A stretch of DNA of 64,000 bases from Pleurocapsales cyanobacterium LEGE 06147. GTDB taxonomy: Bacteria; Cyanobacteriota; Cyanobacteriia; Cyanobacteriales; Xenococcaceae. The stretch lies in contig JADEWQ010000012.1 of assembly GCA_015207585.1 (NCBI GenBank), positions 1 to 64,000 on the forward strand. Reading direction: 5' to 3'. Below are positions 1 through 64,000 of the stretch, piece by piece (the first letter of the stretch is position 1; each line of letters opens with the position of its first letter). The notes under the pieces are model-generated. The model did not search any database. It was not told where the DNA came from and saw only the letters and a program-made list of their open reading frames with translations. The translations under genes were made by a program, and so were the position numbers.

Positions 1-2
1 TA

Positions 3-554
3 ATCAATGATATTAAAGAAAAATGGGGGAATAAGTTGACTATATCCTATTGGTGTCAAGATGAGACTAGATTAGGTTATCGCACAGAATCTGGTCAGAA
101 AATAACTAGAGCAGGAGTTAAACCAAAGCAAATTTTTCAATGGTATTACAATTACTACTATGTATATGGGTTGGTTGACCCATTAAAGGGCAGAAGCTTT
201 TTCTATGAATTCTCACATTTTAATTCTAATTGTTTAGGAGCTTTTTTAGAGCAATTTTCTCAAACATATAGTCAGGAAATACATATTATTCAACTAGACA
301 ATGCCTCAGTTCATACCGCACATAAACTAATAGTTCCTGACAAGGTAATTCTTTTCTTCCAGCCACCTTATTGTCCTGAACTTAATCCTATTGAGCGAGT
401 CTGGCAATACATAAAACAACGGCTTAAGAATTTATTTTTTACTAGTATTGATGATGTCAAATATAAAGTTGCTAATATTCTTAACTCCTTATCAGAGGAT
501 GTTATTCATTCTTTGACGGGTTGGCAATATATTTTAGATGCTTTATCTCTCTAG
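3..554 (+). mobile_element. IS630-family transposase, 5'-truncated by window edge
   Basis: DDE transposase of the IS630/Tc1-mariner superfamily, which cuts and rejoins insertion-sequence ends. The reading frame is open back to the first bases of the window, so the N-terminal helix-turn-helix part lies outside. The visible part holds the whole catalytic core: first Asp in WCQDETRLG, second Asp in QLDNASVH, and the Glu in NPIERVWQ. A TTG at 36 could be read as a start, but upstream in-frame codons continue the family pattern, so it is probably internal. It ends with a normal stop. I saw no terminal inverted repeat just downstream. The family call is firm; whether the full copy is intact cannot be judged. 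Confidence 0.85.
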
Positions 555-620
555 CTACTTTTGAGAATTGGTATCATTTTCTACCTATTCATGCAAGAGA
601 TCTAATATACAAAAGCTAAA

Positions 621-1874
621 TTATTCTTCACTATCTAATGGGGAAGGATATTCTAAAGCATGTTCGACAAGCTCGACAATTGAATTTTTGTTTTCATAAA
701 GCATGACTAAATGATCCCTTGCTCTTGTCATTGCTGTATACAAGCCAGCCTTTTCTGGAAAATCTTTATCTCGATCTTCAGTATTTTCTGTAAGGCGATC
801 GATTCCTGCTATGATAACAGCATCAAATTCTACTCCTTTTAAGGCATTCCAAGAATCAACTACTACATAGGGTCTGGTTACAATATTTAAATCTCTTTCC
901 TGAGAAGAATTTGGCGCATGATGGTTAATTTGTAATTCGTTTAGTTCTCTACTAATTTCTATTTTTAAATCTTTTGCTTGGGGATGAATTAATATACCAA
1001 TTGAAGATTCTGGATGAGTGTTTAAAGCATCTTTAACTTGCCTAGCAATTTGACTTGCCATGTCTTCATAATAAACTTCTAGAATAAGTGGTTGAATATT
1101 AGAACTTCTAGATAGCTTTTTTCTTGGTTCGATAATACTGCCAAGATCTGGAGTATTTTTAATTCTTCCTTCTTCATCCCGTTCTCGCTTTTCCACTCTC
1201 ATATTTGCACCAGCTAAAGCTGGCTTAATAAAACTCCAAGCTAGCTCTAAAATTTCTGGCGAATTGCGATAATTTAGATCGAATATTTGAGAACGACCTC
1301 CTGGAATATTAATTCCTAAATCTTTCCAACTCCAAGTTGATTTTCTTCTATGAGGCTGTCCATAAATCGATTGAGTATTATCGTAAACAATAAAAAAAGA
1401 ATCAGTCTCTGGATTTAATACTTCTAAAAGTCCTTGAAACCATTCATCATAAAAATCTTGAGCTTCATCTACTAAGATTGCTTGATATTTTAAATTAAAA
1501 TTTTTAGTTAATTTAATAATATTTTTTCTGGTATTGTCTTTTCTATCCCAATTATAGTCGTATTTAAATGTATCCCATGCCCATTTATGAAAAGTAGTAC
1601 AATCTACATTTTTACTTATTCCTTTTTCTTGCAGTTTAGATTTAAGCCAACCATTCATATAACGGTTATAAGTCAAAATTAAAATATCATCAAAATCTTC
1701 TAATAGTTTTTCAGCTCTATTACGCAGAACCAAAGATTTACCAGATCCAGCTACGCCACGAATAATTGCTGCACCTTCTGGTCTAAAATTTTTGGCTCTA
1801 GTTTGTTCTCGATCTAATTCTTCACGAGTTAGTCTTTGTGCAATGCTTTGCTCAAAATTAATCCATTGATTCAT
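621..1874 (-). CDS. Compact UvrD-like superfamily 1 helicase/ATPase
   Basis: 417-residue SF1 ATPase, likely acting on DNA. Motif I (Walker A, GVAGSGKS) is at residues 40-47, motif II DEAQDF at 136-141, a motif III-like segment YDNTQSIY at 164-171, LNYRNSPEI at 200-208, and a motif VI TAMTRARDHL near 385. It is much shorter than UvrD or PcrA (about 720 residues), so it lacks the large 1B/2B insertions. It resembles the helicase part of NERD-type nuclease-helicases without the nuclease domain. It is the last of a minus-strand run (pAgo, Uma2, helicase), 122 bases beyond the Uma2 gene. A defence role is inferred from the neighbours only. Confidence 0.85.
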   Translation of the reverse strand: MNQWINFEQSIAQRLTREELDREQTRAKNFRPEGAAIIRGVAGSGKSLVLRNRAEKLLEDFDDILILTYNRYMNGWLKSKLQEKGISKNVDCTTFHKWAWDTFKYDYNWDRKDNTRKNIIKLTKNFNLKYQAILVDEAQDFYDEWFQGLLEVLNPETDSFFIVYDNTQSIYGQPHRRKSTWSWKDLGINIPGGRSQIFDLNYRNSPEILELAWSFIKPALAGANMRVEKRERDEEGRIKNTPDLGSIIEPRKKLSRSSNIQPLILEVYYEDMASQIARQVKDALNTHPESSIGILIHPQAKDLKIEISRELNELQINHHAPNSSQERDLNIVTRPYVVVDSWNALKGVEFDAVIIAGIDRLTENTEDRDKDFPEKAGLYTAMTRARDHLVMLYENKNSIVELVEHALEYPSPLDSEE

Positions 1875-1996
1875 GTTTATTTTGCCTGAAAAGACTATAT
1901 CGCAAATATAGACTTAATTTTTGAAAACGTCTTTAGACAAAATTACGGATAGTAGCAGTACTTAAAAAAATAAATAATTAGTACAACAAAAAGACT

Positions 1997-2569
1997 CTAC
2001 CAAATTGGTTCGAGATCGAGTACAAATCCAGGTAAAATACCTTCTCCTGATAAATTAGTAGGGGAATCTAAAATTGTAACTGCTTGACCTGGACGATAAA
2101 TTTCGACTTGCTTAAACTTGCGGTTAATTAACCAAGCTAATTTAGTACCATTGTCTATATATTCTTTCATTTTTTCCTGAGTTACTTTTAAACTATCAGT
2201 AGGAGAAAGTAGCTCGATCGCCAAATCAGGATAAAGAGGAATAAATTTTTCTTTTTGCTCATCAGTTAAAGTATTCCAGCGGGTTAATCTTACCCAAGAA
2301 GCATCAGGAGAACGATTTGCACCATTAGGTAATTTAAACCCAGTGGAAGAATCAAAAGCAATTCCAGTACCGTCAATCTCTGTCCAATTAAAAAGTTGTT
2401 GTGTTATTTTTCCACTGCGATTGCCTGTTTCTCCCCCCGTGGGTGGCATAACAATTAATTCTCCGTTAGCACTGCGTTCTAATCTGAGATCGCGATTATC
2501 TTGGCATAACTGAAAAAATTGCTCGTCTGTTAATTGAAGGGATTGGAAATTAATTTTTAGAGCAGTCAT
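1997..2569 (-). CDS. Uma2 family (DUF820) putative endonuclease
   Basis: 190-residue member of the Uma2/DUF820 group, a PD-(D/E)XK-fold family greatly expanded in cyanobacteria and of unproven biological role. The core is visible: RSPDASWV supplies the Asp, DLAIELLSPTD the Glu region, then KMKEYIDNGTKLAWLI with the helix and basic residues. The N-terminal LTDEQFFQLCQDNRDLR and MPPTGGETG are also typical. Length is normal for the family. It lies between the pAgo and helicase genes on the same strand, with a 160-base gap upstream that holds a palindromic repeat. Two further Uma2 genes occur near the right end of the window, so its place beside pAgo may be chance. Confidence 0.85.
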   Translation of the reverse strand: MTALKINFQSLQLTDEQFFQLCQDNRDLRLERSANGELIVMPPTGGETGNRSGKITQQLFNWTEIDGTGIAFDSSTGFKLPNGANRSPDASWVRLTRWNTLTDEQKEKFIPLYPDLAIELLSPTDSLKVTQEKMKEYIDNGTKLAWLINRKFKQVEIYRPGQAVTILDSPTNLSGEGILPGFVLDLEPIW

Positions 2570-2616
2570 TTTCTTGTTCCTAAATGATTTGTGAAAACTT
2601 CTAACAATAATCAGGG

Positions 2617-2665
2617 GTAGGGACGCTCGCTGCGCTGCTCCTACGGCGACAGGTCACGTCCCTAC
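2617..2665. repeat. GTAGGGACG palindromic repeat, copy A1
   Basis: A 49-bp element bounded by inverted ends GTAGGGACG and CGTCCCTAC, with a GC-rich centre. It is nearly identical to copy A2 inside the HUH transposase gene at 5237-5285. The 28-bp copies at 5589-5616 and 11932-11959 share the same ends. It resembles the REP or MITE-like hairpins that HUH transposases mobilise. Confidence 0.8.
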
Positions 2666-2729
2666 AGGAGTCTCTAATATTAATGGTACAGAGGCGATCG
2701 CTCCCTTAAAATCTCTTGTAATAACGAGT

Positions 2730-4878
2730 TTATGCAAAAAAAATCTTTTGGCGATCGACTCCTTGCAGAATTCCTACTTCCCCTATCCGTTGAACTGTTT
2801 TTGCCATTTTGTCAGCAAAATGAATGACATATGGTAAACGGCTAAAGGAATAACCGCTAGCTGGATTTAACAGACAAAGAAGATCTACTTGCTTGGCTAA
2901 AGTTTCTAAGGGATAGAAACAGTGCATTGCCAAAGTCTCTGATTACTTGTAAAGGACGCGCGCTTCCTCCTGCTATAGCTTGAGAAGTAACGATTCGGAA
3001 AGTATTACCATTTTTAGAAAGTATTGCTGTTCCTGGTTTTGCATCGTTTAAATGTTCTGATTGGTAGGGTAGAATTGCCATTCTTCCCGCACCACTTTTT
3101 CTTATTCCTAAAAGATCCGCGGCAATATTCTCTTTTAATAAAGCTGCGACAGTCTCTTCAAATTCATCACATTGTATAAAGCCGTCTCGAAGCAGCAATA
3201 CACGCTTAGGAAGTCTATTTTCTATTCGTCGAAATCTATTGATAATATTGGCAACAGTCCGTAATACCGCTTGTCCGTTTAGTTTTTCTCCTGGTTGTGC
3301 TTCGGGAAGTTCCCAGCCTAAACTTTGTCCGTTGGCTAAAATCGCAAAAGCACTAGTTCCGTAATATAAATTTCTATTAGTTCCTGCATCAAAACCAATT
3401 ACTACTTCGGCTGCGTATTCATCTTGTAAAGGTTCTAATCCAACTGGTTGCCACTTTGCCTTAAGTAGCAAACCTAAAATGATGTTAACAGCTCGATAGT
3501 CATCTCTTTTAGGCATCGGTTGCATAAATTGAAGAGCAATATTAGCTTCTAAAGCTTCTCTCTGAAGTTGAGCCTTTTCGGTATTTTGTAGCCAGGGACT
3601 AACTACTAAAACTGTATGGGTACCTCGATCTGACCAAGCTTGCCAGAATTGCTTGCGAGTCAATAAACTATCAGGTAAATCGTTGGTTTTCTTGGCTGGT
3701 TCTAAGAAAATATCTATGCCACTTCTTTTAGCTACATCTTCTAGCTTATTGCTAATAAATTCTGACCAATTACCATTTCCAGTTAAATCCAAACAACCGA
3801 ATTGTTTTTCTCCTGTACGAAAACAACCTTGTTTTAGACTTGCTTCTGGTTTAGAAACTTTTTTTGATTTAGTTAAAAGTAAAGGAGATCCCTTTCTCAG
3901 AATAGTTCCTTGAGTTTTTTGGGGTTTCGTTTCCCTTTCAACGTTATAGATTTTATTAGCAAGCCATTTAGCAACATTTTCTGCTTTCTCAAAACGCTGT
4001 TGAGGAAGTTGACGAATTTGTGTAAACACTTTAGCTGCTTCTTTTGAACCGCGATCTTTTAAACAGCTAAGAATTTCCATGGTTATGCTTGGTCTAAGTC
4101 GAGTAGAAAGATGAGGTAATTCCTTACCTTTGCTACTAATATAAACAACACGAGCATTGCGAATTTCTGCTTCTGTTGCTTTGTTTTTAGCCATGTTGCG
4201 ATGATAATTAGCTAAACTTCCCGAAGGAATCATAGTAGTTTCTGGATTTTCATCGCTAATTCTCACCAATTTCCAAGAGCGATCGTCATAAGTATTACGA
4301 ACCCAGTCAATAGGTATGTCGGGATAAGTTTGCAACCATTGTTCGAGTGTCCGAGAAGTATAAAAACGATGATGAGTATCAATTTCGGCAAAAACTACTC
4401 CTGAACGAGCGAGAATGATATCTAAATTAACTCCTGTATGAACTTCCCAACCCGAGTCTTGTAAAATAACCTTGTCTGCATTCCACCAAATAAACCCTCC
4501 TTCTGGCGATCGCTCGACCCGATTTTTGGCAGATTTATCTCTGAGTTTCCAACCCAACCAACGTCTTTCTAATCTTTCTAAAGCTTCTCGTTCATTTTCT
4601 TTGGCTGGATTGAGCAGTTGTGTACCTTGCGCTCGCAATAGCCAATTTTCACCCTGTAGGTATTTATCTGCTATTACTTCTTTGGTAATTATGGTCGAAC
4701 CAAATCTTACTCCTGACGTGCCAATGTTCCAGGTAATTCGATTAATTGCTGAATATTCTTTTCCTAGTTCTGGAGATGAATTAAATGTGTAAGTATAAAT
4801 TTGTACAGTTCTTTCAGCTTCGGTGAGATGTTTAACAGAAAACCGATTGAGAAAAACTTCAATAGCAAAATTATTCAT
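2730..4878 (-). pseudogene. Long prokaryotic Argonaute (pAgo), frameshifted near the 3' end
   Basis: Nucleic-acid-guided nuclease of the Argonaute family. The main frame (4878 to 2857) gives 673 residues. It has N/L1 and PAZ-like regions to about 270, MID about 380-485 and PIWI from about 490. Catalytic residues are D497 (FDAG), E531 (QPGEKL) and D565 (LLRDG), spaced 34 and 68 residues as in Thermus thermophilus Ago (D478, E512, D546). After VIRDFG the frame runs into unrelated residues and stops. The true PIWI end, with the fourth Asp in RLPYVIHFADK 27 residues from the terminus, is in the +1 frame at 2730-2933. Dropping one T from the TTT at 2932-2934 restores a 715-residue protein. It may be a recent pseudogene, a variant or a sequencing error. 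Confidence 0.88.
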
Positions 4879-4929
4879 TAAATTAATTAGTTTTTACTGT
4901 ATTTAATAGAGCAAATTTTTACTTATATT

Positions 4930-5577
4930 CTATTGGTAATTAGAATTATTAAAAAACTTCTTTTCTTTAGATTTAAGCGATAAAATATTTGGATTATTTT
5001 CGTCTTCTGACCATTTAATAGGATTATTAACAATGTATTCGCGAATTTTATCTAAAGAACCATCATTACGGATAATATGTTCATAAAATCTAGGTTGCCA
5101 AGCAAAATTATTAAAACCATTTTGTTTACACCATCTGGTTACAGAAGATTTATAAGAACGAACAATCGTACTAAGCGACCCCGATTGAGGTGACAATTCT
5201 GACATTATTTGGGATAAATCATAATCATGATTTGGTGTAGGTACGTTCGCTGCGCTGCGCCTACGGCGACAGGTCACGTCCCTACAGGGGTTATCGGGAT
5301 TGTCGAGCGCTATAATTCCATGTAAATGATTGGGCATAATGATATATTCATCTAAATAGGTAGATTTTGAATGCTGAGATATTTCTAACCAAAATCTTTG
5401 GGCAATTTTACCAATAGAAGACAATTGCATTTGATGATTAATAATATTTCCGAAATAACAAATTTTTTGATGGGTACAAATTGTTACAAAATAATATCCA
5501 TTCCCTGCATAATTTCTATTGGGTAATCGAATCGATTTACGACGACAATTGATATTATTTAATGTCATGGTTGTCAC
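4930..5577 (-). CDS. REP-associated tyrosine transposase (RAYT-like, Y1 HUH family)
   Basis: Single-strand DNA transposase of the IS200/REP-associated HUH group, which recognises and nicks hairpin repeats. Visible motifs are YYFVTICTHQK at 29-38, the HUH pair HLH at 84-86 (IIMPNHLHGII) and a C-terminal block REYIVNNPIKW carrying the candidate catalytic Tyr. The longest frame starts with GTG at 5577; the ATG at 5568 is equally good. Residues 98-114 are encoded by a 49-bp GTAGGGACG repeat lying in the linker after the HUH block, and the frame stays open through it. Another copy lies 11 bases upstream of the start. pAgo begins about 50 bases downstream on the same strand. Confidence 0.85.
   Translation of the reverse strand: MTTMTLNNINCRRKSIRLPNRNYAGNGYYFVTICTHQKICYFGNIINHQMQLSSIGKIAQRFWLEISQHSKSTYLDEYIIMPNHLHGIIALDNPDNPCRDVTCRRRRSAANVPTPNHDYDLSQIMSELSPQSGSLSTIVRSYKSSVTRWCKQNGFNNFAWQPRFYEHIIRNDGSLDKIREYIVNNPIKWSEDENNPNILSLKSKEKKFFNNSNYQ
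5237..5285. repeat. GTAGGGACG palindromic repeat, copy A2, inside the RAYT gene
   Basis: Same 49-bp structure as the copy at 2617-2665 (first end GTAGGTACG, last end CGTCCCTAC). It lies wholly within the transposase reading frame and encodes an Arg-rich linker without breaking it. Confidence 0.8.
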
Positions 5578-5588
5578 AGATAAACCTT

Positions 5589-5616
5589 GTAGGGACGTAG
5601 CATGCTACGTCCCTAC
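5589..5616. repeat. GTAGGGACG perfect 28-bp palindrome, copy A3
   Basis: Perfectly self-complementary: GTAGGGACG, then TAGCATGCTA, then CGTCCCTAC with shared flanks. It sits 11 bases upstream of the RAYT-like transposase start and 38 bases past the chlH stop. It could also act as a hairpin at the end of chlH transcripts, though no T-run follows in that direction. Confidence 0.75.
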
Positions 5617-5654
5617 ACCATTACATTATTAGATTGCCCAGATCTAATTAAAAA

Positions 5655-8600
5655 TTATTCAATCCCTTCAATCCGATCTTCGACTTCTTGATACAATTCC
5701 CGCAGACGGTCTAAATTCTCCTCACTAGTTTCCCAGTAACCGCGACCGTTAACTTCTAACAACGTACCAACAATCTTGCGGAAAGAATTGGGGTTGAGGT
5801 TCATCAGTCGCTGACACATTTCGGGGTCATTAATAAAGGTAGTATTGACATCTTCGTAGACCCAATTATCAACTGCATCGGCGGTAGCACTCCAACCCAT
5901 GGTATTAACCAATCGCTTGGAGAGTTCTCGAACACCTTCGTAACCGTGATTGAGCATACCTTCGTACCATTTGGGATTTAGTAGTTTGGTACGGGCATCT
6001 AAACGGACGGTTTCGGAGAGAGTACGAACTTGGGCGTTAGCGGTTGTAGTATCGGCGATGTATGCTGCTGGTTTCTTAGCATCATCCCGTAAGCCAGAAA
6101 CTACTTTAGTTGGGTCGGAATCAAAGTAGTGAGATACGTCTGTGAGGCTTATCTCAGAAGAATCGAGGTTTTGAAAAGTTACTTCTGCTGTTTTTAAAGT
6201 CTTTTCCAATATTTTCCGGTTTTCCGCCATTATTCCTGGATTATCGGAGTCAAAAGAGAAAGACTTGCGTTTTAAATACATCTCTTGCAATTCTTTTTCT
6301 TCTTCCCAACTGCTATTTTCGACAGCTAGATTGATGTTAGAAGAGTAAGAACCAGAAGCATTGGAGAAAACGCGGGTAGCTGCCTGACGCAGGTTAATCC
6401 CCATTTCTTCTGCTTGGGCTAAAGCGTGTTTGCGAACGTAGTTCATCTCTACTGGTTCATTCGCTTCTGCTGCCATTTTGATTCCTCGATCGAGAAGATT
6501 CATCTGGTTGATAAAGAGGTCGCGGAAAACACCAGAACAATTAACTACTACATCGATACGGGGACGACCTAATTCTTCTAAGGGGATAAGTTCTAGTTTG
6601 TTAACTCTTCCCAAAGCATCGGGGACGGGACGAACGCCCACCATCCACATGATTTGGGCTAAGGATTCGCCGTAGGTTTTGATGTTATCGGTTCCCCAGA
6701 GAACGCAGGCGATGGTTTCGGGGTATTGACCGCCATTATCTATTTTTTGTCGTTCTAAAAGGCGATCGACAACAATTTTGGCAGATTTAACCGCAGCCAG
6801 AGTAGGAATAGCTTGGGGATCGAGGGCATGAATATTTTTACCTGTAGGTAATACATTGGGATTGCGGATGGGATCGCCTCCTGGTCCAGGAATAATGTAT
6901 TCTCCTTCTAAAGCCTTGATTAATGCCCCAAGTTCATTATCGGCACAAATTTGTTCGAGACAGAATTCTAGATATTCAAACAGTGGTTTGAGGACCTCGG
7001 TATCGACGTTTTTGTAACCAAGCTGATGTAAGGCTTCTACCCAGGGTGCTTTTTTGCCGAGATTAAAGAAGTTCAGTTTAGAGATAGCCGATACTCGTCC
7101 CTCAGTGTCTACTTGAGCTTTGACTAAGGCACTTACAGCAGCGCGGGTGGCTTGAGTAATTTCTTGCAATAATTGGACATCACTCAGAACGCCACGGTCG
7201 TTGTTAGCATAGATCTCATCAATATTGCGTCTGATGCTATTGGCAATAATGCGGGGTAGAGAGAGAATTCCTTCTTCTTCACGGTCTAAGCTGGCTATAT
7301 TAACCAGAGTTGCGATCGCTTCTTCTGCTGTTGGTGGTTTACCAATGACGTGCAAGCCACAGGGTAGCAGACGGGATTCGATTTCCATCAATTTTTTGTA
7401 GACCAAACCGACGATAGTATCTCTTTCTTCGGTATTCATGTCTTTGGCATCTTTATCTGGCAATGCGATATCTTTGTCTAGATTGACCAGCCGTGCCTTA
7501 TCTACTATGGTATTGACGATCTGAATACCTCGACTGCCATCTTTTAGGGTTTGGTAAGAACCAATTAGTTCCCCCAGTTCTTTTAACCCTTTGTATAAGC
7601 CAGCATTTTCTGCCGGCGGAGTTAGGTAAGAAATAGTTTCGGCGTAACTGCGACGTTTGGCAATAGTTGCTTCGGAAGGGTTATTAGCCGCGTAATAGTA
7701 CATATTAGGAATGGTACCGATCAGACTATCGGGATAACAGTCTCCAGACATTCCCATCTGCTTGCCTGGCATAAATTCCAAAGAACCGTGCGTACCGAAG
7801 TGCAATACGGTATCGGCATGCCAGACATGGTTTAAGTATGTATAATAAGCGGCAAAACCGTGGTGAGGACTGGCAGAACGCGAAAATAACAGGCGCATGG
7901 GATCGCCTTCATAACCAAAGGTAGGTTGTACGCCAATGAAGACGTTACCAAAATGCTTACCGTAAATAAGTAGATTTTGTCCATCACTGTTAAGATGTCC
8001 TGGTGGCGGTCCCCAATTTTCTTCTAAGCGAACGGAATAGGGAGTCAGCCTTTCATACTGTTGTACTGACATCTTATAGGCAATATTTAATTCTGGGGAA
8101 GCATATTGTGCTTGGGCATTGTGAATGACTGCTTCCATTAACTCTTGGGGTGAATTAGGTAAGTCTTGGACATCATAACCATTTCCTTGGAGGGCTTTCA
8201 TTACCTCGTAGATCGAACCAAAAACATCTAGATAAGCGGCAGTACCGACATTACCCTTATCCGGTGGAAAACTGAATACAGTAATGGCAATTTTCTTATC
8301 TAACTTGGGTTTTTTGCGCAGATTTGCCCATTTCATTGCCCGTTGAGCGATCGCTTCGATTCTATCTTGCAAGGCGATCGCCCTTCCCGTCATGCCATCT
8401 CTTCCAGAGAGAATAATTGGTTCGATTGCGCCATCTAGTTCGGGAATGGCAATTTGTAAGGCTACTTGAATCGGGTGTAGACCCAGATCGCTTGCTTCCC
8501 ATTCTTCCGTAGTTTGAAATACCAGGGGTAAAGCCACCATATAGGGACGATTGAGACTTTTTAAAGATTCTATTGCCTTGGGATGATCTTGACGGGCAGG

Positions 8601-9647
8601 ACCTCCTACCAGGGCAAATCCGGTTAAAGAAACAACTACATCTACTATAGGCTGGGGTTGCTTACCTTTTATACCTACTTCCCAAAAATAGGTATCTACT
8701 GGTTTAGAGAAATCCAAACCTCCGGCAAAGATAGCAATTACCCTCGCACCCATTGCCTCTAATTCCTGTACCATAGCAACGTAGTGGGCATCGTCTCCTG
8801 TAACCAGGTGAGTACGCTGAAGTACCAAACCAACACATGGTGCTAAAGGGTCTTTAATATCTTCAGAAATATCTTCGCGACTGTTAAACCAATTCAAATA
8901 TTCTTTGACATCCTCAAACATTTTGGGGGCAAGAGGATGCCAGATACCCATATCCGGGTAGACTATTGGTTCGGAGTATTCGACAGAAGTTTGTTGGCGT
9001 TTATCTTTATATACATATCTATCTGCCAGCATCAAGAGGAAGTTTTCTAAGTTCTCTGCATTACCCCCCAGCCAATACTGGAAACTAAGCATGAAATTTC
9101 TTGCATCCTGCGCCTTTTCAACGGGTAAATATTTTAAAACTTTAGGCAAGGTTCGCAATAGCTTCAGCATGGCATCCTGAAAAGAACTGCCAGAATTTTC
9201 TTTGCGTTTTTTCATAAACTGGGCGATCGCACTTTTGGACTGTCCCAGTTGCGCCATCGAAAAACTGCCCAACTTGTTCAGGCGCATTACTTCTGGCATC
9301 GAAGGAAAAACAATCGCAGCATCTAAGCGATCGCGATGGGGTTGGACTGCAGCTACTACCTTTTGGGCTAAATCTTCGATAAATACTAGAGACGCAATAA
9401 AAATATTAGCTTCTGAGATGTCTTTCTGGAAGTTTGCATAATTTTCCTCATCTCGCAATTCTTCAATTAAGTAGCCACTCAATTGAACGGCAAAATAGCG
9501 ATTATTGCAGTTAATGGATTTAGCTGCTTCTGTAAGAGTACTCTGATACTGAGGCTCTAGCACGACATAGACCACCTTGAGTAGATCGCGTCCATTTAGT
9601 TCTTCTGGTTTGACCCTGCGTATGGTGGACTTGACGTGAGTAAACAT
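5655..9647 (-). CDS. chlH: Magnesium chelatase subunit H
   Basis: Large porphyrin-binding subunit of magnesium chelatase. With ChlI and ChlD it inserts Mg2+ into protoporphyrin IX, the first committed step of chlorophyll synthesis. At 1330 residues it is the usual cyanobacterial length and is collinear from [17 protein letters not shown] to [15 protein letters not shown]. The CobN/BchH family core with [15 protein letters not shown] and [16 protein letters not shown] is intact. The start at 9647 is supported by a strong ribosome-binding site, AAGGAG, 10 bases upstream. It stands alone, with a 426-base AT-rich region upstream that probably holds its promoter. ChlH is often duplicated in cyanobacteria; this looks like the standard chlorophyll copy, not CobN. 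Confidence 0.97.
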
Positions 9648-10073
9648 AAATTTGATTCTCCTTTTGATGGGGCAACTATCTATCCAAACTAGGGGATAAG
9701 GAATTACCTTACCCAGATGACTCCTTCTGAAAGTTTTTTTATCAAAAAATGTTTCTCAAAATTCGACAAAGCCTATATTTGACACAATTTGATAGAAAAA
9801 ATGAAATATTTTGTTACAGATATTGACAAATTATCTGAGTATTCACTCAAATTTTCTTTACAAAAATTAATAATATATATTTTTGACAAAATAACTTAAA
9901 TAAGATATAGAGCGATCTCCTCAAACTTAGTTACTTAGAAGTATTAGTCAAGCGAAAAGATCGATGTAGTATTTTTACAGAGCGGAATTTAATTGTTATT
10001 TCTGCTATCGGTTTGATTAGAGAAAAGAAAGCAAGCAAGCGATGGTTAGTTTAAATAATCAGCTATCACACTA
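9648..10073. other. Divergent intergenic region between chlH and a GT39 gene
   Basis: 426 bases, AT-rich, between the divergent starts of chlH and the glycosyltransferase gene. It must contain at least the chlH promoter. Apart from the chlH ribosome-binding site I see no gene, tRNA, clear hairpin or recognisable operator. Confidence 0.6.
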
Positions 10074-11906
10074 ATGGTCAAGGTCAAAAACCTAAATTGG
10101 GTCGATTTATCGATCCTGCTTGTCGCGCTCATCATGATGATCTTTGGGATCGGGAATTATGGTTTGTATGAACCCCATGAAAGTCATTTTGCCATGGTGG
10201 GTTACGAAATGGTTTTACGGAGAGATGTAGTATCGCCAACGCTTAATGGCGCACCTTATCTGAATAAACCTCCGCTTTTATATTGGTTAATTGCTGCATC
10301 GATATATATATTCGGTAATAGCGAATTTGCAGTAAGATTACCTCTAGCAATAGCTGGATGGTTGGGAATTGCGATCGCCTTCTGCTGGACGAGGCAACTG
10401 TGGGGAGTAAAAGCAAGCCGAATCGCTGTTTTGATGCTTTCAGTTACCTTTGGTTGGTTTATTTTTACCCGTCAGTTATTAATTGAAGTTCTCTTAGCTA
10501 CTCTTTTGCTTGCTAGTAATTATTTTTTGTGGCGATTATTATCTCAACCTCACTCGCGGTTTTATTTCTTTGCCGTTTATCTATCTCTCGGTTTAAGTGT
10601 ACTAGCTAAAGGACCAATTGGCATAATTTTTTTGCTGTTTAACTGGTTTATTTTAAGCAGTGCAGAGCAAAGTTGGCAACTATGGCAAAAGATCAAACTT
10701 GGTAGAGGAATATTAGTAGTATTGGCAGTAATTTTACCTTGGTTTATTGCGGTAGAAAGAGCTAATCCTGGTTTTATTTATTATTTTATCTTTAACGAAC
10801 ATATTAATCGTCTTTTGGATATACGTTTTCCTCCTGATTACGAAGTTTCTAAAATAAGTGCTATTGGATATCTCGGTATTACTGCAGTTTGGTGTTTGCC
10901 TTGGATTGCCTGTTTACCCCAAGTGATTTCTTTTACTTGGAGAGACTGGCAAGATAGTAAAGATAAACATTACAAACAAGGGATATTATTATTGGCGATC
11001 GCAGCAATTATACCGATTATTTTTTTTCTTCCTCTATCTTCCCGTTTAATTTATTATAGTATTCCCGCGATACCTTCCTACGTTATCCTCTGTGCTGGTT
11101 GGTGGTCACAGCTAAAGCAAAATAGTAACAAAAAAAGTCTTATTATACTGGAAATTGTATTTATTGCTTTGGGAATGTGTCTTATTGGCATCATCTTTTT
11201 CTTTCCCAATCTGCTGCGATTTTTATCCCCAATTGAAAACAGAATTGATATCAGCAGACTAATCGTAGTAACATCAATTCCATTAGGATTGGCATGGTTA
11301 ATTGCAGGGATGGCAATGTTACGGGAGCGTTTAAGGCTATCTCTAATTAGCTTATCGATCGGCTTTGCTCTCACTTGTGCGAGTAGTTCTACCGCTTTTA
11401 CTCTATACCAATACGTTCATTCTAGTAAAATACTGGTTCAAACCGCCTCTCCCTGTCTAAATATTAATACTCTCTGGGTATTTGAAGGTTCGCGTCAAAT
11501 CGGAACTGCTGGTGGTATAAGTTACTATCTCAACCAGGGAAAAAATTACTCTCGTCCTAAAATTTTTGGCGTTATAACTTCACTTCCTACTGGTTGGGTT
11601 CGGGGAAGACAAGACCTAATCTATCGTCAGGTTATGATTTTAGCTGATGGAGGAAGAAATCGCCTTCCGCCAAATTTTCCAGGTTCTCCACCATCTTATT
11701 TAATTAGCAAACAACAGTTACACAAATATTGGAATAGCGATCGCCCTGTAGTATTTGTAACTGACTTTTTACGACAACCGAACGATCCTAAAGATCCTCC
11801 CGATCTTAATTTACCTGAAGATGCCGGCAAGCCTTTACTGGCGATCGGTCAAAGAAGAATGTATGGTAATCATGCTACAAGAAAGTTTTGGTGTAGCATC
11901 GATTAA
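10074..11906 (+). CDS. ArnT-like GT39 family membrane glycosyltransferase
   Basis: 610-residue integral membrane protein of the dolichyl-phosphate-mannose mannosyltransferase/ArnT group, which moves a sugar from a polyprenyl-phosphate carrier to lipid or protein outside the membrane. The first transmembrane segment (about 12-30) is followed by the loop YEPHESHFA carrying the catalytic acidic residue, then NGAPYLNKPPLLYWL, a hallmark of the family. About ten further hydrophobic segments reach residue 440, and a soluble C-terminal domain follows. A second, diverged homologue lies at 22179-23810. It is convergent with the RNase III gene. Donor and acceptor cannot be told from sequence. Confidence 0.88.
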   Translation: MVKVKNLNWVDLSILLVALIMMIFGIGNYGLYEPHESHFAMVGYEMVLRRDVVSPTLNGAPYLNKPPLLYWLIAASIYIFGNSEFAVRLPLAIAGWLGIAIAFCWTRQLWGVKASRIAVLMLSVTFGWFIFTRQLLIEVLLATLLLASNYFLWRLLSQPHSRFYFFAVYLSLGLSVLAKGPIGIIFLLFNWFILSSAEQSWQLWQKIKLGRGILVVLAVILPWFIAVERANPGFIYYFIFNEHINRLLDIRFPPDYEVSKISAIGYLGITAVWCLPWIACLPQVISFTWRDWQDSKDKHYKQGILLLAIAAIIPIIFFLPLSSRLIYYSIPAIPSYVILCAGWWSQLKQNSNKKSLIILEIVFIALGMCLIGIIFFFPNLLRFLSPIENRIDISRLIVVTSIPLGLAWLIAGMAMLRERLRLSLISLSIGFALTCASSSTAFTLYQYVHSSKILVQTASPCLNINTLWVFEGSRQIGTAGGISYYLNQGKNYSRPKIFGVITSLPTGWVRGRQDLIYRQVMILADGGRNRLPPNFPGSPPSYLISKQQLHKYWNSDRPVVFVTDFLRQPNDPKDPPDLNLPEDAGKPLLAIGQRRMYGNHATRKFWCSID

Positions 11907-11931
11907 TTTGGTAATAAGCCTTGCGCACTTT

Positions 11932-11959
11932 GTAGGGACGCAGCATACTACGTCCCTAC
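11932..11959. repeat. GTAGGGACG near-palindrome, copy A4
   Basis: 28 bp with ends GTAGGGACG and CGTCCCTAC around an imperfect centre. It lies between the convergent GT39 and RNase III genes and overlaps the last bases of the latter. It may double as a transcription-ending hairpin. Confidence 0.7.
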
Positions 11960-12669
11960 TTCGAATTTTGGTAACTGTTCACCGACAAAAAGGCTTCCTT
12001 GGCTGCAGCTTGTTCTGCTGATTTCTTAGAGTGTCCCTGACCGATTCCCAAACAACGATCTTTGAGCCAAACTTCTGCCGTAAAACGATCGCGATCGCTT
12101 TTTTGATTTTCTCTAACCCTATACTTTGGCAGTAACTTATATTTTCCCTGACTCCACTCTTGCAGAGCATCTTTATAATTTTGCCGCGCCGGATCCCTAA
12201 GCACTTCTATCGCCTTTTCTTTTAATACCCCATCTAACCAAGGACGAACTAATTCCATAGTATTGGTACTCAGGTATAGTGCGCCTAACACTGCTTCAAA
12301 AGCATCTGCCAACCAAGATTGTCTTCCGGAAGGATTTCCCGTAGCGTTAGTGCCAATAATAAGATAGCGTTCGATACCGTAGAGGTCTGCTATTTCCGCC
12401 AAGACGCGATCGCTTACCAGAATAGAACGAATCGCTGCAAATTCTCCCACAGATTCGTTTGGATAAGTTGCCAATAATACCTCTGCCGCTGCCAAACGTA
12501 CTACTGCATCTCCGACAAATTCTAGCTGCTGATAATTTCTTACTGGGGAAATGCTCGGATGAGTTAGAGCCAAGTCTAATAGAGACCAATCAACCGATGC
12601 TGTTGCTGGTAATCCTAATTTTTGTACTAATTTTTGTAATTGCTTTTCGCGTCGGAGGTCTTGCAGCAT
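11956..12669 (-). CDS. rnc: Ribonuclease III
   Basis: Double-strand-specific endoribonuclease for rRNA and regulatory RNA processing. The catalytic domain carries the signature LEFVGDAVVRL, the downstream acidic SWLADAFEAVLGALYL and the DxxxD/E pattern needed for Mg2+. The C-terminal double-stranded RNA-binding domain runs from NYKDALQEWSQ to HSKKSAEQAAAKEAF. I chose the ATG at 12669 (237 residues). An in-frame TTG at 12687 would add six residues and put the start 4 bases from the 3' end of the RNase P RNA. Cyanobacteria often have several RNase III-type genes; this is the full two-domain kind. It is on the same strand and directly behind rnpB, so co-transcription is likely. Confidence 0.93.
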   Translation of the reverse strand: MLQDLRREKQLQKLVQKLGLPATASVDWSLLDLALTHPSISPVRNYQQLEFVGDAVVRLAAAEVLLATYPNESVGEFAAIRSILVSDRVLAEIADLYGIERYLIIGTNATGNPSGRQSWLADAFEAVLGALYLSTNTMELVRPWLDGVLKEKAIEVLRDPARQNYKDALQEWSQGKYKLLPKYRVRENQKSDRDRFTAEVWLKDRCLGIGQGHSKKSAEQAAAKEAFLSVNSYQNSK

Positions 12670-12690
12670 AAATTCTTGAGCTAGCAAATA

Positions 12691-13140
12691 GAGAGAGTAA
12701 GAACGTAAGCCGGATTCTGTTCTCTTTGTAAAGATCTAGAATAACTGCATCTCTACTTCGAGGGTGGTTATCTATCTGGGATGACTGTTACCAGACACCT
12801 CTAGCGGTTCACCACAACGGGACTGGAAAAAAACCAACCATTGTCCCTCCGACCTTGCTCCCGACCGGGGTTTACCGAGCCAGCACCTCTCGATACTGCT
12901 GGTGCGCTCTTACCGCACCTTTGCACCCTTACCTTCTTCAGTTATCAGTTATCAGTTACCAGTTATCAGTTTTTTGCTTACTGGTCACTGTTTACTGAAA
13001 AAGGCGGTATGTTTCTGTGGCACTATCCTCGCAGTCGCCTACACTGGGCATTACCCAGCAAGTCTGGTCTTTCGGGAGTCCGGACTTTCCTCAGATTTGC
13101 ACCCAAGTTACAAATCTGCAACCACCTCACTTACTCTCTC
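12691..13140 (-). ncRNA. rnpB: RNase P RNA
   Basis: Catalytic RNA that matures tRNA 5' ends. Read on the minus strand, the 5' part contains GAGGAAAGTCCGGACTCC, the most conserved RNase P stretch. The 3' part has AGAATCCGGCTTACG. The first 11 bases (GAGAGAGTAAG) pair perfectly with the last 11 (CTTACTCTCTC), forming helix P1 and fixing both ends within a base or two. Length is about 450 nt, within the bacterial type A range for cyanobacteria. A block of short tandem repeats enlarges the P12 region. Confidence 0.96.
12937..13009. repeat. Short tandem heptamer repeats inside rnpB (STRR-like)
   Basis: On the plus strand the block is a run of CAGTTAT/CAGTTAC heptamers followed by inverted, diverged copies ending GTTTACTG, so it can fold into one long arm. 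It lies between conserved blocks of rnpB where helix P12 is expected. Short tandemly repeated sequences at this site are known from RNase P RNAs of some cyanobacteria. Confidence 0.8.
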
Positions 13141-13265
13141 CTAATATCTATTTTAGAAGGTGATTAAGTAAACTACCCACACCTAATTAATTCACCTGCG
13201 GCAACTTAATTGAGGAATGGGCTTTAGCCCTAACTACATCTTGTAGAGAACAAAACATAGTCGAA

Positions 13266-14840
13266 CTAAGGCAACGAGTTTACAACCATCCCAGCAAGGT
13301 TAGCAATATTTTTTGCACCGTTATGGTCAGCATCGCCTACCCAACCGCACAGTTGGTTAATACACCTAAAAATCTTCTTGTCTCTGTTGCCGATTACTTT
13401 GCAGCAGTTACAGGTTTTAGAGGTATATCTGGGGTCAACCAATACCAAGTCAATTCCAGCAACGTTGGCTTTGTACTCCGTCAGCAACCGCAGTTGGTAG
13501 AAGCTCCAAGAATGGTGTTCTCGTTTCTGAGACTTTCTGACTTTGGCACTTTGTCTAATGCCAGTCAAGTCTTCAAAAGCGATGGCACCAAAATCTCTAG
13601 CCTCCTCTACCAATTGTTTGCTGATATTGTGGTTAACCTCAATGCATGAAAGCGTTTTTCTCTCCCAGAGAGCCTTCTAAGCAGTCTTTTCGAACTCTTA
13701 GTGCGTTTGGATTGAATCGACGCTCTTACACGGGCAAATTTGGCGCGGGTTTGTCTAAGTTGTTGACCGTTCCAAGATTTACCAGTACTAGTAGTAGCTA
13801 TATCCCGCAAACCGACATCAACCCCAAAACCCTTGGAGTTTGATTTCTCGGTTGTGTCGGTACTTCCACCACTATATTGATGTAGTAATCGCCTGGTTTA
13901 TTCTTGGACAAAGTTGCATTCTTTGGAGTTTGACCTTTAAGCAGTGCAATCTGATAGCCACCAATCTTCATCTTCCAGTTAACTCTCTTTGTCTGTCCTC
14001 GATGTATTTAAACGTTCGAGCGTCCAGACTAATACTTGTAGGTCTGAATTTGTGGATTTGTTTAGTGGCTTTCTTTTGGTTGATTACTCTTCTAAATTCT
14101 TTAGATATCAAACCAGGAGATAGAGTTTTAGACAATAATGTTTTAGTTACACCAAACCATCAAAAAAATCGTTTTAATGTCGTAATTTATTGGAAAAGAA
14201 AATATAACAGCAAACAATTGTCTAACCCCTGGTATTTATTAACTAATCTAGAAAACAAAGAAGAAGTTATCAAAATATTTGCCTCTCGTGGTGGCATAGA
14301 AGCCATGTTCCGTGATTGTAAAAGTGGAGGGTATAATCTAGAAGGAAGCCAAGCTAATAATCAACGTCTTACTAATCTAATTTTATTAATAGCCATTGCT
14401 TATACTTCGAGTTGTTTAACAGGTTTAAAAATTAAAAATACTGGTCTAACTGAGTATATTAATCGTCTCAAACTTGAAGGAAAAAATCGTCCCAGACATA
14501 GCATAGTTGTTTTTGGACAGAATTATATGGCACGAGATGGATATTGTCTATGGATATATGCTGGGAGTGGGTGGAAAAGTTAATAAAAACTGCTCTCAAT
14601 AAACTTCCATTTTATCTCCGAGGTCTTAAGGGGATGAAACGCATACAGAGTCTAGTCTAGCGCGATTGTACCCCCGTCAGCTTTATGGTGCAACTTAGTT
14701 GTATTCCAACAGTCTTCGCGTTTTGCTACTGCCAGTATTTGATTACAGGCATCGGCAAAACCAACAAGAGTTTCGTCAATATCTTGGCGAAAGTTAGCTG
14801 GTACTATAAGCTGGCAACGTACAGTCAGGGGTTGAGTCAT
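13266..14840 (-). pseudogene. tnpB (IS200/IS605 OrfB) pseudogene, interrupted and frameshifted
   Basis: Remains of an RNA-guided nuclease gene of the IS605 type. The N-terminal piece (14840 to about 14684) reads VRCQLIVPANFRQDID and ends at NTTKLHH. The match resumes near 14092 with KFRPTSISLDARTF and continues to PGDYYINIVVEVP. After a frameshift near 13848 comes VDVGLRDIATTSTGKSW (RuvC Asp). A second shift near 13645 leads to HNISKQLVEEA, FEDLTGI (Glu), a zinc finger with Cys pairs at CNCC and C..LC, and GDADHNGAKN (last Asp). An IS4-like fragment separates the first two pieces, and about 40 residues appear lost there. All three catalytic acids survive in separate frames, so it is dead as read. 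Confidence 0.85.
14100..14683 (+). mobile_element. IS4-like transposase, C-terminal fragment
   Basis: Fragment of a DDE transposase inserted in the opposite direction into tnpB. From about 14103 it reads IKPGDRVLDNNVLVTPN, PWYLLTNLENKEEVIKIF, then the YREK-like region RGGIEAMFRDCKSGGYNLEG with the catalytic Glu, and ends at 14583. The open frame runs back to 13840, but that first part is antisense tnpB and not transposase. About 100 bases after the stop are probably the rest of the element. The N-terminal half and the first catalytic acids are missing. Confidence 0.75.
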
Positions 14841-15355
14841 AGAGCGATTCTACCTCATCCACCTTTAAAAGTAAACCCTATAATGGAGGACTCGGCATTC
14901 CTCCTTTGTCGAGTAGGGAGATAGGGAATTTGGGACTTAGGGAAACAACCTCCCCAATCCCCAAAGACCCAAAACCCCCATTCTTCAAAGCGTGGGTCTC
15001 CAGCCGAGAAAACAGATGAAGTAAAAGCTTCAACCTCATTGTCTTTAGATTAAAAAGATACAAAAAACTTAACAAGTTTGTTGGAGTCATTTCGATCTGA
15101 TGATAAAAAAATACTTAAAAGGATTAATCCCCAAGAATCCTTACAAGGATATTTCTCTGCTAAAAATTCACAAAAAACACCTATAGAGGCTTTTGAGCCA
15201 GAAGAAGTAAAAGCAATCATCGTCTTATAAAGATCTAATGAACTTGCTTTTAATTTTTCCTATTTTGGGGAATAAACGTAAATCTCTTTTTGTTTTTGGC
15301 AGTTAACGAGTTTGGAGAGTACCTGTTTTTGACGTGACAAGCAGGTTATAAAAAA
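14841..15355. other. Gene-poor stretch with a short orphan reading frame
   Basis: 515 bases between the tnpB remnant and tRNA-Pro. At 15078-15230 (plus) a 50-residue frame beginning LLESFRSDDKKILK and ending FEPEEVKAIIVL looks like the C-terminal tail of a lost gene; I do not recognise the family. The rest shows no gene. A run of six T bases directly follows the tRNA 3' end on the minus strand. Confidence 0.4.
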
Positions 15356-15429
15356 TCGGGATGACAGGATTTGAACCTGCGACATCCTGCTCCCAAAGCA
15401 GGCGCGCTACCAAGCTGCGCTACATCCCG
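15356..15429 (-). tRNA. tRNA-Pro (anticodon TGG)
   Basis: 74-base tRNA on the minus strand. The acceptor stem CGGGATG pairs with CATCCCG. The D-arm GCGCAGCTTGGTAGCGC, anticodon stem CCTGC/GCAGG with loop TTTGGGA (anticodon TGG), and T-arm with GGTTCAAATCC are all in place. The discriminator base is A. CCA is not encoded. A T-run directly after the gene may end transcription. Confidence 0.97.
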
Positions 15430-15478
15430 TAAACTACCTAATCAGTATAACCCAATCGGCTTTCTAAAACCAGCAAAT

Positions 15479-16003
15479 TTAATCCGGGTACCAAAACATT
15501 CCTTTAATTCCTTCTGGATCTACGATAAATCCTAATCTGCGATAGAAATCAACTACTTGGGGATCGGCAAACAAGGTGATATTACTAATATCTGCACTTC
15601 TTAGCTTTTTGATTGTATATTTCATCATTGCTTTGCCCATTCCCTGGTTTTGGAAATCAGGATCGATAACCACATCCCAAATCGTGGCATTAAAAGCATG
15701 ATCGGAAGTAGCTCGGGCAAAACCAATTAAACGTTTTCTTTTCCCTTTAACTTCCCACATGGAAACTACCAAAAAACTATGTTGAATAGCCTTTTTAACT
15801 TTGCGCAAGGGACGACGAGCCCAGCTAACGCGATCGCAAAGGGTTTCTAATTCGTAAAGGTCTATATCTCGTTCTGTACTAAACAGAATACGAGCTTGAG
15901 GATTATGCTCGGTTTCAACTTTTAATAGCTCGCCCTCAAAATTAGTAATTTCTGGATTGGTTACCGCCTCGGAATTGCTAAACAATTTTTTCCAAAAAAC
16001 CAT
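15479..16003 (-). CDS. GNAT-family N-acetyltransferase (Ycf52/NSI-like)
   Basis: 174-residue acetyltransferase of the GCN5-related group, using acetyl-CoA. The acetyl-CoA loop is in [19 protein letters not shown] (Q/RxxGxG/A pattern), followed by [19 protein letters not shown], the usual C-terminal strand and helix. An N-terminal extension of about 60 residues and [16 protein letters not shown] match the cyanobacterial and plastid Ycf52 group, related to plant NSI acetyltransferase. Substrate is not evident. It stands alone, upstream of tRNA-Pro on the same strand and divergent from the alpha/beta hydrolase gene. Confidence 0.88.
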
Positions 16004-16188
16004 GCCGATATGGCTGTATTACTCTTAATAATCACAGTTCGAGATATTCTCGTCGCATATCTCAGTTATCTTAATCTATTTTGGCAACTAAAACCATCTC
16101 TTTACTGACAATAATCATGTCAAACTTGAGATTGAAACCCATAGCTTGTCTACCGCAAAGAGGATCGAGTAAGTGATAGGATAGATTT

Positions 16189-17073
16189 ATGCCAACGATT
16201 GATATTTTGGGAGTATCCCACGCTTACGAGTTAACGCTACCTGTTGCTGCCAAGCCTAGCTCTCCCGTGCTGGTTTTTATTCATGGCTGGCTTTTGAGTC
16301 GTCAATACTGGCAGCCTCTGATTCAATTTATCTCGTCAGAGTATCAGTGCTTACTGTATGATTTACGAGGATTTGGGGAGTCCCAAACTAAATCTGTTGA
16401 CTCGGTTAAGGTAGGCGAGCGATCGAATCTTGAGTTTACCTTGGCTGCCTACGCTAAAGATTTAAAACTTCTGCTACAAGAATTGGCCATCGATAGAGCT
16501 TGGTTAATTGGCCACTCTCTAGGAGGAAGTATCGCCCTTTGGGCAGCAGATTGTTGTCCGGAGCTAGTAGAGGGGGTCATTTGTTTGAACTCCGGCGGTG
16601 GTATTTATCTTAAAGAGGAGTTTGAACGTTTTCGTAATGCTGGGCAACAACTAGTCAGATATCGTCCTATTTGGTTAAGTTATTTACCACTAATCGATTT
16701 AATATTCGCCCGAATGATGGTAGCACGACCTCTTTCTAGCAATTGGGGTCGTCAAAGAGTAATTGACTTCGTTCGCGCTGACAAACAAGCTGCTCTCGGA
16801 GCACTGCTCGATTCTACTACAGAAGCAGAAGTTCATTTTTTACCCCAACTTGTCTCACGCCTAAAACAACCCGTTTATTTTGTTGCCGGTGCCCAAGATA
16901 AAGTAATGGAGCTTAAGTACGTACACCACTTAGCTAGCTTTCACTATCTTTTTGAACAAGATGGTAGTAATGTCCTAGAAATTGCCGATTGTGGACATCT
17001 GGCTATGGTAGAGCAGCCAGAAAAAGTTGCTAGAGTAATCATCAAAATCCTGCAACAGTATAGCTCAGTGTAG
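16189..17073 (+). CDS. Alpha/beta hydrolase
   Basis: 294-residue soluble hydrolase of the alpha/beta fold. The oxyanion-hole segment FIHGWLLSRQYW is near 30-41, the nucleophile elbow GHSLGGS near 110 gives the catalytic Ser, the acid is probably the Asp in VAGAQDKVMEL, and the His is in DCGHLAMVEQPEKV near the end. A lid region lies between about 140 and 200. There is no signal peptide. Chemistry could be esterase, lipase or C-C hydrolase; sequence does not decide. A separate downstream gene for a small conserved protein follows after about 107 bases. Confidence 0.9.
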   Translation: MPTIDILGVSHAYELTLPVAAKPSSPVLVFIHGWLLSRQYWQPLIQFISSEYQCLLYDLRGFGESQTKSVDSVKVGERSNLEFTLAAYAKDLKLLLQELAIDRAWLIGHSLGGSIALWAADCCPELVEGVICLNSGGGIYLKEEFERFRNAGQQLVRYRPIWLSYLPLIDLIFARMMVARPLSSNWGRQRVIDFVRADKQAALGALLDSTTEAEVHFLPQLVSRLKQPVYFVAGAQDKVMELKYVHHLASFHYLFEQDGSNVLEIADCGHLAMVEQPEKVARVIIKILQQYSSV

Positions 17074-17180
17074 AGAAATAAAATATAAATCAATCATTTA
17101 GTTCTAGCCTTGTGTCACAATAACATTAATAGATAAGGTTAAATAGAATCAACAAGGAGTTACTCATACAGGAGAAACCC

Positions 17181-17492
17181 ATGCTACACCGCAAGATTTA
17201 TCAGCTATATCAAGATGGTCGTGAAGTTTGCATTTTCTTGCGGGATCAGCAACGCTGGATTGAGAACGGTCGTATTGTTGATTTCGAGGGAGACTTAGTC
17301 ACTATTCGCTATGAAACGGAAGAAGACGATGAAATTAGCTCCTGGGAAGAAATGGTGCGTTTGGAAAGTATTGGTGCTGTAACCCAAAAGCTTGCCTCCG
17401 TGCCTAAAATCAATACAGAACTCTCTGTTGCTGAGGAATGCCCGGAAGCAGAGCAAATTCATCCCCGATTTCCCGAAACTAACCAAGAGTAG
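17181..17492 (+). CDS. Conserved cyanobacterial protein (DUF6679-like)
   Basis: 103-residue acidic protein beginning MLHRKIYQLYQDGREVCIF and containing SWEEMVRLESIGAVTQKLA. This pattern is very conserved in cyanobacteria, and I believe it belongs to DUF6679. The first 75 residues are the conserved part; the tail is variable. Start is supported by AGGAG eight bases upstream. There is no membrane segment, cofactor motif or known function. The short beta-rich core (VCIFLRDQQRWIENGRIVDF) suggests a small barrel, but that is inference. Confidence 0.75.
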   Translation: MLHRKIYQLYQDGREVCIFLRDQQRWIENGRIVDFEGDLVTIRYETEEDDEISSWEEMVRLESIGAVTQKLASVPKINTELSVAEECPEAEQIHPRFPETNQE

Positions 17493-17745
17493 CAACATCA
17501 TTCAAGAAGCCAGAAGCGGTGCGACCGCCCGTCCGTGCGACGGACGGGAACGGGACGTACCTCCGCAAGCGCACCGAAGAAGTCGGAAGTTAAATAGCTT
17601 GTCTGTTGCCAGATGAGCTGTTGCTTTATTTAGCGAATCGGATTTGGTATTATTCCCACGCGCGAAGTCCAAAAATAGAAAGTCCAAGGTACTCCGCACT
17701 TCTGAATTCTGACTTCTCAATCCTGCTATCAATCTTAACTATTTT
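17493..17745. repeat. Intergenic region with GC-rich hairpin repeat
   Basis: The convergent region after the small conserved gene and the MBL hydrolase. At 17528-17548 a perfect inverted repeat CCCGTCCG-TGCGA-CGGACGGG forms a strong hairpin, without a following T-run. It resembles dispersed cyanobacterial repeats more than a terminator. No gene is visible. Confidence 0.5.
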
Positions 17746-19389
17746 TTATTCACGGGATTCAAATACCGGGCAGTATCCTTCCGGTGTTACCTTAAAACCG
17801 TAGAGAGGAGAAATCTGATTCCAACAATGTTGCTCGTGATAAAAACGACAAGTACGACAACAATCGAGATCGGTCGACATTTTGGCTTCGCTATTTTGGC
17901 TTAAAAGCTCTCGCTGAGATATACCGCGTAATACCAGTTCTTCTCCTTGCCATCGAGCTTCTATTAATCCAGTATCGGCAAATTTAGTCCAGCGACTATC
18001 GCTGTTAATAGTATCCGGGAGAGTGATAGTAATAGAAGAGTCTATCTCATTTAACTCTCCCTGATAGTGAGTGGGTGGTAGCGTAGCAGGTTGAATAAAG
18101 CGATCGCCAATAGGCAAATCTACCAAAGTACCGGCATTGGGAGCATGGAGTTGGTAGCGGTTGCGTAATTCTTCCAAGCCAGTGAGTTCGACTAAATAAT
18201 TGGGAAGACCGTGGACAAACAAAATGTGTTGCGGTCGTAAATTATGAATTAGCTGAGTGGTGTTGCAACCATCATTGTGTTCGGCTAGTAAATAGGTTTC
18301 AACTTCGACGTGGGTCAAATTCCTGAGAGAAAAAAAAGGCTCGGAATTTGGTGAAATGTATTCTTGAGGATGTTCGGGTAATAAAATTAACCAATTCTTC
18401 CACTCTGGTTGTAGATATTGAGCAATATCGGCAATGCGATCGCTTATGACAACACAAGGTAATTTACCGCTAACAATATGTTTAGATGTTGTTAACTTCT
18501 TCATGCGAGGACATACTCGCTCATCCCAAAACAGGGATTGATGTTTAGCAAAATTTTGTACTGAAAGGGGAAATTGTTCGAGGAGTTCGAGATAAATATC
18601 GCAAGCGCGAGCAATAGTTTCTTCAACCCAAATATCGAGGTCGCGACCTGTAAACTGGTGATGAGAACGCAGTAGCTTAAGTATTTCTTGACCCAATCCA
18701 ATGGGAGGGACTGGCAGGAGGACACTAACGCCAGAGATGATGGCTCGGTTGATTCGCTCCATCAACTGTTTTTCCTGTTGACGGCGATGAGGATGACGAA
18801 TCGTACCGTAGCTTCCTTCGATAATGAGAATATCTGGAGCTAATCCTCTCAAAGCTTCGATCGATAATCCTTCGACTAACTGAAAGTTAGAGACGGAAAA
18901 ATCGCCAGTGTAAAGTAGCTTATAGCTGCGTTTAGCAGTCTGGTAAGTTAGAGCTACAGCAGCAGCTCCTGGCAAATGTCCTGCTGGAAATAATTCAACA
19001 GTGAGATTTTCTGCGATGGTAACGGGCGATCGCCAGGGTAAGATTTGACACCAGGAAGTAATTTTTGTTGCTGGTAGCTCTTGCCAATGTAGAGGAAGTA
19101 GTTTGGCGGTTATTTCACTAGTATAGATAGGTATTTGCGGAAAAGCTTTGTGTAGTGACAATAATCCCCGGCAGTGATCGGCATGAGCATGAGTGCAAAA
19201 CACGAATTCTGCTGGAGGAGTTTTTTCCTGCTGTAGTAGTTGCAAGTCATTTAAACCACAATCGAGGAGGATTCGATGAGGTCCCATACGTACCAACAAA
19301 CAAACTCCTTCGTCACCGTGACCAACTCCGTAAGGAAAGCAAGACAAAGAAGCCTGATGTTCTGAAAATTCTGTAAGACGCTTACTCAT
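17746..19389 (-). CDS. MBL-fold (beta-CASP-like) metallo-hydrolase with C-terminal Cys cluster
   Basis: 547-residue protein. The metallo-beta-lactamase core has the zinc ligand motif THAHADHCRG near 67, HLPGAAAVAL, and LYTGDFSVSNF with the bridging Asp. A beta-CASP-like insertion and a later HILFVHGLPNYL follow. These features suggest an RNA-processing exonuclease or endonuclease relative (RNase J/CPSF type). The last 45 residues carry CCRTCRFYHEQHCW and GYCPVF, a Cys-rich module that could bind zinc or an iron-sulfur cluster. It stands alone and convergent with the small conserved gene. Substrate is unknown. Confidence 0.82.
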   Translation of the reverse strand: MSKRLTEFSEHQASLSCFPYGVGHGDEGVCLLVRMGPHRILLDCGLNDLQLLQQEKTPPAEFVFCTHAHADHCRGLLSLHKAFPQIPIYTSEITAKLLPLHWQELPATKITSWCQILPWRSPVTIAENLTVELFPAGHLPGAAAVALTYQTAKRSYKLLYTGDFSVSNFQLVEGLSIEALRGLAPDILIIEGSYGTIRHPHRRQQEKQLMERINRAIISGVSVLLPVPPIGLGQEILKLLRSHHQFTGRDLDIWVEETIARACDIYLELLEQFPLSVQNFAKHQSLFWDERVCPRMKKLTTSKHIVSGKLPCVVISDRIADIAQYLQPEWKNWLILLPEHPQEYISPNSEPFFSLRNLTHVEVETYLLAEHNDGCNTTQLIHNLRPQHILFVHGLPNYLVELTGLEELRNRYQLHAPNAGTLVDLPIGDRFIQPATLPPTHYQGELNEIDSSITITLPDTINSDSRWTKFADTGLIEARWQGEELVLRGISQRELLSQNSEAKMSTDLDCCRTCRFYHEQHCWNQISPLYGFKVTPEGYCPVFESRE

Positions 19390-19606
19390 AAGTAAGTGAG
19401 AAAAACATCTGACATTGCTACTACCAAATAGTCAGCATGAAAAATTCTTAAAAATCATATCTGTTCTGTCAAATAAACAAAAAATCACCTGAGCCACAGA
19501 TTTTTTTTCTGTTACCAATCTCCGTCCCCTTTTCCTCTCTGTTTCCACGTAACCTCTATCTCGTGTCCATCTCCATCATGAATTCCAATGTACAACAGCT
19601 AGCTTA

Positions 19607-19729
19607 TTAGTGAGCCGTGCCGTTGCCATCATAAGAGTCTGAATCATAAAAACCGTTCTTAGTACCAAAAAATAGAGAGGAGACGATAAAAATTCCTGTC
19701 AGAACTGCCATCACCAATTTTATATCCAT
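19607..19729 (-). CDS. Small single-helix membrane protein, NdhP-like
   Basis: A 40-residue peptide starting at the ATG at 19729 (MDIKLVMAVLTGIF). One hydrophobic helix (residues 4-20) is followed by FFGTKNGFYDSDSYDGNG and a terminal AH. This looks like the small thylakoid NDH-1 subunit P of cyanobacteria, a single-span protein of about 40 residues, but I recall that match from memory and it is not certain. A longer frame from 19789 would add 20 residues that break the pattern, so the short start is preferred. It is monocistronic, between the MBL hydrolase and the antiporter gene. Confidence 0.6.
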   Translation of the reverse strand: MDIKLVMAVLTGIFIVSSLFFGTKNGFYDSDSYDGNGTAH

Positions 19730-19850
19730 AGGATTTATTCTCTTTACTAGTACTTTCATTAATATAACAGAGCTAGCAAAGTGGCTCAATTACTGAAAAA
19801 CCTATGTTTTGGTTTTCAAACTTTAAAATTAATAATTAATTCCAGGACAA

Positions 19851-21779
19851 CTAGTGCTGAAGAGCCTCTGGCATTTGTTTTTCTAATAATTCAGATAGGG
19901 GAGCAGCAATGGGAATTTCTTCTACTTCAGGCAGTTTTTCTAAAGTTAAACGAGCAGATTGATTGCTGCCAGAAAGGCGTTTTAGCAGTTTTGGTCTCGG
20001 GTCATGCAAGAGATAAATCAGTTCATCTCCCAGTTGCCAGTTCTCTACGGCTTTAACTATTTGGAGACTTCCTTCTCGCTCGATCAACAAGGGTAAAAGT
20101 TCTCCCGAACGAATCAACGCTTGTAGGTGAGCTAGTTGAAAAGATAGTTCCGGTTCTTTCAAAACGGTTTTACCTAGTTTTACTTGTCCGTCATTGAGAT
20201 AAGTATTCCAAGTCTTAATTGGCAATTGATTAATAAAAGCTTGATTGACTTTGGTTTTACTGTTGGTATTTTGATTGTTGTGGGGAAATACGGCTAAAAC
20301 TCGCGGTGGTTGAAATTCTTCTACTGCTCTTTGTGCCAAAACTAAATTAACTTCCCCATTATTTGTCAAAGCAATAAAGGTACCCATCGACTCGATACCT
20401 GCCTCTGCTAAAACTTCTGGATCCAGACCGCTACTTTGAAACACGGGTAAATTTTCTGCTGTGGCTTTCTGACATGCTTCTGGATCTGTGTCGATCAAAA
20501 CCACAGATTCTCCTGCCTCTTTAAATAAACGTCCCAATAAACGTCCTAAGGGATTACAGCCAATAATTACTGCACCACTGGCTTTACTGGAAGTAATTTG
20601 TAGCCAACGAGCAACCCAACCTGCAGTAAGACCTTGAACAAAAACTGTCATCATAATGGTGAGGAAAACTAGAGCTTTGATGGCATCTCCACCGTTGATA
20701 CCTCTTTCTGTTAGCAAAATGGCAAATAGAGAAGCGACAGAGGCCGAAACGATTCCTTTGGGAGCAATCCAGGCTAAAAAAAGCTTTTGTCGCCAGTTCA
20801 TGCCACTGGACCAAGTACACAAAGCTATGCTGAGTGGTCGCACGATTAACATTAGGGTTAATACTGTTAAAATACTGCCCCAACCCAAAGCAAAGACACT
20901 GTCAATAGAAAGATCGGCGGCTAGAAGAACAAATAAAACCGATACGCACAGAATAGTTAATTGTCCTTTAAATCGTTTGAGCAGTCTCTCTTCGGGAAGA
21001 GAAGAAGCTTTTAAGATAATACCCGCCACTACGGTAGCCATCAGTCCCGATTCACTACGGATTGACTGCGACAAACCAAATAACCCCCAAACTCCTGCCA
21101 GAACGATAAGGTTTTTCAAATCCTCCGACAGATGATTTAATTGTTTGAGAAGTAAGCTTAGTAGCCATCCGCCAGCTACACCAAGGGCAGCACCGATGCC
21201 CAGACGCAGCAGCAAACCACTGACAACTGCTATAGGAGCTGCATTAGTATTGAGGATTGTATTGAGTACGACCACGGCTAAAATTGCCCCGACGGGGTCA
21301 ATCAAAACCCCTTCTCCTTCTAGGAGGGTAGCAACTTGGCGTTCTACCGATACTTGTTTGAGTAAAGGACCGATGACCGTTGGTCCGGTAACCACCACTA
21401 AAGAGGCATACAAAAAAGCGATTGACCAAGGAAACTCTGCCAGCCAATGAGCTGCCATGCCACCACCAATCAGAGTAATCAGAGTCCCTAAAGTTACCAA
21501 GTTGCGCAGGCTACCGGAAACTTTACCTAAATCTCGTAATTCTAGGTTTAAGCCTCCTTCAAAGAGGATAATGGCAACGGAGAGCGCAACCAATACTTCT
21601 AATCCCACACCGAGGCTATGGGGATGGAGAAAGTTTAAGCCATCTGCACCGAGTAAGATCCCGAATAGAAGCAAAAAGACAATGCTAGGTACTTTAAGAT
21701 ATTCAGCTATAACTTGCGCACTGATACCTGCAAGAACAGCGATAACTATTTGTAGGGTTAGTTCAAACGATCCTTCCAT
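19851..21779 (-). CDS. CPA1-type cation:proton antiporter with TrkA-N domain
   Basis: 642-residue membrane antiporter. Residues 1 to about 390 form 12-13 transmembrane segments of the Na+(K+)/H+ exchanger fold. GPTVIGPLLKQ and EGEGVLIDPVGAILAVVVL hold the ion-binding acidic residues of NhaP-type members. A cytoplasmic TrkA-N (Rossmann) domain follows from about 398 (AVIIGCNPLGRLLGRLFKE, then VVLIDTDPEAC) and likely binds a nucleotide for gating. A C-terminal domain ends near QALQH. The role is probably pH or salt homeostasis. No operon partners. Confidence 0.92.
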   Translation of the reverse strand: MEGSFELTLQIVIAVLAGISAQVIAEYLKVPSIVFLLLFGILLGADGLNFLHPHSLGVGLEVLVALSVAIILFEGGLNLELRDLGKVSGSLRNLVTLGTLITLIGGGMAAHWLAEFPWSIAFLYASLVVVTGPTVIGPLLKQVSVERQVATLLEGEGVLIDPVGAILAVVVLNTILNTNAAPIAVVSGLLLRLGIGAALGVAGGWLLSLLLKQLNHLSEDLKNLIVLAGVWGLFGLSQSIRSESGLMATVVAGIILKASSLPEERLLKRFKGQLTILCVSVLFVLLAADLSIDSVFALGWGSILTVLTLMLIVRPLSIALCTWSSGMNWRQKLFLAWIAPKGIVSASVASLFAILLTERGINGGDAIKALVFLTIMMTVFVQGLTAGWVARWLQITSSKASGAVIIGCNPLGRLLGRLFKEAGESVVLIDTDPEACQKATAENLPVFQSSGLDPEVLAEAGIESMGTFIALTNNGEVNLVLAQRAVEEFQPPRVLAVFPHNNQNTNSKTKVNQAFINQLPIKTWNTYLNDGQVKLGKTVLKEPELSFQLAHLQALIRSGELLPLLIEREGSLQIVKAVENWQLGDELIYLLHDPRPKLLKRLSGSNQSARLTLEKLPEVEEIPIAAPLSELLEKQMPEALQH

Positions 21780-21786
21780 AAGCTGA

Positions 21787-22178
21787 TTACTGGTAGGCTT
21801 TCTTCGCAGGTTTAGACGTTTTGATGCTAGCTACATTGAGGAGGTAAGGGCGATCTCAGCGAAGCTAAGACGCTGCGCAATCGCAAAAATTCTTAGCAAG
21901 GGATATTGTTCGGACATGGGGAGGAAAGAAAAAATTTGTAGCCAACAAGACACGGCACTGGAGGTATTTTATTTTTTGCTTATGTGGCGTATTTTAACAT
22001 TTGTATTCTATTGGCGCTCAACGAAGATATTTTCTAGCAAGAATTAGTAAGGTTATAGAGCAAAATTTAATTAACAATTACGGTAGTAAATAGTGGCAGT
22101 TAATAAAACAATAAAATATGAGAATCAGTTGATAGCCAATTTTAGCCAAATTATAGTTTGACTTAATTTAATTTCATT
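21787..22178. other. Intergenic region between antiporter and GT39 genes
   Basis: 392 bases between divergent genes, AT-rich in the right half. A fragment near 21848-21888 with GCGATCTCAGCGAAGC and a GCGCAATCGC end resembles small GC-rich cyanobacterial repeats. No gene or RNA is recognised. Promoters for both flanking genes are expected here. Confidence 0.5.
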
Positions 22179-23810
22179 ATGTCATCTCATCAAACTTTTC
22201 TTTGGGGACGTTCTCAAAATAAATTGCGCCAAGAAGAATTTTGGCTGGAATTTTGCTGTATTGTTGCTTTATTATTAGCATCTTTGCTCTTATTTGGCAT
22301 TAATTTAGGTAGTTTGCCTCTACGAGACTGGGATGAAGGGACGGTTGCGCAAGTAGCCAAGGAAATATGGCAAGCTCCGGAGGGTTCTTGGCGTTGGTTA
22401 TTTCCTACCTTATGGGGAGAACCCTATCTCAACAAGCCTCCTTTGGTACACGCAGCGATCGCCTTATTTTATTCGATTGGTGGAGTTAATGAATTAACTT
22501 CTCGCTTACCCGGAGCATTTTTAAGTGCTGTTTCTGTGGTTTTACTTTACGGTATTGGTCGGGAAATTTTTGTGGCTCGTATCCCTGCCTTGTTCTCAGC
22601 AATAGTTTATCTAACGTTTTTACCAGTGGTACGTCATGGACGTTTAGCCATGCTCGACGGACCGCTTCTTTGTTTTGCGCTACTGATGTTTTGGGCAATT
22701 TTGCGATCTCGAAGAGATCTACGCTGGACTTTGGTGGCTGGTTTTGGCTTTGGTTTAATTGGTTTGACCAAGGGAATAGTGGGGTTATTATTAGGAGCGA
22801 TCGCCCTTTTCTTCTTAAGTTGGGATACTCCTCGCTTACTTACTTCTATCTATCTGTGGGTTGGTATTCTTTTGGGTAGCGTTCCAGTAATTGGTTGGTA
22901 TGGAATTCAATGGCTTCACTATCGGCAGGCTTTTATCTCTACTGGCATTGTCAATCAGTCTCTGGCACGAATTTGGTCGGTAGTGGAAGAACATGAAGGA
23001 CCACCCTGGTATTATTTGCTTGAGTTGCTTAAATATGCTTGGCCTTGGTTAGTTTTTGCCTTTTCTGGACTGCAATTAGCTTGGTCAAATCGTCGCTGGG
23101 GTTGGGCTAAGCTGATTCTGGTTTGGAGTGGTATTTATTTTGTGGTCGTTTCCCTCATGGCGACTAAACTCCCCTGGTATATTTTGCCCCTTTATCCTGC
23201 ACTGGCTTTAGCTATTGGAGCACAATTAGACAATATTCGTAACTTACCTAGTAATATTACATATCCTCGTAGTTGGACTGCTATTTTGGGCTTATTAGCT
23301 ATTTTGACAACTATAGCTGGTCTTTATTTCAGTCTGCAAGCCGAACGTAATCTTTCTTTATTGCTAATTTTTGCTTCTTTTGCTTTAACTTTGGGAGTAG
23401 GGACTATTTTAATAGCACGCCAAGATCGACAATTTATTCCTCTTCTTTTTTGGGGAACTTACGTATCTCTTTTACTATTAGTTAGTTCTCCTTATTGGCT
23501 TTGGGAATTAAATGAAGCTTATCCGGTTAAACCGATTGCTGCTCTTATTGAAAAAAATGTACCTGTCGCTCAACCTGTTTATACTTCTTTTGCTTATACT
23601 CGCCCTTCTTTAAATTTTTATAGCGAGCATCAAGTAATTCCTGCTACTGTGGAACAATTGAAGCAGTATTGGCAAAAATCTTCTTCCGCTTATATATTAA
23701 TCGACCGATCTACTGTAGAAAAATTAGATTTAGAATTTGCACGCATGATTGGAGTTACTCAAACAGAGCCTCTTGGCTGGTTTCTCGTTACTAAAGCTAA
23801 AGACCAGTAA
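22179..23810 (+). CDS. ArnT-like GT39 family membrane glycosyltransferase (second)
   Basis: 543-residue polytopic membrane transferase of the PMT/ArnT group. The first periplasmic loop has RDWDEGTVAQVAKEIW with the catalytic Asp/Glu, and EPYLNKPPLVHAAIALFY is the family signature. About eleven hydrophobic segments follow to residue 440, and a short soluble C-terminal domain ends SYILIDRS...TEPLGWFLV. It differs from the first GT39 gene in length and loop sequences, so it is probably a separate specificity. A clear terminator hairpin lies 64 bases downstream. Substrate unknown. Confidence 0.88.
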   Translation: MSSHQTFLWGRSQNKLRQEEFWLEFCCIVALLLASLLLFGINLGSLPLRDWDEGTVAQVAKEIWQAPEGSWRWLFPTLWGEPYLNKPPLVHAAIALFYSIGGVNELTSRLPGAFLSAVSVVLLYGIGREIFVARIPALFSAIVYLTFLPVVRHGRLAMLDGPLLCFALLMFWAILRSRRDLRWTLVAGFGFGLIGLTKGIVGLLLGAIALFFLSWDTPRLLTSIYLWVGILLGSVPVIGWYGIQWLHYRQAFISTGIVNQSLARIWSVVEEHEGPPWYYLLELLKYAWPWLVFAFSGLQLAWSNRRWGWAKLILVWSGIYFVVVSLMATKLPWYILPLYPALALAIGAQLDNIRNLPSNITYPRSWTAILGLLAILTTIAGLYFSLQAERNLSLLLIFASFALTLGVGTILIARQDRQFIPLLFWGTYVSLLLLVSSPYWLWELNEAYPVKPIAALIEKNVPVAQPVYTSFAYTRPSLNFYSEHQVIPATVEQLKQYWQKSSSAYILIDRSTVEKLDLEFARMIGVTQTEPLGWFLVTKAKDQ

Positions 23811-23873
23811 CTCAAAAATCGCTCTTAATCGAATCGATCTATTGTTTTCAACAAAAAAAATAATTAAAACTTC

Positions 23874-23915
23874 GACGTTGTTCAGTGTTATTTGACTAAA
23901 CAACGTCCTTTTTTC
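23874..23915 (+). terminator. Rho-independent terminator after GT39 gene
   Basis: Inverted repeat GACGTTGTT (23874-23882) and AACAACGTC (23899-23907), followed by CTTTTTT. The arrangement fits an intrinsic terminator for the upstream plus-strand gene. Confidence 0.8.
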
Positions 23916-24000
23916 AAACTTATGGGCTTTATTAGTCACTACTTAGTAGTAGTTAGTTGTTTTTTGAGGTTTATCTGACTATTTGGACTCATTGTTTTTT

Positions 24001-24381
24001 TTATTCGTCAGGCTCAATTTGGCGAAGATGAATATGTTTTCTTCCCAAAGTTATTTCAAATTCATCTCCTTTTTTTAACCCCATTTTTTTAGTATAAGCC
24101 GAGCCAATCAAAAGATTGCCATTGGACTGTACGCTAATACGATAACTTGCAGAGCGTCCTCCTCTACCATGACCGTTGGCACTACTATCTAACTCTATTC
24201 CTTCTGCATCGATTAATGCATTAAGGAATTTCATCATATTGACTCGCTCTACACCATTTTTGGTAACAGTGTAATAGCCACAAGCTCTTGCTTTTTCCTC
24301 TTTACTGAGGTTTCCTAGTTCTTTTACTTTGTTAATTAACGCGTGACCAGTTAATGGTTCGGGTTGGGTTGCTTTTGTCAT
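24001..24381 (-). CDS. cyAbrB-family transcriptional regulator
   Basis: 126-residue cyanobacterial AbrB-like regulator. Members bind DNA broadly and help control carbon/nitrogen balance and related genes. An N-terminal region (LTGHALINKVKELGNL, KARACGYYTVTKNGVERVN) is typical of the cyanobacterial group. The C-terminal AbrB fold is at about 80-122: SYRISVQSNGNLLIGSAYT, then GLKKGDEFEITLGRKHIHL. In this group the AbrB domain is at the C-terminus, unlike Bacillus AbrB. I cannot assign it safely to the cyAbrB1 or cyAbrB2 clade. It is monocistronic, with a 242-base AT-rich region to the divergent Rrf2 gene. Confidence 0.9.
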   Translation of the reverse strand: MTKATQPEPLTGHALINKVKELGNLSKEEKARACGYYTVTKNGVERVNMMKFLNALIDAEGIELDSSANGHGRGGRSASYRISVQSNGNLLIGSAYTKKMGLKKGDEFEITLGRKHIHLRQIEPDE

Positions 24382-24623
24382 TAACTTAAACTGTAACTTA
24401 TAAATTATTTGCTTTACAGGTTGTCTGTTTGGCGTTTATGTACAAAGACAATAATATCTTACTTTGGTATTTGTATATAAATATTATATGACATTCAGAA
24501 AAGAGAGTTAATGAAATTTTAATCTCAATCAATTAAAGACGATACAAACTCATTAGTACTAAATCTGTCAACAAAAATTATTAACTTATTTACAAATATT
24601 TTGCTTCTTATTAAAGAGAGAAG

Positions 24624-25067
24624 ATGAAGTTAACAACTCGCAGTCACTATAGCGTCAAAGCTTTGTTAGATTTAAGTTTACAACCTGGATACGGACCGAC
24701 CTCGGTAAAAGCGATCGCGCAACGTCAGGATTTACCTGCTCCCTATCTTGAAAAATTATTGATAAAAATGAGGCGTGCTGGCTTAGTTAAATCAGTCAGA
24801 GGAGCACGAGGAGGTTATCAATTAGCTCATCGACCCGAGCGAATTTCTTTAGGACAAATATTAGAAGCAGTAGGAGAAACTTTTGAACCATTATCGCGTC
24901 ATGCTCCCGATATAAATATAGCTGAAGATTGGGTAACATTTAGCGTATGGCATCAGTTGCATCAAAAATTAAAAGAAGCACTCTATAGCATTACTCTAGC
25001 AGATCTCTATTACGATGCTCGCAGTTGGCAAGCTGCTGTGGGAGAAGCTAATAATTTCATTATTTAG
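24624..25067 (+). CDS. Rrf2-family transcriptional regulator without cluster cysteines
   Basis: 147-residue winged-helix regulator of the Rrf2 family. The DNA-binding part reads MKLTTRSHYSVKALLDLSL, SVKAIAQRQDLPAPYLEKLL and VKSVRGARGGYQLAHRPE, including the wing RGARGGY. Classical Rrf2 sensors (IscR, NsrR, RsrR) coordinate Fe-S clusters with Cys residues at about 90-105; this protein has no cysteine at all, so it cannot sense in that way by itself. It is followed after 8 bases by the GFA-type gene, and the two are probably co-transcribed. Target genes are unknown. Confidence 0.9.
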   Translation: MKLTTRSHYSVKALLDLSLQPGYGPTSVKAIAQRQDLPAPYLEKLLIKMRRAGLVKSVRGARGGYQLAHRPERISLGQILEAVGETFEPLSRHAPDINIAEDWVTFSVWHQLHQKLKEALYSITLADLYYDARSWQAAVGEANNFII

Positions 25068-25075
25068 ATTGGAAA

Positions 25076-25477
25076 ATGACGATGAGCAAAAATCAAGATT
25101 TAGTGACTTATACTGGTGGTTGCCATTGTGGTGCAGTTCGCTTTCAAGTAACAGTCGATCGCCATGAAGTATATAACTGTAATTGTTCGATTTGCCGCAA
25201 AAAAGGTTTTTTACATTTAATTGTACCATCAGAACAATTTACCTTACTTAGGGGTGAAGAAGTTTTAACTACTTATACTTTTAATACTGGTGTAGCTAAA
25301 CACACCTTTTGTCGGATTTGTGGGATTCATTCTTTTTACCGTCCTCGCTCTCATCCCCATTGTCTAGATGTTAATATTCGCTGTTTAGATGAAGATATAA
25401 TCTCTCGCTTCAAAATTATTTCTTTTGATGGAGCAAATTGGGAAGAGAACGCCGAAAAAATTCAAAATAATTTCTAA
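25076..25477 (+). CDS. GFA family (CENP-V/GFA-fold) zinc protein
   Basis: 133-residue protein of the glutathione-dependent formaldehyde-activating (Gfa) fold. The zinc-binding cysteines are present: GGCHCGAVRF near 17, NCNCSICRKKG near 38 and TFCRICGIHSFYRPR near 84. Members either react with glutathione and formaldehyde or have unknown roles, so the enzymatic name should be taken lightly. The start is ATG at 25076; a second ATG at 25082 is also possible. It directly follows the Rrf2 regulator. Confidence 0.88.
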   Translation: MTMSKNQDLVTYTGGCHCGAVRFQVTVDRHEVYNCNCSICRKKGFLHLIVPSEQFTLLRGEEVLTTYTFNTGVAKHTFCRICGIHSFYRPRSHPHCLDVNIRCLDEDIISRFKIISFDGANWEENAEKIQNNF

Positions 25478-25519
25478 TTTGAAGCAACAATACTGAAAGA
25501 ATAAGCAAAAAACTAAAAA

Positions 25520-26506
25520 ATGACTTGGTATGAACGAGCTGCAGTGGTGCTAATATTTGCAGCTATTTGGGATTATTCGCTCGGCGATCCGCGCAATTGG
25601 CTTCATCCCGTACAAGTTATGGGTTGGATAATTAATCGTTTCACTCGGTTAACTCTTAACTTTTGTCAGGAAAAAGAGCAACGTCGTCTGAGTGGAATAA
25701 TACTCGGTTTGGGATTAATTATCGGAACTGGCTCGATTGCTTGGTTAGCTATTGGAGGGTTAAGAAAGATTAATCCCTGGCTGGATATGGGGATAGAAAT
25801 AATTCTCCTAGCTAGTTGCTTGGCAGGGAGAAGTTTGCGTCAAGCAGCTGAAGAAGTGTTAGAACCTTTATCTGAGAAAGAATTGAAAACAGCCCGTTCT
25901 CGCTTAAGTTTATATGTAGGACGCGATACAGAGAATTTATCCGAGTCGGAGATTAAACGAGCTATTTTAGAGACTGTCGCAGAAAATGCCGTTGATGGGG
26001 TAACAGCACCGTTATTTTACGCTATTGTAGGTGCTTTTTTACCAGGAATAGGTAGCATTCCCCTTGCGTTAGGGTACAAAGCTGCTAGTACTCTAGATTC
26101 ATCTATCGGCTACTGTCGCGAACCATATACCGATCTTGGTTGGTTTAGTGCGCAACTAGAAGATCGTTTAACTTGGCTTCCTTGTCGCTTGACGGTGTTG
26201 ACTCTTGCTTGGCTATCGAGTAAACCGCGACAGGTTATTGCCGTCTGCCGTCGCGATGCCTGGCGCGATCTGAGTCCTAATTCTGGTTGGAGTGAATGCG
26301 TTTATGCAGCAATTTTGGGAGTTCAATTAGGGGGAATTAATATTTATCAAGGAGTAATCAAAGAAAAACCACTATTAGGAGATGCCATCAATCCTATTAA
26401 TGAAGCAACCATAAAACAAGCTTTACAATTGACGCGCTACTGTTGTTTAGTCTGGCTGGCGATCGCGATATTAAGTTTGTTAGCACTATCTTATATCGTG
26501 CAATAG
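25520..26506 (+). CDS. cbiB: Adenosylcobinamide-phosphate synthase (CbiB/CobD)
   Basis: 328-residue integral membrane enzyme that attaches aminopropanol (or its phosphate) to adenosylcobyric acid in cobalamin synthesis. The family pattern DYSLGDPRNWLHPVQVMGW lies near the N-terminus, and SESEIKRAILETVAENAVDG and GYKAASTLDSSIGYCREPY follow. Four to five hydrophobic segments are visible. Length and order match CbiB. It starts 43 bases after the GFA gene, perhaps in one transcript. I looked for a cobalamin riboswitch upstream and saw none. Confidence 0.92.
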   Translation: MTWYERAAVVLIFAAIWDYSLGDPRNWLHPVQVMGWIINRFTRLTLNFCQEKEQRRLSGIILGLGLIIGTGSIAWLAIGGLRKINPWLDMGIEIILLASCLAGRSLRQAAEEVLEPLSEKELKTARSRLSLYVGRDTENLSESEIKRAILETVAENAVDGVTAPLFYAIVGAFLPGIGSIPLALGYKAASTLDSSIGYCREPYTDLGWFSAQLEDRLTWLPCRLTVLTLAWLSSKPRQVIAVCRRDAWRDLSPNSGWSECVYAAILGVQLGGINIYQGVIKEKPLLGDAINPINEATIKQALQLTRYCCLVWLAIAILSLLALSYIVQ

Positions 26507-27304
26507 GTAAATATGGCGATACTAATTGGAATGACTATAAAATCTTTAAAACTACAAACGATTGGGCAATGCCACACTTTTTGGCGATCGCATGGCAGCA
26601 TTAAGATGAAGTTTGACCGAGGAAAAACCTTTGGTAGGCATAAACCGACGATTTGACTTCACTCAATCAGGGTTTTGAAGACTTATACAAGAGGGCTCTT
26701 GTCTTGTTAGTAATCTTACCTCGTGTGTAACTTTTTTAAAGTCCCAACCCTTCTTGCATCTCCCCTTCTAGGGGAGACAATTTGTTCCCTCTCGAAATAA
26801 ACTCTATCTTCCCTCCTTTTAAGAGGGATAGGGAGAGGTTTGGGGGATGCAAGGAGGATCTCCAAACAAATGCTGCCCCCCTTAACAAGGGGGAAGCCAA
26901 AGAAATTGGAAAAGTTGCACATCACGTTAATCTTTGTATGTTCCCCTTTTTTGTGTACGGTTTATCAACTAAAGCAAAACAGTTTATCTTCATATCTAAC
27001 TAAAGAACTTGAAAATCCTTCTTTACTTATTAAGTTAGTTTGATTAGTGTCAACTCTATATCTAGTGTCTTTGTGTAAGTCCTGTCTATCCAAGCAGGCG
27101 ATCTCCGAAAGTGGCTTGCTCGATCGTGAAGGAGTTGAGAGTACGCCAGTTTCCAAACGGGTGCAAATGATGCACGAACATTTTGTCGCAACTGATGTAC
27201 CAAAAGTAGCTCGCGATCGCGCTCTCGAACTAGAGATACAATCTTATGCTTACCAAGGTCTGATAGGATTGGTAACGCTAAGACTTATAACAGCGTCTCG
27301 ATCG
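26507..27304. other. 798-base intergenic region with pyrimidine/purine hairpin repeats
   Basis: No complete gene. Three short inverted repeats are clustered: CTCCCC-TTCTA-GGGGAG at 26760-26776, CCCTCCTTTTAAGAGGG at 26811-26827, and CCCCCTTAACAAGGGGG at about 26877-26893. These are of the dispersed type common in cyanobacterial genomes. From 27047 to the aroA start the aroA frame stays open for 86 codons without family similarity that I recognise. Confidence 0.55.
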
Positions 27305-28657
27305 ATGTCATCACCTAACATTACTATTCAAAATAACTCCGAGCAAGCTCAGAATTTAGTGCTCGATTCTTCTTCTGAAATAACCCTACAGGGAAAAATT
27401 ACCGTACCGGGAGATAAATCCATTTCTCATCGTGCATTGATGTTAGGCGCGATCGCTACAGGAACAACCACGATCGAAGGTTTATTATTAGGTGAAGATC
27501 CCCGCAGTACGGCTAGTTGCTTTCGAGCCATGGGGGCAACAATATCAGAATTAAATACGGACAAGATAATTATCCAGGGAATTGGTTTGGGCAATCTGCA
27601 AGAACCAGAAGATGTCTTAAATGCAGGTAATTCAGGCACGACGATGCGTTTAATGCTGGGGTTGCTTGCTTCCCATTCAGACAGGTTATTTGTGGTGACG
27701 GGAGATCATTCTTTGCGATCGCGCCCCATGTCTCGCGTTGTCAATCCCTTACAACAGATGGGCGCTACTATCTGGGGACGAAAAGGAGATTCTCTTGCAC
27801 CTTTAGCAGTACGGGGACAACAACTCAAACCCATTCACTATCATTCCCCTATTGCCTCGGCTCAAGTTAAATCGTGTATTCTTTTGGCAGCATTGATGAC
27901 AGAAGGAAGAACTACCGTCACCGAACCAGCACTGTCGAGGGATCACAGTGAAAGAATGTTAAAGGCATTTGGGGCAGAACTAGACATCGATCCCGAAACC
28001 AATAGCGTTACTATTACCGGACAAGGGCAACTGCAAGGACAGGCAGTAATCGTTCCTGGAGATATTAGTTCGGCAGCTTTTTGGTTAGTGGCGGCAGCGA
28101 TCGTCCCCGGTTCGGAATTAGTGATTGCTAATGTGGGGATTAATCCTACTCGTACGGGCATTTTAGAAGCTTTAGAAATGATGGAGGCAGATATTACCAA
28201 AGAAAATGAACGAGTAGTAGCAGGAGAACCCGTAGCCGATCTTCGGGTAAGACATAGCAAATTAAAAGCCTGTACGATTGGAGGCAGTTTAATTCCTCGT
28301 TTAATTGATGAAATACCCATCTTAGCAGTTGCCGCTGCCTTTGCGGAAGGAACAACTATAATTAGAGATGCAGCGGAATTAAGGGTCAAAGAAAGCGATC
28401 GCCTGGCAGTAATGGCTTCCCAATTAACCAAAATGGGAGCAAAAGTAACCGAACTACCCGATGGCTTAGAAATTACTGGCGGTAATGTCCTAACTGGTAC
28501 CGACGTTGATAGCTATAGCGATCACCGTATTGCTATGAGTTTGGCGATCGCTGCTTTAAAGGCTACTGGCAAAACTACTATTTATCGTGCGGAAGCCGCA
28601 TCTATTTCCTATCCTGATTTTGTCACCACTCTCCAAAAAGTCGTGCACGAGCAATAA
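27305..28657 (+). CDS. aroA: 3-phosphoshikimate 1-carboxyvinyltransferase (EPSP synthase)
   Basis: Sixth step of the shikimate pathway: joins phosphoenolpyruvate and shikimate-3-phosphate. With the ATG at 27305 ([12 protein letters not shown]) the product is 450 residues, the usual size. The [17 protein letters not shown] substrate-binding motif, [34 protein letters not shown] and the C-terminal [17 protein letters not shown] and [17 protein letters not shown] are all present. The frame is open 86 codons further upstream, to 27047, but this part lacks AroA similarity. The class of glyphosate sensitivity is not judged here. Confidence 0.96.
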
Positions 28658-28851
28658 TAGAAATTTTGACGTTTAAAATATTTCCGTAAAAAATTACACA
28701 TTTTTCTAGCTTTTTGTTCGCTTATTGTGGTTATTTCTAGATTTTTTTTCTATTCAGCCAATTAAATTTATATTAAGGTTATTAAAGTTCCAAAAAACTG
28801 AGCAAAGTATCTATCTCGTGGTGTGAATTTTAAAGCTAGGCAACTGACTTC

Positions 28852-31800
28852 ATGTTGAGTGCAGTTTTTATTTATTTAGCAGGGGTTCAGCAATTCTGTT
28901 TGAAGTTGCTTGGCGAGCCGAGCTCATTTATTTTTATTGTCGTGACATTGAGTGGATTGTTACTGCTAAGTGCAATCGTATTAGTTTTCCAATGGCTCTA
29001 TCGTCTCCAACAAACTCAAGTCCAATTGCAAAGAGCCAACCAAGAATTAAAGCAAAAAATTGACCAGCAACAACAAATTGAAGTTGCCTTGCGAGAGAGC
29101 GAACGTCGATTCTCAAGTCTAATTAGTAACATTCCTGTGAGTTTGGGAGGCTTTGTCACCGATATTACAGAACTCAAACAAACTCAAAAACAGCTAGAAC
29201 AGGTTAAGAGCCAGCTAGAGTTATTTTTTTCTCAATCTCTCGACGGTTTCTTTTTCATGATGTTAGACGAGCCGGTGCAGTGGGACAATACGGTTGACAA
29301 GGAAAAAACTCTAGATTACGTCTTTGCTCACCAGCGAATTACTAAGGCAAATCAAGCTATTTTGAAGCAATATGGTGCTACTGAGGAGCAGTTTTTAGGT
29401 CTAACTCCTAACGACTTTTTTGCCCACAACCTCGCTTACGGTAGAAAAATATGGCGACGCTTTTTCGATAATGGCAGATTGCACGAGGAAACCAACGAGT
29501 GCAAGCTAGATGGTCAGCCAATGTGGATTGAGGGAGACTATATCTGTTTCTATGACACCCAAGGGAGAATAACAGGACACTTTGGCATTCAGCGAGATAT
29601 CACTGAGCGCAAGATAGCAGAGCAAGCTCTACGGGATAGTGAGGAAAGTTTATCTCTTGCTTTAAAAGCAGCCAAGGCGGGAACGTGGCAGTGGACAAAA
29701 AACCAAAATCGAGCCGTTTGGTCTGAAGAAACGTTTAGACTGTTGGGGTACAAACCGAATAGTTGTCAAGCAAGTTATAAAAGTTGGCTTAAGGCTGTCC
29801 ATCCAGAAGATCGAGACTGGGTAGGTTCTTGTATAAAACAAGTTTTCCAACAGAAAACTAACTTAAATCTAGAATACCGAGTGCTATTACCCGATAGTAC
29901 AGTACGCTGGCTGAGTGGTATTGGCAAAATTACCTACGACGAATGGGGCAATCATACAGGCATAACTGGAATCCAAATCGACATTACTAAGCGTAAACAA
30001 GCAGAAGAAGCCCTCAAGCAACTTAATAACGAGTTAGAGCTTAGAGTACAGCAGCGAACGGCAGATTTAGCCCAAGCCAACCAAAAACTTCAAGAAGAAA
30101 TTGCCGAGCGCATGCGGACAGAGGTCGATCTCAAACAGCAAAAAGAAATTCTACAAACAATTTTTGACAATGTTCCGCTCATGTTGACATTTTACGATGC
30201 GACCGGACGGATTAAAATGGCTAATCATGCCTTGGAAAAAATTTTGGGTTGGTCGGTACAGGAGTTGCAAGAGATCGATCTTATCGCCGAGTGTTATCCA
30301 AACCCAGCCTATCGGCAGCAGATCTTGGATTGGATGCTCAACCATACTTCGGGCTGGTTGGATATCAAAACTCGAATGCGGAACGGACAATTTTTGGATA
30401 CCTCTTGGGCAAATGTGCGACTTTCTGATGGGACGAGTATTGGAATCGGGCAAGATATTACTTTCCGCAAACAAACCGAAGAGAGCTTAAAACAGAAAAC
30501 TGCAGAAATGCAAGCCATGTTTAGTGCTTTTCCCGATCTATTTTTCCGCGTAAATTCTGAGGGAATTATCTTAGATTACCAAGCACCTCATCTGTCCGAG
30601 CTATATGCTTCGCCTCAATCTTTTTTGGGAAAACCGATCTCAGAGGTACTGCCTGCAACGGTAGGATACAAATGCAGGGAAGCCATTGCTAGGGTGTTAC
30701 AAACTCAATCTCTGGTAAGCATTGAATATTCTCTTCCCATGCCTAATGGGGAAGAATATTATGAAGCTCGCCTCGTACCTTTAGAGACAGACCAAATAAT
30801 TGCGATCGTCCGCAAAATTAGCGATCGCGTCCTAGCAGAAAAAGCATTAAGAGAGAGTGAAGAAAGATTCCGTCAGATCGCTGATAATATCCGTGAGATT
30901 TTTTATCTATCAGATCTCAAACAGCACAAAATACTATATGTTAGTCCTGCCTATGAAACAATTTGGGGACGCACCTGCCAGAGTTTGTACGAACAGCCAT
31001 TTTCTTTTCTCAAAGCCGTGCATCCACAAGACCGCTCTCTTGCGAGAGAGACTCTAAAACGACAGAAAAAAGGAGAAAGCACCCGCTGTGAATATCGCAT
31101 TGTCCGTCCCGATGGTTCAGTGCGCTGGGTGTGGGACCGCTGTTTTCCGATTCGGGACGAGAAAGGGCAACTTTACCGCTGGTGCGGAGTAGTGGAGGAT
31201 ATTACCGAGCACAAAGAAGCGGAAGAACAGTTGCTCTATGATGCTCTTCATGACACATTAACGGGTCTGCCTAACCGGACGTTATTGATGGATCGCTTGG
31301 AACAGTTAATTAAGCGCAATCAGCGTCATAAAGAGGAACAATTTGCCGTACTTGTCCTGGATATAGACCGCTTTAAAGTTATCAACGACAGTTGGGGACA
31401 CTTAGTTGGAGATCGACTACTCATTGCTTTAGCACGCCGTTTGGAGAAATGCCAGCGAGCTAGCGATACAATTGCCCGTATAGGCGGAGATGAATTTGTT
31501 ATTCTTCTAGAAGATATTAGTAGCGTAGATGATGCCATTCAAGTTGCGGAAAGAATTCAGCACGAGCTAATACTTCCCTTTATTCTTAATGGTCATGAGG
31601 TTTTCGTTTCGGCTAGTATTGGCATCACTCTCAGTTCAGAGCATTACAGCCAACCTGCCTCTCTCTTACGAGATGCCGACTCAGCCATGTATTGTGCTAA
31701 AGTTCGAGGCAAAGCCCGCCATGAAGTATTTAATCCCTCCATGCACGCTCGGGCACTCAGGCAACTGACTTTGGAAAATAAGCTGAGGCGAGCACTTAAT

Positions 31801-32580
31801 TCCCAAGAACTCTTTGTTTTTTATCAACCTATCGTTTCTTTGGAAACTAATTTGCTTCAGGGTTTTGAAGCGTTAGTAAGATGGGAGCATCCAGAACAAG
31901 GGATGATTTGTCCCAATGATTTTATTCCTCTTGCTGAAGAAACCGGACTAATTATTGCCCTAGATCGGTTGGTACTGCAAAAAGCTTGTCAGCAACTATG
32001 TGACTGGAAAAAGCAGTTTTCTCCTAATGCCCCTTTGAGTATATCGGTTAACCTTTCTGGCAAACAGTTTGCCCAACTCGATTTGCTCGAACAAATTGAC
32101 CGAATTCTTGCCGAAACTGAACTAGAAGGACAATATCTGAAACTAGAAATTACTGAAAGCGTATTGATTGAAAATGCCGAATCAACTGCAGAAATTTTAA
32201 GGCAACTACAACGTAGAAAAATTCAGGTTTGTCTGGATGACTTTGGTACGGGTTATTCGTCGTTAAGTTATTTGCACCGCTTCCCGATTAATAGCATCAA
32301 AATTGACCGCTCCTTTATTAGTCAGGGAAAAAACAATGGCTCTAATGATGTCATTGTCCGTGCCATTGTGACAATAGCTCACGAACTGGGAATAGAAGCA
32401 ATCGCCGAGGGAATAGAAAAAGTAGAACAATTAGCTTTTCTTAGGTCATTAGGTTGTCACTACGGACAAGGTTACTGGTTTTCTCCTCCCAGAGATAGCA
32501 CGGCGATGGAGGTATGGTTAAAAGCAGTTGGTCAAGAGCGATTGCCTGAAAGTCCCGACATCTCAATTAACTACAATTAG
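28852..32580 (+). CDS. Multi-PAS GGDEF-EAL cyclic-di-GMP enzyme
   Basis: 1242-residue membrane-anchored regulator of cyclic di-GMP. One transmembrane helix (about 24-48) is followed by a coiled coil. Then come a collapsed PAS (about 82-112), four or five full PAS/PAC domains (about 116-255, 262-385, 430-545, 550-665, 668-795), GGDEF about 805-965 and EAL about 970-1225. The synthase motif GGDEF (at 878) and the phosphodiesterase motif EAL (at 1006, GFEALVRWEHP) are both intact, as are KIDRSFI and DDFGTGYSS of the EAL domain. Either activity could dominate. Cofactors of the PAS domains are not evident. It is monocistronic. Confidence 0.92.
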   Translation: MLSAVFIYLAGVQQFCLKLLGEPSSFIFIVVTLSGLLLLSAIVLVFQWLYRLQQTQVQLQRANQELKQKIDQQQQIEVALRESERRFSSLISNIPVSLGGFVTDITELKQTQKQLEQVKSQLELFFSQSLDGFFFMMLDEPVQWDNTVDKEKTLDYVFAHQRITKANQAILKQYGATEEQFLGLTPNDFFAHNLAYGRKIWRRFFDNGRLHEETNECKLDGQPMWIEGDYICFYDTQGRITGHFGIQRDITERKIAEQALRDSEESLSLALKAAKAGTWQWTKNQNRAVWSEETFRLLGYKPNSCQASYKSWLKAVHPEDRDWVGSCIKQVFQQKTNLNLEYRVLLPDSTVRWLSGIGKITYDEWGNHTGITGIQIDITKRKQAEEALKQLNNELELRVQQRTADLAQANQKLQEEIAERMRTEVDLKQQKEILQTIFDNVPLMLTFYDATGRIKMANHALEKILGWSVQELQEIDLIAECYPNPAYRQQILDWMLNHTSGWLDIKTRMRNGQFLDTSWANVRLSDGTSIGIGQDITFRKQTEESLKQKTAEMQAMFSAFPDLFFRVNSEGIILDYQAPHLSELYASPQSFLGKPISEVLPATVGYKCREAIARVLQTQSLVSIEYSLPMPNGEEYYEARLVPLETDQIIAIVRKISDRVLAEKALRESEERFRQIADNIREIFYLSDLKQHKILYVSPAYETIWGRTCQSLYEQPFSFLKAVHPQDRSLARETLKRQKKGESTRCEYRIVRPDGSVRWVWDRCFPIRDEKGQLYRWCGVVEDITEHKEAEEQLLYDALHDTLTGLPNRTLLMDRLEQLIKRNQRHKEEQFAVLVLDIDRFKVINDSWGHLVGDRLLIALARRLEKCQRASDTIARIGGDEFVILLEDISSVDDAIQVAERIQHELILPFILNGHEVFVSASIGITLSSEHYSQPASLLRDADSAMYCAKVRGKARHEVFNPSMHARALRQLTLENKLRRALNSQELFVFYQPIVSLETNLLQGFEALVRWEHPEQGMICPNDFIPLAEETGLIIALDRLVLQKACQQLCDWKKQFSPNAPLSISVNLSGKQFAQLDLLEQIDRILAETELEGQYLKLEITESVLIENAESTAEILRQLQRRKIQVCLDDFGTGYSSLSYLHRFPINSIKIDRSFISQGKNNGSNDVIVRAIVTIAHELGIEAIAEGIEKVEQLAFLRSLGCHYGQGYWFSPPRDSTAMEVWLKAVGQERLPESPDISINYN

Positions 32581-32658
32581 CGTTCAAATGTAAATATTTA
32601 GATAATACTATTCCCAAAACTTTTCCAATAAAATTGACTCTATCTCATTAGGAAAAGG

Positions 32659-33202
32659 TCACTTCCGAGGAAACTGAGCGTAAAGATAACTATCTTGGCA
32701 TTCCACTAATGCATCTTGGCAAACTTCCGGTAGTATTTCCAGAAAGTAGTTTCTTAAACTAGGGGACTGCTCTAGTAAAGCTTGCAATTCTCGGCGTTGT
32801 TCGTTAATAGTTACTTCCCAGCCCCAATAGTATTCTGTATTAAGAACATAGCGACGTTTTAGAGGACATCTGAAAAGTCCGTTTTGTCATTCTGAGTGTA
32901 GTAGAACGTAACGAAGAATCTCTGTTTGGAGTTGGTCTACTAAGATGTTTCGCTTCGCTATCGCTACGCTCAACATGACATTCTCTACTTTTCAGACAAC
33001 CTGTTAGCAAATGAGTAACTAACACTCTGAGACGACTCTTTAACTCTCTCCTGTCTCGTCGTGCCAAACTGTCCAACTCCTCAATTAAATGTTCGATATC
33101 TACACTTTCAAAATCTCTGTTTTTTAGTTGTTTAATTGTTGTCAAAAGCCACAAATTCCAATCGGTTTCATATAGCCTTCGATCGAGCGGACTAAAGGTC
33201 AT
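32659..33202 (-). pseudogene. DUF29 gene broken by a 126-bp mobile repeat
   Basis: DUF29 proteins are small, function unknown and common in cyanobacteria. The N-terminal half (33202 to 32996) reads YETDWNLWLLTTIKQLKNR and DIEHLIEELDSLARRDRR, as in the family. The match is then interrupted by an inserted repeat at 32870-32995 and resumes in another frame with YWGWEVTINEQRRELQALL and SPSLRNYFLEILPE, ending at the stop at 32659. Removing the repeat and one copy of the flanking TGT rejoins HLLTGCPLKRRYV, which shows a recent insertion. As it stands it encodes a 120-residue chimera. Confidence 0.85.
32870..32995. mobile_element. 126-bp non-autonomous inverted-repeat element
   Basis: The element has outer ends ACTTTTCAG and CTGAAAAGT, inner half-repeats TGTCATGTTGAGC and CTCAGAATGACA, and a centre containing ATTCTTCG. 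It belongs to a dispersed repeat seen in many bacteria whose translation often gives HVERS...SSLRST-type peptides. It carries no gene. It sits within the DUF29 coding region, apparently with a short TGT target duplication. Confidence 0.75.
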
Positions 33203-33881
33203 TTTCTTAACTCCTTAGTTGAGTTGGTAAGGACTGACTCTATTTCATCAAATATTCCGCAATCTTACTAGCTATAGTATTTGCTTAAATATAATTACTT
33301 ACATAGCATTTTACTTAATTTAATTGATTCCTAAATCTACTCAATTATACTTAAAATCTTAAACTTGTTCGGAGTTATTTTGAATAGTAATGTTGGGCTA
33401 TGACAACGATCGAGACGCTATTATAAGCCTTAGCCTTATTAGTCATATAAAACCTTGAGACTCTTAAGATTTAAGATTTTATCTAAAGCACGTCTATTTT
33501 GAAACCTTGAGTTTTTCAAATAAACAGAGAATTTTAAAATTTGTATACTGAATATTTCGTTAATTTTTATATTAATTTCTACTTTCTTTAGTTTTAAAAA
33601 AAATAATTAAGTTAACTATCCGGGAAACGCTTATTACAAAGACAAAAATAAAGTAAAATTTGTCTGAAACTTACCGAAAATAGTTTTATTAAAAAGTAGC
33701 TCTCAGTAAACAAGTAGAATTACTGAGGTGCAATATCCAGAAAATATTTAGCATTGTGAGCGAACAACACTTCAGTAAATTTTGGTCAGTATATTTTAGT
33801 CGTATTATTAAGCCAAACTGCGGTAAACAGCAAAATATTTGGGAAATCAGAGTTTATAAAACCAAGTAAATTTTATGGGTT
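33203..33881. other. Long AT-rich region upstream of the polysaccharide locus
   Basis: 679 bases, strongly AT-rich, with no reading frame, RNA gene or repeat that I recognise. It should hold the promoter of the wzc-like gene and possibly upstream control sites. I could not place a promoter. Confidence 0.6.
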
Positions 33882-36200
33882 ATGAGTAATACATTAATAA
33901 GACCTGAAATAATTCATTTACCAGTTCAGGAAACAGGCTTTTCTATATCCGATCTAAAGCAGACTTTATATCGTCGATGGAAACCGGCATTGGCAGCAGC
34001 AGCGATCGCTTTTACTGGTATTTTTATACCGGCGGCAATTCAAACTCCCAAATATCAATCGGAAACTTTAATTTTGCTCAATAATTCCAAGAATCAACAA
34101 GCGGCACCGGTGGTTCCTGGACTAAATGTTTCTTATTCACCTCAAGATTTATCTACAGAAATTTTCATTTTACGCAGCTATCCGCTAGTAGCCAAAGCCG
34201 TCGACCAAGTACGACAAGAATTTAGTGACCTCTCTATATCTAACGTGGTACAGAACCTGTCTATTCGTCAGGCTGAAATAGGAGATTCTTCGACCAATGT
34301 AGTGATCGTATCTTATATAGACTCCGATCCGGCAAGGGGAAAAGCAGTCTTAGAAGCACTAAATTCTGTTTATATAAATTACAGTTTGGAGAGACAGCGA
34401 TCGCAAGCATCCAACGCCATTCGATTTATTAACGAGCAATTACCCGAAGCTCAGCAAGAATTAGATAAATCGGCTCTGGCAATTCGCCAGTTTAGGCAAC
34501 GCTATAATGTTGTCGATCCAAATACATATGCCGAACAAGTAGCACAGTTTAGACAATCTTTGGAACAGCAGACTAAAGAAGTAGAAATTGCTATAGGTCG
34601 CACTCAGTCACAATATCAACAATTACAAAATCAACTGGCGGAACTGGGACAAGACCCCCAAACTAGCGTAGCTTATACCGTTCTCGGTCAAGACCAAGTT
34701 TATCAAAATTTAGCTCGTCAACTTAAGGATTTAGAAGCGCGACACTCTCTAGGAAGAGTGGATTTTTATGACAACTATCCTGTCATAGAAAACATGAAAT
34801 TAAAAAGTGAGGAACTGCGGAGGCTTTTGCAGGAAAGAGCGCAGCAGGTTTTAGGAAATGCTGCTTCTCAAGTGGTAATCGACCGCGTGCTGGTTTCTCA
34901 AGTAAGTGTAAGTCAATCGACAGGAACTGAAGGTTCGGGGACGGAAGTATCGGCGGCTGGCTCTACCCTGCAAACCCTAGCCAATAGTATGCTGCAAGTA
35001 CAAAATGAACTAACGGGATTACAAAGTCAGTTAGAGGGAATTGCTCTAGCAAAGGGGCAAATAGAAGTTTATTTTCAACGCATTCCCCAACTGCAACAAG
35101 TTTATGCCGAACTACAGCGTCAATTTGAAGTCAAGTCTCAAGCTGTTAATTATTTGTTGCAGAGACTCCAAGAGCTACAAATTGCTGAAGCGGAACAGAG
35201 TGCTCCCTGGCAAGTTTTGGAAGCTCCCCGTTTGTCTACCAATCCTATCTCTCCTAATCTTCAAAGGAGTTTAATACTCGCTTTGATCGCTGGAGGCTTG
35301 GCAGGAGTAGCAGCAGCTTTGTTATTAGAGCAATTAGATCAGCGCGTTAAGCAAGTAGAGGAAGTAAAACAACTAACTCAATTATCATTACTTGGAAATA
35401 TTCCTAAAGTAGAGCAGCCGCTCGTTGAAGTAAATACCGATTCTAGGGAAGGGTCACATACCTACCAATACTCATCTTTTACTGAGGGAGTGCGTGCTTT
35501 GGCAATGAACTTGCGCTACCTAATGATTGAAACGGGTAGGATTAAGTCTTTGGCGTTAACCTCTGCTACTTCGGCAGAAGGGAAAACTACAGTAACTTAT
35601 AATCTGGGTCTAGTGCTGGCAGAGTTGGGATTGCGAGTATTAATAGTCGATGCAGATATGCGCAAACCCAAAATTCATAAACTAGCAAAACTATGTAATG
35701 AAAATGGATTGAGTAATGCGATCGCCACAGATCGACCTTGGTCAGACTTTGTCCAAACAAGTGCGATCGACAATTTGCACCTAATTACTGCTGGCTCGAC
35801 TTCTCCCAATCCCATTGCTTTGTTGAATTCTGAGAAAATGAGGCAATTAGTACAACAATGGCGCGAGGCTTATGATTACGTACTCGTAGATACTCCGCCC
35901 ATCGGCGTGATGGCAGATGCTAAAACCTTGGCTAATCTAGTAGATACCATGGTGTTTGTCACCGGAATTGGACGGACTAATCGTAGGGCGATCGCTAATT
36001 CGCTTGATATTCTTAGAGACAGTCAGTGCAATATTGCAGGATTTGTGGCTAATCTGGTCGATCGCGATTTTGATTACTATGCATATTCCTACTACGATTC
36101 TTATTACAATCAGCATTCTAGCAATGGTAATGGCAATGGACACGGGCACGAATCTCAAGGACGGTTACAGCAGCTCGTCCAACAATTCCGTCGTCGTTAG
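33882..36200 (+). CDS. Wzc-type polysaccharide co-polymerase with BY-kinase domain
   Basis: 772-residue inner-membrane protein controlling chain length and export of extracellular polysaccharide. The N-terminal Wzz region has transmembrane helix 1 near 36-52, followed by a long periplasmic coiled-coil section (about 60-455) and helix 2 near 462-482 (LILALIAGGLAGVAAALLL). The cytoplasmic BY-kinase has Walker A SATSAEGKTTV near 563, Walker A' VLIVDADMRKP near 585, and DYVLVDTPP. The tail has the tyrosine cluster YYAYSYYDSYYNQ, the autophosphorylation site type, then a Gly/Asn/His-rich stretch. It opens the locus. A copy of its last 15 codons recurs at 37898-37945. Confidence 0.93.
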   Translation: MSNTLIRPEIIHLPVQETGFSISDLKQTLYRRWKPALAAAAIAFTGIFIPAAIQTPKYQSETLILLNNSKNQQAAPVVPGLNVSYSPQDLSTEIFILRSYPLVAKAVDQVRQEFSDLSISNVVQNLSIRQAEIGDSSTNVVIVSYIDSDPARGKAVLEALNSVYINYSLERQRSQASNAIRFINEQLPEAQQELDKSALAIRQFRQRYNVVDPNTYAEQVAQFRQSLEQQTKEVEIAIGRTQSQYQQLQNQLAELGQDPQTSVAYTVLGQDQVYQNLARQLKDLEARHSLGRVDFYDNYPVIENMKLKSEELRRLLQERAQQVLGNAASQVVIDRVLVSQVSVSQSTGTEGSGTEVSAAGSTLQTLANSMLQVQNELTGLQSQLEGIALAKGQIEVYFQRIPQLQQVYAELQRQFEVKSQAVNYLLQRLQELQIAEAEQSAPWQVLEAPRLSTNPISPNLQRSLILALIAGGLAGVAAALLLEQLDQRVKQVEEVKQLTQLSLLGNIPKVEQPLVEVNTDSREGSHTYQYSSFTEGVRALAMNLRYLMIETGRIKSLALTSATSAEGKTTVTYNLGLVLAELGLRVLIVDADMRKPKIHKLAKLCNENGLSNAIATDRPWSDFVQTSAIDNLHLITAGSTSPNPIALLNSEKMRQLVQQWREAYDYVLVDTPPIGVMADAKTLANLVDTMVFVTGIGRTNRRAIANSLDILRDSQCNIAGFVANLVDRDFDYYAYSYYDSYYNQHSSNGNGNGHGHESQGRLQQLVQQFRRR

Positions 36201-36739
36201 ATAATTGATATCATTTTGTTGTTGAGATACAACGTATTTTTTAGGGGCGTTCTCGTACGCCCTTTTGGGTATTTCTCAGTGTGGCAATGGCAATTAAACA
36301 GCAAAATATAAATAGCCATATAAATTAAGACAGAATCTTTAATGGTAAGGGTGATTTAAGCCACAATATTTTCGCAGCATTACGAGCAGCGATCGTGGTG
36401 TCAGCAACTATCGATCCTAAGATTCTCTTGCTAAATAGATAACCAATCAGATAGCCAGAGAATAAATTCTCTGTCTGATAGCACAAGTTGATTAAAACCA
36501 ACTAAAGATTGAAGGTTTGAATCCGTTTTAACGGATTTAAGACGGGAAATTTATTTCCCGGCTTGCTTGTTGCTTGTTGCAGCTTGCAGCCGGATAGCCA
36601 GAGAATAAATTCTCTGTCTGATAGCACAAATCGGTTTCAACCGACTAAAGGTTGAAAGTTTAAATCCTTTTTAACGGATTTAAGCTTATAAAACAGCGAT
36701 TCTATTGTCATATTTAGCCAGTAAATAAACCAAAATTTT
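36201..36739. repeat. Modular palindromic repeats, block 1
   Basis: At 36451-36685 four palindromic modules recur in fixed order: (i) TCCGTTTTAACGGA, (ii) CGGGAAATTTATTTCCCG, (iii) CCAGAGAATAAATTCTCTG, (iv) TCGGTTTCAACCGA. Here the order is iii, degenerate iv, i, ii, iii, iv, i. No gene is seen in this 539-base region. The block directly precedes the IS200-type transposase gene. Confidence 0.8.
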
Positions 36740-37195
36740 ATGTCATTTTGGCGATTATATTATCATCTCGTATGGGCGACAAAAGAACGTCAACCTCTAA
36801 TCAAAGCCGACAAAGAAACTGAACTGTACGGTTATATTATTGGTAAAGCTGATTATCTTGGTTGTATTATTCATGGGATTAATGGGACAGACAACCACAT
36901 TCATCTAGTAGCTTCTATTCCTCCTAGTCTATCCATTGCTGATTTTGTTAAAAAAATCAAAGGTAGCAGTTCCCATTATTGGAATCATAATTTATCTGCC
37001 CAACGGACATACCAAGTTGACAAGATTTGCTCGTCAGTCTTGTCCTCTAAATTATATTGGCAAGAAGGATATGGGGTATTTTCTTTAGGAAGCAAGCAAC
37101 TTGAGCAAGTTGTAGATTATGTTAGAAATCAAAAGATTCATCATAGTCAAGGAACGGCGATCGCATCCTTAGAAAAAGCGTTTGAGGGAGATTAG
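36740..37195 (+). mobile_element. IS200/IS605-type TnpA transposase (Y1, HUH)
   Basis: 151-residue single-strand transposase. HUH motif HIH at 53-55 (DNHIHLVASI), catalytic Tyr 127 in VVDYVRNQKIHH, and the conserved WQEGYGVFSLG between them are all intact, so the enzyme may be active. No tnpB lies next to it. Palindromic repeat blocks lie on both sides (36451-36685 and 37318-37612). This arrangement looks like a transposase with its own hairpin substrates. It has inserted between the wzc-like gene and the ABC transporter genes. Confidence 0.88.
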
Positions 37196-37969
37196 CGGAC
37201 GATTATTTAAAATAATATAATTGTTTGTCATTTGGCGATCGCTCTAATAGAAGACTCTCTATAATTTCAATCTATTTGTTAGCGATCGATCTGTTGATTA
37301 AATAATATTTAGATTTTGTAATCCGTTTGTAACGGATTTGAGCTATGAGACGGGAAATTTATTTCCCGGCTTGCTGGTTGCAGCTTGCAGCCGGATAGCC
37401 AGAGAATAAATTCTCTGTCTGAGAGCCAAAGTCAGCTGAAGCCGACTAAAGGTTAAAGATTTGAATCCGTTTCAACGGATTTAAGCTATAAGACGGGAAA
37501 TTTATTTCCCGATTCTCTTACAGCCGGATAGCCAGAGAATAAATTCTCTGTCTAATAGCCAAAGTCGGTTGAAACCGACTCAAGGTTGAAGATTTAAATA
37601 TATTTATTTGAGCTATATAGACAGCGATTAAAATCGTTAGTTTATTTATTAACAAGATGCAAACTTCAGTATAAGCGCGGATGGCATAGCTAAAAAAACA
37701 TCTAATAATTGCACGTGATGATTAAATCAGTTTTTGTCAGGGACGAGAAAAGTTCAATTTTATGAGCTATTTCAAATAACTGTGACTAAATTAATTAGTT
37801 TCTTGTTTTATAAACAAAAATGTAGGTGCGGTGCGGCAGCACTCGCTACGCGCGATCGCTAATTTACTAGATATTTTTTGATAACAAACACTATTTTCAA
37901 GGAAGGTTGCAGCAGAACGTGCAACAATTCTGTCTTCTTTAACTAAAAGGAATTGGCAACCAATACTAT
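37196..37969. repeat. Modular palindromic repeats, block 2, and spacer to wzm
   Basis: At 37318-37612 the same four modules (i to iv) appear twice in tandem as units of about 150 bases. At 37661-37735 is a 75-bp element shared with 50972-51046, and at 37898-37945 a degenerate copy of the end of the wzc-like gene. A small GC-rich repeat (GTGCGGCAGCACTCGC) lies near 37830; a related one is near 63665. No complete gene is visible. Confidence 0.75.
37661..37735 (+). promoter_or_regulatory. 75-bp conserved non-coding element, copy 1
   Basis: About 91% identical (7 mismatches in 75) to 50972-51046. The core GCGGATGGCATAGCTAAAAA and TAATAATTGCACGTG are unchanged. It ends about 235 bases upstream of the ABC permease start. 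Its position ahead of two polysaccharide genes suggests regulation, but a mobile origin is equally possible. Confidence 0.5.
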
Positions 37970-38863
37970 ATGGGCAGATTAAAAAAATTACAGCAAGCAG
38001 TAACAACGGAGCGGAATGCAACTTGGGTAGTTTATACTCCCGAAAGTCAGCTCAGACATCCGGTGCGATTACTGAGAACGATGTGGCGGGACTTACTCGC
38101 ATCGCGGGAGTTAGCTTGGCGATTGTTGGTGAGGGATATTAGTGCTAAATACCGTCAGTCATTTCTCGGTATTATTTGGGCATTTATACCGCCAATTGTA
38201 ACGGCTGCAGGATTTACCCTGGCTAAGAGTGGTGGGGTTGTTAATGTAGGAAATACGGATTTACCCTATCCGGCTTATGTCATGTTCAGCATGGCTTTGT
38301 GGCAAACTTTTGTCGAAGCTCTCAATGGTCCAGTTCAGGGAGTGGCAGAGGCGAAGGCGATGCTGGCGAGGATTAATTTTCCTCGCGAGGCAATTATTCT
38401 TGCCAAGTTGGGGGAAATCTTTTTCAACTTTGGTATCAAGCTGATTTTAATTCTAGGCTTGTTTATCTGGTTCAAGATGCCAGTAACTTGGAGCATCATT
38501 CTTGCACCAGTAGCGTTGATTCATCTGGTGATGTTAGGAACTTTTCTTGGCTTGCTGTTAGCACCAGTAGGCGGTTTGTATAAAGATTTTTCCATGGGAA
38601 TAACATTGGCAACTGGATTGTGGTTGTTCTTAACTCCTGTAGTTTTTCCCGTTCCTAGTGGCGAAGGGGTATTTGGCACGATTGTGAAATTCAATCCCGT
38701 AACTCCTTTACTGGTGACGACGCGGGAGTTGGCGACGACGGGAGTAATTTCAGACCCCGTTGGTTTTTGGATCGTTAGTGGGATTGCCTTAGGAGGCTTA
38801 ATCTTTGCCTGGATTGTCTATCGTTTAGCCATGCCTTTTGTAATAGAGAGAATTAGTTCCTAA
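37970..38863 (+). CDS. ABC transporter permease for polysaccharide export (Wzm-like)
   Basis: 297-residue membrane subunit of an ABC-2 type exporter for O-antigen or capsular polysaccharide. A cytoplasmic N-terminus of about 60 residues has LLVRDISAKYRQSFLGIIWAF, the amphipathic helix and first membrane segment typical of Wzm/TagG. About six hydrophobic segments follow, including GLWLFLTPVVFP. It overlaps the next gene by one base (TAATG), which is the ATPase partner, so translational coupling is likely. Confidence 0.92.
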   Translation: MGRLKKLQQAVTTERNATWVVYTPESQLRHPVRLLRTMWRDLLASRELAWRLLVRDISAKYRQSFLGIIWAFIPPIVTAAGFTLAKSGGVVNVGNTDLPYPAYVMFSMALWQTFVEALNGPVQGVAEAKAMLARINFPREAIILAKLGEIFFNFGIKLILILGLFIWFKMPVTWSIILAPVALIHLVMLGTFLGLLLAPVGGLYKDFSMGITLATGLWLFLTPVVFPVPSGEGVFGTIVKFNPVTPLLVTTRELATTGVISDPVGFWIVSGIALGGLIFAWIVYRLAMPFVIERISS

Positions 38864-40146
38864 TGACGATTAGCATTACAGATCGAGAAATGTTGGAAAA
38901 GCCGCAGGATAGCGAAGTCGTTCTCTCGGTCAGTGGAGTTTCTAAAAAGTTTTGTCGGGATCTTAAGCGTTCTTTGTTTTACGGCGTTCGGGATATTGCT
39001 GGGGAGTTAGTCGGACTGCGGGAGAAGAGCGAAACTCTGCGAGCTAAGGAGTTTTGGGCATTAAAGGATGTCAGTTTCGAGTTGCGCCGTGGGGAAGCGT
39101 TGGGTTTAGTTGGCAAGAATGGGAGTGGCAAGTCAACGCTGCTGCGGATTATTGCAGGGTTGATCAAGCCAGATACTGGTTCTGTAAAGGTTAAGGGTCG
39201 GATTGCACCTTTGATTGCTTTGGGTGCTGGGTTTAATCCGATTTTGACTGGACGGGAAAATGTTTATGCCAATATGTCGATTTTGGGGTTGTCGAAGAAG
39301 GAAATTAATGAGCGATTTGATGAGGTAATTGAGTTTGCCGAAATTGGGGATGCGATCGATGCACCAGTGCAAACTTATAGTTCTGGGATGGCTGCGAGGT
39401 TAGGGTTTGCCAGTGCGATTCATACTGAGCCAGATATTCTTTTGATTGATGAAGTGTTGGCTGTTGGTGATATTAAATTTCAGTCTAAATGTCATCGCAA
39501 ATTAAGCGAACTTCGTCAACAAGGAACATCCTTCATTTTAGTTAGTCATAATTCTCAAATAGTTTTAGGCGTATGCGATATTGCTGTTTATCTTTGCAAG
39601 GGTCAACAGTTACAGTTTGGTGATATATATTCAGTTATTTTTCAGTACGAAAGAGATTTATTTCCTAATAACTACGAACAAGAATTAGGAACATTATCTC
39701 GTCCTGAAAAAATACCTTCCGAAAGTAATGGATTGGATATTATTTATTTATCATTTAAAGATTTTCAAGATCGACAAATCAAATCTATAGTTAGCGGACA
39801 AGCTGTAGATTTATGTATAGGATGCAAAGTTCACAAACCATTAAGCAATATTATTACTAGAATCAATTTTTACGAAACTAACTCTGGTAGCAGTCCCATT
39901 CAGTTTTTAAGTAACTATAACGACAAAAAAAAAATAGACTTACCAGAAGGTGAACATGAAATTATTATTCAAATGCCCTATTTTTGCTTTAAACCTGGTA
40001 TTTATCAAATAAAAATAGTTGTCCGAAATAATGCTTTATTTACCCTAGATCATGTTGAATCATTTAGATTTCAAGTTGATTCCAATGGCAGCATGACTAG
40101 TTGTGAATTTTATCAGCCACATTCCTGGAAGATTTTAAGTTATTAA
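38863..40146 (+). CDS. ABC transporter ATP-binding protein for polysaccharide export (Wzt-like)
   Basis: 427-residue ATPase partner of the Wzm-like permease. The nucleotide-binding domain has Walker A GLVGKNGSGKSTLLRI near 82-97, the signature YSSGMAARLGFA near 170-180, Walker B DILLIDEVLAVGD and the switch His in ILVSHNSQIV. A C-terminal domain (about 280-427) is the Wzt-C type that in known systems binds the finished polysaccharide end cap. This suggests chain-terminator recognition, and the next gene, with a methyltransferase domain, could supply such a cap; that link is inference. Confidence 0.92.
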   Translation: MTISITDREMLEKPQDSEVVLSVSGVSKKFCRDLKRSLFYGVRDIAGELVGLREKSETLRAKEFWALKDVSFELRRGEALGLVGKNGSGKSTLLRIIAGLIKPDTGSVKVKGRIAPLIALGAGFNPILTGRENVYANMSILGLSKKEINERFDEVIEFAEIGDAIDAPVQTYSSGMAARLGFASAIHTEPDILLIDEVLAVGDIKFQSKCHRKLSELRQQGTSFILVSHNSQIVLGVCDIAVYLCKGQQLQFGDIYSVIFQYERDLFPNNYEQELGTLSRPEKIPSESNGLDIIYLSFKDFQDRQIKSIVSGQAVDLCIGCKVHKPLSNIITRINFYETNSGSSPIQFLSNYNDKKKIDLPEGEHEIIIQMPYFCFKPGIYQIKIVVRNNALFTLDHVESFRFQVDSNGSMTSCEFYQPHSWKILSY

Positions 40147-40193
40147 CTGTAATTAGCTGTAATAACATTTCTAGAAAATTTAAAGTCACAAAT

Positions 40194-42362
40194 ATGCAAC
40201 TAGATAATATTAAATGTGAGCGCACTAAGCTTGACCAAAGTATAGTTCATCACTGTACCCTCTGTGGTTCGAGCGATCGTAGTCTACTGTTCGATAAAGG
40301 ACGACACAATAAAGTAGTTCATAACTATATATGCAATAATTGTGGTTTTGTATTTATTCTGCCTCGACCTTCGGCTCAAAAACATCAAGACTGGTATCAA
40401 GAAGGTCAATTTTCCAGTACAGAAAGAAATTTATCCGCACCCGATGATGCTAAATTTGCTGTTCGTGAAAGTATCGCTCGGTCTAGACTCAAAATTCTAG
40501 AACGTGAGCTAGGAGAATCTTTGTGGTCAAAAGAAATCTCCAAATCTGTTTTAGAAATCGGTTGTGGTACTGGTGATTTTCTGCGACTGATGCGAGGTTG
40601 TGGCTGGGATGTGCTGGGACTTGAGCCTGATTTAGCTTATACAGAAGCAGTTAAAGAAAGATATAATTTGCCCATTCATAATCAATTTGTTGAACAGTTT
40701 GATACGGAAAAACGATTTGATTTAATCTGTAGCTTTCATGTTATCGAACATATTGACGACCCTAATGTTTTTCTGGCTAATATTCATCAGCTTTTAGATG
40801 ATGAAGGTTATCTCTATTTAGAATGCCCCAGTATTGATCGCTGGTATGGTGAAACTATTGACTTTTTTTTCTGGGATGTCCATATTAATACCTTTTCTCA
40901 AAATACCCTTGAAGCATTTCTAGCTAAAAATCAATTTCAAGTAATGTCTTCAGGGTGGAATGGTCATGGTTTGTGGGTTATTGCTCAAAAAACTAAGATG
41001 CAAAATCTTCGGGTTAATTGGGATAATTCCCAACGCATACACCGGATAGTCCAACAGGCAACTTCTCAAAGCAAATTTGCAAGCAATAATTCTTTGGTAA
41101 CTCGCGCATCATCAATTGTTGCCAGAGGAATTAACCTGATTAAAACAGAGCCATTACAAATCCCCATTAAGGTTCGGGAAAAAATTCAGCGCCGTTTTCA
41201 TATTCCTAGTAATATCAGCAATTTAAGCGATCGCTTGTTAGATGCAGAAGAAGTTGCCATTAAACCTTTGCTGCCTAATACCAGTACTCTACGAGTGGTT
41301 CACGTTGGCATTCATGAAAATACCGATAATGGAGGAGATACTTTACTATTTCCCTCTGTCAGATGGCTATGGCAAAAGCATCTTGCTCCAACTGACTTCA
41401 CTTTATCGCCCTTACGTGGAAAAGTAACTCAAGAAACTATTGATGAAATAAATAAACACGATGCTTTGATTATAGGGGGTGGCGGATTATTTCTTTCCGA
41501 CACCAATTCTAATAATCTTTCGGGTTGGCAGTGGGCTTGTTCTACTCAATTATTAGATAAGATTAAAGTTCCGATTATTTTATTTGCTGTTGGTTACAAT
41601 CAATTTCGAGGGCAATCGGAATTCAAGCCAGTTTTTACCAAAAATTTGTGTAGGCTAGTCGAAAAAAGTGCTTTTATTGGATTGAGAAATCATGGCAGTA
41701 TTGAAGCTCTCAAACAATATTTACCCGAAAGCTTGCATCATAAGCTGATATTTCAACCCTGTCCGACTACTTTACTCAGTCGTTTTTATCCTGGTATTCC
41801 ACCTAAAACTGAAAATAAAGAGCAAATCGTATCGGTTAATATTGCTTTTGATCGTCATCATCTTCGTTTTGGTCATCGAGAAGATGAGATTCTTTGGAAC
41901 ATAGCAGAAAGCTTATTGCTATTAAAAGAAAAAGGTTGGAACCCAGTTGTATTCAATCATTCTCCAAATGATCGCGATGCTCATTTATGGTTTAAAGCTA
42001 AAGGACTTATCTTGGATGAAGTTAATTTATTTCGCGTTCCGCCTCAAACTGTTATTGAAGAATATTCTAAAGTTTCTTTGGCTTTAGGAATGCGGGGTCA
42101 TGCTCAAATGATTCCTTTTGGATTAGAGTGTCCAATTGTAAGTTTAATTAGCCACAATAAATTGGGTTTTTTCTTAAATGATATCGGACACAATGAATGG
42201 GGAATAGATATTAGCAATAACAATTTTGGTAGTAGTTTACCAGAAAAGCTAGATTTTTTTACCAGCAATGTAGAAATTGCCAAAAATCAAATATTTCAAG
42301 CGCAAAATTACCTTTGGCAAATCACTCTAAATAACTTAGAAACCATAAATCTTTGTATGTAG
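40194..42362 (+). CDS. SAM methyltransferase fused to polysaccharide pyruvyltransferase
   Basis: 722-residue two-enzyme protein. Residues about 15-65 hold a Cys-rich zinc-ribbon-like start (HHCTLCGSSDRS, ICNNCGFVF). Residues about 110-265 are a class I methyltransferase (VLEIGCGTGDFLRLMRGCG, then FHVIEHIDDPNVFL). A linker leads to a polysaccharide pyruvyltransferase domain at about 370-690: HVGIHENTDNGGDTLL, HDALIIGGGGLFLSD, FGLECPIVSLISH. The second enzyme usually adds pyruvate ketals to sugars from phosphoenolpyruvate, giving negative charge. It could modify or cap the exported chain. It follows wzt after 47 bases. Confidence 0.85.
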   Translation: MQLDNIKCERTKLDQSIVHHCTLCGSSDRSLLFDKGRHNKVVHNYICNNCGFVFILPRPSAQKHQDWYQEGQFSSTERNLSAPDDAKFAVRESIARSRLKILERELGESLWSKEISKSVLEIGCGTGDFLRLMRGCGWDVLGLEPDLAYTEAVKERYNLPIHNQFVEQFDTEKRFDLICSFHVIEHIDDPNVFLANIHQLLDDEGYLYLECPSIDRWYGETIDFFFWDVHINTFSQNTLEAFLAKNQFQVMSSGWNGHGLWVIAQKTKMQNLRVNWDNSQRIHRIVQQATSQSKFASNNSLVTRASSIVARGINLIKTEPLQIPIKVREKIQRRFHIPSNISNLSDRLLDAEEVAIKPLLPNTSTLRVVHVGIHENTDNGGDTLLFPSVRWLWQKHLAPTDFTLSPLRGKVTQETIDEINKHDALIIGGGGLFLSDTNSNNLSGWQWACSTQLLDKIKVPIILFAVGYNQFRGQSEFKPVFTKNLCRLVEKSAFIGLRNHGSIEALKQYLPESLHHKLIFQPCPTTLLSRFYPGIPPKTENKEQIVSVNIAFDRHHLRFGHREDEILWNIAESLLLLKEKGWNPVVFNHSPNDRDAHLWFKAKGLILDEVNLFRVPPQTVIEEYSKVSLALGMRGHAQMIPFGLECPIVSLISHNKLGFFLNDIGHNEWGIDISNNNFGSSLPEKLDFFTSNVEIAKNQIFQAQNYLWQITLNNLETINLCM

Positions 42363-42410
42363 AAGCAGTGAAATTGTAAAATAACAAATTTTATTTAAAA
42401 ACTATTATCA

Positions 42411-43100
42411 ATGACAATAATTGCCATTATTCCTGCTCGTGGTGGTTCTAAAGGTTTACCAAGAAAAAATATTAGGAATTTAGCCGACAAACCACTGATT
42501 GCCCATTCTATTCTTAATGCCAAAGAAGCAAAACTAATTGATAACGTTTATGTTTCTACAGATGATCGCGAAATTGCGAAAATCTCTAGAGACTATGGCG
42601 CAGAAATAATCCATCGCCCCGATGAATTAGCAGGGGATATTGCTTCTTCTGAATCCGCTTTAATTCATGCGCTATCTGAAATTGAAAAAAATAAAATTTT
42701 TCCAGATTTAATCGTATTTTTGCAATGTACTTCTCCTATCAGAACAAGTGCAGATATCGACAATGCTATTGAAAAACTTCAAGCAGAAAATGCAGATTCT
42801 CTCTTATCAGTTTCTCCTTCTCACCGATTTCTTTGGCAAGAAGTTGATGGAGTAGCCAAATCTATTAACTATGACTATCGCCATCGTCCTCGTCGCCAAG
42901 AAATGATACCGCAGTACGTCGAAAATGGTTCAATTTATATTTTCAAACCTTGGGTGCTAAAGAAATTAAATAATCGCCTAGGAGGAAAGATCTCCCTATT
43001 TCTCATGAGTGAAGCAGCAAGCTGGGAAATCGATTCTCTGCTTGACTTTGAAATTGCCGAGTCTCTACTGAAAAAGCAGGTAACAACATATGCTTGTTGA
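42411..43100 (+). CDS. CMP-nonulosonate (acylneuraminate-type) cytidylyltransferase
   Basis: 229-residue enzyme activating a sialic-acid-like nine-carbon sugar with CTP. The family start AIIPARGGSKGLPRKNIR (nucleotide binding) is intact. DNVYVSTDDREIA, FLQCTSPIRTSADID and NGSIYIFKPWVL follow; ASWEIDSLLDFEIAE near the end holds the metal-binding Asp region. The NeuA, PseF and LegF types cannot be separated here. It overlaps the next gene, a NeuB-type synthase, by 11 bases, which firmly ties the two steps. Confidence 0.92.
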   Translation: MTIIAIIPARGGSKGLPRKNIRNLADKPLIAHSILNAKEAKLIDNVYVSTDDREIAKISRDYGAEIIHRPDELAGDIASSESALIHALSEIEKNKIFPDLIVFLQCTSPIRTSADIDNAIEKLQAENADSLLSVSPSHRFLWQEVDGVAKSINYDYRHRPRRQEMIPQYVENGSIYIFKPWVLKKLNNRLGGKISLFLMSEAASWEIDSLLDFEIAESLLKKQVTTYAC

Positions 43101-45336
43101 CAGAAATATCGCTAGATATATTGTCTTTGCAGAGGACAATATCATTAATGCCCTCAAAAAAATCAGCGATAACAAAAGTCGTGTCATTTTCTCTGTAACT
43201 CAATCCGGTATTCTTGAGGGTGTGATGACAGATGGAGACTTCCGACGCTGGTTAGTCAATCAGAACACCATCGATTTAAATCAACCAGTGTTTAAAGTTT
43301 CTAATAAAAACTTCAAATATGCTTTTTTTAGTGACGAGCCAGAAAAAATTCAATCCTACTTTTCAGAGAAAATTGAATTCGTTCCTTTATTAGACAGAAA
43401 TCATCACTTAGTTGCCGTTGCCAAAAAGCGATCTGGCGTTATTCAAATAGGCGATTTTACTATTGATGCCGAATCACCTAGCTTTATTATTGCCGAAATT
43501 GGTAATAACCATAATGGAAGTCTGGAATTAGCAAAGAAACTAATCGATTTAGCTGCAAATGCAGGCGCAAATTGTGCTAAGTTTCAACTTCGCAGCCTGA
43601 ATACTCTTTATCGCAATGCAGGAAACGCTAACGATGCCAGTGAAGACTTAGGTTCTCAATACACTCTGGACTTACTTTCGCGCTTTCAACTCAGTCCAGA
43701 AGAAATGTTTGCCGCCTTCGATTATTGCAAAGAGCGAAATATTCTGCCCCTTTGCACTCCCTGGGATGTAAAAAGCTTGACTCTTTTAGAACAATACGGA
43801 ATGCCAGCTTATAAAGTAGCCTCGGCAGATTTAACCAATCATGACTTTTTGAGAGTGCTAGCAAAAACTGGCAAACCCCTAATCTGTTCTACTGGAATGT
43901 CTACGGAAGTAGAGATTACAGAAGCTGTCAGTTTATTGCAAAAATTGGGAGCAATGTACGTACTGCTGCATTGCAATTCTACCTATCCGGCTCCCTTCAA
44001 GGATGTAAATCTAGCTTATCTAGACCGCCTAAAAGAAATCGGCGATTGTCCTGTTGGTTATTCCGGTCACGAACGAGATATCAATGTAGCCATTGCTGCT
44101 GTAGCCAAAGGAGCAAAAGTAATCGAGAAACACTTTACTCTCGATAAATCTATGGAAGGCAACGACCACAAGGTTAGTCTTCTACCGGAAGAATTTCAAG
44201 CCATGGTAGAAGGAATTCGCCAAGTAGAACAAGCCATGGGCAAAATTGGCGAACGCAGACTCAGCCAAGGGGAACTAATTAATAGAGAAACTCTTGCAAA
44301 AAGTTTGGTAATAAATTGTGACTTGCAGCCTGGACAGATTATTACAGAAGCCATGATTGAAGTTAAAAGTCCTGGCAAGGGTCTGCAGCCTAATCGCAAG
44401 ATTGAGCTGATCGGAACAAAAGCTAAAAGACCTTTTAAAACAGGTGACTTTTTTTTCCCTAGTGATTTAGAACAAGAACGAGTCCATGCTCGCCATTATA
44501 AGTTTAAGCGTCCTTGGGGTGTACCCGTTCGCTACCATGATTTCCAGACTATCTTGTCAAAAACAAATCCAGACTTACTAGAATTTCATCTCAGTTATAA
44601 AGACCTAGAGCAAGATATTCATCAATACTTTAACCAATTCTACGATCTGGATTTAGTTGTACATAGTCCAGAGTTATTTGCTGGAGACCATGTACTTGAT
44701 TTATGTTCAACTAATGAGGATTATCGCCAACACTCAATTAGAGAATTACAACGAGTAATAGATCTAACTCGTTCTCTAAAATCTTTCTTCACAAAGTCAT
44801 CTCGACCTTGTATTGTCACCAACCTTGGCGGTTTTACTGTTGATGCACCTCTACCCCATTCTCGTAGGAGTGACTTATACGAATTACTTTTCGACAGTCT
44901 ATCGGCTCTAGATATGGATGGTGTAGAAATTATTCCCCAAACTATGCCACCGTTTCCCTGGCATTTTGGCGGTCAACGATACCATAATCTCTTTGTCGAT
45001 CCTCAAGATACTGTTGAATTCTGTAAAGAGTATGGGTATAGAGTTTGTTTAGACGTTTCTCACTCAAAACTCGCTTGCAATCATCATAAATTGTCGTTCA
45101 AAGAGTTTATTGAGGAAGTGGGTACTTATACTGCTCATCTGCATATTGCCGATGCGGAAGGAGTGGATGGTGAGGGTTTGCAAATTGGGGAAGGTGAAAT
45201 TGATTTTCCAGCTTTAGCAGAAGATTTGAAGAAAACAGCACCAAAAGCTTCGTTTATTCCAGAAATATGGCAGGGACATAAGAATAAAGGCGAAGGTTTT
45301 TGGGCAGCTTTAGAACGTTTAGAAGCAATTTTTTAG
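43090..45336 (+). CDS. Nonulosonate synthase (NeuB-like) fused to CBS and sugar-isomerase-like domains
   Basis: 748-residue multidomain protein. Residues about 8-115 form a CBS-like pair (FSVTQSGILEGVMTDGDFRR). Residues 128-385 are a NeuB barrel condensing a hexosamine with phosphoenolpyruvate: FIIAEIGNNHNGSLELAKK, STGMSTEVEI, HCNSTYPAP, GYSGHERD, EKHFTLDK. A SAF domain (about 400-460) has the antifreeze-like PGQIITEAMI. Residues 475-748 are a xylose-isomerase/AP-endonuclease-like TIM barrel (LDVSHSKLAC, HLHIADAEGVDGEG). The last part might make or process the substrate sugar; that is inference. It is coupled to the cytidylyltransferase upstream. Confidence 0.88.
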   Translation: MLVDRNIARYIVFAEDNIINALKKISDNKSRVIFSVTQSGILEGVMTDGDFRRWLVNQNTIDLNQPVFKVSNKNFKYAFFSDEPEKIQSYFSEKIEFVPLLDRNHHLVAVAKKRSGVIQIGDFTIDAESPSFIIAEIGNNHNGSLELAKKLIDLAANAGANCAKFQLRSLNTLYRNAGNANDASEDLGSQYTLDLLSRFQLSPEEMFAAFDYCKERNILPLCTPWDVKSLTLLEQYGMPAYKVASADLTNHDFLRVLAKTGKPLICSTGMSTEVEITEAVSLLQKLGAMYVLLHCNSTYPAPFKDVNLAYLDRLKEIGDCPVGYSGHERDINVAIAAVAKGAKVIEKHFTLDKSMEGNDHKVSLLPEEFQAMVEGIRQVEQAMGKIGERRLSQGELINRETLAKSLVINCDLQPGQIITEAMIEVKSPGKGLQPNRKIELIGTKAKRPFKTGDFFFPSDLEQERVHARHYKFKRPWGVPVRYHDFQTILSKTNPDLLEFHLSYKDLEQDIHQYFNQFYDLDLVVHSPELFAGDHVLDLCSTNEDYRQHSIRELQRVIDLTRSLKSFFTKSSRPCIVTNLGGFTVDAPLPHSRRSDLYELLFDSLSALDMDGVEIIPQTMPPFPWHFGGQRYHNLFVDPQDTVEFCKEYGYRVCLDVSHSKLACNHHKLSFKEFIEEVGTYTAHLHIADAEGVDGEGLQIGEGEIDFPALAEDLKKTAPKASFIPEIWQGHKNKGEGFWAALERLEAIF

Positions 45337-45372
45337 AGTTAAGAAACAATATGAAGAGGTGCGATCGAGTTT

Positions 45373-46161
45373 ATGGAAAAAAATGACATCATAATTCTAG
45401 GTAGTGGAATGTCAATTCTAGATTTATCAGAGGCAGAAATTCAATATATTAATGAGTGTCCTGTAAGAATTGCCGTCAACAAATTTATGGCTTTTTATAA
45501 AAAAGTCAATATTATGCCCACTCATGTTTATTATGTTGACGCTTACCAGACTTCTGTTAGGTTATTTTTACAATATATTTTTGATGTATGTAGAAAAGAC
45601 AAAATTGAAAATTTAACTTTTATCTTAGGCAAGCATCTAAATTGCAAAAAGTTAACTTCAAATCAACTATATTTTTATATCAAACAAAAATACTTTAATT
45701 TAAGAAAAAATGATAATTCTAATTTTTTCTTAGTGCCAAAGAATTGCTCCTTTGAGTTTATTTCTCATCAAGATTGGTTGGAAGGAAATGAATGGAGTAA
45801 TACTTTAGAGCGTCCTCTATTTCATTATCGCGGCAGTCTTAGTACGGTACTTAACTATGTTTCTATTAAGTATCCCGATCGCCCGATTAAATTAGTAGGA
45901 GTAGATTTCAATTCTCCTAGTTATTTTTTTCAAGATGAACTAGAACAATTAAATTTCACTTGGCAAGACTGGACTACTCCTGTTACTAAACAAGAAAAAA
46001 TTCATTTTAGTGCTATTCCCTATGAAGGCACAACTATTTTTGACAAGTTTGATTTTATTGTCGAAAATCTTAAAAGTTCGGGCAATGAAATTTTTAGCTG
46101 TAGTCCCAATAGCTTACTAGTTACTAAAAATTTAGTAAAGTACGGGCAAGTAAATATGTAG
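45373..46161 (+). CDS. Unrecognised protein, candidate sialyltransferase-like (GT42-type) enzyme
   Basis: 262-residue protein without a signal peptide or membrane segment. The N-terminus IIILGSGMSILDLSEAEI followed by VRIAVNKFMAFYKK and PTHVYYVDAYQTS is laid out like the CMP-binding start of the CstI/CstII sialyltransferases (glycine-rich NGPSL-type turn, then an Asn in a beta-strand). The centre has HYRGSLSTVLNYVSIKYPD and KLVGVDFNSPSYFF, again a GT42-like or DUF115-like pattern. It follows the CMP-sugar and NeuB genes by 36 bases, which supports a transferase for that sugar. AT-rich, low-GC codon use is stronger than in the genes upstream, hinting at transfer. Confidence 0.45.
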   Translation: MEKNDIIILGSGMSILDLSEAEIQYINECPVRIAVNKFMAFYKKVNIMPTHVYYVDAYQTSVRLFLQYIFDVCRKDKIENLTFILGKHLNCKKLTSNQLYFYIKQKYFNLRKNDNSNFFLVPKNCSFEFISHQDWLEGNEWSNTLERPLFHYRGSLSTVLNYVSIKYPDRPIKLVGVDFNSPSYFFQDELEQLNFTWQDWTTPVTKQEKIHFSAIPYEGTTIFDKFDFIVENLKSSGNEIFSCSPNSLLVTKNLVKYGQVNM

Positions 46162-46197
46162 ATTCTTGATGATTTTAGAATTTTAAACACAAAATTT

Positions 46198-47304
46198 ATG
46201 ACTAATAATTACAAAATAAATAAACTTCAACAATTAGAAATTCAAAAGAGCAATTTCCCTGAAGTTGCTCCTCTTACAGAAACAAATAATAGACCCTTTT
46301 GGTCGGTGATGATTACTGCTTATAAACGGACAGAATATTTAGAGCAAGCTATCAGAAGTGTTCTCGATCAAGATATTCATGAGCATGAAATGCAAATAGA
46401 AGTGGTGGATGATTGTTCTCCACCAGAAACTGCACAAAAAATTGAAAAAATTGTCCAAGAAGTTGGCAAGGGCAGAGTTGCTTTTTATCGCCAACCTCAT
46501 AATGTTGGAATTTATGCCAACTGGAACACCTGCATTAATCGCGCTCGCGGTCACTGGGTTCATATTTTACATGATGACGATCTCGTTATGCCTGGATTTT
46601 ATAGACGTTTACAGAAATCTTTAGAGCAAGAATCAAATGTGGGAGCAGCTTTTTGTCGTCATGCGTATATTGATGAAGAGGGAAATTGGCAATTCTTATC
46701 CAAACTCGAAAGAAGAACACCAGGCATTTTGTCAGATTGGCTAGAACGTATTGCAGTCGTGCAAGCAATTCAGTGTCCCTCTATAGTAGTAAAACGTAGT
46801 ACGTATGAAAAATTAGGTGGATTTTATCTAAAATTATGTTGGTCTAATGACTGGGAGATGTGGAAGCGAATTGCTATGCACTATCCAGTTTGGTATGAGC
46901 CTCAACTCTTAGCATGCTATCGCTTACATTCCTCTTCCGAATCTTCTCAGTTAACTAGGTCTGGAGCCAATATTGCTGATATAAGATGTGCTATTAACTT
47001 TTCTCGTTCATATTTTAATCAAAAATTGCCTCGGGAATCTGTAGAAAAACTTTCTAATATGGCTCTTTCTCATTATGCATATTATGCAATTAATGATGCT
47101 AAAAAATTTATTAATAAGGGTGATTCAATTGCTGCAACAAACCAAATAAAGCAAGCATTACTGTGTTCGGCATCAATAAAAATATTTTGTAATTTATTGC
47201 TTTTGATTTTACGAATATTTTATCAGGCAATAATATTTGGATTTCAATTAACAAAAGCTAGAATTTCAGAAGGCAAAAAATATTTATTTACAAGTAAAAG
47301 TTAA
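46198..47304 (+). CDS. GT2 family glycosyltransferase
   Basis: 368-residue GT-A fold transferase. WSVMITAYKRTEYLEQAI starts the domain near 39, IEVVDDCSPPET gives the nucleotide-sugar binding Asp pair, and HVGIYANWN-like (VGIYANWNTCINRARG) plus the DXD-type HDDDLV near 124 bind the metal. DWEMWKRIAMHYPVWY further on is typical. It ends in a hydrophobic stretch (IFCNLLLLILRIFYQAIIFG), so it may attach to the membrane. It probably adds one sugar of the repeat unit. Confidence 0.88.
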   Translation: MTNNYKINKLQQLEIQKSNFPEVAPLTETNNRPFWSVMITAYKRTEYLEQAIRSVLDQDIHEHEMQIEVVDDCSPPETAQKIEKIVQEVGKGRVAFYRQPHNVGIYANWNTCINRARGHWVHILHDDDLVMPGFYRRLQKSLEQESNVGAAFCRHAYIDEEGNWQFLSKLERRTPGILSDWLERIAVVQAIQCPSIVVKRSTYEKLGGFYLKLCWSNDWEMWKRIAMHYPVWYEPQLLACYRLHSSSESSQLTRSGANIADIRCAINFSRSYFNQKLPRESVEKLSNMALSHYAYYAINDAKKFINKGDSIAATNQIKQALLCSASIKIFCNLLLLILRIFYQAIIFGFQLTKARISEGKKYLFTSKS

Positions 47305-47409
47305 GTAATTTTTGAGACTGTCTAACTTTATTATTTAAACCACTACATAATTATAAAAGAGGAAAAATCAACAACCTATATTTCACGATTTCACGAGATT
47401 GTAACTTTC

Positions 47410-47544
47410 ATGGCAAATTGGGGATATTTTGTATATGATTTTCCTGGTTTTTTACGTCGTCCTTATGATGGAGCACTGGGACAAGCAGATATTTGCTTTG
47501 TTAAAAAAGACTGTTTTCTCAGAACGAGCAATCGCTGGAATTGA
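47410..47544 (+). pseudogene. C-terminal remnant, FkbM-like methyltransferase
   Basis: A 44-residue frame, beginning MANWGYFVYDFPGFLRR and containing PYDGALGQADICFVKKD, resembles the end of FkbM-type methyltransferases. The rest of the gene is missing, and the following GT2 frame starts right after it. Short length limits certainty. Confidence 0.4.
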
Positions 47545-47564
47545 TTTCAATAAGCAAACTGCTA

Positions 47565-48590
47565 ATGAACATAATTAATGGAGTCAGTATAATAATTTGT
47601 TGTCATAATAGTGCAAATAGATTACCTCAAACCTTAGCGCACTTAGCAACCCAAAAAGTTTCTGTAGGATTACCTTGGGAAGTAATTGTTATTGATAATG
47701 CTTCTACAGATCGGACTTCACAAGTAGCACTCAGCCACTGGTCTGAAGAAGCTAAAGCACCACTACGTGTTGTCTATGAACCTCAACTAGGACTTAGCCA
47801 AGCCAGGGAACGAGGCTTTCTTGAAGCTCAATATAGTTTTGTCAGTTTTGTCGATGATGATAACTGGGTTTGTCCTCAATGGATTCAGCTTGTTTTTGAG
47901 TTAATGATGCAACATCCTAATATTGGAGCATGTGGTGGTGCAATCGAAGCAATTTGTGAAATAGAGCCGCCTTGGTGGTTCGAAAGATACAAAGGAGCCT
48001 ATGCTGTAGGCTTACAAGACATGAAAGAGGGCGATGTCACTGATACCAGAGGTAAGCTCTGGGGAGCTGGATTAACAGTACGCAGATCGGCGTGGCAGCA
48101 ACTAAAAGACCAAAGCTTTTGCTCTTTACTTGAAGATCGCACAGGCACAAAATTAAGTTCTGGAGGAGACACCGAGCTTTGTTATGCGTTGCGACTTGCA
48201 GGGTGGCGTTTATGGTACAGTCCTAAACTGCATTTAAAGCATTTTATGACTGCTCAACGTTTACAGTGGAGTTACTTACGCCGTCTTTCTCGTAGTTTCG
48301 GTGCAGCAAGTATTTCTCTTGAGCCTTATCATTTTGCTTTAGATCCCAATCGAAATACATTTAAAGGAAAGCTTTGCCAAAGATGGGAATGGCGGTTTTT
48401 GGGTGATCTAAAAAATTTACTGCTCCGCTGGTATATTTTACTGATATCATTTTTCACTGATTTAGAGGGCAATACTGAAGTTTTGGCAATAGAAGGCTTA
48501 TTAGGTAGATTTATTGAAATATTGCAACAGCGAAAAACTTACAATACCAGGTTTCAAAAAATTAAACAAATAGCCCGTAAGTACAGCTAA
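47565..48590 (+). CDS. GT2 family glycosyltransferase
   Basis: 341-residue GT-A transferase. I chose the ATG at 47565 (MNIINGVSIIICCHNSANR), since the family begins with this beta-strand; eight codons upstream are open but overlap a remnant. EVIVIDNASTDRTSQVAL and FVSFVDDDNWVCPQW give the nucleotide-sugar and DXD-type sites. WGAGLTVRRSAWQQL, GGDTELCYALRLAGW and LHLKHFM follow the usual pattern. Substrate unknown. It is the last gene before a repeat-rich interruption of the locus. Confidence 0.88.
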   Translation: MNIINGVSIIICCHNSANRLPQTLAHLATQKVSVGLPWEVIVIDNASTDRTSQVALSHWSEEAKAPLRVVYEPQLGLSQARERGFLEAQYSFVSFVDDDNWVCPQWIQLVFELMMQHPNIGACGGAIEAICEIEPPWWFERYKGAYAVGLQDMKEGDVTDTRGKLWGAGLTVRRSAWQQLKDQSFCSLLEDRTGTKLSSGGDTELCYALRLAGWRLWYSPKLHLKHFMTAQRLQWSYLRRLSRSFGAASISLEPYHFALDPNRNTFKGKLCQRWEWRFLGDLKNLLLRWYILLISFFTDLEGNTEVLAIEGLLGRFIEILQQRKTYNTRFQKIKQIARKYS

Positions 48591-49081
48591 TCGATTCTTA
48601 ATTTCCGTAGGAAGTATAAGGCGATCGCCTGAGCCAAAACTGTCGCGCGATCGCACTTCAAGAATATCCTCTAGAACTGCAAGCAAAGCGATACATCGAA
48701 CTATATCAACAGGTGTTGCGATCTTGGCACAGCCAAGGCACGAAGTGATCGCTTTAACGGAATATGGATAAACTGTTTGGGGAATATCTGGATTTTGTCA
48801 TCCGTTTCAACGGATTTGAGCTATGAGACGGGAAATTTATTTCCCGGCTTGCAGCCAGAGAATAAATTCTCTGTCTGATAGCAAAAGTCGGTTTCAACCG
48901 ACTAAATTTTGACGATTTGAATGAGTTTAAACAAATTTATCTCGAAGCTTTTAGCTTTAAATACTAGTCTTAAGCTAAGAGCTATTGAACAATCGCTCTT
49001 GTGGGAAGAGCAGAACCAGCAATTTTTCACTAACGGCGATCCGATGAGATAATGCGATAAAATCGCCAACATCATTAACCC
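48591..49081. repeat. Palindromic block 3 and direct-repeat copy 1
   Basis: 491 bases without a complete gene. At 48646-48716 lies the first copy of a roughly 72-bp direct repeat also at 50011-50085. It encodes the tail ALQEYPLELQAKRYIELYQQ of what looks like a glycosyltransferase or similar gene. At 48798-48935 the four modular palindromes (i to iv) seen near 36.5 and 37.4 kb appear once in the same order. Confidence 0.7.
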
Positions 49082-49966
49082 TTGAAGACCGATAGTCTAT
49101 TTTACCGCCTATTCCAGACCTTTCCCCCTCTACTGTTTGATTTAATAGGCGTAACATTACCCTCTGCTGATACTTATCGCTTCCAATCTGTCGAACTCAA
49201 ACAAACAGCCTTTCGCCTAGATGGAGTATTTTCACCACCAGAAGCAGACACAGATTCACCCCTATTTTTTGTAGAAGTTCAGTTCCAGGAAGATCGGGAA
49301 TTCTACAGTCGCTTTTTTAGTGAACTTTTTCTCTACCTACGTCAATTCGCTCCCCCCAACTCTTGGCAAGCAGTAGTGATTTATCCCAGTCGCACCGTTG
49401 ATACCGGTAATACCTTTCACTATGATATTTTATTAGAAAGCCCAAAGGTGACTCGCCTGTATTTAGACGAGCTAGAACAGCCAGAAAACTCCTCCATTAG
49501 TTTTCGCCTTGTCAAACTGATTACTGCTCCTGTTTCTGTTGCTATCACTTCTGCTAGAGATATTGTCGAGCAAGCTTATCGAGAAACGAGAGAAAGACAA
49601 CAGCAACTTCAACTCCTAGATTTATTAGAGACTATTATGGTGTATAAGTTGCCCACATTGAGTCGAGAGGAAATTCAACAGATGATGGGACTACCAGACA
49701 TAGACTTGAAGCAAACCCGCTTCTACCAGGATGTATTTGCTGAAGGAGAAGCAGAAGGTAGACAAGAGGGTAGACAGGAAGGCAGACGTGAGGAGGCTGC
49801 TGCTATTGTCCTCCGGCAAATAAATCGAAGATTTGGTTCAATTAGTAGTTCTTTAGAAACCCAAATTCGGAGCCAACTGAGTCTCGACCAAATTGAAGCT
49901 TTGGCAGAAGCATTACTCGATTTTGCCGAACTCCAAGATTTAGAAGCTTGGTTGCAAAACTGTTGA
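49082..49966 (+). CDS. DUF2887/Rpn-type PD-(D/E)XK family protein
   Basis: 294-residue protein of the DUF2887 group, related to Rpn recombination-promoting nucleases and putative transposases common in cyanobacteria. MKTDSLFYRLFQTFP is the usual start, here with TTG at 49082. RLDGVFSPPEADTDSPLFFVEVQFQED holds the nuclease acid residues (D...E-x-Q). The tail after a charged EGRQEGRQEGRREE coiled linker (about 233-246) ends in a DUF4351-like domain RFGSISSSLETQIRSQL. It is bracketed by 72-bp direct repeats (48646 and 50011), suggesting it entered as one unit. Confidence 0.82.
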   Translation: MKTDSLFYRLFQTFPPLLFDLIGVTLPSADTYRFQSVELKQTAFRLDGVFSPPEADTDSPLFFVEVQFQEDREFYSRFFSELFLYLRQFAPPNSWQAVVIYPSRTVDTGNTFHYDILLESPKVTRLYLDELEQPENSSISFRLVKLITAPVSVAITSARDIVEQAYRETRERQQQLQLLDLLETIMVYKLPTLSREEIQQMMGLPDIDLKQTRFYQDVFAEGEAEGRQEGRQEGRREEAAAIVLRQINRRFGSISSSLETQIRSQLSLDQIEALAEALLDFAELQDLEAWLQNC

Positions 49967-50010
49967 AGTATGAAAAAAGGGCGTTGCTGAATTAGAAATG
50001 ATTTGAGAAA

Positions 50011-50085
50011 CGCGATCGCACTTCAAGAATATTCCTAGAACTGCAAGCAAAGCGATACATCGAACTATATCTATATCAACAGGTG
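50011..50085. repeat. Direct repeat, copy 2, after DUF2887 gene
   Basis: Nearly identical to 48646-48716, both starting CGCGATCGCACTTCAAGAAT and sharing AGCAAAGCGATACATCGAAC. It differs by a duplicated CTATAT and a few substitutions. The pair encloses 49082-49966. Confidence 0.75.
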
Positions 50086-50204
50086 TGGCACCCTGACGTA
50101 ATACTCTTTAGAACTTCAATTTATCGGTGACAAAAAAACGTCAACTAAACTCTTAAAGACAAATAGTTGCTAAAATTAATGTACATAAACCCGTACATAA
50201 ATTT

Positions 50205-50516
50205 ATGTTCTCTTACGAAATAACTACCCCTACCGATGCGAGAAATAGTTTTTTTAAACTGCTAGAACAGGTAGTCGAAAATCATCAGGTATTCATTATT
50301 AATCGTCGCGATGGAGAAAATGTTGCCCTGATCTCCGAATCAGACTTAACCAGCTTGATCGAAACCGTCTATCTATTGCGTTCTCCTGCTAATGGTCGTC
50401 GTTTGCTAGATGCGATCGCCGAATCGCGCTCGGGCAAAATTAAACCTCAAACTATTGAAGAACTAAAGCAGGAGTTGGGAGTCAGTGGCGAAGAAACGGA
50501 AGAAGCAGGAAAATAA
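50205..50516 (+). CDS. Antitoxin, YefM/Phd family
   Basis: 103-residue antitoxin. The N-terminal DNA-binding/dimer part reads YEITTPTDARNSFFKLLEQVV and IINRRDGENVALISESDL, typical of YefM; the C-terminal part (LLDAIAESRSGKIKPQTIEEL) would wrap the toxin. It overlaps the toxin gene by 32 bases, with translational coupling. YefM proteins normally repress their own operon. The ATG at 50205 fits the family start. Confidence 0.92.
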   Translation: MFSYEITTPTDARNSFFKLLEQVVENHQVFIINRRDGENVALISESDLTSLIETVYLLRSPANGRRLLDAIAESRSGKIKPQTIEELKQELGVSGEETEEAGK

Positions 50517-50802
50517 AGGCGAACCACTGGAACCAATTATTAATCGCATCCCTGGCTTTAGTTCTCAGTTTAAAGAAGATTTAGGCTGGTGGTTTAAAAA
50601 CGATCCCAAAAAAGCCGCCAAAATTCTAGATCTGGTAACGGCGGTAATGGAAGACCCCTTCAAAGGAATCGGAAAACCAGAATCATTAAAATATGTAGAT
50701 TCAGATATTTGGTCGAGAAGAATCGATCTAGAACATAGATTTATTTACCGAGTTAGTAACAACCAAATAGATTTTCTCGCTTGCAGATTTCATTACGAAT
50801 AA
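50485..50802 (+). CDS. Toxin, YoeB/Txe family ribosome-dependent mRNA interferase
   Basis: 105-residue toxin with GTG start. The RelE-fold core begins at about 22 (GFSSQFKEDLGWWFKNDPKKAAKI is the family's helix) and ends with GIGKPESLKYV, DIWSRRIDLEHRFIYRV and FLACRFHYE, which hold the Arg, His and terminal Tyr used in catalysis. A Lys-rich leader (KKRKKQENKG) of about 20 residues is longer than usual for YoeB. It is paired with the YefM gene. Confidence 0.92.
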   Translation: MAKKRKKQENKGEPLEPIINRIPGFSSQFKEDLGWWFKNDPKKAAKILDLVTAVMEDPFKGIGKPESLKYVDSDIWSRRIDLEHRFIYRVSNNQIDFLACRFHYE

Positions 50803-50971
50803 TATATTTATCTTGACCAGGGAATGAAAACTGTTGAGCGATCGCTCTAAAACCAGTTATACAGATGTCTTTATACTATGCAAAAGAAGACTAGCAGCGC
50901 GATTGCGAAAATTAAAAGTCGATCCTGATAAATTGTGAGGTAGCGTCGCCTCAACTTTATTAAAAATCTGT

Positions 50972-51046
50972 AAACTTCGGTATAAGTGCGGATGGCATAG
51001 CTAAAAAAACCGCTAATAATTGCACGTGGTGTTTGAATCAGTTTTT
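50972..51046 (+). promoter_or_regulatory. 75-bp conserved non-coding element, copy 2
   Basis: Second copy of the element at 37661-37735, ending 24 bases before the GT10 gene start. Seven substitutions separate the two. The near placement to a start codon would allow an RNA leader or promoter role. No known motif is recognised. Confidence 0.5.
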
Positions 51047-51070
51047 ATTAACAAGATTTAAACAAAAATA

Positions 51071-52210
51071 ATGAAAATTCTTGTCAGACCCTGCTACGAT
51101 ATAGGACTTCAAAATCGTCTATTTAAACCTAAAGATTCACGAGCCGATCATTGGCAATATCCATTATTTAAATGGCGTTCTGTAGCTCAAACCCGTGGTA
51201 TTCAAATCGATACATGGGATATGTATCCCTTATCTGAAGCTGATATGATTTGGGTGCAAGATCTGCCCGCTAGTCAACAAGAAATTATTAATGCTAAAAA
51301 ACAAGCACCAAAAGTTCCCTTCGTTTTGTTACTTTATGAGTCGCCTTTAAATAGAGCACATTTTTACGATCCCAGAAATCACGAATTATTTGATGCGATT
51401 GTAACTTTTAATCATCATTTGTGTAATGAAAAAAGATACTTTCATTACTATCTTCCTCTCGGTGAACCCAATTTTTCGCCTTCTTTCATTTCCTTTGCTA
51501 AACGTAAACCTTTAGTAATGATTAATAGCAATAAGTATGCTGGATTACTGGCTCAGCGCAACGTTGGTAGGACAGGTTTACCAGTAATTGGTCCTCGTTT
51601 AGGCGGATGGCAAGTTCCTTGGATAGAAATACTTAAACAGCAACGATCTGATTTATGTAAACGTCGTAGAAAGATAGCTAGATTAGCAGAAAAAAAATTT
51701 CCCAATTTTCTTGATATCTATGGAGTAGGTTGGCAAGGAGAGCCAATCAGTTGGATGCACAAAGTAATTCCTGCCAAGCCTTTTAAATGTGCTCTTGGAC
51801 GTACAAATCTTTCTAAATTAGAAACTTTAAGTAAATACAGGTTTTGTTTGGCTTTTGAAAATATAACTGGAAATTACGGATATATTAGTGAAAAAATATT
51901 TGATTGCTTTTATGCAGGAGTTGTTCCAGTTTATCTTGGAGATGAAAATATTACTGAGTATATACCTAAAGAAGCTTTTGTAGATGTCCGTCAATTTTCT
52001 ACAGATTTAGAACTACTTGAATATCTTCAAGAATGTCCTGAGTCTGACTGGAAACAAATGTATATATCTGGACAAATATATCTGCAATCAAAGCAAATTA
52101 AAATATTTCAAACAGATATGTTTGTATCACGGATGCTTGAAGTGACAAATAAAGTTTTGATGAATAGATTGACATTGCAAAAAACAAATAATAAATCGTT
52201 GTTGATTTAA
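51071..52210 (+). CDS. GT10 family fucosyltransferase-like protein
   Basis: 379-residue GT-B transferase of the alpha-1,3/4-fucosyltransferase family. The nucleotide-sugar binding signature is clear at about 264-315: KYRFCLAFENI, GYISEKIFDCFYAGVVPVY and YIPKEAFVDVRQF. The N-terminal half (acceptor side) contains LLLYESPLNRAHFY. There is no signal peptide or membrane anchor. It probably transfers fucose or a related deoxyhexose to the exported chain. It starts a new run of sugar genes after the toxin-antitoxin pair. Confidence 0.92.
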   Translation: MKILVRPCYDIGLQNRLFKPKDSRADHWQYPLFKWRSVAQTRGIQIDTWDMYPLSEADMIWVQDLPASQQEIINAKKQAPKVPFVLLLYESPLNRAHFYDPRNHELFDAIVTFNHHLCNEKRYFHYYLPLGEPNFSPSFISFAKRKPLVMINSNKYAGLLAQRNVGRTGLPVIGPRLGGWQVPWIEILKQQRSDLCKRRRKIARLAEKKFPNFLDIYGVGWQGEPISWMHKVIPAKPFKCALGRTNLSKLETLSKYRFCLAFENITGNYGYISEKIFDCFYAGVVPVYLGDENITEYIPKEAFVDVRQFSTDLELLEYLQECPESDWKQMYISGQIYLQSKQIKIFQTDMFVSRMLEVTNKVLMNRLTLQKTNNKSLLI

Positions 52211-52420
52211 ATTTTTATGTAGGTCACTTTTCATCAGAAATTACTAAAGGTGTCTTTATTTAAGTGTTCAGGAAAAATTAAACGGCAAATCTAAAATATT
52301 TAACCAAAATAGCAACAGCTTATTTGAGTGTGTCAATAGATTAAACTTGTCCTTTTTGCCATCACACTTAAGCCAAAGTGAATTTTATTTAGAGTTATTA
52401 ATAAAAAAAATCGCCATCAA

Positions 52421-53572
52421 ATGAAAATATTATTATTTGGAACAATTTCTGGTCAAGGAGGCATACAAAGCCACCTAAGATGGCTAGCTAAAGCTTTAGT
52501 AAAGTCTCAGCAAGAGGTGTTAATAATTACGCCTCAACCTCTGACCAATAATGGATTTAATTGGGACGAAGCTAACAACATTGGTGTACAAGTACATCAA
52601 TTAAATTCAGATCAATTCAAATCATCAAATTATCTCACTAAAACAATAATTCAACTTCGAGAATTAGCACAAGTAGTTCGTAACTTTAACCCAGATGTTT
52701 ATTTTGGAGTAGGTACAAGTTGGTATCTTAGTTTATTACCTTGGTTATTTCCCAAAAAAACTAGAAGTGTTTTTCATGAGGTAATGCCGGGTTTAGGCGG
52801 CCGTTGGCGTGATTCTCGTTGGGGGGTTAAATGGTGGTTTGATGATGTGGTGGGACAGTCTTCTTGTGTAGCTCTCAATTTTGCTGAAAACTTTAGATGG
52901 AGTAAGCCTGTTCCCGCTATTCCCGAACCTTTAGAGATTACCGCTAAGTTACCTCAGCCAACCGTCAAAAAAGTCGAGTTTGGTACAGCAAAAGCTGCTT
53001 TATTTAGTCGATTAGTTCCCTGGAAAAAAGCTTTGTGGTTAGTACAGCAGTGGAACGATCTTAAAGATGTCTTGGGCGAGTTACACATTCACGGAACTGG
53101 TCCAGAAGAAGCTTTAATTAAAGAGTATATCGAAGCTCAGGGGATTGGCGATCGCGTTAAATGTTTTGGTTATTATCCAGAAGGTCAAGTTTATGTCGAT
53201 CTTCTCAGTAGTTATGACCTGACTTTACTACCTACCGTTGGTCCTGAAGGTACGCCGTTAGTACTATTGGAATCTATGGCTTGTGGTGTACCTTTTGTTG
53301 CCTATGGAGTTGGTGGAATTCCCGATTATGGTATCGATAACCCTAATGTTATCGTCGTTCCCCCCGAACCTTGGTTAACTGACCAAGCTAGAGAATACGC
53401 TGTTGGCAATAAATCTCAAAAAACAACTGCTTTTATGGAAGGCATTAAACGCATGGCACACAAATTGGCACGAGGTGAAATTAACCAAGTGCAGCTACAA
53501 CAATTGTATCTTGAAAAGTATTCCTACGAAGTGCTTAAGAAGGCATGGCTATCTTATCTGTGCGACAAATAA
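52421..53572 (+). CDS. GT4 family glycosyltransferase
   Basis: 383-residue GT-B transferase. The N-terminal loop FGTISGQGGIQSHLRWLAKAL is the usual glycine-rich acceptor site. The C-terminal donor site has FSRLVPWKKALWLV and EGTPLVLLESMACGVPFVAY, the E-x7-E retaining motif, followed by GVGGIPDYGI. Substrate unknown. It lies 35 bases upstream of another GT4 gene on the same strand. Confidence 0.92.
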   Translation: MKILLFGTISGQGGIQSHLRWLAKALVKSQQEVLIITPQPLTNNGFNWDEANNIGVQVHQLNSDQFKSSNYLTKTIIQLRELAQVVRNFNPDVYFGVGTSWYLSLLPWLFPKKTRSVFHEVMPGLGGRWRDSRWGVKWWFDDVVGQSSCVALNFAENFRWSKPVPAIPEPLEITAKLPQPTVKKVEFGTAKAALFSRLVPWKKALWLVQQWNDLKDVLGELHIHGTGPEEALIKEYIEAQGIGDRVKCFGYYPEGQVYVDLLSSYDLTLLPTVGPEGTPLVLLESMACGVPFVAYGVGGIPDYGIDNPNVIVVPPEPWLTDQAREYAVGNKSQKTTAFMEGIKRMAHKLARGEINQVQLQQLYLEKYSYEVLKKAWLSYLCDK

Positions 53573-53607
53573 TTAAGCCCCATCAAATTTCATAATTTAT
53601 TTTAATA

Positions 53608-54819
53608 ATGGTCAGTACACAAAAAATACTAGTCGCACAACTTGGTGCTCGTCGTGACTATGCTATCCCCCGTATGTTGCATTGGGGAAAGAGACTAGAA
53701 CACTTTCATACTGATATCTGTGCTGTTAAAGGTTTACCCAAATATTTACGTTTAATTCCTCAAAAATTTCAAAGCAAGTCCATAGCTCGTTTGACAGGTC
53801 GCATTCCTTATGATATCCCACTTAATTTAATTACTACCTTTTCCAGTTTTGGTTTTGAATACACTCAGCGTTTGCGAAAAGCTCGTTCTGCTTCTGAAAC
53901 AACAAAAACTTTTCTTTGGGCAGGAAAAACCTTTAATAAACTAATTCTCGATCGCGGATTGCGAGGTACTGGTATTTATACCTTTAATAGCGCAGGACTA
54001 GAATTACTGCGAGCGGCTAAAAAACAAGGTCTTGCCACCATAATGGAGCAAACCATAGCGCCCCATCAAATCGAGCATCGTCTTCTCCAAGAAGAGCAGG
54101 AACTTCATCCAGACTGGGAAGAACCAATCGAGCATAATCGTTATCGGCTGGAGTATATTCAGCGAGAGCAACAGGAATGGGAACAAGCCGATCTCATTGT
54201 TTGCGGTTCAGAGTTTGTAAGAGAAGGTATTAGACAGTGTGGCGGACCAGCAGAACGTTGCGTTGTGGTGCCTTATGGAGTCGATACCAAATTCCAGTTG
54301 CCGCCGAAATCTTCTCGTAACGGTCCTTTGCGGGTACTGACTGTAGGCTCTGTAGGACTTCGTAAAGGAACGCCTTATATTTTGGAAGCGGCTAAAAGAT
54401 TGAAGGGAAAAGCAATTTTTCGCATGGTCGGACCTATCCACGTCTCTCCTACTGCTACTTCTGCTTTGGTAGAGCATCTTGAACTATTAGGACAGGTACC
54501 GCGATCGCAGATTATGGAACATTATGCATGGGCTGATGTTTTTTTACTGCCTTCTATTTGTGAAGGTTCGGCGACAGCAACTTATGAAGCCCTCGCCTGT
54601 GGGCTACCTGTAATTACTACACCAAATACTGGCTCGGTCGTGCGGGATGGTCTTGATGGCTATGTAGTTCCTGTTCGAGATGTCGATGCCATTTCGGAAA
54701 AACTGGAATTGTTGATTTCTCAGCCAGAAATCTTAATTTCATTACGCAAACAAGCTTTACAACGTTCCATTTTTGGCAGTTTGGCTAGTTATCAAAATAG
54801 ATTGTTACAAGTATTTTAA
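53608..54819 (+). CDS. GT4 family glycosyltransferase
   Basis: 403-residue GT-B retaining transferase. The donor domain begins at VLTVGSVGLRKGTPYIL and has DVFLLPSICEGSATATYEAL and ACGLPVITTPNTGSV, with the E-x7-E pair. The N-terminal half is less typical and contains TIMEQTIAPHQIEHRLLQEE, a helix seen in some cyanobacterial and rhizobial exopolysaccharide transferases. It is 9 bases from the following GT2 gene. Confidence 0.9.
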   Translation: MVSTQKILVAQLGARRDYAIPRMLHWGKRLEHFHTDICAVKGLPKYLRLIPQKFQSKSIARLTGRIPYDIPLNLITTFSSFGFEYTQRLRKARSASETTKTFLWAGKTFNKLILDRGLRGTGIYTFNSAGLELLRAAKKQGLATIMEQTIAPHQIEHRLLQEEQELHPDWEEPIEHNRYRLEYIQREQQEWEQADLIVCGSEFVREGIRQCGGPAERCVVVPYGVDTKFQLPPKSSRNGPLRVLTVGSVGLRKGTPYILEAAKRLKGKAIFRMVGPIHVSPTATSALVEHLELLGQVPRSQIMEHYAWADVFLLPSICEGSATATYEALACGLPVITTPNTGSVVRDGLDGYVVPVRDVDAISEKLELLISQPEILISLRKQALQRSIFGSLASYQNRLLQVF

Positions 54820-54828
54820 TAAGGTCAT

Positions 54829-55722
54829 ATGCAACCAGCAGCAACCATTGTCTTTACTACCTATAATCGCAGAAATACTTTAAGTCAAGCAATTCACGCA
54901 GCTCAAAAGCAAAGCGTTCCCGTAGATATTATTGTCATGGACGATGCTTCTAATGATGGAACATCGGACATGATGTCTGTTGAGTTTCCTGATATCGAGT
55001 ATCATCGTTCCTCAACTAATCAAGGACCCTGCTATCAGCGCAATCAAGGAATTAAATTGGCAAAAACCAATATAGTTTTTCCTCTTGATGATGATTCAAT
55101 TTTGCAGTCTCGTAATACCGTCGCACAAACTTTAGCCGAGTTTGACGAGCAAACTGCAGTAGTAGCAATTCCCTTTATTAATATTCTTCAAAATCAAAAA
55201 ATTAATACTCAAGCACCAGAGCGTAACAATATTTATCTAACTCATGCATTTGTAGCAGCTTCTCATGCCGTAGATAAAGAAAAATTTTTAAGCATCGGAG
55301 GCTATCGCGATTTCTTCTTTTACATGGGAGAAGAAGGAGATGTTTCTATTAGATTATTGCAAAACAAATTTTTCGTTCGATTAGGAACAGCAGATCCGAT
55401 TTACCATTTTCAACCTCCAAATCGTATTTCGCTCAAAGCGGATGTTTTTGGTCGTCAAAACGATCTCTTATTTTTATATTGCAATGCTCCAGCAAAATAT
55501 TTAATTCCTTATCTTTTAGGAACATTTATCAAAGGTATTTTCTATGGCTTAAAAGTTACTCGTCTCGATAATATGCTTCAAGGTTTTTATCAAGGTTGGC
55601 AATTAATTCTAAATCATCAGCAAATACGCTTTCCTGTCGATATAGATTGTTTTCTGCTATATCGACAGTTAAAAAAAGAAACAGCACTTCCTTTTAGTCA
55701 AGTTAAATTTTACTTTCAATAA
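54829..55722 (+). CDS. GT2 family glycosyltransferase
   Basis: 297-residue GT-A transferase. ATIVFTTYNRRNTLSQAIHA starts the fold; VDIIVMDDASNDGTSDMM binds nucleotide and FPLDDDSIL gives the metal site. FFYMGEEGDVSIRLLQNKFF and DPIYHFQPP follow. A hydrophobic stretch near 222-245 may associate with the membrane. It is 5 bases upstream of the next GT2 gene; the two are surely co-transcribed. Confidence 0.9.
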   Translation: MQPAATIVFTTYNRRNTLSQAIHAAQKQSVPVDIIVMDDASNDGTSDMMSVEFPDIEYHRSSTNQGPCYQRNQGIKLAKTNIVFPLDDDSILQSRNTVAQTLAEFDEQTAVVAIPFINILQNQKINTQAPERNNIYLTHAFVAASHAVDKEKFLSIGGYRDFFFYMGEEGDVSIRLLQNKFFVRLGTADPIYHFQPPNRISLKADVFGRQNDLLFLYCNAPAKYLIPYLLGTFIKGIFYGLKVTRLDNMLQGFYQGWQLILNHQQIRFPVDIDCFLLYRQLKKETALPFSQVKFYFQ

Positions 55723-55727
55723 AGAAG

Positions 55728-56687
55728 ATGAGATTTCACGCTTTACTTCCTGTTCGTGATGAAGCAGACATTATTCAGCAATGTCTGGAAAATCTTTTAA
55801 AGTGGGCTGATACGATTTATGTATTTGATACGGGTAGTATGGATAATACTTGGGAAATTGTACTAGATATTGCCTCTACAAATAAACAGGTTATTCCGAT
55901 TCGTAAAGAGCCTGTCTACTTTTCAGAAACTAAGCTGAGAGGCTATATGTTCAATTATGCCCGTAAACAGATGCGAGATGGAGATTGGTTTTTGCGCGTA
56001 GATGCTGACGAGTTTCACCATATTTCTCCACCTGAATTTGTCAAGACTCATCTCCGTCCCCATGAAACCATTGTCTATCATCAGTATTATAATTTTCATC
56101 TGACTCGAAAAGAATTAGAGGCATGGGAACGAGGTGAAGAAACTATCGCCGACCGTCAAAAACCCATAACCGAACGTCGTCGTTACTTTACTCCCAGCTA
56201 TTACAGCGAACCGAGGCTGTGTCGTTACCGCAGCACGATGAAATGGCCCATTACTTGCTCTTTTCCCGTTAATGCAGGCTTTGTTGCCAAGGAAAGACTA
56301 CCCATCCGCCATTATCCAAACCGCGATCCGATTCAATTAGAGCGGCGTTGCCGGCTCCGAGCAATTATGATGGCGGATGCTACTAATCGGAAAAATTGGT
56401 CTAGACCAGAGCAACATCACTGGTCGCAACAAGACTGGCGACAATTTGTTGTTAGTGATGACGAACCCAAACTGCAATATTGGCAGCCAGGTACAGACTT
56501 GCCAACTTATAAATTTACCAATCACTTGCAGCCACTACATATTCGTTTAGTACAGCGATTCGTTCATGCATTTCTACTGCCAGTTTTAGATAGTAAGCGA
56601 CCATCTTTCCCTGATGATGCCCGACCTCAACCAATTGCGGAGGAGATTAATCAGTTATTAGTTAAAGAACTTTGTACCGCCAAATAA
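55728..56687 (+). CDS. GT2 family glycosyltransferase
   Basis: 319-residue GT-A protein. FHALLPVRDEADIIQQCL, TIYVFDTGSMDNTWEIV and DWFLRVDADEFHHISP (D-x-D type site) are visible. The C-terminal half is basic, with ITERRRYFTPSYYSEPRL, as in several bacterial transferases of unknown acceptor. It ends just before the next GT4 gene. Confidence 0.87.
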   Translation: MRFHALLPVRDEADIIQQCLENLLKWADTIYVFDTGSMDNTWEIVLDIASTNKQVIPIRKEPVYFSETKLRGYMFNYARKQMRDGDWFLRVDADEFHHISPPEFVKTHLRPHETIVYHQYYNFHLTRKELEAWERGEETIADRQKPITERRRYFTPSYYSEPRLCRYRSTMKWPITCSFPVNAGFVAKERLPIRHYPNRDPIQLERRCRLRAIMMADATNRKNWSRPEQHHWSQQDWRQFVVSDDEPKLQYWQPGTDLPTYKFTNHLQPLHIRLVQRFVHAFLLPVLDSKRPSFPDDARPQPIAEEINQLLVKELCTAK

Positions 56688-56743
56688 CGTACAACTTTGT
56701 CCTAAATGCAAAGCTTAAGAGTAACTATTTAAACAACTTAGTA

Positions 56744-57892
56744 ATGTTAAATCAATCCATTAAAGTGTATCTAGTCTGCACTGGCGTAGGTAATATTAAT
56801 CGAGGCATCGAAACTTTTGCTCGTGAATGTTTTGATGGACTAAAGGGTACTGAAGGGCTGGACATCGAACTTTTTAAAGGTGCAGGAGAAGAAAAATATA
56901 ATGAACACAGACTTTGGAATCTACCTCGCAATGGCAAAATAGCACCTTTTTTGGGAAAATTTATTAGGCGCAATGGTTATGTAGTCGAGCAGTTATCTTC
57001 TTTTCTCCCCTTTGTCAAACAAATTAGGAAAGGTAAACCAGATATTATTTTCTACAGCGATTCCAATTTAGGCTTTCAGCTTTATCGCTGGCGTAAACTA
57101 ATTGGCGTACCCTATCGGTTGGTTTTTTCTAATGGCGGTCCTTGTCATCCACCTTTTTCCCGAACTGACCACGTGCAACAGGTAGCACCCTTCTATCGTG
57201 ATTTAGCTCTTCAAGCTGGAGAACCAAATTGCAAACATTCTCTTGTTCCCTATGGAATTAATGTGCCGCCAGGAATGCCTCTCTACGAACCAGAAACTAA
57301 ACTTCAAGCCAGACAAAAGCTGGGTTTACCTTTAGATCGCCCGATAGTTTTAAGCGTAGGCTGGATTAGTTCTCAACACAAACGGATGGATTATGTAGTT
57401 AATGAAGTTGCAGCTTTACCCGAATCTAGACCTCATCTAGTCATGTTGGGACACATTGACGAACACAACAGCCCTCCAATTTTACGATTAGCAGAACAGA
57501 AGTTGGGTAAACAAGGTTTTACTGCTCGTTCTGTTCCTTACCCACAGGTACAAAACTATTATCAAGCTGCAGATATTTTTGTTTTAGGTTCGCTAAAAGA
57601 AGGATTTGGACGAGTTTATTTAGAAGCACTTATTTATGGTTTACCCTGTATTGTTCACGAGCATCCGGTGATGCGGTATGTCCTGAAAGAGCAAGGTATT
57701 TTTACCGATCTATCTCAGTCTGGTTCTTTATCTCAAGCATTAGCTGAGTTACTACAACAACCTCGATCGCCAGATGCTATGAGTCAGCGACGGGAGTATG
57801 TAAGAAAACATTTTAGCTGGGAAAGACTTGCTCCTGCTTATTTCAAGATGTTCTGTGACTGCTTAAAAACATCAACATTTAATCTTAATTAA
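56744..57892 (+). CDS. GT4 family glycosyltransferase
   Basis: 382-residue transferase. The ATG at 56744 (MLNQSIKVYLVCTGVGN) is chosen because the family begins at this strand; an upstream TTG frame at 56672 overlaps the previous gene by 16 bases and adds nothing conserved. N-terminal NINRGIETFARECFDG replaces the usual glycine loop. The donor half has VLSVGWISSQHKRMDYV and GSLKEGFGRVYLEALIYGLP with the E-x7-E pair. Substrate unknown. Confidence 0.9.
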   Translation: MLNQSIKVYLVCTGVGNINRGIETFARECFDGLKGTEGLDIELFKGAGEEKYNEHRLWNLPRNGKIAPFLGKFIRRNGYVVEQLSSFLPFVKQIRKGKPDIIFYSDSNLGFQLYRWRKLIGVPYRLVFSNGGPCHPPFSRTDHVQQVAPFYRDLALQAGEPNCKHSLVPYGINVPPGMPLYEPETKLQARQKLGLPLDRPIVLSVGWISSQHKRMDYVVNEVAALPESRPHLVMLGHIDEHNSPPILRLAEQKLGKQGFTARSVPYPQVQNYYQAADIFVLGSLKEGFGRVYLEALIYGLPCIVHEHPVMRYVLKEQGIFTDLSQSGSLSQALAELLQQPRSPDAMSQRREYVRKHFSWERLAPAYFKMFCDCLKTSTFNLN

Positions 57893-57912
57893 ATACTAGT
57901 TAGTTTATTTTC

Positions 57913-59184
57913 ATGTCTGACCTCTATCTTTGGTTGTTTATCAGTACTTGTTTTGGTTTATTAGCCTGGGGCATAATTCGTTTAGAAAGAATATATCAGT
58001 ATCCCTTTTTTATGGGAGCTACTTTTGTTTCATTTGTTCTACCTCAGGCGATCGCTCTCTACAATAATCCAGGTATCGTAACTCAGACAGCTCTTGCCAG
58101 AGTTTTATTAATGTCTTGTTTATGTGCTGCTATGTGTTGGTTAGGCTATCAACTTCCGCCTAATCCCCAATGGCTAAAAAAGTTAAATATTTCCCTAGAT
58201 GAGCGCAAATTATTTAGAGCAGGAATAGCTCTGATGATTTTAGGTTATTTCTTTAATTTTTTGCTTTCTATTACAAATATACAAACAGCAGCCAATAGTA
58301 ATTGGACTGGTCCTGCCACTATATATGTATTTTTTGCGCAAGTTATTTACATTGCTTTTGCTATTTTCTTACTACAAACCTTAAAATATCCAACTGCCAA
58401 AAATATTATTTATACAATACTTGCTAGTATTCCTTTATTATCAACTATTATTTCAGCAGGACGTAGACAACCAACAATAATCTTTTTAGTTATTATAGGT
58501 CTTTCTTTTTGGTATGCAAGACGTTTTACCCCGCCTAGATGGCTTATTATTTTATTAATATTTTTGTCTATTTATATTATTCCTGCCCTTGGTCATTTAC
58601 GAGGTAATTTTTGGAATTTAGTTTTTAGCAATGATTGGCAGTCTTTATCATCTTCTTCTCAAGCATCTCTAGATTCAGTCTTAGAAGGAAAAACTTTAGA
58701 ATTGAGAAACGCAGCTTTATTAATGGATGCAGCAACCCATACAAGTCGATATGGATATGGAACTGGATATTGGGATAGTTTTATTTTTCAGTATGTACCT
58801 GGACAGATTTTAGGATATGACTTTAAAGAGTCCCTGCAGTTTAAATGGGGAGCATATAATTTAGGATTATACAATTACAGTATTCCGCGAGGTTCAACAA
58901 ATACTGGTATAGGAGATTCTTTTGTTGAATTCGATTATTTTGGTTGTTTGATTTTTGCGTTTATTGGATTTATTTTTAAAAATATTTGGATATCATCTGT
59001 TTACCAAAAAAGCGTTACTAGCAAACTAATATATATTGGTTTACTTAGTCCAGCAATGGTGGGAATAACTCATGGTACGAGCCGATTTTTCCAGGAAGCT
59101 ATTTTTCAACTTACTTTTATAGGATTAGTAGCTTATTATTCTAGAGTAAAACATCATTATTATGAATTAAAGAACAATGAATAA
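57913..59184 (+). CDS. O-antigen/exopolysaccharide polymerase-like membrane protein (Wzy-like)
   Basis: 423-residue polytopic protein with about 10-11 hydrophobic segments, beginning LYLWLFISTCFGLLAWGI. A large loop between about 215 and 330 has RGNFWNLVFSNDW and GTGYWDSFIFQYVPG, as in oligosaccharide repeat-unit polymerases. Such proteins have low sequence conservation, so the call depends on membrane layout and gene neighbourhood. It would join repeat units in the periplasm. It overlaps the next GT4 gene by 8 bases. Confidence 0.75.
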   Translation: MSDLYLWLFISTCFGLLAWGIIRLERIYQYPFFMGATFVSFVLPQAIALYNNPGIVTQTALARVLLMSCLCAAMCWLGYQLPPNPQWLKKLNISLDERKLFRAGIALMILGYFFNFLLSITNIQTAANSNWTGPATIYVFFAQVIYIAFAIFLLQTLKYPTAKNIIYTILASIPLLSTIISAGRRQPTIIFLVIIGLSFWYARRFTPPRWLIILLIFLSIYIIPALGHLRGNFWNLVFSNDWQSLSSSSQASLDSVLEGKTLELRNAALLMDAATHTSRYGYGTGYWDSFIFQYVPGQILGYDFKESLQFKWGAYNLGLYNYSIPRGSTNTGIGDSFVEFDYFGCLIFAFIGFIFKNIWISSVYQKSVTSKLIYIGLLSPAMVGITHGTSRFFQEAIFQLTFIGLVAYYSRVKHHYYELKNNE

Positions 59185-60310
59185 AAACATTGGAATATTA
59201 TTTTCTAGCTACGGTCCTTATCATATTGCTAGACTAGAAAGTTTAAAGAACTGGACTAAATCTCTTCAATATCAAGTAACGGGAATAGAGCTGGCTCGGT
59301 CTCAAGATGAATATCCTTGGATAACCCAAATTAATAACCTTAATTTTCCAATAATTTCAGTAAGCAAAGAAAGTTCACTCGAACAAATTAAAATTAGTAA
59401 CTTAATTCAGCAATTATTAATTACTCTTAAACAAAACAATCCTATAGCTTTAGCAATTTCTGGCTATTTTAAACCTTCTATGCTGTCTGCACTTTTGTGG
59501 TGTTTATGGCATCGCAAACCAGCTATTCTTTTTTCTGAAACCACCGAGCATGATACTCCTCGCGTTTGGTGGAAAGAACAATTGAAAAGTTGGATTATCA
59601 AAAGATATAAATCTGCCTTAGTTGGAGGACAACCACAAAAACGCTACCTGATTAAATTAGGTATGCCTGCTGAAGCAATATTTACAGGATACGATGTAGT
59701 AGGCAATGACACTTTTCATCCCGATCGAATTAAATCTCTTCCTCATCCCCTCAACCAACCTTATTTTTTAGCAATTAATCGCTTTGTTCCCAAGAAAAAC
59801 CTCTTTTTTCTTATTTCAGCTTATGCAGAGTATCGTCAATCAGCCGGTATTAGTGCTTGGGACTTAGTTTTGTGCGGGGATGGACAATTACGTCCTCAGA
59901 TTGAGAAGCAGATTGAGCAATTAGGTTTAGAAAATATAGTTCACTTACCAGGCTTTTTGCAACAAGAAGAATTACTTCCTTATTTTGCTCATGCTGGTTG
60001 TTTTATCCATGCAAGTATTCAAGAACAATGGGGATTAGTAGTTAATGAAGCAATGGCTGCAGGTTTACCAGTATTAGTATCTAACCGTTGTGGCTGTTTT
60101 GAAGATTTAATTATTGAAGGTATCAATGGTTTTGGCTTCGATCCAGAAAATAGCGAACAGTTAACTAATTTGATGCTCAAAATCAGTGCCAAAGAGTTCG
60201 ATCTAGCTAAGATGGGACAAGCTGCACTAGAACATATTCAAAAATTCTCTCCAGATTATTTTGCTCGAGGTTTAATGCAGGCAGTTGAATATGCGATCGC
60301 ACATAGTTAG
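59177..60310 (+). CDS. GT4 family glycosyltransferase
   Basis: 377-residue GT-B retaining transferase. The N-terminus IGILFSSYGPYHIARLESL and PAILFSETTEHDTPRVWW are acceptor-side features. The donor half has FLAINRFVPKKNLFFLISAY, LCGDGQLRPQIEKQI and ASIQEQWGLVVNEAMAAGLP, with the E-x7-E pair. It overlaps the Wzy-like gene start, so translation is probably coupled. Donor unknown. Confidence 0.92.
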   Translation: MNKNIGILFSSYGPYHIARLESLKNWTKSLQYQVTGIELARSQDEYPWITQINNLNFPIISVSKESSLEQIKISNLIQQLLITLKQNNPIALAISGYFKPSMLSALLWCLWHRKPAILFSETTEHDTPRVWWKEQLKSWIIKRYKSALVGGQPQKRYLIKLGMPAEAIFTGYDVVGNDTFHPDRIKSLPHPLNQPYFLAINRFVPKKNLFFLISAYAEYRQSAGISAWDLVLCGDGQLRPQIEKQIEQLGLENIVHLPGFLQQEELLPYFAHAGCFIHASIQEQWGLVVNEAMAAGLPVLVSNRCGCFEDLIIEGINGFGFDPENSEQLTNLMLKISAKEFDLAKMGQAALEHIQKFSPDYFARGLMQAVEYAIAHS

Positions 60311-60316
60311 TTATTT

Positions 60317-61501
60317 ATGAAAATTTTAATTGTGATTCCTGCCTTAGGAACCGTTTACGGGGGTCCTTCCAAAAGTGTAGTTGAGCTAGTTCAAGCAGTT
60401 GGTAATCAAGGAATTGAAGTTGATATAGTAACGACTAACGCTAATGGTTTTACTAAATTAGATTTTCCTCTTTGTAGGTGGATTAAAGAAAAAGACTACC
60501 GGATTCAATATTTTCCCTATTGGGCAATTAGCGACTACAAAATTAGCTTTTCTTTAACTCAATGGCTGTTTGAACACGTTCAGGATTACGATTTAGTACA
60601 CACGAATGCTATATTTTCTTACACTGTTTTGCCTGCTTACTGGGCGTGTCAAAGGTATCGCGTTCCTTATATTATTACTCCTAGAGGAATGCTAGAGCCT
60701 TGGGCACTTTCTTATAAAGCTTGGAAAAAACGTTTATACTATGCTCTGTTAGAAAAGCCTGCTCTTAATCAAGCCAATGCTATTCAAATGTTGGCTTCAA
60801 ATGAGGCGCAAAGAACTAGAGTTCTTAACTTGAAGTCTCCTTTGGTAATCGTTCCTAATGGAGTTCATCGCCACGATTTTGAGACTTTGCCAGATCCAGG
60901 GCTTTTTTATCAAAAGTTTCCAGAGACTTGCGGTAAAAGTCTAATTCTCTTTCTCGGACGAGTCGATCCTAAAAAAGGCTTAGATTTACTGGCTAAAGCT
61001 TTTGCTCAGATATATTCTCAGTTTCCTCATACTCATTTAATTGTAGCTGGTCCCGATAATGTGGGCTTCTTACCAACTGCCAAAAATTACTTTGCTGAAA
61101 CTGGTTGTTTAGATGCTGTTACTTTTACCGGAATGCTGACAGGCAAATTGAAATATGCTGCCCTAGCTGCAGTTAGTATTTACATTGCACCTTCCTACTC
61201 TGAAGGTTTCAGCATGTCTGTTTTAGAAGGGATGGCATCGGGATTGCCTTGTGTTATAACTACTGGTTGTAACTTTGCCGAAGCTGCACAAGCTAAAGCA
61301 GCTCATGTTGTCGATATAAATGCAGAAGCGATTGCCAATGCTTTAATAGAGTGTTTGCAACATCCTCAACGAGCAAAAGAAATGGGCGATCGCGCTAGGC
61401 AACTAATTCTAGAGCAATATACTTGGGATAAAATAGCTGCCAAAATGATCGAGATTTACCAAGCTATTCTCAATGGTCAAGATCTAGCTTATTGCTTATG
61501 A
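60317..61501 (+). CDS. GT4 family glycosyltransferase
   Basis: 394-residue GT-B transferase with complete family features: VIPALGTVYGGPSKSVVELV (glycine-rich loop), YIITPRGMLEPWALSYKAWK, ILFLGRVDPKKGLDLLAKAF, and APSYSEGFSMSVLEGMASGLP with the E-x7-E pair. It starts 6 bases after the previous GT4 gene. Its stop overlaps the next gene's ATG (ATGA), here a Uma2-type gene, which is an unusual partner. Confidence 0.93.
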   Translation: MKILIVIPALGTVYGGPSKSVVELVQAVGNQGIEVDIVTTNANGFTKLDFPLCRWIKEKDYRIQYFPYWAISDYKISFSLTQWLFEHVQDYDLVHTNAIFSYTVLPAYWACQRYRVPYIITPRGMLEPWALSYKAWKKRLYYALLEKPALNQANAIQMLASNEAQRTRVLNLKSPLVIVPNGVHRHDFETLPDPGLFYQKFPETCGKSLILFLGRVDPKKGLDLLAKAFAQIYSQFPHTHLIVAGPDNVGFLPTAKNYFAETGCLDAVTFTGMLTGKLKYAALAAVSIYIAPSYSEGFSMSVLEGMASGLPCVITTGCNFAEAAQAKAAHVVDINAEAIANALIECLQHPQRAKEMGDRARQLILEQYTWDKIAAKMIEIYQAILNGQDLAYCL

Positions 61502-62136
61502 ATACAATTCAGACTAAATCACCCCTAGACACTTGGATATCGACTACCTGGGAAGAATATATTACGGCAGCCGAGAATGTGGAATTAGAAAAAACTAAGT
61601 CTTATTACCATAATGGAGAATTCAGAATTGAGATGACTCCTGTAGGTCCAGACCAGGCCTATGATAATGGCATTATTGTAATACTTATTAACTTATACAG
61701 TATCAAGAAAAATTTACCAATAAAGCTTCTTCTCAACTGTAGTTATAGAAAAACAGGTATAAGAGAATGCCAACCAGATATTCCTTACTATATTGGTCAA
61801 AATGTACAATTAGCACCTCAAGGAAGTTCGGTAGTAGACATCGATAACAACTCCCCTCCAGATTTAGTAATTGAAATTGCCAATACTTCTGTCACTGATG
61901 ATTTAGGTAAAAAACGCCTTCTTTACGAAGAGATAAGAGTTAAAGAATATTGGGTAGTAGATGTTTCCAAGTCACAAATTATTGCTTTTCAAATACTAAA
62001 TGAGCGAGGCAGTCAAAGAATAAACCAATCTCAAATCTTACCAGAGTTAAATATTTCTTTAATCGAAACTGCTCTTAAGCGTAGCCGTCAGCAAGATAAT
62101 ACACAAGTTGCTACTTGGTTTATGTCTCAAATCTAA
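61498..62136 (+). CDS. Uma2 family (DUF820) putative endonuclease
   Basis: 212-residue Uma2-type protein. I use the ATG at 61498, which overlaps the previous stop as ATGA. TWEEYITAAENVELEKTKSY and YHNGEFRIEMTPVG form the N-terminal part, ECQPDIPYYIG and SPPDLVIEIANTSVTDDLGKK hold the PD...E-x-A core, and YEEIRVKEYWVVDV is typical of the family. It is the second of three Uma2 genes in the window. Its place inside a sugar operon is probably incidental, although the tight overlap implies co-expression. Confidence 0.88.
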   Translation: MNTIQTKSPLDTWISTTWEEYITAAENVELEKTKSYYHNGEFRIEMTPVGPDQAYDNGIIVILINLYSIKKNLPIKLLLNCSYRKTGIRECQPDIPYYIGQNVQLAPQGSSVVDIDNNSPPDLVIEIANTSVTDDLGKKRLLYEEIRVKEYWVVDVSKSQIIAFQILNERGSQRINQSQILPELNISLIETALKRSRQQDNTQVATWFMSQI

Positions 62137-62170
62137 GCAACTCAATCATATATGGAGTTTTAATCAATCT

Positions 62171-62821
62171 ATGAAAACTATCTCTACTAAATATCAATAT
62201 TCTTATCAAGATAGCAGTCCAAATCATCATCATGCATATTTATTATCTCCAATTTTGAAGTTACTATCTCAAGCTCAACTTACTAGTCAGAATAAACTTA
62301 AAATTTTAGACCTTGGTTGTGGTAATGGTAGTTTTAGTTATTTGATTGCTCAACAAGGTTATGAAGTGATTGGAATAGAACAATCTGAATCAGGTATAAA
62401 ATTCGCTCGTCAAAATTTTCCAGATTGTCATTTTATTCAAGGAAGTATTTACGAAGGTATTCCAGCAGAGTTAGAAAATTCTTTTGACATTGTTATTTCT
62501 GCTGAAGTAATCGAACATTTGTATTATCCTCGAGAGTTAGTCAAATATGCTCGTAAGTGTCTTAAGCCAAATGGTAGTCTAATTATTACTACTCCTTATC
62601 ATGGATATTGGAAAAATCTTTTGCTTGCTGTTTCAGGAAAAATGGATGGGCATTTTACTACTCTTTGGGATGGAGGTCACGTTAAATTTTTCTCTGTAGC
62701 AACACTTAGTAGTCTTTTAGAATCCGAAGGTTTCACAGATTTACAATTTGATTTTGCTGGTAGATTTCCGTATCTTTGGAAATCAATGTTGTGTTCTTGC
62801 TCTCCATCTCAGACTGCATAG
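62171..62821 (+). CDS. Class I SAM-dependent methyltransferase
   Basis: 216-residue methyltransferase with ATG at 62171 (MKTISTKYQYSYQD). LKILDLGCGNGSFSYLIAQ is the SAM-binding motif I; FDIVISAEVIEHLYYPREL, LKPNGSLIITTPYHGYW and GHVKFFSVATLSSLLESEGF are typical of UbiG-like or Tylactone-type sugar-chain methyltransferases. It could methylate a terminal sugar of the polymer. A longer frame from 62108 overlaps the Uma2 gene and adds no conserved residues. It is 23 bases before the last GT2 gene. Confidence 0.9.
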   Translation: MKTISTKYQYSYQDSSPNHHHAYLLSPILKLLSQAQLTSQNKLKILDLGCGNGSFSYLIAQQGYEVIGIEQSESGIKFARQNFPDCHFIQGSIYEGIPAELENSFDIVISAEVIEHLYYPRELVKYARKCLKPNGSLIITTPYHGYWKNLLLAVSGKMDGHFTTLWDGGHVKFFSVATLSSLLESEGFTDLQFDFAGRFPYLWKSMLCSCSPSQTA

Positions 62822-62844
62822 AAATAATTTTTTAGAGATTTTCT

Positions 62845-63609
62845 ATGATACTTGAATCGATAACTCCTTTGATTCTTACCTATAATGAAGCCCCAAATAT
62901 AGACCGTACTCTACAAAAACTCATTTGGGCAAAAACGATTATAGTTATTGACAGCTACAGTAATGACAGTACCTTAGATATTCTACAAGCTTATCCTCAA
63001 GTAGAAATTTTGCAACGAGAATTTGATACTCATACTCAACAATGGAACTACGGATTAGAACAAATCAAAACGGAGTGGGTACTATCGCTTGATTCAGATT
63101 ATATTTTGACTGATGATTTGATCGAGGAAATAAAACTTTTACCTAAAAATACTGCTATAGATGGGTACTTTGCTAGATTCAAATATTGCGTTTTTGGTAA
63201 ACCACTACGCGGTACAATTCTTCCTCCTCGACAAATTTTGTTTAAAAAAGAGAAAGCAATTTATATTGATGATGGACATACTCAATTACTAAAAGTCGAT
63301 GGTCAATCTGTTCATCTTTCTGCCTATATTCTCCACGACGATCGCAAGCCTTTAAGCCGCTGGTTATGGGCACAAGATAGATATATGATAATTGAAGCAA
63401 AAAAATTATTAGAAACTCCTATACAAGAATTAAGTTGGGGCGATCGCATCCGTCAACAAAAAATACTTGCTCCCTTCATTATTTTTTTCTATTGTTTAAT
63501 TCTTAAAGGCGGCATTCTAGATGGTTGGGTAGGCTGGTATTATGCCTTGCAACGAATGCTTGCCGAAATTATTCTTTCTGTTCGTTTACTAGAAAAAGAA
63601 AATTGCTAG
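62845..63609 (+). CDS. GT2 family glycosyltransferase (WaaE/KdtX-like)
   Basis: 254-residue transferase of the small GT-A type related to lipopolysaccharide core enzymes WaaE/KdtX. LILTYNEAPNIDRTLQKL, TIIVIDSYSNDSTLDIL and WVLSLDSDYILTDDLI (D-x-D type site) are present, and a terminal membrane-associating segment IIFFYCLILKGGILDGWVG follows. The last clear gene of the polysaccharide locus in the window. Confidence 0.9.
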   Translation: MILESITPLILTYNEAPNIDRTLQKLIWAKTIIVIDSYSNDSTLDILQAYPQVEILQREFDTHTQQWNYGLEQIKTEWVLSLDSDYILTDDLIEEIKLLPKNTAIDGYFARFKYCVFGKPLRGTILPPRQILFKKEKAIYIDDGHTQLLKVDGQSVHLSAYILHDDRKPLSRWLWAQDRYMIIEAKKLLETPIQELSWGDRIRQQKILAPFIIFFYCLILKGGILDGWVGWYYALQRMLAEIILSVRLLEKENC

Positions 63610-63816
63610 GAATAATCATAAATATGATAGCAATCGCATATTCTGTCTTTGATTTTGTGTGCGGTGTGGCAGCACCCGCAAATGCGAGATCGCTTGTCAG
63701 GCTATTGTTTGGAATAGTCAAGTCAAACTCAAAAATTATACAGTAATTACTATAAAGGATTAAATTTAATGCAAGGCAACTCTTAGCATTGAATATTCGA
63801 GTATGGAGAATTAAAA

Positions 63817-64000
63817 ATGATTGAAACTATTGACATCAGAGCCTTAGCTAATCCAATTACAGACGAACAATTCGAGCAATTATGCGCTCAGAATCGGGAT
63901 ACAAAATTTGAAATGACTAGCCAAGGAAAATTAATCGTTATGTCCCCAACGGGAAGTGAAAGTGGAAGACGCAATGGAGAATTATTTGGGCAGATTTGGT
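63817..64000 (+). CDS. Uma2 family protein, 3'-truncated by window edge
   Basis: The first 61 codons of another Uma2/DUF820 gene starting MIETIDIRALANPITDEQF, followed by CAQNRDTKFEMTSQGKL and VMSPTGSESGRRNGEL, closely parallel to the copy at 1997-2569. The rest lies outside the window. The region just before it (63610-63816) holds only a small GC-rich repeat near 63660. Confidence 0.85.
   Translation, partial: MIETIDIRALANPITDEQFEQLCAQNRDTKFEMTSQGKLIVMSPTGSESGRRNGELFGQIW

What the first reader, a model, noticed from the sequence alone, without database searches (positions are those of the whole stretch)
2857..2940. pAgo gene carries a one-base frameshift that removes its last catalytic aspartate
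The main frame encodes D497, E531 and D565 of the DEDX tetrad with spacings (34, 68) equal to those of Thermus thermophilus Ago. It then leaves the PIWI pattern at VIRDFG and stops at 2857. The genuine end, RLPYVIHFADK with the fourth Asp, continues in the +1 frame (2933 to 2730). Deleting one T at 2932-2934 yields a regular 715-residue protein. All else in the gene is intact, so this is either recent inactivation, phase-type variation, an unusual recoding event or an assembly error.
Basis: partly seen in the sequence, partly recalled or inferred. Interest (0 to 1): 0.72.

Follow-up and report, generated by a model that had tools for sequence, protein, structure and literature searches.

The report
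Argonaute gene broken by 10-base insertion
A cyanobacterium's DNA-guided defence nuclease (Argonaute) gene, intact in its closest relatives, has been knocked out recently by a small insertion of ten bases, and several relatives have lost the same gene independently, which suggests that this defence is easily discarded.

Summary
Against 12 intact homologues and Thermus Ago, the gene carries a 10-bp insertion (CTGTTTCTAT, minus strand, window 2922-2913) between codons that are adjacent in all of them. It is not one extra T at 2932-2934. The insertion makes a 7-bp hairpin with the DNA just downstream (chance about 2%), which fits a template-switch (quasipalindrome) mutation. The 673-aa product keeps D497, E531 and D565. 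It loses 60 residues holding the fourth Asp (codon 2813-2811, = TtAgo D660) and the native C-terminus that binds the guide 5' phosphate, so it is very probably inactive. The locus (bchH-RAYT-pAgo) is orthologous to intact genes in two relatives. The lost tail still shows strong purifying selection (dN/dS about 0.04), so the lesion is recent. Four other TtAgo-type copies in the order are broken by different lesions (5 of 17 in all; 4 of 10 in the family). Best explanation: a recent pseudogene, one of several independent losses. The selective reason is inferred from Synechococcus elongatus, where plasmid maintenance selects ago frameshifts. Phase variation and programmed recoding are unlikely; an artefact cannot be excluded without reads.

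The parts
2857..4878 (-). pAgo main frame, 673 aa: N, PAZ, MID and most of PIWI, including D497, E531 and D565
   Evidence: (PAZ_3 E=2e-26; Ago_Mid sub-threshold)
2913..2922 (-). 10-bp insertion CTGTTTCTAT (+1 frameshift)
   Evidence: absent from 9 homologous copies aligned as DNA and 12 intact proteins
2902..2920 (-). perfect 7-bp inverted repeat GTTTCTA-TCCCT-TAGAAAC, one arm inside the insertion and the other in ancestral sequence just downstream
   Evidence: P about 0.02 for random 10-mers from the gene
2857..2922 (-). out-of-family C-terminus of the truncated product (LFLSLRNFSQASRSSLSVKSS*)
2730..2912 (-). displaced native PIWI C-terminus, 60 residues plus stop, in the +1 frame; dN/dS 0.04-0.08 against the two closest homologues
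2811..2813 (-). codon of the fourth catalytic Asp (HFAD; = TtAgo D660), outside the open frame
4930..5577 (-). RAYT-like Y1 transposase gene upstream; same neighbour in both closest relatives
5655..9647 (-). bchH/chlH (named from sequence inspection), about 90% identical to the two closest relatives; fixes orthology of the locus

Best explanation
The gene is a recent pseudogene of a catalytic, TtAgo-type long-A prokaryotic Argonaute. A 10-bp insertion near codon 652 shifts the frame. It probably arose by a short template switch during replication, in which polymerase copied part of a nearby inverted arm (TAGAAAC) and so improved a pre-existing weak inverted repeat. The 673-aa product lacks the last 60 residues of PIWI, including the fourth catalytic Asp and the C-terminal carboxylate that helps hold the guide 5' phosphate, so it should neither cut nor bind guides normally. 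Shown here: the lesion, the orthology, intact relatives, conservation of the displaced tail, and independent lesions in relatives. Inferred: loss of activity, the template-switch origin, and the reason for loss. The likely reason is that losing Ago removes a barrier to natural transformation and plasmid maintenance, as shown in Synechococcus elongatus.
For: Nine homologous copies run gap-free across the site and only the window has the 10 bp; twelve intact proteins show no length change there. TtAgo aligns over the full length, and its D660 and C-terminus fall in the displaced part. Locus order bchH-RAYT-pAgo is shared with two close relatives that have intact pAgo, with bchH about 90% identical. 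The tail in the lost frame has dN/dS 0.040 (vs L011) and 0.077 (vs L010); on the window branch it has 2 nonsynonymous and 8 synonymous changes, so at most about 25-37% of that branch passed without constraint. The insertion forms a 7-bp perfect stem (P about 0.02) nested in a pre-existing imperfect inverted repeat; E. coli template-switch mutations make quasipalindromes more perfect (PMC7202029). Other copies are broken differently: +1 A in an A-run (G006), two single-base deletions (G019), loss of the first ~600 codons (G022), internal deletion plus frameshift and stops (G071). The family's broken copies fall on separate branches of the tree (G071 was left out of it). S. elongatus ago frameshifts (1-, 4-, 10-nt deletions) arise under selection for RSF1010 plasmid maintenance, and ago loss raises transformation (PMC10653904).
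Against: No reads or second isolate were available, so an assembly or culture artefact is possible. The strong conservation of the tail would also be seen if the tail were still translated. The body of the gene shows no relaxation of selection. The template-switch origin rests on a 2% coincidence. No plasmid-related selection was shown in this organism; an RSF1010 RepC search found nothing in the family, but no control genome rang either.
Confidence: 0.8

Rival explanations
1. Sequencing or assembly artefact, or a mutation acquired in culture; the natural population has an intact gene.
For: The tail is almost perfectly conserved, as expected if the gene is intact in nature. The genome is a 244-contig draft.
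Against: A 10-bp non-repeat insertion with a hairpin relationship to its flank is not a typical base-calling or homopolymer error. The neighbouring bchH and RAYT genes are intact in the window. The exact sequence ATGCACTGTTTCTATCCC occurs once in the genome, and weaker matches are at the chance level of the reversed control, so a misjoin copying another locus is unlikely.
Confidence: 0.12
2. The full protein is still made by ribosomal +1 frameshifting (a slip at TCC CTT AGA would restore ETLAK), or the C-terminus is made separately from the ATG at 2928 in the tail's frame and joins the main protein.
For: The tail keeps very low dN/dS. CTT-AGA resembles the known CTT-AGG +1 slip site of yeast Ty1 (my own knowledge). 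An ATG opens the tail frame (sequence).
Against: CTT-AGA here is the out-of-frame reading of the ancestral CCC TTA GAA codons, not a newly acquired signal. Intact relatives need no recoding. No strong ribosome-binding site is evident before 2928 by inspection, and the frames overlap by about 70 nt without stop-start coupling.
Confidence: 0.05
3. The truncated protein has been kept as a catalytically dead guide-binding pAgo, working like long-B pAgos through another nuclease, for example the downstream Uma2-family protein.
For: N, PAZ, MID and most of PIWI are intact and under constraint. A Uma2 gene lies downstream.
Against: It also loses the C-terminal carboxylate that with a metal holds the guide 5' phosphate in TtAgo (PMC2835997) and the end of the RNase H fold. 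The Uma2 and helicase genes are not neighbours of the intact orthologues in the two closest relatives. Inactive pAgos are described as having substituted catalytic residues (PMC6299218), not a lost C-terminus.
Confidence: 0.03

Closest known systems
Thermus thermophilus Argonaute (TtAgo; PDB 3DLB, 3DLH and others)
   Same: Best match among solved structures over the full length of the homologue profile (E about 1e-86); three catalytic residues with identical spacing; the fourth Asp and C-terminus align in the displaced frame.
   Different: The window copy is truncated by a frameshift before the fourth Asp and the C-terminus.
Cyanobacterial active long-A pAgos, including SeAgo and the Stanieria and Pleurocapsa proteins (PMC10653904)
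   Same: The paper places predicted active cyanobacterial pAgos (PAZ plus DEDX) in one cluster with TtAgo and lists Stanieria and Pleurocapsa among their hosts; the intact relatives found here are TtAgo-like and include Hyellaceae, Pleurocapsales and Myxosarcina records.
   Different: The paper describes natural copies as active or not, and laboratory-selected ago mutants; natural pseudogenes in this family were not reported in the passages read.
Laboratory-selected ago frameshift mutants of S. elongatus (PMC10653904)
   Same: Small frame-shifting indels, including a 10-nt one, disrupt the gene.
   Different: Those are deletions selected during plasmid maintenance; this is a natural 10-bp insertion of unknown selective cause.
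Quasipalindrome-associated template-switch mutations (PMC7202029)
   Same: The mutation improves an imperfect inverted repeat and shifts the frame.
   Different: Only 7 of the 10 inserted bases are accounted for by the nearby arm; inferred from sequence alone.

Membership tests
TtAgo-type long-A pAgo (the gene's ancestry) | Sequence homology over N-PAZ-MID-PIWI to TtAgo | tested here: met
   PAZ_3 E=2e-26; homologue profile including the window protein against TtAgo E=9.8e-87
TtAgo-type long-A pAgo (catalytic) | Complete DEDX catalytic tetrad in the translated frame | tested here: not met
   D497, E531, D565 present; the fourth Asp lies at 2813-2811 in the +1 frame
TtAgo-type long-A pAgo (catalytic) | Native C-terminus that coordinates the guide 5' phosphate metal | tested here: not met
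   The ORF ends at 2857 with an unrelated 21-residue tail; role of the C-terminus from PMC2835997
Pseudogene | Disrupting lesion in a gene that is intact in orthologues at the same locus | tested here: met
Pseudogene | Loss of protein activity | not testable with these tools
   needs expression and a cleavage assay
Quasipalindrome template-switch mutation | Mutation makes an imperfect inverted repeat more perfect | tested here: met
   7-bp stem made by the insertion inside a pre-existing 6-bp imperfect pair; P about 0.02
Phase-variable gene | Repeat tract or invertible element at the lesion | tested here: not met
   no tandem repeat or homopolymer longer than 3 at 2913-2922 (sequence)
Programmed +1 frameshift gene | Conserved frameshift arrangement across homologues | tested here: not met
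   12 of 12 intact homologues read straight through
Long-B (catalytically inactive) pAgo | Membership of the long-B clade and association with an effector nuclease | tested here: not met
   closest relatives are full-length TtAgo-type proteins with the complete tetrad; Uma2 is not adjacent in the closest orthologues. No explicit long-A/long-B tree was built.

The most novel reading that the evidence does not exclude
The gene is expressed across the frameshift at a low or regulated level (slip at TCC-CTT-AGA), or works as a split two-chain Argonaute with a separately started C-terminal chain. Either would explain the almost unchanged tail and would be a recoded or split catalytic Argonaute.
Probability: 0.04. 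Interest if true: 0.75.

Novelty: new member of a known kind. Interest (0 to 1): 0.35.

Why it matters
A single broken defence gene is ordinary. The pattern is more useful: in one cyanobacterial family 4 of 10 TtAgo-type copies are broken, each by a different lesion, and three of them have an intact orthologue at the same locus in a near relative. That gives natural intact/broken pairs for testing whether loss of Argonaute is favoured because it permits DNA uptake or plasmid carriage, as laboratory selection in Synechococcus elongatus suggests. It also warns that annotated truncated cyanobacterial pAgos may be pseudogenes rather than a functional inactive class.

Tried and rejected
One-base deletion at 2932-2934 as the lesion: rejected by alignment. 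Transposon excision footprint or target-site duplication: no flanking duplication (longest direct match 3 bp), and no other genomic copy of the junction above the level of the reversed control. Second pAgo in the genome: none found with the protein query; Pfam Piwi PF02171 is too insensitive here, as it misses this gene too. Plasmid cause: RSF1010 RepC family search negative but uncontrolled. Baseline for disruption: type I HsdR in the same genomes looked mostly intact (about 1 of 15 of the stronger matches clearly disrupted, my own reading of the table; Fisher P = 0.12 against 4 of 10), so an excess of pAgo breakage is suggestive only. AlphaFold of an intact homologue was queued but never returned. 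No second isolate of the species was available to the tools.

Full report
Observation. On the minus strand, 4878-2857 encodes a 673-aa Argonaute-like protein, and the sequence RLPYVIHFADK continues in the +1 frame to 2730. Pfam finds PAZ_3 (E=2e-26) and a sub-threshold Ago_Mid. A profile of homologues matches T. thermophilus Ago over its whole length (E about 1e-86); D497, E531 and D565 align with TtAgo D478, E512 and D546, and HFAD in the displaced frame aligns with D660. So the frameshift is there, and it does separate the last catalytic Asp from the rest.

What the lesion is. DNA alignment with nine homologous copies from the same family (six intact, three broken elsewhere) shows that all run from the (G/A)ATGC(A/G) codons straight into CC(C/T)(T/C)T(A/G)GA without a gap. 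The window has ten extra bases there, CTGTTTCTAT, at 2922-2913. Twelve intact homologues across the order, and TtAgo, have no length variation at this point. Elsewhere the gene differs from its closest relatives only by in-frame gaps.

How the insertion may have arisen. The inserted GTTTCTA is the exact reverse complement of TAGAAAC four bases downstream of the insertion, making a 7-bp stem with a 5-nt loop. About 2% of random 10-mers from the gene do as well. The sequence without the insertion already folds as a weaker imperfect inverted repeat (TTTGGC/GCCAAG), and the insertion strengthens it. That is the behaviour of quasipalindrome-associated template switching described in E. coli (PMC7202029). 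There is no flanking duplication, and the junction sequence is not repeated in the genome above chance. The template-switch origin is an inference.

Orthology and age. The order bchH - RAYT - pAgo is the same in G001 and G008, two relatives with intact pAgo; bchH is about 90% identical and pAgo about 76-77%. The displaced tail has dN/dS 0.040 and 0.077 against these two, lower than the body (about 0.27). On the window branch the tail has 2 nonsynonymous and 8 synonymous changes. A tail free of constraint for the whole branch should show 17-26 nonsynonymous changes, so at most about a quarter to a third of the branch passed since the lesion. The lesion is recent, or the tail is still translated, or the lesion is not real in nature; sequence alone cannot separate these.

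Consequence. The product ends in 21 unrelated residues and lacks the last 60 native ones. In TtAgo a metal bound to the C-terminal carboxylate holds the first and third guide phosphates (PMC2835997). Both target cutting and guide anchoring should fail. This is inference from structure, not assay.

Relatives. In the family, 10 of 27 genomes have a TtAgo-type copy; six are intact and four broken. Lesions: G000 +10 bp; G006 (Hyella patelloides LEGE 07179, L026) +1 A in an A-run; G019 two separate single-base deletions; G022 only about the last 106 codons left, behind an unrelated gene that looks HicA-like (name from inspection). In the order a further copy, G071, has an internal deletion, a frameshift and stops, giving 5 broken of 17 (counting only strong matches to the TtAgo-type profile). 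The family's broken copies lie on separate branches, each next to intact ones (G071 was not placed in the tree). G019 and G007 share their neighbours (ilvC and others), and G022 and G023 share theirs. These are independent events, although the single-base ones in draft genomes could include errors. A rough control with HsdR suggests that pAgo is broken more often, but not significantly.

Why it may be lost. In S. elongatus, whose SeAgo is TtAgo-like, ago loss strongly raises natural transformation. All eight strains passaged with an RSF1010 plasmid carried ago mutations, among them 1-, 4- and 10-nt deletions (PMC10653904). The same selection is a reasonable guess here, untested. A search for the RSF1010 RepC family in this family found nothing, but the search had no positive control.

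Comparison with the known. The gene is by descent a TtAgo-type long-A pAgo, but as it stands it fails two defining features (complete tetrad, native C-terminus). Long-A pAgos with substituted tetrads are described (PMC6299218). Natural recurrent pseudogenization in one cyanobacterial family was not found in the passages I read, but the literature search was limited.

Verdict.

Noticed in passing
window 2640-2664 and 5260-5284 (minus strand): A dispersed repeat (TAGGGACGTGACCTGTCGCCGTAGG...) lies on both sides of pAgo, one copy inside the RAYT reading frame without breaking it; seven copies with up to 3 mismatches in the genome, none for the reversed control. Possibly the RAYT's REP-like element.
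   Followed up: partly
L053 6678-7255: The RAYT next to the intact pAgo in G008 is split into two frames, whereas it is whole in the window and in G001.
   Followed up: no
L026 5998-8146: Hyella patelloides LEGE 07179 pAgo: one extra A in a run of A splits an otherwise intact gene; this one could be a phase-variable tract or a sequencing error.
   Followed up: partly
L057 2211-2898: In G022 the first ~600 codons of pAgo are gone and the remaining C-terminus follows a small HicA-like gene.
   Followed up: partly
L047 1275-2302: G071 carries a pAgo with the middle ~380 codons deleted plus a frameshift and stops.
   Followed up: partly
window 2857-4878: Pfam Piwi (PF02171) does not hit this pAgo, and of the 14 control genomes only M. 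jannaschii rang, so Pfam-based surveys may undercount TtAgo-type cyanobacterial pAgos.
   Followed up: no
window 621-1874 and 1997-2569: A UvrD-like helicase and a Uma2-family protein lie downstream of pAgo; they are not neighbours of pAgo in the two closest relatives.
   Followed up: no
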